In this document: positions 1 through 34,195 of the stretch, in pieces | Position numbering within the stretch: the stretch's first letter is position 1 | How the letters are laid out: each line of letters begins with the position of its first letter | Source of the DNA: Caulobacterales bacterium | GTDB lineage: Bacteria > Pseudomonadota > Alphaproteobacteria > Caulobacterales > Caulobacteraceae | Length of the DNA: 34,195 nt | Direction: 5' to 3' | Assembly: GCA_016234625.1 (NCBI GenBank) | Contig: JACRBD010000131.1 | Coordinates: forward strand, 1 to 34,195 | Notes under the pieces: generated by a model | Told to the model about the DNA's origin: nothing | Database searches by the model: none | The model's input: the letters and a program-made list of their open reading frames with translations, nothing else | Made by a program: the position numbers and the translations under genes

Positions 1-479
1 CGAAGCGCGACGGCGAGGTTGGAGTGCACCGCGGCGCGGGTCCGCAGCGCGTCCCCGTCCGATGGATCGACCTCGAGGACGAAGTCGAAGTCCGGCAGCG
101 AGGCGCGGAGATTCGCGATCACGTCGCCGCCGATGTCGTAAGTCCAGTCGCCCTCGGCGGTGCGGCGGAGCGTCTCCCGCACCCACAGGAAGTCGCCGGC
201 GAACCCGTAGGTCGATCTCGCCTGCCAATTCGTGCGGTCGGCGTTCTGGTAGTCCCGCGCCTTTGCCGTCCAGGCCTGGGCGCCGTCGAGACTGCGGAAC
301 TCTGCGGCTTCCTCGAAGGCGATGGCGAGCAGCTCGGCCGCCGGCTTCACCGAACCGACCTCCTCGCCCATCCAGAGCCGGATGTTGTGGGGCGTGACCT
401 CACGGCGGGTCTGCGTCTTGTCCCCGGCGAGCATGGCGCGGACCATCGGTCCGCTGAACAGGATCGGGCGGTCTCTCAT
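1..479 (-). CDS. ASCH-like phage protein, C-terminal part outside window
   Basis: This is the last gene seen of the leftward operon. It reads from ATG at 479 off the left edge, so only the first ~159 residues are present. The N terminus has RPILFSGPMVRAMLAGDKTQ followed by TRR, and about 100 residues later GDFLWVRET. This pairing is familiar from small phage proteins often annotated as ASCH-domain or RNA-binding-like. The ATG overlaps the end of the upstream Cys-rich gene by four bases (ATGA), which supports the start. The biochemical role is unknown, and the ASCH assignment rests on the short motif alone. Confidence 0.7.
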   Translation of the reverse strand, partial: MRDRPILFSGPMVRAMLAGDKTQTRREVTPHNIRLWMGEEVGSVKPAAELLAIAFEEAAEFRSLDGAQAWTAKARDYQNADRTNWQARSTYGFAGDFLWVRETLRRTAEGDWTYDIGGDVIANLRASLPDFDFVLEVDPSDGDALRTRAAVHSNLAVAL

Positions 480-721
480 CGCTGGCGGGCCTTCCATTCT
501 TCAGCGTGGGTCGGGCAGAGGTCCTTGTCGGGCGCTGGGACGTGCGTGCAGCGCCGGCAAAGCGGGGCGTCACAGGTCGGCTTCGGTCCGTCCGGGGTCT
601 TCCAGTCGCAGAGCTGGGTCGCCGGCAGACCGCTGCCGCAGGCGCAGGGCTTGGACTTGCGGCGGGGGCCGCAGGCGAAGCCCCTGGCCCCGCCCGGCAG
701 CGTGATGGGCGTGCAGACCAT
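476..721 (-). CDS. Small Cys-rich protein, possible zinc-binding
   Basis: An 81-residue protein with many cysteines, including CACGSG near residue 26, CDAPLCRRC near 49, and a CPTHAEEW end that resembles a zinc ribbon closing with Cys-x2-His. There is no signal peptide or membrane segment. It overlaps the ASCH-like gene by four bases and follows the 42-residue gene immediately, so all three are translationally coupled in the left operon. I do not recognise a named family. A structural zinc site is an inference from the Cys/His spacing. Confidence 0.7.
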   Translation of the reverse strand: MVCTPITLPGGARGFACGPRRKSKPCACGSGLPATQLCDWKTPDGPKPTCDAPLCRRCTHVPAPDKDLCPTHAEEWKARQR

Positions 722-850
722 TCAGCGGGACCCTCCCGCCGGGCGCTTCCGCTCGACGATCCGGATCACGGCGCCGGGGAAGGCGGCGAGCACCCTCCTG
801 CAGAACTCGCGGGCGGCGATGACCTCGGCCGTGTCGGGCATCTTCAGCAT
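722..850 (-). CDS. Very small hypothetical protein (42 aa)
   Basis: A short reading frame starting at MLKMPDTAEVIAAREFCRRV and ending in a basic tail (RIVERKRPAGGSR). The ATG at 850 shares a base with the TGA of the upstream methyltransferase-like gene (TGATG), the junction used throughout this operon. This start is preferred to an in-frame one 60 bases upstream, which would lie inside the neighbour. It probably forms one or two helices. No function can be assigned. Confidence 0.55.
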   Translation of the reverse strand: MLKMPDTAEVIAAREFCRRVLAAFPGAVIRIVERKRPAGGSR

Positions 851-1494
851 CAGGCCACCCGCTCGAAGAGGTCGCGCTGGGTTGGCGTCATCCCGTCGAG
901 GTCGCCCCACTGGTCGGCCATGGCGGCCGCGATCCCGGCAAAGAACCGCGAGCGCTCCTTCCAGCGGGTCGGGCCGGGCGGCAGGAGGTGGACCCGCTGC
1001 TCCCGGCCCTCGACGATGTCGGTCGGGACCAGCGGAGGCAGGTTCTTCAGCCAGAGGCAGGTCCGCTTCGTCTCGCCGTGCCCGAACTGCCAGGGCTGCA
1101 CGCTCTGCGCGGGCTCAGCGAAGTTCCGGATCAGCGCCTTGGCGTGGCCGTGCATGACCGGGTTCTCGACGGCGATGCGCTCGATCGGCGCATTCCAGAA
1201 GTCAGAGAACAGCGCGGCCCCTTCCTCGAGCTCGGCCTGCATGCTCTCCAGCGTCCGGCCGGGCGGCGGGACCTTCAGCCAGCGGACGCCCGAGTTGCAG
1301 AGCCGAGTGCAGGGCGGGTGCGCGACCATCAGCAGGTCCCAGCCGTCGCCGAGCACTGCGCGCGCATCGCCGACGATGTGTCGGTTGCTCCCGTCCTCGC
1401 TCGGCAGGAGATCGCACGACCAGGCATCGTGCCCTCGCGCGGCGAAGGCGTTGCGGACGGTGCCACTGAACTCGCAGGCGACCAGGACCCTCAT
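850..1494 (-). CDS. Cytosine-C5-methyltransferase-like protein (degenerate family)
   Basis: A 214-residue protein with Rossmann-like beginnings (MRVLVACEFSGTVRNAF), an AHPPCTRLCNSG segment at residues ~59-69 matching the Pro-Cys loop of C5-methyltransferases, and an ENP at 110-112 in place of the usual ENV. It is shorter than classic M.HhaI-type enzymes and shows no recognisable target-recognition domain or C-terminal motif X. The family is common in phages and usually annotated as a DNA cytosine methyltransferase. ATG at 1494 overlaps the upstream methyltransferase stop by four bases and is preferred to a start 48 bases upstream. It may be active, or may be a methyltransferase-derived decoy. 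Confidence 0.7.
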   Translation of the reverse strand: MRVLVACEFSGTVRNAFAARGHDAWSCDLLPSEDGSNRHIVGDARAVLGDGWDLLMVAHPPCTRLCNSGVRWLKVPPPGRTLESMQAELEEGAALFSDFWNAPIERIAVENPVMHGHAKALIRNFAEPAQSVQPWQFGHGETKRTCLWLKNLPPLVPTDIVEGREQRVHLLPPGPTRWKERSRFFAGIAAAMADQWGDLDGMTPTQRDLFERVA

Positions 1495-2174
1495 GCGGCT
1501 GCCCTCCCCGCCAGATGGGCCAGGAGCTGCTCGCCGAGCCATTTCGTGAAGGCCGGCGGGATGCCCTGGCTGATTTCGTCCATGGTCAGTTCGCGGTCGG
1601 TCAGGCCCATCGCATCAAGGGCGAGGCCCTTCTTGTTGGCGCCGGGGAAGTCCGCCGTGCCGCGGCCGCCATGCTTGGCCGCCCGATTTCGGACGTGGCC
1701 GCCGTAGATGCCGATCACTGGCTGGCGGTGCGCGCAGCGGAGTTTCGGCAGCGCAAAGCTCGCCTCGAACAGTCGATGGCGCCGAAGCTGATGACCGTCG
1801 GCGCCGAGGCCGAACATCGAGCCGCAGAGCACGACCGGTTCGAGCAACGGGGCGCCGGGGACGTTCTCGATCACATAGGGCACGCCCGCCGCCCGCAGGA
1901 GCTCCCGCGTGGGCGAGATGAGGCTCGGGTGCGCCTTGGCCCCCGGCGCGCTCCGCAGGGCCGTGTGGGCCTGGCAGGGCGGACTAGCGTGGATCGCGTC
2001 GAACGAACGGATGAAGCGAAGGTCGAGCTTCAGCACATCCATCTGGATGAAGGGCCCGGGGAAGCGCGGCTGCGGCTCGATGTCGATGCCGGTCACGTCG
2101 AAGCCGGCGTCGATGTAGCCCTGGGCCGCGAGACCGGCGCCGCAGTAGAGGTCGAGGAGGCGAGGCTTCGTCAT
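1491..2174 (-). CDS. Phage-type DNA cytosine-C5 methyltransferase, short form
   Basis: A 227-residue enzyme of the compact phage C5-methyltransferase class. Visible motifs are LLDLYCGAGLAAQGY (motif I, SAM binding, residues ~6-20), SPPCQ with catalytic Cys67, ENVPG (103-107, motif VI), and an RRHR near 131 acting as motif VIII. The end, SQGIPPAFTKWLGEQLL, is the form of motif X typical of this short class. The expected reaction is transfer of a methyl group from SAM to cytosine C5 in phage or host DNA, with an unknown target. It overlaps both neighbours by one to four bases, so the three methyltransferase-like genes are one translational block. Confidence 0.88.
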   Translation of the reverse strand: MTKPRLLDLYCGAGLAAQGYIDAGFDVTGIDIEPQPRFPGPFIQMDVLKLDLRFIRSFDAIHASPPCQAHTALRSAPGAKAHPSLISPTRELLRAAGVPYVIENVPGAPLLEPVVLCGSMFGLGADGHQLRRHRLFEASFALPKLRCAHRQPVIGIYGGHVRNRAAKHGGRGTADFPGANKKGLALDAMGLTDRELTMDEISQGIPPAFTKWLGEQLLAHLAGRAAA

Positions 2175-3019
2175 CAGCAGGCCTCCGAGAAAAGGTCGGC
2201 CTGGTCGATCACGGCTGTGGCGTCCTCGACGGCAGCGGCCTTGGCTTTCGCCTTCTCGGTGCGGCTCGACCGCAGGATGCCGACGGCGCCGGTCTGCGCG
2301 GCGATCGACTTCTTCAGCGCGTCGATGCCGCTGAACCCGCCATCCTCAAGGATGCGCGCGAAGGCATCGACCACGGGGATGCCTTCGGGCGTCACCATGG
2401 TCAGGATGCCCGGCACGTTCTCCATGATCATCGTCTTGGGGTTCAGCTCGATGATCAGCCGGGCGTAGTCGAAGACCAAGCTGTTGCGCGGGTCCATGAC
2501 GTCGCGCTTGCCCGAGTTCGAGAAGCCCTGGCACGGCGGCCCGCCGGCGACGCAATCGAGTTCGCCGCGCTTCATCCCGATCGCGTCGAGGATTCTCTGG
2601 CCCGTCAGCTTCCGGACGTCGCCGATGAACAGGTGCTGGGTGCCGGTGATCTCGGGCTGGTTCTTGATCCAGCCGGTGCCTGCGGTCGGGAAGACCTTCT
2701 CGCCGCCGCTCTTGAACGACTTCCAGAGCGTCTTCTCCATCCGCTCCCGGTCGGCGTCCTCGACGAAGTGCATCGTCAGGTCGCCGTAGCGACAGAGGTT
2801 CATGGCGTAGGTAATCGCCGCCGTGCAGTCGTACTCGCAGGCCGCGACGACATGCCAACCGGCCTGCTTGAACCCGCAGGACATACCCCCGGCGCCGGCG
2901 AAGAATTCGACGGCCTTCGGCTTCTTGGGGACGTAGCGCCGCTCGGCCACGGCCTCCGGCAGCAGCAGGCCCGTGGGTGAGCGAACGAACTCGCGGGAGG
3001 AGGCACCGAGGTCGAGCAT
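2174..3019 (-). CDS. DNA cytosine methyltransferase-like protein lacking target-recognition half
   Basis: The catalytic half of a C5-methyltransferase is clear: AVEFFAGAGGMSCGF (motif I, ~36-50), GGPPCQGFSNSGKR with catalytic Cys163, and MIMENVPGIL (motif VI, ~198-206). After residue ~230 the expected motif VIII (QxRxR), target-recognition domain and motifs IX-X are absent. They are replaced by about 50 residues rich in Lys/Ala that end in QADLFSEAC. The 281 residues therefore lack the part that normally reads DNA sequence. The start at 3019 shares a base with the DUF5131 stop; a longer frame extending to 3394 would lie inside that gene. It may work with another subunit or be an inactive decoy. 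Confidence 0.8.
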   Translation of the reverse strand: MLDLGASSREFVRSPTGLLLPEAVAERRYVPKKPKAVEFFAGAGGMSCGFKQAGWHVVAACEYDCTAAITYAMNLCRYGDLTMHFVEDADRERMEKTLWKSFKSGGEKVFPTAGTGWIKNQPEITGTQHLFIGDVRKLTGQRILDAIGMKRGELDCVAGGPPCQGFSNSGKRDVMDPRNSLVFDYARLIIELNPKTMIMENVPGILTMVTPEGIPVVDAFARILEDGGFSGIDALKKSIAAQTGAVGILRSSRTEKAKAKAAAVEDATAVIDQADLFSEAC

Positions 3020-4095
3020 CAGGCACGGACCTCCGGCCTGGCGTCGTGGGTCACACCGTCGAGTTCGCGGCCGGCAAGGCCGACGCCGACACGCCGCTGG
3101 AGCGAGCCAAACCCGCCGTGCTGGGTATGCGTACCGCCGCCGACCCAGCCATCCGGCCAGACCATGATGTCGTCGCCGCGCGTCAAGCCATCTGGGTCGA
3201 CGACCGCAACTTGGGCGAACTCGCCGTTCTGCTTGTGGTGGTAGGCCACGCCAGCGGCGGCGCACTGGTCGCGGAGGCTGCGAAACCAGGCCGGGTGCGA
3301 CGGCCGCGGCTGGTGTTCGCCCTGGGCTGTCTCGCCGCCGGAAATCACCCAGTCGAGGCCACCGAAGCGCCGACCGCCGCCATCTAGCTCCCAATCACCT
3401 ATACCGAGCCGGATGATCGGCGCGAGCCGGCCTTCAAGGGCGTCCATCGCCCAAGCGTCGTCCTCGCCGCCCTTCGGCGCCTTCACCTCCAGCTTGCGCA
3501 GGTTCACGGCGCCGAGCAGCGGTTCCATGCTGACGAAGGCGAATGCCGGGTCGACGGCCGCCTTGGCGGCTAGCAGCACGGGGACGTCACGATCGGCTTC
3601 TGCCTGCAGAACAACCGTGCAGCCGATGGCGGCGTTGCGAGGCCAAGCCATTCGCACGAAGGCGGCGTCGACCGGACTCGGCCCGGGGCAGGACATCGCG
3701 TCGTAGGCCAGCTTCACGATGTTCTGCGGCCGTTTGGTCAGCAGCAGCCACGTCAGGTTCGGCGTGGCCCGGATCAGGTCGAACAGGTCGCGCCGCCATT
3801 CGACGGACACTTGGTTGTCGAACACGTCCGCCACGCTGGCGCAGAAGACGAAGCGCCGGACACCGTCGCGGACGGCCATCCGATTCCAGCGACGCGGCTC
3901 AGCCCAGGTCGAGGCCGCCGTGCGGCTGTGGGTCGCGCGATGGCCTGGGCGGCCCCAGATGACGCGCGGGAAGCGGCCAGTGTCGCCGAACAGCGCCTCG
4001 GCGTAGCAGCCGTCGCAGGCCGGGCCGACCTTGGTGCAGCCAATCCATGGATTGAAAGTCATGTCGCACCAGGAAATCGAGGTAAGCTCACCCAT
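3019..4095 (-). CDS. DUF5131 (phage Gp37/Gp68) family protein
   Basis: A 358-residue protein opening with TSISWCDMTFNPWIGCTKVG and then ACDGCYAEAL, the hallmark of the phage Gp37/Gp68 family. Cys20, Cys27 and Cys30 form a CX6CX2C cluster reminiscent of radical-SAM iron-sulfur sites. Further family-like segments are LTWLLLTKRPQNI, AFVSMEPLLG and DWVISGGETAQG. The function is not established; an iron-sulfur TIM-barrel enzyme is plausible. The chosen ATG at 4095 has AAGGGGAC about nine bases upstream, inside the antisense HNH gene. Starts further upstream would read antisense to that gene. A second, orphan copy of its first 16 codons lies at 4713-4760. Confidence 0.9.
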   Translation of the reverse strand: MGELTSISWCDMTFNPWIGCTKVGPACDGCYAEALFGDTGRFPRVIWGRPGHRATHSRTAASTWAEPRRWNRMAVRDGVRRFVFCASVADVFDNQVSVEWRRDLFDLIRATPNLTWLLLTKRPQNIVKLAYDAMSCPGPSPVDAAFVRMAWPRNAAIGCTVVLQAEADRDVPVLLAAKAAVDPAFAFVSMEPLLGAVNLRKLEVKAPKGGEDDAWAMDALEGRLAPIIRLGIGDWELDGGGRRFGGLDWVISGGETAQGEHQPRPSHPAWFRSLRDQCAAAGVAYHHKQNGEFAQVAVVDPDGLTRGDDIMVWPDGWVGGGTHTQHGGFGSLQRRVGVGLAGRELDGVTHDARPEVRA

Positions 4096-4702
4096 GGTCG
4101 ACGTCCCCTTGAGCCGCAGCGAGATCGTGAAGAAGGCCTGGCTGAAACGCCGGGCCACGTTCGTGCCGCCCATGAAGGGCAAGCGGATGAGTGACGAGGC
4201 CCGCGCAAAGATGAGCGCAGCGGCCAAGGCGCGGCCGAGCAACCGGCTGGGCAAGCGCCACACACCGGAAGTGCGGGCGAAGATCAGCGCCGTTACCCGA
4301 GAGCGAACGCCGCGCGGCGAGGCGGCGCCCGGCTTCATCGACGGCAAGGGTGCCGAGCGGCGAGGCCAGCGCCTGACGCCGGAACTGAAGCGATGGCGCT
4401 ACGACGTGTTCGCCCGCGACCAGTTCACCTGTCAGGACTGCGGCGATGACCGGGGCGGCAACCTGCACGCCCACCACATCAAGCCGTTCGCTAACTTCCC
4501 GGCGCTGCGTTTCGATCTCGCGAACGGCGTGACCCTCTGCGAGGACTGTCACCGCGCGCGGCACGCCTGCGGCAAACTCTAGGTCGCCGTAGAGGTCGTC
4601 GTCCTCGTCGTCGCTCCAGCACGCCTCACATGGACAATGGTCGCAGCCGCATCCGGAGAACCCGTCGTAGGCGCAACAGAGGAACCGGCATGCGTTACAC
4701 AT
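4088..4702 (-). CDS. Cys-rich small protein whose frame runs on antisense through the HNH gene
   Basis: The first ~42 codons look real: a strong GGAGG six bases before ATG 4702, and a product starting MCNACRFLCCAYDGFSGCGC followed by CPCEACWSDDEDDD. It has ten Cys and then an acidic stretch, a pattern seen in very small phage proteins. After about DLYGDLE the frame enters the antisense of the HNH gene (stop 4580-4582) and stays open to 4088, giving a 204-residue conceptual product. That tail has no protein-like pattern I recognise. The natural stop was probably lost at the junction with the HNH gene. The functional part, if any, is likely 4574-4702. Confidence 0.35.
   Translation of the reverse strand: MCNACRFLCCAYDGFSGCGCDHCPCEACWSDDEDDDLYGDLEFAAGVPRAVTVLAEGHAVREIETQRREVSERLDVVGVQVAAPVIAAVLTGELVAGEHVVAPSLQFRRQALASPLGTLAVDEAGRRLAARRSLSGNGADLRPHFRCVALAQPVARPRLGRCAHLCAGLVTHPLALHGRHERGPAFQPGLLHDLAAAQGDVDHG
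4094..4582 (+). CDS. HNH homing-type endonuclease (opposite strand insertion)
   Basis: It is the only plus-strand gene inside the leftward operon. The 162-residue product has an N-terminal LSRSEIVKKAWLKRR segment and two NUMOD3-like DNA-binding repeats (MSDEARAKMSAAAKA, HTPEVRAKISAVTRE). Its C-terminal HNH domain has CQDCGDD, NLHAHHIKPF and CEDCHRARH, which supply zinc-binding Cys pairs and catalytic His. This is the build of free-standing phage homing endonucleases. ATG 4094-4096 overlaps the divergent ATG of the DUF5131 gene (shared CATG), and GAGGT lies ~10 bases upstream. A longer start at 4031 would run deep inside that gene and is less likely. Confidence 0.85.
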   Translation: MVDVPLSRSEIVKKAWLKRRATFVPPMKGKRMSDEARAKMSAAAKARPSNRLGKRHTPEVRAKISAVTRERTPRGEAAPGFIDGKGAERRGQRLTPELKRWRYDVFARDQFTCQDCGDDRGGNLHAHHIKPFANFPALRFDLANGVTLCEDCHRARHACGKL

Positions 4703-4760
4703 GACGCGCCTCCGGATTGAAGGTGTGGTCGGTCCAGCTGATCGAGGTGAACGTTCCCAT
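4695..4760 (-). pseudogene. Orphan 5' end of a DUF5131 gene
   Basis: A 21-codon frame reads MGTFTSISWTDHTFNP and then EARHV and a stop. The first 16 residues match the start of the intact DUF5131 protein at 12 positions, up to the conserved TFNP that should be followed by W-x-G-C. Its ATG shares a base with the stop of the upstream 86-residue gene (TGATG), as expected for the original operon position of the DUF5131 gene. It is therefore read as the original start, cut off from its body by the inserted 665 bases. Its last codons overlap the start and ribosome-binding site of the Cys-rich frame. Confidence 0.7.
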
Positions 4761-5020
4761 CAGAACCCACCCTCCGAAGCGATCAGTTCGGCGGCGATGC
4801 GACGCTGCTGCTCGACCATGCTCTCCTCGCCGTCGGCCAGGATCCGGCCCGTCATCGAGCAGCGACGGGGGAAGTGCCCCAGCGTCCAGCCGCTCTCGGC
4901 CAGCGCCCGGTCGGGGAAGCGGCAGAGGTCCGGTGCCTGGCCGGCCGGCATGCCCTGCTCGACAAAGTCGCGGCAGCGTTGCTGGAAGGCCTGGTCGATC
5001 TCGTGCGGTGCGAGAGCCAT
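4760..5020 (-). CDS. Hypothetical phage protein (86 aa)
   Basis: A soluble 86-residue protein with helical stretches (MALAPHEIDQAFQQRCRDFV; ESMVEQQRRIAAELIASEGGF) and three Cys (two mid-protein). No known domain is visible. Its ATG at 5020 shares a base with the upstream stop and its TGA with the orphan DUF5131 start, so it is firmly part of the left operon. Function unknown. Confidence 0.7.
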   Translation of the reverse strand: MALAPHEIDQAFQQRCRDFVEQGMPAGQAPDLCRFPDRALAESGWTLGHFPRRCSMTGRILADGEESMVEQQRRIAAELIASEGGF

Positions 5021-5283
5021 CAGGCGGGCTCCCGGAGCTTGGCGAGGAGGTGTTCGAGAACCGGGACCGCGACGTCGGCGGACATGGCGATGATCGCCTC
5101 GCCTCGCCCATCCACGATCACCGCGACCCGCTCGTCGGGCTTGTCGCCGTGGAAGCGGACGTAGGCCTCGACGGACTGGACCGGGGAATCGAGGTCCCCA
5201 TCCTTGAACTGCCGGACGGCCAGCGCCGTTTCCCGCCGATCCTGGCTGGTCGGCTTCTCTGCGGTGATAATCTGAGCGGCCAT
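5020..5283 (-). CDS. Hypothetical phage protein (87 aa)
   Basis: An 87-residue protein with an alternating beta/alpha look. RRETALAVRQFKDGDLDSPV is followed by strands around VEAYVRFHGDKPDERVAVIV and a C-terminal helix (VPVLEHLLAKLREPA). No motif of a named family is recognised. Overlaps of one base at both ends put it in the translationally coupled chain of small genes. Function unknown. Confidence 0.7.
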   Translation of the reverse strand: MAAQIITAEKPTSQDRRETALAVRQFKDGDLDSPVQSVEAYVRFHGDKPDERVAVIVDGRGEAIIAMSADVAVPVLEHLLAKLREPA

Positions 5284-5492
5284 CAGATCACCCGCTCCGG
5301 CGTGTCCTCAGCCTTCTGGCGCATCCGGAGCGCCAGCGTCTGAGCCTCGCCTTGGCGCAGATTCGAGCGGATGAGCGCCTCGCCGGCCTTCGGCCTCCAG
5401 CGGTGCTGCGCCCACGGCGTTCCGTCGACGGTGATAACGCACCATTCGCGCGGGCCGTAGATGTGGTTGAGGATCGGGGTGAAGGGCCACAT
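5283..5492 (-). CDS. Hypothetical phage protein (69 aa)
   Basis: It starts MWPFTPILNHIYGPREWCVI and contains VDGTPWAQHRWRPKAGEAL, then a basic, Gln-rich helix (RMRQKAEDTPERVI). The start at 5492 shares a base with the TGA of the upstream gene and is chosen over an in-frame ATG 30 bases upstream. The family is not recognised. The Trp/Arg-rich beta part could bind nucleic acid, but this is only inference. Confidence 0.6.
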   Translation of the reverse strand: MWPFTPILNHIYGPREWCVITVDGTPWAQHRWRPKAGEALIRSNLRQGEAQTLALRMRQKAEDTPERVI

Positions 5493-5689
5493 CAGACCAG
5501 CTTCCTTTCGATCGCCAGCCACTCGGGCAGCGTGACCTCGATCAGGTCGCCACCCTTCTCCACGAACTCGACCTGGGACTTCGGGAGCCAGACCGCGTTG
5601 TCGGGATCGTCGCTGTCGTTGACGAGGATGCCGCGCTCGGTCTGCTGGATCAGGCGCACGGTGATTTCGGTGAGGGCTGCGTTGCCCAT
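5492..5689 (-). CDS. Hypothetical phage protein (65 aa)
   Basis: A 65-residue acidic, beta-rich protein (EITVRLIQQTERGILVNDSD, AVWLPKSQVEFVEKGGDLIE). The AVWLPKSQVEF block is characteristic of short conserved phage proteins of unknown role in which a small beta-barrel is likely. One-base overlaps link it to both neighbours in the left operon. Confidence 0.65.
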   Translation of the reverse strand: MGNAALTEITVRLIQQTERGILVNDSDDPDNAVWLPKSQVEFVEKGGDLIEVTLPEWLAIERKLV

Positions 5690-6207
5690 CAGGCGTTCTC
5701 CGCTTGTCGGTTGAGGGTTTCGAGCTCGACGCCGATCAGCTCGGAGAGGATGGCGAGCACGGCCGTCTTGCTGGCCTGGAAGGTCTCGCGGTCCATCGAC
5801 CGGCCCTTCTGGCTGCGGGCGGTGTAGATCGTGATCACCGCGCCCTGGACGAGGACGACGGCGTAGTCGTCCATCGGCTTGACGAAGCTCTGGAGCCGAA
5901 GGGCCTCGGCCTTGGAGGCGCAGACGTGGGTCCGCTCCTGCCGGTAGCCGACCTTGATCAGCGCCCACTTCCGGAGGTGCTCCGGGGTCGGGTAGCGCTG
6001 CATCGCGTCCTCGGGGAGGTTCTTCCACGCCTCGTTGATCAGCGCGTGGTAGTGGCGGCGGCTCGCGCTCGACGCCTCCTCGCGGACGACCATCGGGTAG
6101 ACCTCGCCGATGACAAACACCTGGTCGGCCGCCTTCGCGAAGCTGCGGAGGGGAACCAGATGCTCGCCGTCCCAGCGGCAGGGCAGAGGGCGGTCAGCCT
6201 CGCTCAC
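5689..6207 (-). CDS. Conserved alphaproteobacterial phage protein (172 aa, GTG start)
   Basis: A 172-residue protein: RWDGEHLVPLRSFAKAADQV, then VGEVYPMVVREEASSASRRH, LRKWALIKVGYRQER and VYTARSQKGRSMDRETF. I know this pattern from conserved hypotheticals next to SSB and recombination genes in alphaproteobacterial prophages; a role in recombination is inferred from position only. GTG at 6207 begins inside the end of the HNH gene (14-base overlap). The in-frame ATG far upstream would run antiparallel to protein-like sequence in the HNH frame, so it is rejected. No catalytic motif is evident. Confidence 0.75.
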   Translation of the reverse strand: MSEADRPLPCRWDGEHLVPLRSFAKAADQVFVIGEVYPMVVREEASSASRRHYHALINEAWKNLPEDAMQRYPTPEHLRKWALIKVGYRQERTHVCASKAEALRLQSFVKPMDDYAVVLVQGAVITIYTARSQKGRSMDRETFQASKTAVLAILSELIGVELETLNRQAENA

Positions 6208-6625
6208 GAGCGGCCTCCCTTCCCTTGACGAAAGGATTGTCGGCGCCGGTGCGACTGCGGCAGTAGTCGAGAAAGCCGGGCGCGTTGAGGTTCTCGCGCT
6301 GCGTGCCCCAGCGGAGGTTGTCCGGGCGGTTGTTCCGGCTGTCCTCGTCGAGGTGCATGCAGATCGGCTTGTCGGCCGGCGCCGGCCCATGAAAGGCCTC
6401 GCAGACCAGCCGGGCTAATTTGTAGGTCCGCCCCTCGACCACGATGATGAACCGCTCGTCTGAAGGGCTCCACACACCCGGCCAGGGCTCTCCGCCATAG
6501 GCCCGCTCCCCGCCGCGCGGCATCGGCGCGACATAGGGCAGGCGCATGACGTTCCCGAAAGAGGAGGCCACATAGCCCGGCAGGCTCGGAATGAGCCGCC
6601 AGATTTCGCGCGGCTGGTCAGACAT
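6194..6625 (-). CDS. HNH endonuclease with NUMOD4-like N terminus
   Basis: A 143-residue protein with an N-terminal EIWRLIPSLPGYVASSFGNV segment (NUMOD4, the E-W-x2-I-x3-GY-x-S-x-G-V pattern). It is followed by YKLARLVCEAFHGPAPADKP and the HNH core MHLDEDSRNNRPDNLRWGTQ, in which the catalytic His and Asn are present. This is a typical phage-borne, possibly homing, endonuclease in the same direction as the operon. Its ATG at 6625 lies eight bases inside the SSB gene. Upstream in-frame ATGs would extend into SSB. It may be a selfish passenger, or it may assist DNA packaging or recombination. Confidence 0.85.
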   Translation of the reverse strand: MSDQPREIWRLIPSLPGYVASSFGNVMRLPYVAPMPRGGERAYGGEPWPGVWSPSDERFIIVVEGRTYKLARLVCEAFHGPAPADKPICMHLDEDSRNNRPDNLRWGTQRENLNAPGFLDYCRSRTGADNPFVKGREAARERG

Positions 6626-7118
6626 CGCCCTCGCCCGCAATTCGGATGAACGGGATTTCGTCGTCCAGATCGGCCTGGAATTGTTCTCGGGCAGCGCCAC
6701 CGCCGCCACCGCCAGAGCGGTTGGCTTGGCCCGAGCCGTGATCATCATCCCGGCCGCCGGCGTCGCCACCCTTGCTGCCGAGCATGACGATCTCGCCGCG
6801 ATACTTCTGCAGCACGACCTCGGTCGAATACTTCTCGACGCCCTGCTGGTCGGTCCACTTCCGGGTCTGAATCTGGCCCTCGACGTAAATGGTCGAGCCC
6901 TTCTTCAGGTACTGCTCGGCCACCTTCACCAGATGATCGGTGAAGATCACGATCCGGTGCCACTCGGTGCGCTCGTTCTTCTCGCCGGTGGTCTTGTTGG
7001 TCCACTTCTCGGACGTGGCCAGCCGCAGGTTCGCGACGCGATCGCCGCTGTTCAGGGTGCGGATTTCCGGGTCCGCGCCCAGGTTTCCGATGAGGGTGAC
7101 TTTGTTCAGGCTGGCCAT
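6618..7118 (-). CDS. ssb: Single-stranded DNA-binding protein
   Basis: A 166-residue SSB. The OB-fold covers roughly residues 1-112 (MASLNKVTLIGNLGADPEIR, EWHRIVIFTDHLVKVAEQYL, KGSTIYVEGQIQTRKW). A Gly-rich linker with RSGGGGGGAAREQ follows, then an acidic DLDDEIPF tip. Unusually, the tip is not terminal: IRIAGEGDV follows, within and beside the overlap with the HNH gene start. It would coat single-stranded DNA during phage recombination and replication, together with the exonuclease and annealing protein just upstream. ATG 7118 shares a base with the exonuclease stop. Confidence 0.95.
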   Translation of the reverse strand: MASLNKVTLIGNLGADPEIRTLNSGDRVANLRLATSEKWTNKTTGEKNERTEWHRIVIFTDHLVKVAEQYLKKGSTIYVEGQIQTRKWTDQQGVEKYSTEVVLQKYRGEIVMLGSKGGDAGGRDDDHGSGQANRSGGGGGGAAREQFQADLDDEIPFIRIAGEGDV

Positions 7119-7744
7119 CAGGCGGCTTCCGGGAGCGTGCCGTAGGCGCGCACGGTCTCGACGACCTCGGCCAGTTCGGCGTTGAAGGTGTCCACCGCCG
7201 AGGCGAGGGTTCGGATGTAGTCGTCGTCGCGGTAGGCGCGCTTGATGAAGACGGGCAGCCGGGGCCAGTAGATCGCGATGTCGATCCACTCCCGCTCGGC
7301 GACCCAGAGCGCGCCCTGGCATTGCGCCTTGTGCTCCGGCGGGAACTGGTCCCGCAGCAGCACGTCGATCATCAGGTGCGGGAGCTTGGTCTTGATCTCC
7401 AGCATCCCGTTGGCGCCGATCAGGCTGTCAGGTCTGCACCCTTTCGGGCCGTTCCGGATGAATCCGACGAGCTCCGGCTCGCTCTCGGTCAGGAAGGCAT
7501 AGCGCTCGCGCGCCTCGGCCTCCCACGCCTTCCCGCGCTCCATGTGGAAATTGGTGAACGGCTCGGTCGGCTCACCGGTCAGGACCTCTCCGGCCAGCTT
7601 GAGCATGTAGGTTCGGCGCGTCTTGCTGTCCCCGCCGCCCTGCCCCTTCGCGAGGACGGTCGAGAACTCCGACGCAGTCGGGATGCCGGCGCGGAGTTTG
7701 AACCACTCCTCGGTCCCTTGCTCGATGCGATGGACCTGCATCAT
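7118..7744 (-). CDS. YqaJ-type (lambda Exo-like) viral exonuclease
   Basis: A 208-residue exonuclease of the PD-(D/E)XK YqaJ family. HRIEQGTEEWFKLRAGIPTA is the usual opening. The catalytic centre is GCRPDSLIGANGMLEIKTKL (Asp106, Glu116, Lys118), and EHKAQCQGALWVA supplies the helical Gln motif (residues ~138-150). It should degrade one strand of double-stranded DNA to leave 3' tails for the adjacent ERF annealing protein. ATG 7744 overlaps the ERF stop by four bases, and a second ATG follows directly, so the start could be one codon later. Confidence 0.93.
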   Translation of the reverse strand: MMQVHRIEQGTEEWFKLRAGIPTASEFSTVLAKGQGGGDSKTRRTYMLKLAGEVLTGEPTEPFTNFHMERGKAWEAEARERYAFLTESEPELVGFIRNGPKGCRPDSLIGANGMLEIKTKLPHLMIDVLLRDQFPPEHKAQCQGALWVAEREWIDIAIYWPRLPVFIKRAYRDDDYIRTLASAVDTFNAELAEVVETVRAYGTLPEAA

Positions 7745-8514
7745 TCGCTGGCGGCCTTTTGGCCGGCCCGCTCGCGCGCCTTGCGGATGCGGTTGTTGTA
7801 GAGCTCGATGACCCGGGCGAGTTCGGTCGGCGGCAGGAGCTTGGCGGCGCCGTCGTAGTGCGCGGCCTTCCATGCCCGAAGCTCGTCGACACCGTCGCAG
7901 GCATTGATGTCGGCGATGAACCGCTGGGCGGCCTGCCCGAGCCCGGCCGAGCGGCCGTCGTCGTCGGCGCCGCGGCTGGTCAGGTTCAGCAACAGCTTGG
8001 CCGTGTAGCGTTGGCCGTAGCTGGTCGAGGAGCCGAGGCCCTGGACGTTGTTCTTCGACCCCGAGCTGTCGATCGGCAGCACGAGGGTCGTCTGGTCTGT
8101 GTGGCCGTCGACGTGGCTCAGGACGCCGGTGACCGTCGGACGGCCGTCGTCGTGGATCCCGCTCCGGAATCGCAGGGAGAACCCGAACCGATGGAGGATC
8201 GGCTTGATGACCTCCTGGATGTCTTCCCACAGCGCGTACGTCGACTGGACCTGGCCGGCGTTGTTTTTGATCGAGCCGCGCTCCTCGATTTCCGGGAGCT
8301 CGGTGGCCATCGCGGCCAGGGCGGCGTTAAAGGATTTCTCGGCCTCGCGGGCCTCGATCCGCTCCTTCATAGCGAGCAGGCGTTCCAGCGTGTCGATGCC
8401 GGCGTTCGGGTTGAGGGCGACACGCTCGATCATGTTGATGAGCGAGGCGCTCTCGGTCAGCGCCAGGGGCGGCGCCTCCTGGGCTTCGACAAGTTCTTGA
8501 GCGGCTTCGGACAT
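7741..8514 (-). CDS. erf: ERF-family single-strand annealing recombinase
   Basis: A 257-residue ERF-type annealing protein. The core contains YALWEDIQEVIKPILHRFGF (~98-118), a GVLSHVDGHTDQTTL strand segment, and the family signature GLGSSTSYGQRYTAKLLLNL (~165-185). The C-terminal part is helical and basic. It would anneal single strands generated by the neighbouring YqaJ exonuclease, forming a phage recombination module with SSB. The ATG at 8514 is preceded by GGAGAGAG; the in-frame ATG at 8565 lies in untranslated DNA without a site and would overlap the upstream gene. Confidence 0.93.
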   Translation of the reverse strand: MSEAAQELVEAQEAPPLALTESASLINMIERVALNPNAGIDTLERLLAMKERIEAREAEKSFNAALAAMATELPEIEERGSIKNNAGQVQSTYALWEDIQEVIKPILHRFGFSLRFRSGIHDDGRPTVTGVLSHVDGHTDQTTLVLPIDSSGSKNNVQGLGSSTSYGQRYTAKLLLNLTSRGADDDGRSAGLGQAAQRFIADINACDGVDELRAWKAAHYDGAAKLLPPTELARVIELYNNRIRKARERAGQKAASE

Positions 8515-8542
8515 TTCTCTCTCCGTGGATGAGGCGGGGCGG

Positions 8543-8755
8543 CTAGGCCGCTGACCGCCAGGCAAAGGCTTTCCCGGCCTCGGTGATCACCGCGCGCTGC
8601 GGACCGTCGGCGCCGGGCGTGATCTCGGCGAAGCCGTGAGTGGTGAAGTCGATGGCCGCGCCGGTGGCGATCTCGTCGCCCAGCAGGAGGCCGTGCTCGC
8701 CTGCGCGAGCGAGGGCGGTGATCGCCTCATGTCGGCTCATCGAGAGGTCGATCAT
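8543..8755 (-). CDS. Hypothetical phage protein (70 aa)
   Basis: A small protein starting MIDLSMSRHEAITALARAGE, with further elements LLLGDEIATGAAIDF and AVITEAGKAFAWRSAA. The last part resembles a winged-helix beta-hairpin seen in short phage proteins (ITEAGKAFA). ATG 8755 shares a base with the SciP-like gene stop. It could be a small DNA-binding protein, but the pattern is too weak to name a family. Confidence 0.6.
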   Translation of the reverse strand: MIDLSMSRHEAITALARAGEHGLLLGDEIATGAAIDFTTHGFAEITPGADGPQRAVITEAGKAFAWRSAA

Positions 8756-8979
8756 CAGCGGCACTCCTGCTTGCCGATGGCCAGCCCTGCCAAGCCGTGG
8801 CGCTGGTAGGCTCCGCGCCACTGCTCGACCTCGTCGGCGGTCAGGGCGTGCCTTACGAGCAGGGCCGCTTGCTCCTCGGCGCTGGCCTCGTCGAAGTCGT
8901 TCAGCACCTGCAGCTTGCGGGTTGGCGTCCAGCGGTCGAATGCGGTCGGCAGCGGACGAGTGCGGAGGGCCAAGGTCAC
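8755..8979 (-). CDS. SciP-like (DUF1153) helix-turn-helix protein
   Basis: A 74-residue protein with RWTPTRKLQVLNDFDEASAE, then RHALTADEVEQWRGAYQRHG and LAGL. It follows the SciP/DUF1153 pattern: RW-x3-RK-x2-V, then an EE/L-rich helix, (A/S)L-(T/S)-x-(D/E)E(V/F)-x2-W, and HG-(L/M)-x-GL. In Caulobacter, SciP binds CtrA and CtrA-dependent promoters and blocks their activation. A phage copy could redirect host cell-cycle transcription. The similarity is from recalled family patterns, not a search, and a generic phage HTH remains possible. It is coupled to both neighbours by short overlaps, like the rest of the left operon. Confidence 0.6.
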   Translation of the reverse strand: MTLALRTRPLPTAFDRWTPTRKLQVLNDFDEASAEEQAALLVRHALTADEVEQWRGAYQRHGLAGLAIGKQECR

Positions 8980-9260
8980 GACGACGCCTTTCGCAAAGCC
9001 GACAGCGCTTCCTCGGCCAGTTGGATGATCTGGCTCAGACCGACTTCCGCCTGGCTGATCGCCTCGGGGGTGGCCGCGACGGCTTCCATCGTGGAGCGGA
9101 GGCGGTTGGCGTTGGCGACCAGCTCAAGGAACCGCTGGCGTGCAACGCGGTCGATTTCCACATGGGCGAGGACGGCGGTCTCCGCAGGCCGGGGCGCGGC
9201 GGTGACCAGGGCGCCGCCTCCGGGCAGCGCGGTGCAGCGCGGTTCCATTGCGGCGGTCAT
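8976..9260 (-). CDS. Hypothetical phage protein (94 aa)
   Basis: A 94-residue protein, mostly helical from residue ~25 on (HVEIDRVARQRFLELVANAN, EVGLSQIIQLAEEALSALRK), with a Pro/Ala-rich N terminus. It starts at 9260, overlapping the upstream 32-residue gene by four bases; an internal ATG at 9248 is an alternative. No family is recognised. The heptad-like C-terminal half suggests a helical bundle or coiled coil. Confidence 0.6.
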   Translation of the reverse strand: MTAAMEPRCTALPGGGALVTAAPRPAETAVLAHVEIDRVARQRFLELVANANRLRSTMEAVAATPEAISQAEVGLSQIIQLAEEALSALRKASS

Positions 9261-9355
9261 GGCTTCATCCCCTTGGATTGTCGGGCGGCCTGCCGGGCGC
9301 GCTTCATGGCGGCCAGCCGCAGGCGCAGAGCGACGATTTCGGCTGACGGGCTCAT
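9257..9355 (-). CDS. Very small basic protein (32 aa)
   Basis: A 32-codon frame, MSPSAEIVALRLRLAAMKRA followed by RQAARQSKGMKP, with four-base overlaps to the genes on both sides. It is a single basic amphipathic helix. The precise ATGA couplings at both ends are the evidence that it is translated. Function unknown. Confidence 0.45.
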   Translation of the reverse strand: MSPSAEIVALRLRLAAMKRARQAARQSKGMKP

Positions 9356-9465
9356 GGGCCGATCACCAGGGCGGTCGGCTCCAGGCCGTAGGCCAGAGCG
9401 ATGACCGCCCAACAGAAGGCGATCACGACGATGAGGGCGAAGCCCTCCCGGGCGGCGCGGTTCAT
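9352..9465 (-). CDS. Single-pass membrane miniprotein (37 aa)
   Basis: MNRAAREGFALIVVIAFCWA and a further hydrophobic run to residue ~28 give one transmembrane helix with a positively charged N terminus. The start overlaps the upstream gene stop by four bases and the stop overlaps the next start by four bases. Position in the early operon suggests a host-takeover or superinfection role, but nothing in the sequence shows this directly. Confidence 0.5.
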   Translation of the reverse strand: MNRAAREGFALIVVIAFCWAVIALAYGLEPTALVIGP

Positions 9466-9986
9466 CGGCGGACCTCGCGGTGGCTGAAATCGCGTTCGGC
9501 GCCCGGCGAAACACGCGCCGCAATCGAGCAGGCCTGCGCCCACACGACGGCGGCGCGCTGGCCGGGGCGCAGGAGGCTGAACTCGGCGTCGCGCTCGGCG
9601 GCCGTGTCGATGTTCGCGAGCTCTTCATCGAGCCGCTGGGCCTCGGCGATCGCGGCGCGTCGGGCGAGTTGGTCGATGACCGGGTCGAGACCCAGCTGGA
9701 GATCGACCATGGCACCGAGGATCGAGCCGGGGATCATTGCCTCGGGCGTGTTCACCTTGGCGGCGTTCCGCTCGTCCTTGGCCCGGTCGATCAGGTCGAG
9801 CAGGCCATTGTAGGCGCCGCTCATCCGCATCTCGTCGCCGAGCTCACGGGCCAGAGCCTCAAGCTCGGCCGGGAAGGTTTGGGGGGACAGCTGGGCCATC
9901 CCCCCTTCCGCGCCCGTCATCGGGGGGGGCGTGCCGGCGGTGCCGGCTGGGCGCGGAATCTGTGAAAGGTGAGACAGGGCGTCCAT
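9462..9986 (-). CDS. Hypothetical phage protein (174 aa)
   Basis: A 174-residue helical protein. The region FPAELEALARELGDEMRMSG through DRAKDERNAAKVNTPEAM looks conserved, and RRAAIAEAQRLDEELANID is coiled-coil-like. The first 29 residues are low-complexity and encoded around a run of eight identical bases (9922-9929), so translation may instead begin at Met30 (9899), which has a purine-rich GGAAGGGGGG directly before it. ATG 9986 shares a base with the previous gene's stop, which favours the longer form. Function unknown. Confidence 0.65.
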   Translation of the reverse strand: MDALSHLSQIPRPAGTAGTPPPMTGAEGGMAQLSPQTFPAELEALARELGDEMRMSGAYNGLLDLIDRAKDERNAAKVNTPEAMIPGSILGAMVDLQLGLDPVIDQLARRAAIAEAQRLDEELANIDTAAERDAEFSLLRPGQRAAVVWAQACSIAARVSPGAERDFSHREVRR

Positions 9987-10510
9987 CAGCGGGCGCTCCG
10001 GACGCGGACCAGCTTGAAGTCGTCGCCGTGGTAGGCGCCGAAGCCGTCGATGATCGCGGTGCGGATGGCCCGGTCGGTTTGGTAATCGAAGCGACGGTCA
10101 TACGGGCGCGGGCTCGCCTTCAGGAAGGTCGAGAGCAGGACCGGCTCGGCTTCGAGCGGGCGGTCCTCGAGGTCGAGGACGTGGACCAGCGCGTCGTCGC
10201 CCCGGTCGAGACGCCCGCGCTGGAAGCGCAGATGGTCGAGGGTTTCGAGAACGTGGGCTCGCGAGGAGGCCAGCGACGGCGTGTAGGAGTAAGCCCAGCC
10301 GCGCCGGCGGCTGTCCTGATTGGAACGATGCTGCTTGATCGCCCAGCGGAGGCGGGCTTCGGCGGCGCGGATCGCCACGCCGGTCGTGCCGAGCATGGCC
10401 AGATGGCGGGACATCGCCCGGCGGCCGTCTGGCGTGGAGGTGAAGATGATCGCGGTGCTGGAGGGGCCCTTCTGGACCTGAGCCGCGTCGGTGGCTTCCC
10501 GTTGGAACAT
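9986..10510 (-). CDS. First gene of the left operon, hypothetical (174 aa)
   Basis: The first gene after the leftward promoter. The 174-residue product has STAIIFTSTPDGRRAMSRHL, a basic helical middle (EARLRWAIKQHRSNQDSRRR) and a C-terminal DRRFDYQTDRAIRTAIIDGF. No family is recognised. The strong early promoter and basic charge would fit a nucleic-acid-binding or antitermination-type early protein, as in lambdoid N position, but no arginine-rich N-peptide motif is evident. Its start codon lies three bases beyond a perfect 10-bp hairpin. Confidence 0.7.
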   Translation of the reverse strand: MFQREATDAAQVQKGPSSTAIIFTSTPDGRRAMSRHLAMLGTTGVAIRAAEARLRWAIKQHRSNQDSRRRGWAYSYTPSLASSRAHVLETLDHLRFQRGRLDRGDDALVHVLDLEDRPLEAEPVLLSTFLKASPRPYDRRFDYQTDRAIRTAIIDGFGAYHGDDFKLVRVRSAR

Positions 10511-10512
10511 CG

Positions 10513-10538
10513 TAGTCTTCCCGTTGATGGGAAGACTA
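10513..10538 (-). promoter_or_regulatory. Perfect hairpin over the ribosome-binding region of the left operon
   Basis: The minus strand reads TAGTCTTCCC, then a 6-base loop, then GGGAAGACTA: a perfect 10-bp stem. The GGGAAG that would serve as ribosome-binding sequence for ATG 10510 is in the 3' arm. A transcript from the predicted promoter would start near 10529 and lack the 5' arm; a transcript reading in from the repressor side would form the whole hairpin. There is no U-run, so it is not a classic terminator. It could also be a protein operator. Confidence 0.7.
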
Positions 10539-10564
10539 TTGTGCGACTATCGCACCAAGGTCAA
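10536..10564 (-). promoter_or_regulatory. Leftward early promoter (PL-like)
   Basis: On the minus strand TTGACC (10564-10559) is followed after 17 bases by CAATAG (10541-10536), a reasonable sigma70-type pair. Operator O1 fills the spacer, so repressor binding would block polymerase directly. Transcription would start around 10529 and run into the gene at 10510. Confidence 0.6.
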
Positions 10565-10599
10565 GCGATTATCGCACGGGCTGTGCGATTGATGTGCGA
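10541..10599. promoter_or_regulatory. Left operator cluster
   Basis: There are two 15-bp sites of 6-3-6 layout: 10541-10555 (GTGCGA-CTA-TCGCAC, perfect) and 10563-10577 (AAGCGA-TTA-TCGCAC), with centres 22 bp apart. Two further GTGCGA half-sites start at 10583 and 10594. The same design recurs upstream of the Cro-like gene, so they are assigned to the same repressor/Cro pair. The first site lies within the leftward promoter. Confidence 0.75.
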
Positions 10600-10600
10600 T

Positions 10601-11005
10601 CTATTCGCTGGTGGGCTTTCCGACCCTTGCCTGCGCCGCCGCCAGGTCGGCCGCCGCGCCGGTCACCATCCGCTTGCAGGTCGGAGCATCCATCGGCTTC
10701 TTCGTCCGATCCTTCCGGCCTTCGATGTAGGAATCGAGATGAACGCGGCTCAGACGGTTATTCAGGAAGTCGCCAGACGAGCCGTCGCCCGATGCCGCAT
10801 ACTCATCGAGGTAGAAGGTCACCGTGCCGGCGTCGATGTAAGGCTCGCAGAGCCCGACCCAGTACATCAGCTCCGCGGAGGCGACGATGCTGTCTTTGTA
10901 CTTGGCCATGAAGGCCGCCAGAGGATCGGGCGCCGTTTCCTGAGCCGCCGCCGGAGACCCGAGCGCCAGGATCAGCGCCAGGCCTAAACTCGCCGCCCGA
11001 ACCAT
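10601..11005 (-). CDS. Secreted/periplasmic protein in the repressor operon
   Basis: A 134-residue protein with a clear signal peptide: MVRAASLGLALILALGSPAA, with cleavage likely after residue 21 (AAA/QE). The mature part has two Cys (in WVGLCEPYID and APTCKRMV) that could form a disulfide, plus TVTFYLDEYAASGDGSSGDF. Its ATG lies 22 bases inside the repressor gene and its stop touches the left operators. It should therefore be made in the lysogen from the repressor promoter. The position recalls lambda rex and similar exclusion or lysogenic-conversion genes. No family is recognised. Confidence 0.75.
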   Translation of the reverse strand: MVRAASLGLALILALGSPAAAQETAPDPLAAFMAKYKDSIVASAELMYWVGLCEPYIDAGTVTFYLDEYAASGDGSSGDFLNNRLSRVHLDSYIEGRKDRTKKPMDAPTCKRMVTGAAADLAAAQARVGKPTSE

Positions 11006-11619
11006 ACAGGTCTCCCCATGATCTTGACCTCGTCAGGGTCGGCTTCGTCGTCGGTGTAGGCCGGATTGTTGGAGAAGATGCGCAGCTTGCCCGTCTTTCG
11101 CAGGATCTCGACGTTCTTCACGACATAGCCGTCGTCGTACCAGAGGGCGAAGGCGCCGGGCTGGCGCGGATTGATGTCCCGTCGGTCGATCAGCAGCTGG
11201 TCGCCGTGCATGAACCCCCTCCCCGTCGCCGGGTCGAGCATGCTGTCTCCGCGCACGTCGATCATCAGGATATCCTCCGGCCGGGCCCGGAGCTCGTTGA
11301 CGATCAGGCTGCGAGCCACGAGCGCGGTCTGCCGATCCCCGTCGCCAGAGCCGCCGCCGCCCATGCCTGCGTAGGTCGGGAGCACCTCGATCGACAGATA
11401 GTCGCGTTGGCCATCGACTTCGGGCTGGTCTGGCGTGTTCGTGCTGTCCTCGTATTCCTTCACCAGGGCCAGCAGCGGTCCCAGCTCGGTCGCCTTTATC
11501 GACCGCTTGCCCGCGAGCATCTTGGTCGCGGCCGTACGGTCGCGGCCGATGGCCTCAGCGATCCTGTCGTGGGGGACGCGGTGCCGCTTCAACGACTCGA
11601 TGATGGCGTCCGCGCTCAT
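10984..11619 (-). CDS. Phage repressor, S24/LexA-type
   Basis: The 211-residue product starts MSADAIIESLKRHRVPHDRI. The N-terminal HTH (RIAEAIGRDRTAATKMLAGK) is followed by a C-terminal S24 peptidase fold containing DVRGDSMLDPATGRGFMHGD, whose Ser in GDSM is the catalytic nucleophile. The Lys partner is expected near GYVVKNVE. It should repress the lytic promoters by binding the GTGCGA-N3-TCGCAC operators and inactivate itself on RecA signalling, making the phage inducible. A GTG at 11643 would add eight residues; ATG 11619 is favoured because it matches the usual opening of such proteins and leaves an operator outside the gene. Confidence 0.92.
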   Translation of the reverse strand: MSADAIIESLKRHRVPHDRIAEAIGRDRTAATKMLAGKRSIKATELGPLLALVKEYEDSTNTPDQPEVDGQRDYLSIEVLPTYAGMGGGGSGDGDRQTALVARSLIVNELRARPEDILMIDVRGDSMLDPATGRGFMHGDQLLIDRRDINPRQPGAFALWYDDGYVVKNVEILRKTGKLRIFSNNPAYTDDEADPDEVKIMGRPVWFGRRV

Positions 11620-11628
11620 GGTCAGAAG

Positions 11629-11702
11629 ATGCGGAAATCGCACAGCACATGCGAGTGCGATTGACGCACGTTGAATGTGCGAATAGGGTGCGGCAATCGC
11701 AC
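11629..11702. promoter_or_regulatory. Right operator cluster
   Basis: Three 15-bp sites share the 6-3-6 design: 11629-11643 (ATGCGG-AAA-TCGCAC), 11655-11669 (GTGCGA-TTG-ACGCAC) and 11688-11702 (GTGCGG-CAA-TCGCAC), with a GTGCGA half-site at 11677. The second overlaps the -35 and the third the -10 end of the rightward promoter. The first lies next to the repressor start and could mediate autoregulation. Confidence 0.75.
11661..11689 (+). promoter_or_regulatory. Rightward early promoter (PR-like)
   Basis: TTGACG (11661-11666), a 17-base spacer and TAGGGT (11684-11689) lie about 30 bases before the Cro-like start at 11721. Operators overlap both hexamers. It is predicted to drive the whole rightward early block. 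Confidence 0.65.
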
Positions 11703-11720
11703 ATCGCCCAAGGCCTCCCC

Positions 11721-11990
11721 ATGAAGAGCGTTTTCCAGAAGTTCGGCGGGATTCGGCCGATGGCCGCCAAGCTCGGCGGCGTCCCGGCTTCGACCGTCAA
11801 AAGCTGGCACACGAACCGGACGATTCCGCAGTGGCGTCACGCCTCGATTCTGGCTGCCGCCGCCGCTCATGAGATCGAGCTCACCGAGGCCGAGCTCGTG
11901 AACGTCTCGGCCGACGAGGAAGAGGCTGAGCCGGTCGCGGCCAACCATGAAGCCGAAGGCGCGGCCCAGGAGGGCAGTGCCGCGGCATGA
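11721..11990 (+). CDS. Cro-like regulator
   Basis: An 89-residue protein starting MKSVFQKFGGIRPMAAKLGG, with VPASTVKSWHTNRTIPQWRH as the recognition part of a Cro/C1-type helix-turn-helix. The C-terminal third is acidic and Ala/Glu-rich. It is divergent from the repressor, with the shared operators between them, which is the classic cro position. An in-frame start at 11649 would place translation through the promoter and operators and is rejected. AAGG lies ten bases before ATG 11721. It is expected to oppose the repressor and commit to lytic growth. Confidence 0.85.
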   Translation: MKSVFQKFGGIRPMAAKLGGVPASTVKSWHTNRTIPQWRHASILAAAAAHEIELTEAELVNVSADEEEAEPVAANHEAEGAAQEGSAAA

Positions 11991-12013
11991 GCCCTCATCG
12001 CCTGACATTTCGG

Positions 12014-12280
12014 TCACGCGGTCGTTCCGCCCTCCGGCCGGTTTCGGCGGGCGATCAGCGCGGGATGCCCGGCAGCCACCGGCTGTCGGGCTGTCCAGCT
12101 ATTCAGCATCGCGGTTGCCGCCGCGCTGCTCTCGTCGGCGTCCCTCAGCAGGCTGCCGAACTTCGCCCGACTTTCCGTCAGGGCGTAGATCCTGCGGCGG
12201 GTCGCAACCACCGCCAGGCCGATCGCTCGCGCGATCTCGTAGCTCTCTCCGAACTCAACGCCGTCCGTACCCGCCTCCAT
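12014..12280 (-). CDS. Antisense-oriented hypothetical gene in the early region (88 aa)
   Basis: The stretch 11991-12321 has no plausible plus-strand gene, but this minus-strand frame has about 80% G/C at third codon positions and protein-like composition. It contains GESYEIARAIGLAVVATRRR, KFGSLLRDADESSAAATAM and VAAGHPALIARRNRPEGG. ATG 12280 has a GAGG nine bases upstream. It points toward the Cro gene end, against the rightward transcript, like antisense regulators of lysis-lysogeny regions. A helix-turn-helix is possible near residues 15-35 but not certain. No family is recognised. Confidence 0.5.
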   Translation of the reverse strand: MEAGTDGVEFGESYEIARAIGLAVVATRRRIYALTESRAKFGSLLRDADESSAAATAMLNSWTARQPVAAGHPALIARRNRPEGGTTA

Positions 12281-12321
12281 GCCCGCGCGCCTCGCTGCGC
12301 CACCCGTCCAGGTCTTCACCA

Positions 12322-12822
12322 ATGACCTATGCGGGATGGGAAATCGTGGGCCGAAATGACCAAGAACTGCCGTTCGCCAAGACGGTCGGGGACGCACTGC
12401 GCGACCTGATCCGCCGGCGCTATCGCTCCAACGCCGCCAAGACGATCGAGCGCGACTGGGACCTCGACGCCCGGACCGCTCGCAATGTCGTCGGGCAGGG
12501 GAACGTCTCCGAACGCACCCTGACCAAGGCCGTCCGAGCCGAAGGCTGGGAGCTGCTCGCCGCCCTGGGCGCCGAGCTCACCGGCGAGACCTACGAACAA
12601 TTCGTGGAGCGGAAGCTCCGGCAAGCCATCCGAGAGGCCGACGATGCCCGCAGCAACCTTGTTCACCTTCGCGCGCGGCGTGAGGCGCTGGATGCGCTCA
12701 CCGCTGACTCTGACGCGCCTGGGGCTGGGCCGGATGCTGAGCAGGTGGGGGCTGGGCCTGGCGACGACCGGGGAAGCCCTGATCAACCGCGCCCTCGCAG
12801 AACTGGCACGGCGGCCGACTAG
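12322..12822 (+). CDS. Putative HTH regulator of alphaproteobacterial phages (166 aa)
   Basis: The first ~115 residues are well ordered: FAKTVGDALRDLIRRRYRSN, DWDLDARTARNVVGQGNVSE and RTLTKAVRAEGWELLAALGA. They resemble small regulators found just after cro in related phages, with a probable HTH at residues 35-65. The remaining ~45 residues are Gly/Pro/Asp-rich and low-complexity and are encoded where a second frame (12644-12832) looks coding, so the tail may be incidental. ATG 12322 follows a 41-base gap after the divergent minus-strand gene; its ribosome-binding site is weak. Confidence 0.65.
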   Translation: MTYAGWEIVGRNDQELPFAKTVGDALRDLIRRRYRSNAAKTIERDWDLDARTARNVVGQGNVSERTLTKAVRAEGWELLAALGAELTGETYEQFVERKLRQAIREADDARSNLVHLRARREALDALTADSDAPGAGPDAEQVGAGPGDDRGSPDQPRPRRTGTAAD

Positions 12823-12832
12823 CCGCCGCTAG
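12644..12832 (+). CDS. Overlapping small basic hydrophobic protein (62 aa)
   Basis: In the +1 frame over the end of the preceding gene lies MPAATLFTFARGVRRWMRSP, then LTRLGLGRMLSRWGLGLATT and a helical end. Third positions are strongly G/C here, more so than in the main frame over the same bases. The product is a basic amphipathic/hydrophobic peptide reminiscent of small phage membrane-active proteins. It overlaps the upstream gene by ~180 bases, so either two frames are used or one tail is incidental. Confidence 0.4.
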   Translation: MPAATLFTFARGVRRWMRSPLTLTRLGLGRMLSRWGLGLATTGEALINRALAELARRPTSRR

Positions 12833-12925
12833 GCCGAGGCGCGCCGCCAAGAGCGCGACAGGCCCATCGAGAAAGGGAGGCGCCGGCCCTCGATCGGCGC
12901 GCAAACAGAAGGGAGGGGCAGCGCC

Positions 12926-13708
12926 ATGTCACGCGCGTCCACCACCATGGCCGGGAAGGGCCACAACGGTCCGCCGCTGACCGACGATGAGATCGCTGCC
13001 CTGCAGCACTACTACGCCTCCGACATTCGGCGGAAGCAGAAGGCCGTCGGTGAGGCCGAGGCGGTCCTGAAGACCAAGCGGACGGCCGTGAACAGCTCGT
13101 TCGCGCTGGTGAAGGCGCACCTCGTCTACAGCCGCAAGGAATTCGAGGAGGTGCTCGCCGCCGAGGAGATGGGCGAGCGCGAGTTCCTGGTGAAGGAGGC
13201 GGCCCGCGCCCGTCGCCTCCAGCTTCACGGCCTGAAGCCCGGCGATCAGGTGCCGCTCGACTTCGACACCGTCACAGAGGCGATGCTGGCCGAGGCCGAT
13301 GGCTACCGCGCCGGCCTGCGCGACGAAGAGCCCAAGCCGCCCGAGCATGTGTCGGGGATCCTGCACCCTGACTGGATGCGCGGCTGGCACCGCGGTGACG
13401 TGGACGCCAAGGAGAAGGTCAGCCTCGCCGAGCGCATCCTCGCCATCTGGAACGAGCAGGATGGCAGCGGCCTCGAAGCGGCTGATGAGGACGACGAAGA
13501 CGAAGACGAGGACGGTGACGCCGAGCTCGAGGCGGCCGCCGAGGAGGTCGATCCCCAGGAGGAGATCGATCGTCAGGCCCGGAAGCTGAAGGAAGAGGGC
13601 TGGACCGAGCCCACGCCCGAGGAACGCTCGTTCGCCCAGGCGGACGGCGAGCAGGCGGCCGATGACGCCGCCGCCCCGGAACAGGTCGTCGAGGCTCTCG
13701 ACGCCTGA
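12926..13708 (+). CDS. Phage protein with helical N terminus and acidic tail (260 aa)
   Basis: It starts after a purine-rich AGGGAGGGG site. Residues ~20-110 form long helices (YASDIRRKQKAVGEAEAVLK, SRKEFEEVLAAEEMGEREFL). A HPDWMRGWHRGDVDAKE segment near 150 resembles the W-(L/M)-x-GW element of ribosome modulation factor-like phage proteins. Residues ~187-205 are nearly all Asp/Glu, and the end is acidic with a KLKEEGWTEPTPEERSFAQA element. The family occurs near rusA in related phages. The function is unknown; ribosome or nucleic-acid mimicry by the acidic tail is only a guess. Confidence 0.75.
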   Translation: MSRASTTMAGKGHNGPPLTDDEIAALQHYYASDIRRKQKAVGEAEAVLKTKRTAVNSSFALVKAHLVYSRKEFEEVLAAEEMGEREFLVKEAARARRLQLHGLKPGDQVPLDFDTVTEAMLAEADGYRAGLRDEEPKPPEHVSGILHPDWMRGWHRGDVDAKEKVSLAERILAIWNEQDGSGLEAADEDDEDEDEDGDAELEAAAEEVDPQEEIDRQARKLKEEGWTEPTPEERSFAQADGEQAADDAAAPEQVVEALDA

Positions 13709-14160
13709 TGTCCGAGGCCCTCGTCTTCTCCTGCAATGGCAATCCGCGCGGCAAGGGCCGTCCTCGCACGCGGATTCAGCGGACCCGTGGGGGCGACTTC
13801 GCTCAGCTCTACACGGACGAGAAGACGAGGGCCTATGAGGCCGGCGTCGCCCGGCTGGCCCGCGCGGCCATGAAGGGCAGGACGCCGTTCATCGGCCCCC
13901 TGTCGGTCTCCCTCCGCTTCCGCTTCAAGCCGGCCGAGAGCCTGCCGAAGTACAAGCGCGCCGCCCTGCTCGCGGGCGAGGAGGCCTACTTCGGCGTTTA
14001 CGATGTCGACAACCTGGCCAAGGCCGTCCTCGACGGCATGAACAAGGTTGCCTACGGCGACGACAAACAGATCACCCGCCTGTTCGTGACCAAGGTCGCG
14101 GCCGAGAAGGCCGGGTTCGACGTCAAAGTGGAGCCGCTCGGCCCGCAGGTGTCGTCATGA
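13708..14160 (+). CDS. rusA: RusA-family Holliday junction resolvase
   Basis: A 150-residue protein with GNPRGKGRPRTRIQ at the start and YDVDNLAKAVLDGMNKVAYG, then DDKQITRLFV. The Asp residues in DVDN, LDG and DDKQ are the metal-binding acidic set of RusA. It cleaves four-way junctions formed in phage recombination or replication. The start shares a base with the previous TGA and the end overlaps the Gp88-type gene by four bases. Confidence 0.93.
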   Translation: MSEALVFSCNGNPRGKGRPRTRIQRTRGGDFAQLYTDEKTRAYEAGVARLARAAMKGRTPFIGPLSVSLRFRFKPAESLPKYKRAALLAGEEAYFGVYDVDNLAKAVLDGMNKVAYGDDKQITRLFVTKVAAEKAGFDVKVEPLGPQVSS

Positions 14161-16136
14161 AGGGCGAGCACCGGAGCTCTGTCAGCCGCTTCGCCAGCGC
14201 CGCCATCGAGGTCGAGCGCTCGGTCGGCCTGTCGCCCAACCACCCGGCGGTGGTGAAGGGCACGACCCTGTTCCCGACGACCGTGGTGAGCACCTGGGAC
14301 AGCCCTCGCTTCCTCGTCTCCGGCCACAACAATCCGAAGCTGGGAAAGCAGGTCCTGAAGGGCCCGCGCACCGGCTGGCCGATCTTCCACGTCACCCTCG
14401 AGGAGCGGGCGACGTGTCCCCGGTCCTGCGCTGTCTGGGCGGACTGCCTCGCTCCGGGCACAAGGATTCTGACGGCGGACCTCCAGTGGACCCCGGTCGA
14501 GGCCCTAAAAGTCGGCCAGCGGATCGCCGGTTTCGATGAGTATCCGGCACCCGGCGTGAAGCAGCGGAAGTCCACTGTCGCCGTCGTCGAGGAGCTTGGC
14601 CGTGCTGTTCGCCCTTCGGTGCGCATCGTCACCGACCGGGGCGAGGTCACGGCCTCGACCGGACACCTCTGGCTCGCCAAGAAGGGCCGGCCAGGCTTCC
14701 AGTGGCACCGCAGCGACGAGCTTGCGCCCGGCGACCAGGTCCAGTTCCTGGCCGAGCCGTGGGAGCAGGACGTGACCTACGATGGCGGCCGAGTTCGTGG
14801 CTTCCTTGAGGGTGAGGGATACGCCGGGGCTTGGAGCAACGGGGCCCATGCGAAACCCCGGATCGGGTGGGGCCAACTACCCGGCCGCCTGATCGACGAG
14901 ATCAATGGCCTGGTCGTCGATCGTGGTTTCTCGATCTCGGTGTCGCACCGGCAGTCTGGAGCCCGCAAGAACACCATCGCGCTGACCGAGGTCTTGGGCG
15001 GATGGCGGGAGGTTCTGCGGTTCCTCGGCGTCTTCCGACCGACGAGGCTGATTGAGCGCGCCGAGGATCTGCTGTCCGGCCACGCCTTTGATGGACGGGC
15101 TACGATCCCGGCGACGGTGCTGGCCATCGAGCCGCTGGGCGACCTCGAGGTGGTGACCATCGCGACGTCGTCCAAGACCCTGATCGCCGAGGGGTTCCTC
15201 GCCCACAATTGCTACGGCAACGCCATGCCCTACGCGCGCCGGCATTCTCCGGACGCCGACTTCATCGCGGCGATGAAGGCCGAGATCGTCACGCTGGCGC
15301 GCGCGAACCGGAAGGGCCTCCTGATCCGGCTCCACGCCCTCGGGGACTTCTACTCGCTGGCCTACGTCGAGATGTGGGCTCAGCTGATCGACTTCCTGCC
15401 GCAGCTCCACGTCTTCGGCTACACGGCGCGCTCGGAGGAGGCGGACGACGAGGAGAGCCAGGCGATCGCCCGCGCGATCCGCGAACTCGCCGAGACCCGC
15501 TGGGACCGGTTCTCCGTCCGCTTCTCGCGCGCCGAGCCCGGCCCGCAGCGCTCGATCGTGGTCGAGGCGGATCCTGAGCTTCCCGACGTCATCGTTTGCC
15601 CGGCGCAGACCGGCGGCACGGACGCCTGCGCGACCTGCGGCCTCTGCTGGGCGCCGGCGGCGAGGGACAAGACGATCGCCTTCCTGCGCCACGGGATGAA
15701 GCGCGCCACCGGGCCTCGGACAGCTCGTGAGCCGCGTCAGGCCCGCCCGCCTCGCGTCCCTCGCCCGAAGCCGGAGCGGGTCAGCTACGGCCGGCCAGGC
15801 CGCAAACTGATCGGTGGTCTGCCCGGGGAGACGAAAGAGGACCGCGCCAAGCGGATCGCGCTCTATGCGATCGACCACCCGAGTCTGTCGGCCGACGCCA
15901 TCTCCGAGGCGCTGCGCGTCCCCTGGGGCGCTGTGAACGCCGCCCTGTCCGCCGGCGTGCCTGGCCGCATCGCCCACACGGACCGGACCCGGAAGCCCAG
16001 GCAGGTCTTCACCCCATCCCCGCCGCCGCCGGCCACAGCCGAGGAGCGCATCGCGGCGCTCCCGGCGGCCGAGCTCGCCCGCATCGCCAAGACCTACGGG
16101 GCCGTCGTCCGGACCCCGGAGAAGGAGCTCGCATGA
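14157..16136 (+). CDS. Gp88-type phage protein containing an intein
   Basis: A 659-residue precursor. The host protein (residues 1-96 joined to 352-659, 404 residues) has GTTLFPTTVVSTWDSPRF, GHNNPKLGKQVLKGPRT and a Cys cluster CPRSCAVWAD + CYGNAMPYARR (Cys87, Cys91 and Cys352). These are followed by LIRLHALGDFYSLAYVEMWA, FGYTARSEE, and a second Cys set (VCPAQTGG, CATCGLCWAP). This is the mycobacteriophage Gp88-like family of unknown function, with Cys sets suggesting metal or iron-sulfur binding. Residues 97-351 are an intein. The C-terminal ~120 residues are Pro/Arg-rich plus an HTH-like HPSLSADAISEALRVPWGAV. Confidence 0.85.
   Translation: MKGEHRSSVSRFASAAIEVERSVGLSPNHPAVVKGTTLFPTTVVSTWDSPRFLVSGHNNPKLGKQVLKGPRTGWPIFHVTLEERATCPRSCAVWADCLAPGTRILTADLQWTPVEALKVGQRIAGFDEYPAPGVKQRKSTVAVVEELGRAVRPSVRIVTDRGEVTASTGHLWLAKKGRPGFQWHRSDELAPGDQVQFLAEPWEQDVTYDGGRVRGFLEGEGYAGAWSNGAHAKPRIGWGQLPGRLIDEINGLVVDRGFSISVSHRQSGARKNTIALTEVLGGWREVLRFLGVFRPTRLIERAEDLLSGHAFDGRATIPATVLAIEPLGDLEVVTIATSSKTLIAEGFLAHNCYGNAMPYARRHSPDADFIAAMKAEIVTLARANRKGLLIRLHALGDFYSLAYVEMWAQLIDFLPQLHVFGYTARSEEADDEESQAIARAIRELAETRWDRFSVRFSRAEPGPQRSIVVEADPELPDVIVCPAQTGGTDACATCGLCWAPAARDKTIAFLRHGMKRATGPRTAREPRQARPPRVPRPKPERVSYGRPGRKLIGGLPGETKEDRAKRIALYAIDHPSLSADAISEALRVPWGAVNAALSAGVPGRIAHTDRTRKPRQVFTPSPPPPATAEERIAALPAAELARIAKTYGAVVRTPEKELA
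14445..15209 (+). mobile_element. Intein with degenerate LAGLIDADG domain (255 aa)
   Basis: The N-terminal splice block is CLAPGTRILTADLQWTPVEA (starting Cys97), and block B is TASTGHLWL with the conserved Thr-x2-His. An endonuclease remnant has RGFLEGEGYAGAW, matching one LAGLIDADG helix. Block F is VVTIATSSKTLIAEGF, and the end is LAHN followed by Cys352, giving the His-Asn/Cys junction. All residues needed for Hedgehog/intein-type protein splicing are present. The insertion leaves the host frame intact and sits exactly on a conserved Cys of the host metal-cluster motif. Confidence 0.93.
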
Positions 16137-16753
16137 CCGCCTCGACCGTGACCGAAGCTGACATCGAGGCCGCCCGGAAGGAGTACGGCTGGACCGACCG
16201 GCGAAAGACCGTGACGAAGGCTCTCTGGCTTGATGGCTTCTCGGCCGCTCAGATCGCCAAGAGGATCGGCGGCTGCTCTCGCAACGCCGTGATCGGGATC
16301 ATCCACCGCTCGGGGCTTTCCGGCCGCGAGGCGCCGTCCAAGCCGAGCCGGCCTCTGACGCCCCGGCCCGCCAGGCCCGCGACCCCGCCCACGCCGACTT
16401 CACCTTCTGCGGGCGTTCACGGCCGCGCCGACCAGACGCCCGAGCACCGGCACGGCATGAACTTCCGCAACCCGGGCAGCGCACCCTCGACTGGCCCCAA
16501 GCCGCCGTCGATGCCCGCCGCTCGGCGCGAGGAGCCAGGCTCGGCGACCGTGCTGACCCTCGGCGCCCACATGTGTAAGTGGCCCATCGGCGACCCCGCG
16601 CACGCCGACTTCACCTTCTGCGGGCGGCGCCAAGGCGGCGTAGGCCCGTACTGCGTGGAGCACGCGCAGGTGGCCTACCAGAGCGCCACCCAGGGCACGA
16701 GGAAGACCGCGACCGCCTCCGAGCTCGCCCGCTCGCTCAGGAGGTACATTTGA
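16133..16753 (+). CDS. gcrA: GcrA-family cell-cycle regulator
   Basis: The N-terminal DNA-binding domain is residues ~19-65 (YGWTDRRKTVTKALWLDGFS, IGGCSRNAVIGIIHRSGLSG). The C-terminal domain at ~147-184 has CKWPIGDPAHADFTFCGRRQ and PYCVEHAQVAYQ, with three Cys and His in place. In Caulobacter, GcrA binds sigma70 and activates promoters bearing methylated GANTC sites, so the phage copy may retune host or phage transcription to the cell cycle. The Pro-rich linker (68-145) is long, and its DNA includes an out-of-frame copy of the C-terminal Cys segment. The gene overlaps its neighbours by four bases on each side. Confidence 0.93.
   Translation: MTASTVTEADIEAARKEYGWTDRRKTVTKALWLDGFSAAQIAKRIGGCSRNAVIGIIHRSGLSGREAPSKPSRPLTPRPARPATPPTPTSPSAGVHGRADQTPEHRHGMNFRNPGSAPSTGPKPPSMPAARREEPGSATVLTLGAHMCKWPIGDPAHADFTFCGRRQGGVGPYCVEHAQVAYQSATQGTRKTATASELARSLRRYI
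16379..16415 (+). repeat. Internal 37-bp repeat in gcrA, copy 1 (out of frame)
   Basis: These 37 bases match 16590-16626 except at one position (16389 versus 16600). Copy 2 encodes GDPAHADFTFCGR in frame; copy 1 would encode the same in another frame but is read as part of the Pro/Thr-rich linker. The copies are 211 bases apart. Confidence 0.9.
16590..16626 (+). repeat. Internal 37-bp repeat in gcrA, copy 2 (in frame)
   Basis: The in-frame partner of the copy at 16379-16415. It encodes the conserved DPAHADFTFCG part of the GcrA C-terminal domain, so it is taken as the original. Confidence 0.9.
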
Positions 16754-16965
16754 GCGAGGTCATCGAGCATGCGGCCCAGCAGGCCGTTGAGGACGCCTGT
16801 TCGGCAACGACCGCGCCGGCCCTGGCCATGCGCGCGACCATGCGGCTGGCGGGCGAGCGCCTGGCGTCGATCCTCGACCATGACGAAGCGAGCGCCGCCC
16901 ACGCGAGCCTCGCCCGCCAGCATGCGGTGAAGGCCACTCAGGCGAAGGGGAGGAATCGGCGATGA
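16750..16965 (+). CDS. Small helical protein with TTG start (71 aa)
   Basis: TTG 16750 overlaps the gcrA stop (TTGA) and is preceded by a perfect AGGAGG at 16739-16744, five bases away, which decides the start. The product is helical: SEVIEHAAQQAVEDACSATT, RATMRLAGERLASILDHDEA and a basic end. No known family. It is coupled to gcrA and could modulate it, but only position suggests this. Confidence 0.65.
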   Translation: MSEVIEHAAQQAVEDACSATTAPALAMRATMRLAGERLASILDHDEASAAHASLARQHAVKATQAKGRNRR

Positions 16966-17270
16966 CCGACTTCCCGCTGATCGCCACCTCCGATCCGGGG
17001 ACGGTCATCGTTCCCATCCCCGAGAAGCCGCAGCCGCGCCTCCCGACCTTCGCCGAGTGGACGGTGCCGGTCGAGCTTGTGCTCCGCTGCCCGTGCAGCT
17101 CCGTCTTCCGGGACACCATCCGTCAGCGGATCGGCCGGGGCGACCAGCCCCTGCCTGATGCGAAGGTCTACCTCCGGCATGGCCGGTACTTCTGCGAGGT
17201 CTACGTCCCCGGCGCGAACAGGCCCGGCGTCTTCATGGCGCTCGACCTCTGGGCGGGGGCACACCTGTGA
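16962..17270 (+). CDS. Hypothetical phage protein (102 aa)
   Basis: A beta-rich 102-residue protein: PGTVIVPIPEKPQPRLPTFA, WTVPVELVLRCPCSSVFRDT, AKVYLRHGRYFCEVYVPGAN. The Cys-Pro-Cys and Cys in YFCEV are notable. No family is recognised. It overlaps the preceding gene by four bases and the next GTG start by four bases. Confidence 0.65.
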   Translation: MTDFPLIATSDPGTVIVPIPEKPQPRLPTFAEWTVPVELVLRCPCSSVFRDTIRQRIGRGDQPLPDAKVYLRHGRYFCEVYVPGANRPGVFMALDLWAGAHL

Positions 17271-18001
17271 ACCAGCCCGCTCTCCCCGGCCTCGGCTTCC
17301 GTGGCCACGGCCTCCGCGCGCAGACCGACGAGTGGCTGACCCCGCCGTCGATTATCGATGCGCTCGGGCCGTTCGATCTCGACCCTGCGGCGCCTGCCGT
17401 GCGGCCCTGGCCGACGGCGTACGAGCACTACACCGAGGCCGACAACGGCCTGCTGCTGCCCTGGTTCGGCCGCGTCTGGCTGAACCCGCCCTACTCGAAC
17501 CCGCTGATCGGCCGCTTCATGGGCCGAATGACCGAGCATGGCTGCGGCACGGCCCTGATCTTCGCCAGGACCGAGACCGAGACCTTCTTCCGCCACGTCT
17601 GGCAGGGCGCGACCGCCCTCCGGTTCCTGGCCGGCCGGCTCCACTTCCACAAGGTCGACGGTTCACGGGCGCCGGGGAATGCCGGGGCCCCGAGCGTGCT
17701 CTGCGCCTACGGGGATGCCGACGCCGAGGTGCTGGCCGACTGCTCGATCGACGGCCAGTTCGTGCCCCTGCGCCTCCCGCGCGTCTTCGCCGTGCTCGCC
17801 CTGTCGACGACCTGGGGGCAGGCGGTCCGCGACTACATGCGCAGCCGGCCAGGCCCGGTCCCGCTGGCCGACATCTACCGCGACCTCGCTGGCCACCCGA
17901 AGGCCCGCCGCAACCGAAACGTCGAGGCCAAGATCAGGCAGGAGCTCCAGCGAGGCGCCGGGCGGCGTGTCGATCGCGGGCTCTGGGAGGCGGCGGCATG
18001 A
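17267..18001 (+). CDS. Phage DNA N6-adenine methyltransferase (Dam-type)
   Basis: A 244-residue enzyme of the phage Dam family: TDEWLTPPSIIDALGPFDLD followed by PAA, then RVWLNPPYSNPLIGRFMGRM with the NPPY catalytic motif, and GTALIFARTETETFFRHVW. It methylates adenine N6 in DNA using SAM; the target sequence cannot be read from the protein. Phage enzymes of this group commonly protect against host restriction. The C-terminal ~60 residues are basic (YRDLAGHPKARRNRNVEAKI). GTG 17267 overlaps the upstream stop. It is the first of three consecutive adenine-type methyltransferases. Confidence 0.9.
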   Translation: MNQPALPGLGFRGHGLRAQTDEWLTPPSIIDALGPFDLDPAAPAVRPWPTAYEHYTEADNGLLLPWFGRVWLNPPYSNPLIGRFMGRMTEHGCGTALIFARTETETFFRHVWQGATALRFLAGRLHFHKVDGSRAPGNAGAPSVLCAYGDADAEVLADCSIDGQFVPLRLPRVFAVLALSTTWGQAVRDYMRSRPGPVPLADIYRDLAGHPKARRNRNVEAKIRQELQRGAGRRVDRGLWEAAA

Positions 18002-19461
18002 CGGGCCTTCCGCTCTACTCTGGCCGCGAGGCCACCATCGACACTATCCACCAGGCGACGGCGATCTACACCGTGCCTGAGGAGATCAGCGCGCTGCTCG
18101 ACCGCCTCGACTGGCCGGCCGTCGGCGGGCGCCTGCTCGACCCGGGCGCTGGGAACGGCGGCGTCCTGATTGCTGCGCTCGACCGGTTGCGGCTGGCTCA
18201 CGACGACGTGGCGACGGCAGTCTTCTCGGTGAAGGGCTACGAGTTCCACGCTGGGGCCGTCGCGGCTGCTCGGCGCCGCGTCGCGGACCATCTGCTTGGT
18301 CGCTGCTGGTCCGGCATCGCAGCCGGCGCAGCAGCGTCGCAGATCGTTGAAGAGCGCGACTTCCTCCTGTCACCGGTTCCCGTGGCCACCTTCTCGGTCA
18401 TCGCCGCGAACCCGCCCTACTGGCGCGCCCTAAACCTGCCTGCAGAATACCGCGCCGACTACGAGGCGATGGTAGCCCCGCACGCCCAAGCCGACCTGCT
18501 CTACGCCTACCTGCAGCGAGCCGCCGACATCGTCGCGCCGAATGGTTCGATCGGCCTCGTGACGAGCGATCGCTGGCTCCTGAACGCCTCGTCGGCCGAG
18601 TTGCGCCGGCGTCTCGGCAAACGCTTCTCCGTGCGCGACCTTCGCAGGCTGGACAGCGCGTCGGCCTTCTACCGACCCAAGACCCGCACCCGAGGAACGC
18701 CGGCTCGCGTCCACCCGGTCAGTCTGGTGCTCGATCCGGCCGGCGTCGGCGCTGCGCTCACCGCAGCACCGTTCCCGCTGGACGGTTTGCCGGAAGCCGA
18801 GGGCGTCCTGCTGGGTGATCTTGCTGAGATCAGGCTCGCGCCCTGGCTGGGACCCGAGGGCATCTTCGTGGTTCGCGACCCGGCTGCTCTTCCCGGCGCC
18901 GTGCTCGTGCCCGTGGTCGAGCCTGACGACATAGACCCTCGCGGCGACTGCCTGACCGGTTCGAGCCGCTGGGCCATAGTGACCCGCGCGGACGTCGAGC
19001 CGGGCCCCTCGGTTCTCGCTCATCTCGACGGCCAGCTGCACCGGATGCCGCCGCGCGGCCGCAGGGCGACCCGCTGGGTTCCGCCTGAGACCTTCATCGG
19101 TCGCCTGCCGCTGGACGTGGACGCCGTCATGGTTCCGAGGATCGCCAAGCGGCTGCGGGCGATTCCGCTGCCTGCCGGCACAATGCCGATCAACCACAAC
19201 CTCGTCGTGGTCTCCGGGCATCCGGTGGCGGCGATGGTGGCTTGGCTGAACCACCCGGCTGTTCAGGCCCAGGCCGACGCCCTCTCGCTTCGGCTGGAGA
19301 ACGGCTACGCGAGCTTCACCGCGACCCTGCTGCGGCAGCTGCGCATCCCGGCCGAGCTCATCGCCTGTGAGGCCTATGGCCAAGCGGCTGGAGACCCCGG
19401 AATTGAGAAGACCGCGCGGCGCCGCGGTCCTGCTGGCTTCGCGAAAGGAGCAGCAGAATGA
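17998..19461 (+). CDS. Class I N6-adenine DNA methyltransferase (TaqI/Eco57I-like)
   Basis: A 487-residue protein with motif I RLLDPGAGNGGVLIAALDRL (~46-65), motif IV FSVIAANPPYWRAL (NPPY 138-141), and VAPNGSIGLVTSDRWLLN. A C-terminal half resembles target-recognition parts of TaqI/Eco57I-type enzymes (NHNLVVVSGHPVAAMVAWLN, ASFTATLLRQLRIP). It probably methylates adenine N6 in a defined sequence. Its ATG overlaps the previous TGA. The frame is open far upstream, but that part is antiparallel or shifted relative to the Dam-type gene and is not coding. Confidence 0.88.
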   Translation: MTGLPLYSGREATIDTIHQATAIYTVPEEISALLDRLDWPAVGGRLLDPGAGNGGVLIAALDRLRLAHDDVATAVFSVKGYEFHAGAVAAARRRVADHLLGRCWSGIAAGAAASQIVEERDFLLSPVPVATFSVIAANPPYWRALNLPAEYRADYEAMVAPHAQADLLYAYLQRAADIVAPNGSIGLVTSDRWLLNASSAELRRRLGKRFSVRDLRRLDSASAFYRPKTRTRGTPARVHPVSLVLDPAGVGAALTAAPFPLDGLPEAEGVLLGDLAEIRLAPWLGPEGIFVVRDPAALPGAVLVPVVEPDDIDPRGDCLTGSSRWAIVTRADVEPGPSVLAHLDGQLHRMPPRGRRATRWVPPETFIGRLPLDVDAVMVPRIAKRLRAIPLPAGTMPINHNLVVVSGHPVAAMVAWLNHPAVQAQADALSLRLENGYASFTATLLRQLRIPAELIACEAYGQAAGDPGIEKTARRRGPAGFAKGAAE

Positions 19462-20237
19462 GCAAACTCTCCAAGGCGCAGTATCGAACCCATCAGCAGG
19501 CCTGCGATCTGCTGACGAAGGATCGCCTGACCGAAGACGACCGCTGGTTCGTGCTGGAGAACTGGCAGGAATCGGCTCGCCATGTGAACAGCCAGGCTGG
19601 GGCGTTCTTCACGCCGCCCATGCTGGCCCGAGACTTCGCGATCGAGACCTGCGGGCCTCGAATCATCGACCTCTGCGCCGGCATCGGGATGCTGGCCTTC
19701 ATGGCCTGGAACAAGTCCGACTGGGGCCGCCAGCCGATCGAGCTCGTGTGTGTCGAGCAGAACCCCGACTACGTCGAGGTCGGGCGGAAGGTTCTGCCCG
19801 AGGCCACGTGGATCGTCGGCGATATCTTCGCCCTTCCGAACCTCGGGCACTTCGATTGCGCCATCGGAAACCCGCCTTTCGGGGCTACCCCTCGGGCCGG
19901 AACCGGGCCGCGCTATCGGGGCCGGGCGTTCGAGTATCACGTCATTGACGTGGCCAGTGACATCGCCGACTGGGGGACCTTCATCATCCCGCAGACCTCG
20001 GCGCCTTTCCGCTACAGCGGCCAGCCCCACTACGAGTGGCGGCCGGGCGAGACCTATGAGGCCTTCCGAAAGCAGACGGGCATCGAACTCGGCGCGAACT
20101 GCGGCATCGACTGCGATTTCCACAAGGACGGCTGGAGAGGCGTCGCGCCGACGGTCGAGATCGTGACGGCGGATTTTCAGTTGGCCCGCGAGGCCCGGCG
20201 GCCGGCTCAAGTCGACCTGTTCGAGGCAGTTGCATGA
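19458..20237 (+). CDS. DNA adenine-type methyltransferase (259 aa)
   Basis: It has QAGAFFTPPMLARDFAIETC, a start typical of N6-adenine methyltransferases, motif I IIDLCAGIGMLAFMAW (71-77 core) and motif IV FDCAIGNPPFGATP (NPPF 138-141). The TFIIPQTSAPFRYSG segment corresponds to a later motif. There is no separate recognition domain, so specificity may be broad or supplied in the middle loop. The acidic end (RRPAQVDLFEAVA) resembles a DnaN-clamp binding peptide (QVDLF), which would recruit it to the replication fork; this is inferred from the short motif. It overlaps both neighbours by four bases. Confidence 0.85.
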   Translation: MSKLSKAQYRTHQQACDLLTKDRLTEDDRWFVLENWQESARHVNSQAGAFFTPPMLARDFAIETCGPRIIDLCAGIGMLAFMAWNKSDWGRQPIELVCVEQNPDYVEVGRKVLPEATWIVGDIFALPNLGHFDCAIGNPPFGATPRAGTGPRYRGRAFEYHVIDVASDIADWGTFIIPQTSAPFRYSGQPHYEWRPGETYEAFRKQTGIELGANCGIDCDFHKDGWRGVAPTVEIVTADFQLAREARRPAQVDLFEAVA

Positions 20238-21676
20238 ACCAGCGTACCGCTCCCACCGCCGAGCCTGATGGGCCCTTCAATCTCCAAGCCGAGCAGGCCC
20301 TTCTCGGGATCCTGCTCGTCGACAACACCTCGCTGGAGAGGATCGGCGACCACCTGCGCGCCGAGCACTTCTACGAGCCCTTCCACCAGCGCCTGTTCGC
20401 CGGGATCGAGGGGCGCCTGCGCCGAGGCTACAAGGCCGAGCCCATCCTGCTCGCTGACGACTACGCGGGCGACGCGGCCTTCGTCGACCTCGGGGGCCTG
20501 CGCTACCTGCTCGACCTCTCCGGACGGGCGCCGCTGGGCGACGTGGCGGCCGACTACGCCCGCGAGATCGCCGAGGCCTCGACCCGGCGCGAGCTCGTGC
20601 GTGTGGCCGGCGAGATCATGGCCCAGGCCCGCAGCGACCGGACCCAAGACGCTCGTGGGCTGCTGGAGAAGGCCGAGCGCACCCTGCACGGCCTGCAGGT
20701 CGGCGGACCCCGGCTGGAGTTCACCACGGCGGCCCAGGCGGCGGCCCGGGTCGTCGACTACCTCGACCACCCCGAGGCCTACGGCGGCGGCCTGAGCACC
20801 GGCCTGGAGCTGCTCGACCGGCAGATGGGCCGGATGATGCCCGGCGACCTGATCGTCCTGGGCGGCCGCACGAGCATGGGGAAGTCCGCGCTCGCCGCAG
20901 AGATCGCCCTGAATGTCGCCCACGAGGGCGTCGGGGTCATCGAGGTCAACGGCGAGATGTCCGTCGACCAGATGACGCGCCGGCACGTCACGAGCATCTG
21001 CTTCAACGAGAGCTACCGCGAGGCGCCGGCCTACTCGGACATCCGCGACCGCAAGCTGGAGGTCCAGCAGCGCGGCATGGTCGATCGAGCGCTGACCGCG
21101 CTGGCCACCCACCCGCTGGCGATGCTGAAGCGGCCAGGCCTCTCCCTGACGTCCTTCCGCTCCCTCGTCCGGCGCCAGCAGTCCATCTGGAACGCCGAGG
21201 GCATCGAGACGGGCCTGATCGTCGTCGACCACGCAGGCCTGCTGAAGACCGATCGCTCAGGGCGGTCCCGCTACGAGGACCAGACGGAAATCTCTAACGG
21301 CCTGAAGGAGATCGCGGACGAGCTCGGCCTCCCGATCCTCGCGCTCGCCCAGCTGAACCGCGAGACCGAGAAGCGGGACAACAAGCGCCCGATGCTCTCG
21401 GACCTGCGCGATTCCGGCGCCTGGGAGCAGGACGCCGATGTCGTGATCGGCGTCTACCGCGACGCCTACTACGCCGCGCGTGAGCCTGAGCCGCGCGACG
21501 ACCGCGGGGCGAACAGCCAGGTGGCCTGGGCCGAATGGGACCGCCGCCGACGCAGCAAGACCGTCGAGGCCATCCTGCTCAAGGTCCGCGAGGGCAACTG
21601 CGGGACCGTCGAGCTCTGGGGCGACATGGCCCGCAACGCGATCCGGGATCACGAGCCCGACGGGGGCCTGCTGTGA
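20234..21676 (+). CDS. dnaB: Replicative DNA helicase, DnaB type
   Basis: A 480-residue DnaB-like helicase. The N-terminal domain begins FNLQAEQALLGILLVDNTSL. The RecA-like motor has Walker A GRTSMGKSALAAEIALNVAH (211-218 core), EVNGEMSVDQMTRRHVTSIC, Walker B GLIVVDHAGLLKT, and LPILALAQLNRETEKRDNKR, then SDLRDSGAWEQDADVVIGVY. It unwinds DNA at the phage fork and would work with the primase two genes downstream. The full length matches the family, and all motifs are present. Confidence 0.97.
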   Translation: MNQRTAPTAEPDGPFNLQAEQALLGILLVDNTSLERIGDHLRAEHFYEPFHQRLFAGIEGRLRRGYKAEPILLADDYAGDAAFVDLGGLRYLLDLSGRAPLGDVAADYAREIAEASTRRELVRVAGEIMAQARSDRTQDARGLLEKAERTLHGLQVGGPRLEFTTAAQAAARVVDYLDHPEAYGGGLSTGLELLDRQMGRMMPGDLIVLGGRTSMGKSALAAEIALNVAHEGVGVIEVNGEMSVDQMTRRHVTSICFNESYREAPAYSDIRDRKLEVQQRGMVDRALTALATHPLAMLKRPGLSLTSFRSLVRRQQSIWNAEGIETGLIVVDHAGLLKTDRSGRSRYEDQTEISNGLKEIADELGLPILALAQLNRETEKRDNKRPMLSDLRDSGAWEQDADVVIGVYRDAYYAAREPEPRDDRGANSQVAWAEWDRRRRSKTVEAILLKVREGNCGTVELWGDMARNAIRDHEPDGGLL

Positions 21677-22647
21677 AGCGCAAGAGCGAGAACTTCTATC
21701 GCCGCGACCCGCTGAAGGCCCTGAGCGGGATGATCGGCCTGAGCCTCGAGGAGCGCGGTGTCTACAACACCGTGATCGACCTCCTCTACTCGACCTGGAG
21801 GCCGCTGGCCGACGACCGGCCGTTCATCGCCGGCTGGTGCGGCTGCGCCGTCCAGAAGGTCAATCCGATCATCAACCGGCTGATCGAGCAGGGCCGGCTC
21901 ATCAGCTTCGTCGAGGGTGGCCGAACCTACATCTCCGACGAGGCCTTCGAGGCGGAGCGCGCGGCCGTCAAAGGCGCCTCCGAGGCCCCGAAAAAGCGGT
22001 CCAAAGTCGAGGAGAAGTCGGGAGAAGTCGAGGAGAAGTCGGCGGGTGTCGAACAAAACCCCCGACTTCTCGACCATCACAGTGAGGAAAATCAGGGGGT
22101 TAGCGAGACAGAGAAGATAAGAGAAGAGAAGAATACCATAGCTAAAGCTATGGACGGCGGGGCCGTCGCTGGCCCTCCGGACGATGGCCTGTCGGCCCTC
22201 AGGGAATTGCCCGTCGAGAAGGGCTGCTGGCGGCTGGCCATCAAGGTCCTGGTCGAGCGCGGCGGCATGGCTGACCCGGCGGCCCGGTCGTTCATCGGCA
22301 AGCTGAAACGGAGCAGCCTTTCCGACGAGGAACTCTGGTCGATCGCCCTCGACGCCTGGGTGGCCGGCACGCTCGATCCTCGGCCCTACCTGACCCAGGC
22401 GGCCTCGGCGGCGGTCGCCCGGCGGAACAGCCGCACCGGCGTTCTCGCCCCGACCGAGCGCCAGCAGATCGTCTGGATGGAGGACTTCAGGACCGACCCC
22501 GGCTCGTGGCGGGGCGAGCGCGGCCCCAGGCCCGGCGCCGAGGGCTGCCGGATCAATCCAGATATCCAGCGCCGCTTCGGTGTCGAGCCCTTCGATGCGC
22601 CGGCCGACCTCCTGACTTTCCCCGACCGGGAAAGGGCCAGCGCATGA
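21673..22647 (+). CDS. DUF1376/YdaU-like replication initiator
   Basis: A 324-residue protein, GTG start overlapping the dnaB stop. The N-terminal part ENFYRRDPLKALSGMIGLSL, then EERGVYNTVIDLLYSTWRPL and INRLIEQGRLISFVEGGRTY, is the winged-helix DUF1376 type found in phage initiators. The middle (residues ~95-155) is Lys/Glu-rich and low-complexity, and its DNA holds direct repeats and an AT-richer purine tract, as in lambda O. The C-terminal half (ISLDEELWSIALD-like helices and PRPYLTQAASAAVARR) may bind the helicase. Expected role: origin recognition and helicase loading. Confidence 0.8.
   Translation: MKRKSENFYRRDPLKALSGMIGLSLEERGVYNTVIDLLYSTWRPLADDRPFIAGWCGCAVQKVNPIINRLIEQGRLISFVEGGRTYISDEAFEAERAAVKGASEAPKKRSKVEEKSGEVEEKSAGVEQNPRLLDHHSEENQGVSETEKIREEKNTIAKAMDGGAVAGPPDDGLSALRELPVEKGCWRLAIKVLVERGGMADPAARSFIGKLKRSSLSDEELWSIALDAWVAGTLDPRPYLTQAASAAVARRNSRTGVLAPTERQQIVWMEDFRTDPGSWRGERGPRPGAEGCRINPDIQRRFGVEPFDAPADLLTFPDRERASA
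22004..22074. repeat. Candidate origin iterons inside the initiator gene
   Basis: The 18-base sequence AAGTCGAGGAGAAGTCGG occurs exactly at 22004-22021 and 22025-22042 (period 21). A related element in inverse orientation lies at 22062-22074 (its complement reads GTCGAGAAGTCGG). Repeats of one sequence within the initiator gene, followed by a purine-rich tract to ~22135, are the layout of a lambda-type origin. Confidence 0.6.
22136..22153. repeat. Palindrome next to the candidate origin
   Basis: CCATAGCT-AA-AGCTATGG is a perfect 8-bp inverted repeat with a two-base loop, directly after the AT-richer purine tract (22081-22135). It could be a protein-binding site or a short cruciform at the origin. 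Confidence 0.6.
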
Positions 22648-24383
22648 GCCGGATCGACGACCGCTGGCTGGAGGAGGCCAAGGGCCGGGTTCAACTGTCC
22701 GATGTGATCGGACGGACGGTGAAGCTGCGCAAGCAAGGCCGCGAGCACGTCGGGCTCTCGCCCTTCACCGCCGAGCGGTCTCCGAGTTTCTTCGTCAACG
22801 ATGACAAGGGGTTCTTCCACGACTTCTCGTCGGGCAAGCACGGCGACCTGATCGACTTCCTCGTCGAGACTGAACGCCTGACGTTCAGGGAGGCGGTCGA
22901 ACGCCTGGCCGCCGAAGCGGGGATGACCCTGCCGGACGCCGATCCGGTCGGCGTCGAGCGCGAGAAGCAGCGGCAGGGCCTGACCGACTGGCTGGAGCTC
23001 GCGGCCGTGTGGTTCGAGGCCGAGCTCCGGCGCCCTGCCGGCGCGGACGCACGGGCCTACCTCATCCGGCGCGGCCTGCCGGAATCGGAGTGGGCGCGGT
23101 TCCGGATCGGCCTGGCCCCGACGGCCCGCACCGGCCTGAAGGATTATCTCATCGCCAAGGGCGCGCTCCCGCAGGCTCTGGCCGAGGCCGGCCTGCTGGT
23201 CAGCCCCGAGGACGGAACCGCGTCGTTCGACCGCTTCCGTGACCGGATCATCTTCCCGATCACCGATGCCCGGGGACGGGTGGTCTCGTTCGGCGGACGG
23301 GCGCTCGATCCCAAGGCGCGGGCCAAGTATCTGAACGGCCCGGAGACCGAAGTCTTCGCCAAGTCGAGGATCCTGTACGGCCTGCCCGAGGCCCGCCGGC
23401 TTCTGCAAGCCGAGCCCACGGCGCCGCTGGTCGTGGTCGAGGGCTATCTCGACACGATCGCGAGCGTCCGCGCTGGCGTCGCCGCCGTGGCCTCGATGGG
23501 AACCTCGCTGACAGAGGAGCACCTCGGCCTGCTCTGGCGCCTTCACCCCGAGCCCACCCTCTGCTTCGACGGCGACTCGGCCGGACGCAGGGCTGCGAGC
23601 CGGGCGATCGACCGAGCCCTGCCGCTGGTCCAGTCCGGCCGGTCGCTGCGCTTCACCTCGCTCACCGGCGGCAAGGACCCCGATGACGTGCTGCGCGAGC
23701 GCGGGGAATCGGCCCTGCGCGCCCAACTTTCGACCTCGGCGCCGCTGGTCGAGGCCCTCTTCGCCCGCGAGCGCGATGCGGAGCCCCTCGATACGCCTGA
23801 GCGCCGGGCGGGCCTGCGCCAGCGCCTGCGGGCAGCGGCTGGCGCTATCGCGGACGATGACCTGGCCCAGGCCTACCGGGATGACCTGGCCAGCCGGTTC
23901 GCGTCCCTGTTCCCCCGCCGCCAGCCCGGCCAGCGCCAGCAGATGCCGCTCGGCGGCGCGAGCTCGACCGCCAAGGAGGCCGCGCGGAGGCTGATGGACT
24001 TCCCCCGGCCGGATTCGGCGGCCATCGCGGTCCTCGCGGTCGAGCATCCCGACTGGCTGGAAGGGCGCGACGAGCTCCTCGCGGGTGAGGGGTTCGGCGA
24101 CGAGCTGCTTCGGCCGATCGCCGACTGGCTGCTGGCCCAGCGCCTGGGCGACGGCGCTCGGGCCCGGCCGGAGACGCTCCTCGAGCTCGCGCGCGGCGTC
24201 GCAGGGCCGGGGCTCAACAAGGATTTCAGTGCATGGGCGGCCGCGTTCGACCGCCTCGTCGCGCTCTCTGCTCTCGATAGGGCGATCCGTGAAGCGGAGG
24301 CCGATGCCGGCCAACCCGCCGGTGCGGCTGCGCTCCTCCGTCTGCAGGGCGAGCGACGCCAGTTAGTTGGGAGGGCAGCGTGA
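22644..24383 (+). CDS. DnaG-type primase without zinc-finger cysteines
   Basis: A 579-residue primase. The N-terminal domain keeps the DnaG outline (LSPFTAERSPSFFVNDDKGF, HDFSSGKHGDLIDFL), but the usual zinc ligands (C-P-F-H and C-x-x-C) are Ser/Ala/Asp/Ser here. The polymerase core has RDRIIFPITDARGRVVSFGG, RALD and KYLNGPET, and the Toprim part has VVVEGYLDTIA (Glu266) and LCFDGDSAGRR (Asp309, Asp311). The C-terminal region is helical and could contact the helicase. It makes RNA primers at the phage fork. The ATG overlaps the initiator stop by four bases. Confidence 0.93.
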   Translation: MSRIDDRWLEEAKGRVQLSDVIGRTVKLRKQGREHVGLSPFTAERSPSFFVNDDKGFFHDFSSGKHGDLIDFLVETERLTFREAVERLAAEAGMTLPDADPVGVEREKQRQGLTDWLELAAVWFEAELRRPAGADARAYLIRRGLPESEWARFRIGLAPTARTGLKDYLIAKGALPQALAEAGLLVSPEDGTASFDRFRDRIIFPITDARGRVVSFGGRALDPKARAKYLNGPETEVFAKSRILYGLPEARRLLQAEPTAPLVVVEGYLDTIASVRAGVAAVASMGTSLTEEHLGLLWRLHPEPTLCFDGDSAGRRAASRAIDRALPLVQSGRSLRFTSLTGGKDPDDVLRERGESALRAQLSTSAPLVEALFARERDAEPLDTPERRAGLRQRLRAAAGAIADDDLAQAYRDDLASRFASLFPRRQPGQRQQMPLGGASSTAKEAARRLMDFPRPDSAAIAVLAVEHPDWLEGRDELLAGEGFGDELLRPIADWLLAQRLGDGARARPETLLELARGVAGPGLNKDFSAWAAAFDRLVALSALDRAIREAEADAGQPAGAAALLRLQGERRQLVGRAA

Positions 24384-25435
24384 CCAGCCAGAAAACCAGT
24401 CAGACGTCGGACGAGGCCGCGCCGGCGGTGGTGCGCCCGGCTCCCAAGGCCCGGCCGTCTTCGATCAAGCGGGCCTTCCGCACCATCCTGAAGGCGATCG
24501 AGCTCGGCTATCGGATCGAGGGTCTCGCCGCGGCGCTGCACGAGCGCGCGGAGCGGACGAAGGTCACCGACGAGCAGGATGCGGCCGCGCGTGACCGGGA
24601 GGTCTGGCGCCAGGAGCAGTTCGACGCGCTCGATGAGATCGACGCCGAGATGCCGAAGGTCATGCGGCTGATCAACGACGCGCGCTCGATCCCCGGCCTG
24701 AAGAAGCGCCGCAAGGCTATGCGCCCGCTGAACACCCGCCTGAACAAGCTGGGCGACGACAGGCTGGCCACCCTGCAGGCGCTGGCCCAGCGCGACGAGG
24801 ATGAGCGGAGCAAGGCCCGGATCACCGAGCTCGCCCAGCTGGAGGCGCTCCGCGGCGGCCAGGTGCTCATCGAGGAGGTCGATGTCGACACCCCGCTGGT
24901 CGAGAACGGGGCCGAGGTCTGGCGCAACGGCGAGCGGGTGAAGGTCCGCGAGCACCTGGTGCGCCCGATCGTGACCTCCCGCGACGGGCTGGAGACGCTG
25001 GCGACCATGCACCTGACCATGGACGGCCGGGTCCGGCGGAATCGCGACGGCACCCCGATGCTCCCGGCGATCTCCGAGATGTGCCACGCGGCGGGCGTTC
25101 GCTATCGGGACCTCTACGAGCTCTGCGATCCCGAAGGGGTGCTCCATGCCGTCAACCCGGAGGACATGGGCCGAGGTCAGCCGCCGAGGGATGCGTTCTC
25201 CAGCCGGGTCGTGGCCGCGATCCAGGACCGGGCGCAGTTCTCGGGCGTGATCCGTCGACTGGAGGCGCGCGTCCGCGAGGAACTGGGGGAGGAGGGGGTC
25301 TACGTGCTCGTCGAAGTCGCCGCGAAGGGGAACACCATCCGGTCGCTCTCGCCAGGCCGGCGCCGGGCGATCCGGCTGACGCTCAAGCTCCGCGAGGCGC
25401 TCGGCATTCTGGCCGAGGCCTTCGGGCTGATGTGA
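24380..25435 (+). CDS. Unknown protein closing the early operon, possible late regulator (351 aa)
   Basis: GTG start overlapping the primase stop. The protein is charged and mainly helical: SIKRAFRTILKAIELGYRIE, RLINDARSIPGLKKRRKAMR, DRLATLQALAQRDEDERSKA, then ATMHLTMDGRVRRNRDGTPM and SPGRRRAIRLTLKLREALGI. No catalytic motif or known domain is recognised. It is the last gene before a promoter-terminator pair that precedes the late genes, the position of Q-type late antiterminators in lambdoid phages. That role is inferred only from position. Confidence 0.7.
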   Translation: MTSQKTSQTSDEAAPAVVRPAPKARPSSIKRAFRTILKAIELGYRIEGLAAALHERAERTKVTDEQDAAARDREVWRQEQFDALDEIDAEMPKVMRLINDARSIPGLKKRRKAMRPLNTRLNKLGDDRLATLQALAQRDEDERSKARITELAQLEALRGGQVLIEEVDVDTPLVENGAEVWRNGERVKVREHLVRPIVTSRDGLETLATMHLTMDGRVRRNRDGTPMLPAISEMCHAAGVRYRDLYELCDPEGVLHAVNPEDMGRGQPPRDAFSSRVVAAIQDRAQFSGVIRRLEARVREELGEEGVYVLVEVAAKGNTIRSLSPGRRRAIRLTLKLREALGILAEAFGLM

Positions 25436-25473
25436 CCAGATGTAGCGATGGCCGCGCGTTAACTGTCCATTAG

Positions 25474-25502
25474 TTGACGCGGACGCGGTTTGCCCCTAGG
25501 TG
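25474..25502 (+). promoter_or_regulatory. Candidate late promoter
   Basis: TTGACG (25474-25479), a 17-base spacer and TAGGTG (25497-25502) match the early rightward promoter in hexamers and spacing. An imperfect inverted repeat GTTAACT/AGTTGAC (25458-25478) overlaps the -35, a possible activator or repressor site. The terminator 34 bases downstream would give a very short transcript unless bypassed. Confidence 0.5.
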
Positions 25503-25535
25503 GGCCTAACGGACATTTTTGCGTCCAGCACGAAG

Positions 25536-25570
25536 AGCCCCGCGCCACCCGGCCGGGGCTTTGTCGTTTT
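25536..25570 (+). terminator. Rho-independent terminator
   Basis: AGCCCCG (25536-25542), an 11-base loop region and CGGGGCT (25554-25560) form a 7-bp GC-rich stem followed by TTGTCGTTTT. It lies between the early operon end and the next gene. Confidence 0.75.
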
Positions 25571-25598
25571 CGCGCCCCCGAACATCCGAGGTTGACCC

Positions 25599-25871
25599 GT
25601 GGCCGATGCCCCGAAGGCGCGTGCGCCGAGAAAGCGCGCGAGCGCGAAACCCGTTCCCGCGCCGGCTCCCGAGGCTCCGACGCCGGTCATCACCTATGAG
25701 AACCTGAAGGCGCGCGCCGATGAGCTCGCTGCTCAGAGGGCCAGCTGGGTGCAGGCGAAGGCCCAGGCCGAGGCCCAGATCGTCGCCGCCAACCTCCAGC
25801 TTTCGGCCTTCGACGGCGCCCAGCAGGTGGTCGACGAGCTGATGAAGATCCTGCAGCCAGCGGCGACCTAG
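25599..25871 (+). CDS. Small coiled-coil protein (90 aa)
   Basis: GTG start with GAGG nine bases upstream. The first ~28 residues are Ala/Pro/Lys-rich (KARAPRKRASAKPVPAPAPE), followed by TYENLKARADELAAQRASWV and AQAEAQIVAANLQLSAFDGA, a coiled coil. Such proteins occur before terminase genes in several phages without known function. It is isolated by non-coding DNA on both sides. Confidence 0.65.
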   Translation: MADAPKARAPRKRASAKPVPAPAPEAPTPVITYENLKARADELAAQRASWVQAKAQAEAQIVAANLQLSAFDGAQQVVDELMKILQPAAT

Positions 25872-25904
25872 CCGCCGACGATCTACCTCTGTCCTGTGGA
25901 AGGG

Positions 25905-26010
25905 ACGGGGGCCAGGGTGCGCTAACACCCTGAACCGCGAGCTTGGGGCTCGCATGACCTAGAGCCGGCCGTCTCACGGCCATCCCGCCACCCAGCACTG
26001 GGCGGGACGT
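25905..26010 (+). ncRNA. Candidate structured RNA or packaging-site segment
   Basis: About 100 bases without a gene contain four consecutive stem-loops. These are 25913-25932 (CAGGGTG/CACCCTG), 25937-25953 (GCGAGC/GCTCGC), 25967-25981 (GGCCGT/ACGGCC) and 25983-26007 (TCCCGCC/GGCGGGA, with an alternative CCCAG/CTGGG inside). The last is followed by ACGTTTAC, a weak terminator-like end. The density of perfect stems suggests an RNA structure or a cos/pac-type DNA site ahead of the packaging genes. Strand is assumed from neighbours. Confidence 0.45.
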
Positions 26011-26025
26011 TTACTGGCAGCAGTC

Positions 26026-26604
26026 ATGCGCAAAAGCGAGTCCGCGCCCCCGGCGCGGCAACCCCTTGTCGTGGCCTATCGACGGCCCGACGAGCTCAAG
26101 GCCTATGGGCGTAACGCCCGCCGGCACTCGGCCGAACAGGTCGAGCAGATCGCGGCCTCGATGCAGGAGTTCGGGTTCACCAACCCGGTCCTGGTCAAGG
26201 ACGACGGCGAGACCATCGGCGCCGGTCACGGCCGCCAGGCCGCCGCTCTGCTGATCCTCTCGCGGGGTGAGCGCCTTCCGACACCGGACGGTGAGACCAT
26301 CCCGACGATCACCCTCACCGGGCTGAGCGAGGATCAGTGGCGCGCCTATGTCCTGGCCGACAACAAGCTGGCCCTGAACGCGACGTGGGACGCCGACATT
26401 CTCGCCGCTGAGCTGCGGGCGCTGGAGGGCGGCACGGCCGACCTCTCGCTGACCGGCTTCAGCGAGGCCGAGCTCGACGAGCTCCTGCGCGAGACCGTCG
26501 ACGCGGCCCAGGCGCCGGAAGCCTTCCCCGAGTACGGGGAGGACATCGAGACCGAGCACAAGTGCCCCAAGTGCGGGTACGCCTGGTCGGGCGAGGCGGC
26601 GTGA
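26026..26604 (+). CDS. ParB/Srx-domain protein with C-terminal zinc ribbon
   Basis: A 192-residue protein with a ParB-like N-terminal domain: LVVAYRRPDELKAYGRNARR, HSAEQVEQIAASMQEFGFTN, then ETIGAGHGRQAAALLILSRG (the GHGR nucleotide-binding box). The middle has AYVLADNKLALNATWDADIL. It ends with HKCPKCGYAWSG, a single Cys pair, probably half of a zinc site. In phages this protein stands beside or is fused to DNA methyltransferases; a CTP- or ATP-dependent DNA clamp or nuclease role is possible. It lies four bases upstream of the C5-methyltransferase start. Confidence 0.88.
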   Translation: MRKSESAPPARQPLVVAYRRPDELKAYGRNARRHSAEQVEQIAASMQEFGFTNPVLVKDDGETIGAGHGRQAAALLILSRGERLPTPDGETIPTITLTGLSEDQWRAYVLADNKLALNATWDADILAAELRALEGGTADLSLTGFSEAELDELLRETVDAAQAPEAFPEYGEDIETEHKCPKCGYAWSGEAA

Positions 26605-26607
26605 CCC

Positions 26608-27939
26608 GTGCCGCTCATCCTCAGGCACCGCAGCCGGATCAATCCCCGGCAGAACGGGCTCAACCTCGACGAGGAGCCCTGTCCGACCGTCACCGCCGGC
26701 GGGCTCTCGGCGTTCGGCCACTACTGGCTGGAGGCGGTCATGCCTGACCGCTACACGCCCGACCCCAACAAGCCGCCCTTCGCCGTGCCGAGCATGGCCG
26801 AGATCGCCGCCCTGCCGTGGAACGGCTTCACGGTGGCCTCGACCTTCGCCGGCTGCGGTGGATCCTCGACCGGCTACCGGATGGCCGGCTTCCGCGTGGC
26901 CTGGGCCTCGGAGTTCATCCCGGCCGCGGTTGAGACCTACCGGGCCAACTGCTCGCCCCGGACCCAGCTGGACACGCGAGACATCCGCCTCGTCCAGCCG
27001 CAGGACATCCTCGACGCGACCGGCCTGGCCGTCGGCGAGCTCGACGTGCTCGACGGCTCGCCGCCCTGCGCGAGCTTCTCGACGGCCGGCAAGCGCGAGG
27101 CCGCATGGGGCCAGGTAAAGAACTACAGCGACACGAAGCAGCGGGTCGATGACCTGTTCTTCGAGTACGCGCGCCTCATCGACGGGCTCCGGCCCAAGGT
27201 CTTCGTGGCCGAGAACGTCTCGGGCCTGATCAAGGGGAAGGCCAAAGGCTACTTCCTGGAAATCCTCGCCGCGCTGAAGGCGCCGGGCTATCGGGTCTCG
27301 GCCCGCCTGCTCGACGCCCAGTGGCTCGGCGTTCCACAGGCCAGGCAGCGCCTGATCTTCGTCGGTGTGCGCGACGACCTCGAGCTCGATCCCGTCCACC
27401 CGACGCCGCTCGGCTACCGCTACTCGATCCGGGATGCGCTGCCCTGGGTCATGTCGGCCACGCACGGCCCGGCCTCGACCAGCTTCGACAAGAGGGGCGA
27501 GCGCCTCTCGATCGACCGGGCGGCGCCGACCATCGTCGCGGGGGCGCAGGGCTCAGGCCCCCATCAAATCCACGTCGAGACCGAGAGCGACATCAGTCGC
27601 TTCGCGATCGGCGAGGAATGGGACAAGCTCCTGCCGGGCGGACAATCCGAGCGGTTCTTCCAGCTCGTCAGGCCCGACGCCGACGCGCCCTCACCTACGA
27701 TCACCGCAGCGGGGGGCGCGCCCTCGACCGCCGGCGTCACCCACCCGACGGAGAAGCGCAAGTTCGCGATCGCCGAGCTCCGGCGCATCTGCGGCTTCCC
27801 CGACGACTTCATCCTGACGGGCAACTACTCCCAGCAGTGGGAGCGCATGGGCCGCTCGGTCCCGCCCGTGATGATGAGCCACATCGCCGCTGCCGTGCGC
27901 GATCGCATCCTCATCCCGGCTCGCGAGGCCGGCCGATGA
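26608..27939 (+). CDS. DNA cytosine-C5 methyltransferase with Arg in motif X
   Basis: A complete 443-residue C5-methyltransferase. Motif I is STFAGCGGSSTGYRMAGF (~78-95), motif IV LDGSPPCASFSTAGKR with catalytic Cys154, motif VI VAENVSGLI (Glu202), and motif VIII GVPQARQRLIFVG. A ~100-residue recognition region with two PTI(V/T)A boxes follows, then SQQWERMGRSVPPVMMSHIA as motif X. There the near-universal Gly-Asn is Gly415-Arg416. GTG 26608 keeps an N-terminal segment (INPRQNGLNLDEEPCPTVTA) resembling the C-terminal PT(V/I)TA part, so the longer start is preferred. The next gene is a CmoA-like SAM enzyme overlapping it by four bases. Confidence 0.92.
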   Translation: MPLILRHRSRINPRQNGLNLDEEPCPTVTAGGLSAFGHYWLEAVMPDRYTPDPNKPPFAVPSMAEIAALPWNGFTVASTFAGCGGSSTGYRMAGFRVAWASEFIPAAVETYRANCSPRTQLDTRDIRLVQPQDILDATGLAVGELDVLDGSPPCASFSTAGKREAAWGQVKNYSDTKQRVDDLFFEYARLIDGLRPKVFVAENVSGLIKGKAKGYFLEILAALKAPGYRVSARLLDAQWLGVPQARQRLIFVGVRDDLELDPVHPTPLGYRYSIRDALPWVMSATHGPASTSFDKRGERLSIDRAAPTIVAGAQGSGPHQIHVETESDISRFAIGEEWDKLLPGGQSERFFQLVRPDADAPSPTITAAGGAPSTAGVTHPTEKRKFAIAELRRICGFPDDFILTGNYSQQWERMGRSVPPVMMSHIAAAVRDRILIPAREAGR

Positions 27940-28628
27940 AGGTCCCCGGCGCCGGAGGCTGGACCTTCGAAGACAAGGGCATCGCGGCCGCGTTCGATCA
28001 GCACGTCCGCGAGCAGCTGCCCTGGTATGACCTCGCCACAGGCGCGGTCGCCCACATCGCCCGGCACTACATCCCGGCCGGCGGCCTCGTCTATGACGTG
28101 GGCTGCGCGACCGGGAACGTCGGCCGGGCCCTCGCCGAAACTCTGCAGGCGCGCGACGCCACCCTCATCGGGATCGAATCCAGCGCCGAGATGGCCGAGC
28201 GCTATGTCGGGCCGGGCCAGATCATGGTCGCCAATGCGGCCAGCGTCGACTTCGCGCCCTGCGATCTCATCGTGTGCTTCCTGACCCTGATGTTCATCCC
28301 GCGCCCCGAGCGCGTGGCCATGATCAGGAGGATGCGCGCTTCCCTCCGCCCCGGCGGCGCCCTCGTGGTCTTCGAGAAGATCGAGGCCGGCTCGGGCTAT
28401 CCCGCGACCGTTCTCTGGCGTCTCGCCCTCGCGGGCAAGGTCGCCGCGGGCGTTGACGCGGGGGAGATCGTCGCCAAGGAGCTCTCGCTCAGTGGGGTCC
28501 AGCGCCCGCTCGCCGCCTCCGAACTCGGTCAGGGCGCGATCGAGTGGTTCCGCTTCGGGGACTTCGGGGGCTGGCTCATCGAGCACCAGGCAGAGGCACA
28601 GGGCGCGCGCCGAACCAAAGGAGCCTGA
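27936..28628 (+). CDS. CmoA-like SAM-binding enzyme (putative carboxy-SAM synthase)
   Basis: A 230-residue class I SAM protein: WTFEDKGIAAAFDQHVREQL, PWYDLATGAVAHIARHYIPA, motif I LVYDVGCATGNVGRAL (52-63 core), FLTLMFIPRPERVAMIRRMR, LRPGGALVVFEKIEAGSGY, then EIVAKELSLSGVQRPLAASE and WFRFGDFGGWLIEHQ. The order and several segments match E. coli CmoA, which turns SAM and prephenate into carboxy-SAM: its opening, FTLQFLEPSER, NPGGALVLSEK and the terminal FNFG. The helix carrying the CmoA carboxylate-binding Arg is not obvious. A plain methyltransferase is the alternative. Confidence 0.75.
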   Translation: MKVPGAGGWTFEDKGIAAAFDQHVREQLPWYDLATGAVAHIARHYIPAGGLVYDVGCATGNVGRALAETLQARDATLIGIESSAEMAERYVGPGQIMVANAASVDFAPCDLIVCFLTLMFIPRPERVAMIRRMRASLRPGGALVVFEKIEAGSGYPATVLWRLALAGKVAAGVDAGEIVAKELSLSGVQRPLAASELGQGAIEWFRFGDFGGWLIEHQAEAQGARRTKGA

Positions 28629-28632
28629 CCGC

Positions 28633-29082
28633 ATGCCAAAGCCCGAGGGAACGGGACAGAGGCGCCCGACCGAGGAGGACATGCCCCGGTTCATGGAGCT
28701 CGTCTCCGAGGGCAAGTCGCTCAGAGAGGCGTGCAGGAAGCTGGAGCTCCACGCTCCGTCGACGCACACGTTCATCGACTCGGACGACGGCCTTCGCGAA
28801 CAGTACGCGCGCGCGAAGGAGCAGCGCGCCGAGCACTATCAGGAGGACGTCCTGACCGTCACCAAGGCGGCGGCGCTCGGCCTGAAGGTGAACGGCCAGA
28901 AGGTCGATGCGGCCGGCGCGCGGGCCTACCTCGAGGCGACCAAGTGGGCGACCGCTCGCATGGCGCCGAAGACCGCGCCCGTTCAGCGTCTCGACCTGAC
29001 GAGCCGCACGCGGCAGATGACCGATGCGGAGATCGCCGAGGAGATCGCCGCCTTCGAGGCTGGCGCGCGCGGCGACGGCTGA
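28633..29082 (+). CDS. terS: Terminase small subunit
   Basis: A 149-residue protein: an N-terminal HTH (RFMELVSEGKSLREACRKLE, APSTHTFIDSDDGLREQYAR) recognises the packaging site. A helical centre (AKEQRAEHYQEDVLTVTKAA) precedes EATKWATARMAPKTA, typical of phage small terminases that continue with KWxxxKxxPK(K/R). It is placed directly before the large subunit. The frame is open upstream, but ATG 28633 lies just after the CmoA-like stop and fits the family length. Confidence 0.85.
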   Translation: MPKPEGTGQRRPTEEDMPRFMELVSEGKSLREACRKLELHAPSTHTFIDSDDGLREQYARAKEQRAEHYQEDVLTVTKAAALGLKVNGQKVDAAGARAYLEATKWATARMAPKTAPVQRLDLTSRTRQMTDAEIAEEIAAFEAGARGDG

Positions 29083-29084
29083 TC

Positions 29085-30665
29085 ATGGAGAGCCTGGTCG
29101 ATCTCGGCGATGGCCGGCTGCTGCCGCGCGACAAGGCCGAAGCCTATCTGGAGCTCCTGCGGGAGCAGCACCGCCGGCGGGAAGCCGCGAGGATTCGGAA
29201 CGAGCGGGCGGCGATCATCGCCAACTGCTCGACGCTCTACGGCTTCATCAAGGAGTTCTGGTTCGTCCTCGAACCGGTCGCCAAGTTCAAGGGCGGCTGG
29301 GCGCTGATGGCGATGTGCGACCACCTCGAGGCGGTCACGCGCGGCGACATCAAACGGCTGCTGATCACCGTGCCCCCCGGCATGATGAAGTCGCTCCTGA
29401 TGGTCTTCTGGACCGCTTGGGAGTGGGGGCCCAAGGGGATGCCGCACATTCAGGTGTTGGCCACCTCCTACAGCCAGAAGAACGCCTTCCGCGACAACCA
29501 GAAGCTCCGCGACCTGGTGTCGAGCGAGAAGTTTCAGGCCCTGTGGACCGTCGAGCTGCGGACCGACACGAACGCGATCTCGAAGTTCGCCAACACGAAG
29601 TCGGGTTGGTGCGAGGCCCGCCCGTTCTCGAAGATGACCGGTGGCCGCGCCAACCGGGTCAAGATCGACGACCCGCACGACACCGAGGGCGCGGAAAGCC
29701 CGGTGCAGCGGAAGAAGACGGTCAAGATCATGCGGGAGGCCATCTCCGACCGCCTGAACGACATGGTCGAGGACGCCATCGTGCTGATCATGCAGCGGCT
29801 CCACCAGGGCGACTGCGCGGCGGCCGCGAAGGAGATGGGCTACGTCCACCTTGAGCTCCCGATGGAGTTCGAGCTCGGTCGCCGCTGCAAGACCATCCTC
29901 CGGCCCGCCAACGACGGCAGCCCGGCGCTGATCTTCGAGGATCCTCGCCAGTTCGAGGGTGAGCTGCTCTTCCCCGAGCGCTTCCCGGCCGCGACGATCG
30001 CCCAGTTGAAGAAGGACAAGGGCGCCTACGCCTGGGCTGGCCAGTATCAGCAGCGCCCGGCGCCGCGCGAAGGCGGGATGTTCGAGCGGGGCTGGTTCAA
30101 GCGGGTAGGGGCGCTGCCTCTGAACGCCACCCGGTTCGTGCGAGCCTGGGACTTCGCGGCGAGCGAGGGCGACACGGCCGACTACTCGGCCAGCATCAAG
30201 ATCACCCGCGACGGGCACGACGGAGCCTTCATCCTGGTCCACGGCCGTCGCGGTCGCTGGTCGCCTGGCCGCGTCGAGACCGAGGTGAAGAGCACGGCCG
30301 AGGGCGACCGCGCCCAGCACCCGGGGGCGATCACCATCCGCATCCCGCAGGACCCCGGCTCCTCGGGCAAGTCCTACGTCCGGACGCTGGTGAAGCAGCT
30401 GGCCGGCCATGCGGTGAAGTTCGAGCCGGTCACCGGGTCCAAGGAGGTGAGGGCGAAGGCTCTCGCAGTCCAGGCCGAGGTCGGCAACGTCTACATCCTC
30501 GAAACCGGCGATCCCGTGAAGGACGCCTGGATCGAGGACTTCCTCGATGAGCTGGAGGTCTTCCCCGCCGGCGCGAACGACGACCAGGTCGACGCTGCGG
30601 CAGACGCCTTCAACGAGCTCGCCCTCGCGCCGCCGCCCCTCACCGTCAAACGCCTCAGAGTGTAG
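29085..30665 (+). CDS. terL: Terminase large subunit
   Basis: A 526-residue packaging motor. The ATPase domain has RLLITVPPGMMKSLLMVFWT (Walker A, ~95-103), IQVLATSYSQKNAFRDNQKL, and RVKIDDPHDTEGAESPVQRK (Walker B with DD at 195-196). The nuclease domain begins VRAWDFAASEGDTADYSASI and ends GANDDQVDAAADAFNELALA, giving the metal-binding Asp set. Full length for the family. It pumps DNA into the prohead and cuts it; it starts two bases after the small subunit. Confidence 0.96.
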   Translation: MESLVDLGDGRLLPRDKAEAYLELLREQHRRREAARIRNERAAIIANCSTLYGFIKEFWFVLEPVAKFKGGWALMAMCDHLEAVTRGDIKRLLITVPPGMMKSLLMVFWTAWEWGPKGMPHIQVLATSYSQKNAFRDNQKLRDLVSSEKFQALWTVELRTDTNAISKFANTKSGWCEARPFSKMTGGRANRVKIDDPHDTEGAESPVQRKKTVKIMREAISDRLNDMVEDAIVLIMQRLHQGDCAAAAKEMGYVHLELPMEFELGRRCKTILRPANDGSPALIFEDPRQFEGELLFPERFPAATIAQLKKDKGAYAWAGQYQQRPAPREGGMFERGWFKRVGALPLNATRFVRAWDFAASEGDTADYSASIKITRDGHDGAFILVHGRRGRWSPGRVETEVKSTAEGDRAQHPGAITIRIPQDPGSSGKSYVRTLVKQLAGHAVKFEPVTGSKEVRAKALAVQAEVGNVYILETGDPVKDAWIEDFLDELEVFPAGANDDQVDAAADAFNELALAPPPLTVKRLRV

Positions 30666-30673
30666 GAGCGCAG

Positions 30674-32155
30674 ATGGCCGAAGCCGTGAACGCGAAGTCC
30701 GCGGCCGTCTCAGGCCTGGGCATCGACTGGCCCATGCTCGAAGCCCTCATGGGCGGGACGCGAGCCATGCGCTCGGGCAAGGAGGCGCTGCTTCCGAAGT
30801 GGCCGGCCGAGGACGAGGAGAGCTACAAGGCCCGCCTCTCGACCTCGACGCTGTTCCCGGCGCTACGCCGCACCGTCTCGGTCATGGTGGGCAAGCCCTT
30901 CTCCAAGGCCCTCAGCTTCGGCGAGGACGTGCCTGTCGAGATCGCCGGCAAGCCCGCGACCAAGGACGAGGCCGCGCTTCCCGGATGGGCCGACGACATC
31001 GACCGCGAAGGCGTGAACCTTCACACCTTCGCCTCGGAGATGTTCGAGGAAGGGCTGACCTACGGCCTGGCCGGCATCCTCGTCGAAGCCCCCAAGCCGG
31101 TTCAGCCGGCCGGCGCGGTCGTCACGAAGGCCGAGCAGGATGCCGCTGGCGTCCGCCCCTACTGGGTGCGGGTCAAGCACAACCAGATTCTCGGCTGGCG
31201 CTCGAAGGCCGAGGGCGGCCGGCGGGTGCTCACCCAGCTGCGGATCCTCGAATGCGACACCGTCCCTGACGGCGACTTCGGTGAGAAGGCCGTCGAGCGT
31301 GTCCGGGTTCTGACGCCCGGCGCCTGGCAGGTGTGGGAGAAGGGCCAGAAGGCGACCGACGGCAAGGAGTGGAAGCTCATCGAGGAAGGCCAGACCGGCC
31401 TCACGGTGATCCCCTTCGTGCCGATCTACGGGACCCGGCGCGGGTTCATGAACGGCGTCTCGCCGCTGTTGGACCTCGCCTTCCTGAATACCAAGCACTG
31501 GCAGAGCCAGAGTGACCAGGACAATATTCTCCACGTCGCCCGCGTGCCGATCCTGTTCCTGCAGGGCGCTGACGATAAGACCGAGTTGACGCTAGGCGCC
31601 GGCTCGGCGGTCAAGGGCCCGGCCGGTTCGGACCTGAAGTGGGTCGAACACACCGGCCAGGCGATCAAGGCCGGCCAGGAGAGCCTCGAAGCGCTCGAAG
31701 AGCAGATGATCCAGGCCGGCGCCGAACTCCTGGTGAAGAAGCCCGGAGACCGATCTGCCACGGAATCGGCGAATGACGCCGAGGCGAACAAAAGCGACCT
31801 CCAGCGCATCGTCGAGGGCTTCGAGGACAGCCTCGACCAGGCCCTCTACCTGACGGCCCTCTACGCAAGCCTCGGCCAGGGCGGGCATGTGAGCCTGTTC
31901 AAGGACTTCTCGGCGAACAGCCTCTCCGAGGCATCTGGCCAGCTCATCCTTGCCCTGTGGCAGGCCGGCGCGATCAGCCACGACCTGCTCATCGAGGAGC
32001 AGAAGCGCCGCGGCGAGCTCGCGGGCGAGGTCGATGCGCAAACCGAGCGCGACAAGGTCGCGGAGGAGGGGGGCGGTCTCGGGACCCTCGGCGGCGAAAG
32101 GCCGGCGAGGGTCGAGCCTGAGCCCGAACCAGAGCCGGCGGACGCCGAGGCATGA
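30674..32155 (+). CDS. Portal protein, DUF4055 type
   Basis: A 493-residue protein of the DUF4055 portal family: RTVSVMVGKPFSKALSFGED, GLTYGLAGILVEAPKP, YWVRVKHNQILGWRSKAEGG, TVIPFVPIYGTRRGFMNGVS and LDLAFLNTKHWQSQSDQDNI. The tail is Pro/Glu-rich (RVEPEPEPEPADAEA). It forms the dodecameric ring for DNA passage at the unique head vertex. It starts eight bases after the terminase stop and overlaps the next gene by four bases. Confidence 0.92.
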   Translation: MAEAVNAKSAAVSGLGIDWPMLEALMGGTRAMRSGKEALLPKWPAEDEESYKARLSTSTLFPALRRTVSVMVGKPFSKALSFGEDVPVEIAGKPATKDEAALPGWADDIDREGVNLHTFASEMFEEGLTYGLAGILVEAPKPVQPAGAVVTKAEQDAAGVRPYWVRVKHNQILGWRSKAEGGRRVLTQLRILECDTVPDGDFGEKAVERVRVLTPGAWQVWEKGQKATDGKEWKLIEEGQTGLTVIPFVPIYGTRRGFMNGVSPLLDLAFLNTKHWQSQSDQDNILHVARVPILFLQGADDKTELTLGAGSAVKGPAGSDLKWVEHTGQAIKAGQESLEALEEQMIQAGAELLVKKPGDRSATESANDAEANKSDLQRIVEGFEDSLDQALYLTALYASLGQGGHVSLFKDFSANSLSEASGQLILALWQAGAISHDLLIEEQKRRGELAGEVDAQTERDKVAEEGGGLGTLGGERPARVEPEPEPEPADAEA

Positions 32156-32574
32156 GCGGACCGAAGCCGGGCCGCGACGAGGTCCACTGGATCGGCAAGG
32201 GCTGGCAGAACGTCCACATCGGATGGTGCCCGTCCGAGGTCGCATGGAACAAGGCGATGAAGCGCCTCGGCGTGAAGGACGCCGCCTATCCGACGGTCGC
32301 CGGGTGCTGCACGGAGTTCGCCAGCGACCGCTACGGTGTTTGCGTGATCGTCACCCTGAGCCCTACGCTTGCCAAGCCCCGGGAGCCGCTGGAGATCATC
32401 GGCCTCATCGTCCACGAGGCCACGCACGCCTTCCAGAAGGTCTGCCTCGACATGGGCGAGGACGAGCCCTCCTGCGAGTTCGAGGCCTACTCGATGCAGG
32501 CGATCACCCAGCAGCTCATCCAGGCGGTCGACAACACCTGGGGCGGGCTGCTCGCGGATCGGCCTGCGGCCTGA
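32152..32574 (+). CDS. HExxH metallopeptidase-like protein (140 aa)
   Basis: A short zincin-like protein: GLIVHEATHAFQKVCLDMGE carries HEATH (His88, Glu89, His92), and CEFEAYSMQAITQQLI offers a downstream Glu (Glu109/111) as third ligand. Upstream, the CCTEFASDRYGVCVIVT part is beta-like. No signal peptide. Lying between portal and head morphogenesis genes, it could process a head protein or act in virion assembly, though the substrate is unknown. It overlaps the portal stop by four bases. Confidence 0.8.
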   Translation: MSGPKPGRDEVHWIGKGWQNVHIGWCPSEVAWNKAMKRLGVKDAAYPTVAGCCTEFASDRYGVCVIVTLSPTLAKPREPLEIIGLIVHEATHAFQKVCLDMGEDEPSCEFEAYSMQAITQQLIQAVDNTWGGLLADRPAA

Positions 32575-32575
32575 G

Positions 32576-33703
32576 ATGGCCGAGAGCATCAATGAACGCC
32601 TCCTGCATCACGCGGTCGGCCACCAGGTCGATCTGACCCGCTTCAGCAACAGCGTCATCCGCCGGATGATCAGGCTGCTGAACGGGGCCGACGAACGCCT
32701 GAAGGTGGAACTGATCCGCGCCCTGGCCGAGAGCGGGATGGACGCGACCAGCTTCCGGGTCGCCCGCCTTGAGGCGATGCTCGGCTCCCTTCGCCAGATC
32801 AACGCCGCCGCCTACCTCAAGGTCGGCGCCGCCCTGACCGACGAGCTGCGGGCCTTCGTCGACTACGAGGCGCTCTACCAGATCGGCCTGCTCGAAAACG
32901 TCCTGCCGGGCGATGTTCTGGCGCGATTCCCGCTGGCCCGCGTCTCGGTGCCCCAGGTCTACGTCGCCGCCGTCTCGCGCCCATTCCAAGGCCGGCTGCT
33001 GAGCGAGTGGGCCAAGAACGCCGAGGAGAACCGGGTCCGCGCGGTCAGCGAGGCCGTGCGCCAAGGCTACATCGAAGGGCGGACGACGGACGAGATCGTG
33101 CGCTCCGTCATGGGGACCCAAGCCAAACGGTTCACCGACGGTCGCATAGATCGCTCGCGGCGCGGCCTGGCCACCATCATTCAGTCCGCGCTAGCCCACA
33201 CGGCGGCGACGGCCCGCGAACACGTCTATTCGGCGAACTCCGACATCATCAAAGCCGAGCGCTGGGTCTCGGTGCTCGACACCGGAACGACCCCGGAGTG
33301 CAGGATCCGCGACGGAAAGCGCTACACGGCGGATGCCGCTCACAAGCCGATCGGGCATCGGGTCCCGTGGCTCCAGGGGCCAGGCCGGCTGCACATGTGC
33401 TGCCGCTCGACCAGCTCGCCGGTGACGAAGTCCTATCGGGAGCTCGGCCTCGACATCGACGAGATCAGCCCGGCCACCCGGGCGAGCATGGACGGCCAAG
33501 TCCCGGCGGACATGACCTATGGCGATTGGCTGGCGAAGCAATCAGCTACCCGTCAGGATGAGATTCTGGGCGCTCGCCGAGGAAAGCTGTTCCGGGATGG
33601 CGGTATGCCCTTCGACGCCATGTTCACCAACCGGGGGGACTTCCTGACCCTCGACGAGCTCAGGGCACGAGACGCCGCGACATTCCGGCGAGCCGGGCTA
33701 TAG
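32576..33703 (+). CDS. Phage head morphogenesis protein, SPP1 gp7 / Mu gpF type
   Basis: A 375-residue minor head protein. The C-terminal domain has SVLDTGTTPECRIRDGKRYT and HRVPWLQGPGRLHMCCRSTS, the Cys/His pattern of the gp7/gpF family, followed by VPADMTYGDWLAKQSA and GARRGKLFRDGGM. The N-terminal half is helical. It is thought to bind the portal and take part in prohead assembly; the position after the portal agrees. ATG 32576 follows the previous stop by one base. Confidence 0.9.
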   Translation: MAESINERLLHHAVGHQVDLTRFSNSVIRRMIRLLNGADERLKVELIRALAESGMDATSFRVARLEAMLGSLRQINAAAYLKVGAALTDELRAFVDYEALYQIGLLENVLPGDVLARFPLARVSVPQVYVAAVSRPFQGRLLSEWAKNAEENRVRAVSEAVRQGYIEGRTTDEIVRSVMGTQAKRFTDGRIDRSRRGLATIIQSALAHTAATAREHVYSANSDIIKAERWVSVLDTGTTPECRIRDGKRYTADAAHKPIGHRVPWLQGPGRLHMCCRSTSSPVTKSYRELGLDIDEISPATRASMDGQVPADMTYGDWLAKQSATRQDEILGARRGKLFRDGGMPFDAMFTNRGDFLTLDELRARDAATFRRAGL

Positions 33704-33710
33704 TGGGCGC

Positions 33711-33971
33711 ATGTCCAAGAAGCAGCCCGCGCCTCGGTTCGTCGTCATCGAAGGAACGCCCGCTCCCGACACGCCGAAGGAGCAGGTGCTAAAGCGCGTC
33801 CGGGCGATGCCGAAGCCGCCGTTCATGCTGCAGTGTCACCGGTGCGGCGGCCGGGAGCTGATCGAGACGAAGCTGGGCGTCCTCCGGGGCAACGGCAAGA
33901 ACTTCAAGGGGACCAAAGCGCTCCTCTGTCTCAGCTGCCTCATGGGCGGCGAGCGCGTCGTCGTCGGATAG
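33711..33971 (+). CDS. Zinc-ribbon phage protein (86 aa)
   Basis: An 86-residue protein with CHRCGGRELIETKLGVLRGN and LLCLSCLMGGERV: two CxxC pairs ~30 residues apart form a zinc ribbon. The basic N terminus (MSKKQPAPRFVVIEGTPAPD) may contact nucleic acid or head proteins. It is a familiar short conserved gene after the head morphogenesis gene in related phages; its role is unknown. Confidence 0.8.
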   Translation: MSKKQPAPRFVVIEGTPAPDTPKEQVLKRVRAMPKPPFMLQCHRCGGRELIETKLGVLRGNGKNFKGTKALLCLSCLMGGERVVVG

Positions 33972-34026
33972 GACGTGACGGCCTGCCCGGGTCGCGATAG
34001 CGTCCCGCCTCAGATGGAGGGATGCG

Positions 34027-34195
34027 ATGCGGCTTTGGACGATGCTGGCGGTCGTGGTGGCGAGCCTTCTGGCGGCGACGCCGGCCGCTGCGGACTGGCA
34101 ATGGACCAAGTGGGGCATGACGCCTTCCGAAGTCGTTTCGGCGAGCGATGGCAAGGCCAAGCAGACATCACCCACAATCCTGACGATCCTGGGCC
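34027..34195 (+). CDS. Secreted protein, 3' part outside window
   Basis: From ATG 34027, with GGAGGG eight bases upstream, to the right edge. MRLWTMLAVVVASLLAATPA is a signal peptide, with likely cleavage after AAA at residue ~23, then DWQWTKWGMTPSEVVSASDG. The W-x-KWGMTP-x-(E/Q)VV pattern is known from short secreted hypotheticals of alphaproteobacteria. Within the head gene cluster it looks like a moron-type cargo gene. Another ATG five bases earlier is in a different frame. Confidence 0.7.
   Translation, partial: MRLWTMLAVVVASLLAATPAAADWQWTKWGMTPSEVVSASDGKAKQTSPTILTILG

Follow-up and report, generated by a model that had tools for sequence, protein, structure and literature searches.

The window analysed here, a stretch of 34,195 bases, is the entire contig C42 of a 3.77-Mb bin that comprises 365 contigs and is 91.75% complete. 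It is a piece of a phage or prophage. The contig carries recombination genes (YqaJ and an SSB-like gene), a GcrA homologue, DnaB- and DnaG-type replication genes, and packaging and head genes consisting of a terminase, a portal with DUF4055 (phrog_145), and a Mu F-like head gene. The GcrA homologue suggests that the host is an alphaproteobacterium. Phage contigs may be wrongly binned, and the true host may differ from the organism of the bin. The contig terminates within the head genes, and some of the phage is therefore missing. Between the replication and the packaging genes lie three plus-strand genes, which code for a ParB-like protein, a cytosine C5 enzyme, and a CmoA-like protein. The features of this cassette are as follows:

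26026-26604, plus strand: ParB-N-like protein of 192 aa, the upstream member of the cassette (phrog_620, ParB-like partition protein, 1e-46)
26608-27939, plus strand: predicted CmoX-type DNA cytosine C5-carboxymethyltransferase of 443 aa (PF00145, 1.6e-53; 8yf3, 8.3e-67)
27067-27069, plus strand: codon of the catalytic Cys154 in SPPC (aligned to SpCmoX Cys98)
27841-27843, plus strand: codon of Glu412, four residues N-terminal of Arg416
27853-27855, plus strand: CGC codon of Arg416 in motif X, predicted contact of the carboxy-SAM carboxylate (aligned to SpCmoX Arg350)
27936-28628, plus strand: predicted CmoA-like carboxy-SAM synthase of 230 aa (TIGR00740, E 2.1e-18; 4gek, 1.7e-14)
28633-29082, plus strand: small terminase, boundary of the cassette and start of the packaging module (PF20901 Sf6_terminase, 1.1e-12 on the longer ORF 28453-29082)

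The C5 and CmoA-like genes share four bases (ATGA), the second starting at 27936. Other methyltransferase genes are found on the contig. A second C5 methyltransferase (2177-3394, minus strand) is reduced to its N-terminal half, without target domain or motif X, and overlaps a DUF5131 ORF (3022-4347, minus strand); compared with it, the enzyme of the cassette is full-length, which bears out its description as complete in the original prediction. A Dam-type PF05869 methyltransferase-like ORF is located at 17267-18001 (plus strand), the ORF 17077-19461 (plus strand) has an Eco57I/N6-type match in its more downstream part, and a small methyltransferase-like ORF under the Pfam cut-off occupies 19458-20237 (plus strand). 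With these three further ORFs (17077-20237), the phage is well supplied with genes for DNA modification.

The C5 enzyme and the published CmoX system

The reading frame of the C5 enzyme is open throughout 26608-27936 and yields 443 aa from a GTG at 26608, containing QQWERM followed by Gly415-Arg416-Ser-Val-Pro-Pro. Translation may in reality begin with the ATG at 26740; residues are numbered here from the GTG. The 44 codons ahead of that ATG (26608-26739, plus strand) encode a target-domain-like stretch, EEPCPTVTAGG, and similar stretches also precede the enzyme in loci L010 and L065. Motif X had been read as Gly-Arg-Ser-Val in place of the Gly-Asn-x-Val of ordinary 5-methylcytosine enzymes, and the CGC codon agrees with this reading. 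A sequencing slip is ruled out, as the arginine is common to homologues.

The protein is a full PF00145 member and scores above the cut-off of TIGR00675. Its closest solved structure is 8YF3, SpCmoX (228.9 bits), the second being M.HaeIII with 80.7 bits, and the enzyme is closer to SpCmoX than to the 5-methylcytosine enzymes of solved structure. Arg416 aligns with Arg350 of SpCmoX, the residues Phe25, Glu47, Phe48, and Asp69 of SpCmoX correspond to F80, E102, F103, and D125, and the SPPC motif (S151, P152, P153, and C154) corresponds to residues 95-98. In 60 host-related genomes, no close CmoX relatives were found (best match 88 bits), and motif X was GN in 10 of 10 readable cases among the 11 best C5 loci of host-related genomes. 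This, together with the association of the arginine with CmoA described below, indicates that arginine is not the usual state of motif X.

The original prediction took its lead from M.MpeI, in which Asn374, which we take to be the motif X asparagine, had been exchanged for lysine. The idea of natural carboxymethylation has been in print since December 2025, when CmoX, CmoA, and the ligase CmoY were described in Synechococcus phage S-B43 (Yang et al., Nat Commun; PMC12783734); the cassette of the window is a further member of this system, with no ligase in sight. The CmoX/CmoA pair of S-B43 makes 5-carboxymethylcytosine, and CmoY couples glycine to the carboxylate (PMC12783734). In 8YF3, Arg350 occupies the position of HhaI Asn304 and contacts the carboxymethyl group of carboxy-SAM (Cx-SAM); the wild-type enzyme takes Cx-SAM only and not SAM, whereas R350N takes neither (PMC12783734). 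The target of the enzyme is GC, protection against HhaI is obtained, and a conserved active-site glutamate and arginine contact N4 and O2 of the cytosine (PMC12783734). The engineered M.MpeI N374K shows likewise that a C5 enzyme with a basic residue can accept Cx-SAM and form 5-carboxymethylcytosine (PMC12783734), but it bears an introduced lysine and targets CG, whereas the window enzyme has a natural arginine. The same study listed 5,615 CmoX candidates, whose contigs held 4,257 CmoA, 2,251 ligase, and 1,660 ParBc sequences (PMC12783734).

The search used in that study combined SPPC with an arginine at the position of Arg350 (PMC12783734), and the window enzyme has both, as well as the adjacent CmoA gene expected of a CmoX. 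The window shares with SpCmoX/SpCmoA the C5 fold, SPPC, the motif X arginine, the residues of the Cx-SAM pocket, and a CmoA in the cluster. It differs in gene order (ParB-CmoX-CmoA against CmoA-CmoY-CmoX in S-B43), in having no CmoY ligase nearby, and in its CmoA, which belongs to another subfamily (KELSLxGxQRP). The proposal that the positive arginine accepts the carboxylate is supported by the alignment of Arg416 with a residue that contacts Cx-SAM in SpCmoX.

Association of the motif X arginine with CmoA

According to the original prediction, arginine in motif X should co-occur with the CmoA-like gene, and the idea would suffer if arginine homologues were equally common without it. The comparison covers 173 loci for which the C5 enzyme was the sole query, the wide fetches being the best 80 of at least 569 and the best 80 of 267. 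Motif X holds arginine in 122 of them, asparagine in 46, and leucine in one (L153), and is unreadable in four. Among the matches listed, CmoA is present in 115/122 arginine loci and 0/46 asparagine loci, is absent from the leucine locus, and is present in one of the four unreadable ones. The arginine thus tracks CmoA, and the feared equality is not found. After de-duplication at 90% and restriction to loci with at least 2.5 kb downstream and at least 1.5 kb upstream, the counts among the matches listed are 49/50 for arginine, 0/28 for asparagine, and 0/1 for unreadable loci. A larger set of 201 rows (ORFs above 150 bits; five unreadable because of a gap and one leucine) includes loci that were picked by CmoA, and the 173-locus count is preferred for this reason.

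Seven arginine loci lack CmoA. Two of them (L176 and L191) are cut less than 100 bases from the gene, three (L121, L113, and L119) come from records 9.8 to 16.7 kb long in which nothing matches SpCmoA, and the remaining two (L208 and L190) belong to genomes that have a CmoA relative on a different contig (identity to SpCmoA 55% and 31%, respectively).

A second residue goes with the arginine. Among the matches listed, in a set that includes CmoA-fetched loci, a glutamate four residues before the motif X residue occurs in 149/149 arginine types and in 11/46 asparagine types. The glutamate and arginine reported to contact the cytosine are presumably residues other than Glu412 and Arg416. Arg416 and Glu412 together provide a sequence signature for such enzymes, a pairing that is not described in the accessible portion of PMC12783734. 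In a tree of 118 enzymes, no two of which are more than 75% identical, the asparagine label requires four changes, at least three of them forced by supported branches, and the asparagine enzymes nested in the arginine clade lack CmoA. CmoA tracked the residue in 2.9 on average of three independent supported pairs; with only three to four pairs, the sign test falls short of significance (median p 0.25).

These observations bear on the simplest competing explanation, namely, that the protein is an ordinary 5-methylcytosine enzyme in which the arginine is neutral and the CmoA-like gene is an unrelated neighbouring methyltransferase. The fold and family are those of 5-methylcytosine enzymes, and the CmoA-like protein remains under its curated cut-off. 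Against this stand the distribution of CmoA, on which the rejection of a neutral arginine rests, the invariant glutamate of the arginine types, and the rejection of SAM by the homologous SpCmoX (PMC12783734). An ordinary methyltransferase is accordingly held to be very improbable.

The original prediction also suggested that the ParB-like protein could be part of the cassette. It is a usual member, with relatives in 130/142 loci that have both arginine and CmoA (among the matches listed, redundancy kept), and in this respect the suggestion holds. It is not specific to carboxymethylation, because ParB relatives also stand beside asparagine enzymes (39/46, among the matches listed), and a part reserved for carboxymethylation is thereby ruled out. 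The protein itself (26026-26604) matched no Pfam family at E values up to 0.1.

Probable carboxy-SAM supply and the proposed route

The overlapping neighbour had been said to resemble CmoA, and its two top curated families are indeed both CmoA models, with scores under their cut-offs (for TIGR00740, 66.9 bits against 193.3 bits). SpCmoA, an active synthase, likewise falls under the TIGR00740 cut-off, with 115.6 bits. Among solved structures, the sequence matches the CmoA of 4gek. In the AlphaFold model (pLDDT 84.5), the predicted fold is that of CmoA: the six best PDB matches are all CmoA or YecO, with TM values of 0.74-0.80 by query length, E. coli CmoA (TM 0.80) and H. influenzae YecO being the best. 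Compared with E. coli CmoA (4GEK, 4IWN), the window protein is 24% identical and keeps the positions of Tyr39, Asp62, Gly64, and Lys198, but Arg199 is replaced by Glu182.

This replacement concerns the carboxylate pocket. In E. coli CmoA, Arg199 forms a salt bridge with the carboxylate of Cx-SAM (PMC3663124). The absence of such a pocket had been named as an argument against the original prediction, and the argument is half sustained: Arg199 is lost in the window protein, but the Mcat8 CmoA and SpCmoA also have glutamate in this column, and SpCmoA is an active synthase with a kcat of 2.33 per s (PMC12783734). The absence of Arg199 alone is therefore no argument against activity. In 69 phage or viral-contig sequences (redundancy kept), the column holds Glu in 57, Ala in seven, Arg in two, and other residues in three, while Lys198 is lysine in 69/69. 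The branch of CmoA without Arg199 poses the question of how the phage enzymes hold the carboxylate; the equivalent of Lys198 and the arginine of GxQRP are candidates for the part played by Arg199.

No other CmoA was found in the host bin with the window CmoA as query and with TIGR00740, at the 91.75% completeness of the bin. The phage therefore probably carries its own Cx-SAM supply, and the local supply proposed originally is supported by this result and by the adjacent CmoA relative. Alternatively, the CmoA-like protein might serve the host tRNA (cmo5U) or deplete SAM as a counter-defence, the C5 enzyme merely borrowing its product. The bacterial role known for CmoA is cmo5U34, and SAM depletion has been raised in PMC12783734. 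However, Pfam or PHROGs scans of 35 distinct ORFs of the window returned no CmoB family, the gene overlaps that of CmoX, and CmoA tracks the arginine of CmoX. Such a role is considered extremely improbable.

The locus is very probably a CmoX/CmoA-type cassette for the hypermodification of phage DNA, which would place 5-carboxymethylcytosine in the phage DNA. This reading is supported by SpCmoX as the best solved match, the equivalence of Arg416 and Arg350, the coupling of arginine and CmoA, Glu412, the CmoA fold, and the adjacency of the two genes. The CmoA-like protein would convert SAM, together with prephenate, to Cx-SAM. Cys154 of the C5 enzyme would attack C6 of a flipped cytosine, and the carboxymethyl group would then be transferred to the base, its carboxylate being held by Arg416, perhaps oriented by Glu412. 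The resulting 5-carboxymethylcytosine would block host restriction, and, no ligase having been found, the acid itself may be the final base. Each step has a counterpart in a published experiment on a homologue or in a test reported here, and the overall interpretation is supported in this sense. Activity, target sequence, final product, and restriction evasion would follow for this phage by analogy with the S-B43 homologues, to which CmoX is identical at 143/343 aligned residues and CmoA at about 22%. The natural route to 5-carboxymethylcytosine would thereby be extended to a phage contig whose bin shows no other CmoA.

Final product and a second CmoA partner

Carboxymethylcytosine could also be only an intermediate, if an amine were coupled to it, in the way that CmoY adds glycine, by a ligase encoded in another part of the phage or by the host. 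The ligase counts rest on two models, namely, PF00733 and a profile derived from ten asparagine-synthetase-like proteins. By this count, an asparagine-synthetase-like ligase is present in 49/142 loci with arginine and CmoA (among the matches listed); moreover, part of the phage is missing beyond the contig end, and searches of this type would miss ligases of another fold. Conversely, the window has no match to the ligase profile or PF00733, which cover asparagine-synthetase-like ligases only. PF00733 was found in five of 13 whole records (TurkishDelight, S-B43, L104, L109, and L131), and the eight without it include the complete genome of Moraxella phage Mcat8 and the records of seven other relatives, which are possibly fragments.

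Two of these phages carry systems that are among the closest known to that of the window. Mcat8 (KR093632, where the genes are annotated as hypothetical) has the same ParB-CmoX-CmoA order in the same slot before the terminase, with 44% identity in CmoX and 49% in CmoA, and, like the window, is without Asn_synthase, but it belongs to another host group. Genes gp121-gp125 of Streptomyces phage TurkishDelight include a ParB-like protein, a CmoX that is 62.9% identical, and a CmoA that is 30.9% identical to those of the window; in contrast to the window, a glutaminase-type asparagine-synthetase-like ligase (gp124) stands between CmoX and CmoA.

By eye, the three PF00733 matches in the bin resemble a host asnB that a contig break has divided in two and an enzyme without relation to it, which we take to be MnmA; as far as these matches go, a ligase hidden in the bin is rejected. 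The split asnB adjoins a glycosyltransferase-like gene, again by eye. Another ligase query gave a weak match (E 3e-4) on contig C334 of the bin. On balance, a later coupling step is possible but somewhat doubtful. As no ligase was found, the modification may end with the free acid, and a ligase-free branch with 5-carboxymethylcytosine as its end product is plausible, because none appears in the window, in the Mcat8 genome, or among the PF00733 matches of the bin. In such a form, protection may come from the charged acid itself.

CmoA relatives also occur beside a second kind of protein, unrelated to CmoX. A C5-profile match is missing from 26 of the 169 loci that have a CmoA relative, and 24 of these 26 hold a fusion of about 510 aa that joins a ParB-N domain to a Methyltransf_23-like domain (phrog_5475), all among the matches listed; the remaining two have CmoA at the end of a contig. 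Among the matches listed, none of the 169 loci has both the fusion and a C5 match. When the fusion was used for the search (best 80 of 208 loci, redundancy kept), a CmoA relative was present in 79/80, a ligase-profile match in none, and a remote C5 match of 62 bits in two. Of eight whole records with fusion loci, one has a remote C5 match, and the other seven are without a match to CmoX. The window is without the fusion, which is found in related loci and in named phages, with a CmoA-family gene in each of the following:

L042, 3993-5525, plus strand: fusion of ParB-N and a class I methyltransferase (phrog_5475)
L322, 702-2237: fusion (phrog_5475)
L323, 4932-6488: fusion (phrog_5475)
L324, 1032-2624: fusion (phrog_5475)

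The named phages are Gordonia phage Evaa, Pseudomonas phage SM1, and Aeromonas phage HJ05, in which the CmoA-family gene lies downstream of the fusion and matches TIGR00740 with E values of 4e-30, 6e-26, and 7e-35, respectively, all under the cut-off. DPPY- and PPC-type motifs are the catalytic motifs of known DNA base methyltransferases, and by eye neither type was seen in the fusion. Its predicted structure (pLDDT 75.5) matched only ParB domains and general methyltransferases. Full-text searches found no other literature on the pair of ParB fusion and CmoA, and a preliminary search for N6 or N4 candidates had found none (PMC12783734).

The fusion is a candidate for a second Cx-SAM-dependent DNA alkyltransferase in phages. 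A broader proposal, offered tentatively and close to evenly balanced, is that carboxymethylation occupies a swappable slot that starts with ParB and often precedes the packaging genes. In it, CmoA would have as its partner either CmoX, as is the case in the window, where the form would be ligase-free and the product a free acid, or the fusion, which would modify a position other than cytosine C5. If confirmed, the fusion-CmoA pairs would represent a second kind of carboxymethylation, testable in cultured phages.

Some further genes accompany these pairs. In SM1 (L323, 7289-10059) and HJ05 (L324, 3389-6321), CmoA is followed by two uncharacterised genes, the first for a protein of 280 aa in SM1 and 325 aa in HJ05 and the second for one of 643 and 652 aa, respectively; they gave no match to NCBIfam, and in Pfam the 280-aa protein of SM1 alone weakly resembles a helix-turn-helix family, with a score below the cut-off. 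They are possible further tailoring genes. Between the fusion and CmoA of L042, a small protein (5525-5977) belongs to phrog_32036, has no Pfam match, and appears HAD-like by eye; in the corresponding stretch of Gordonia phage Evaa, a gene annotated as a phosphatase lies on the opposite strand.
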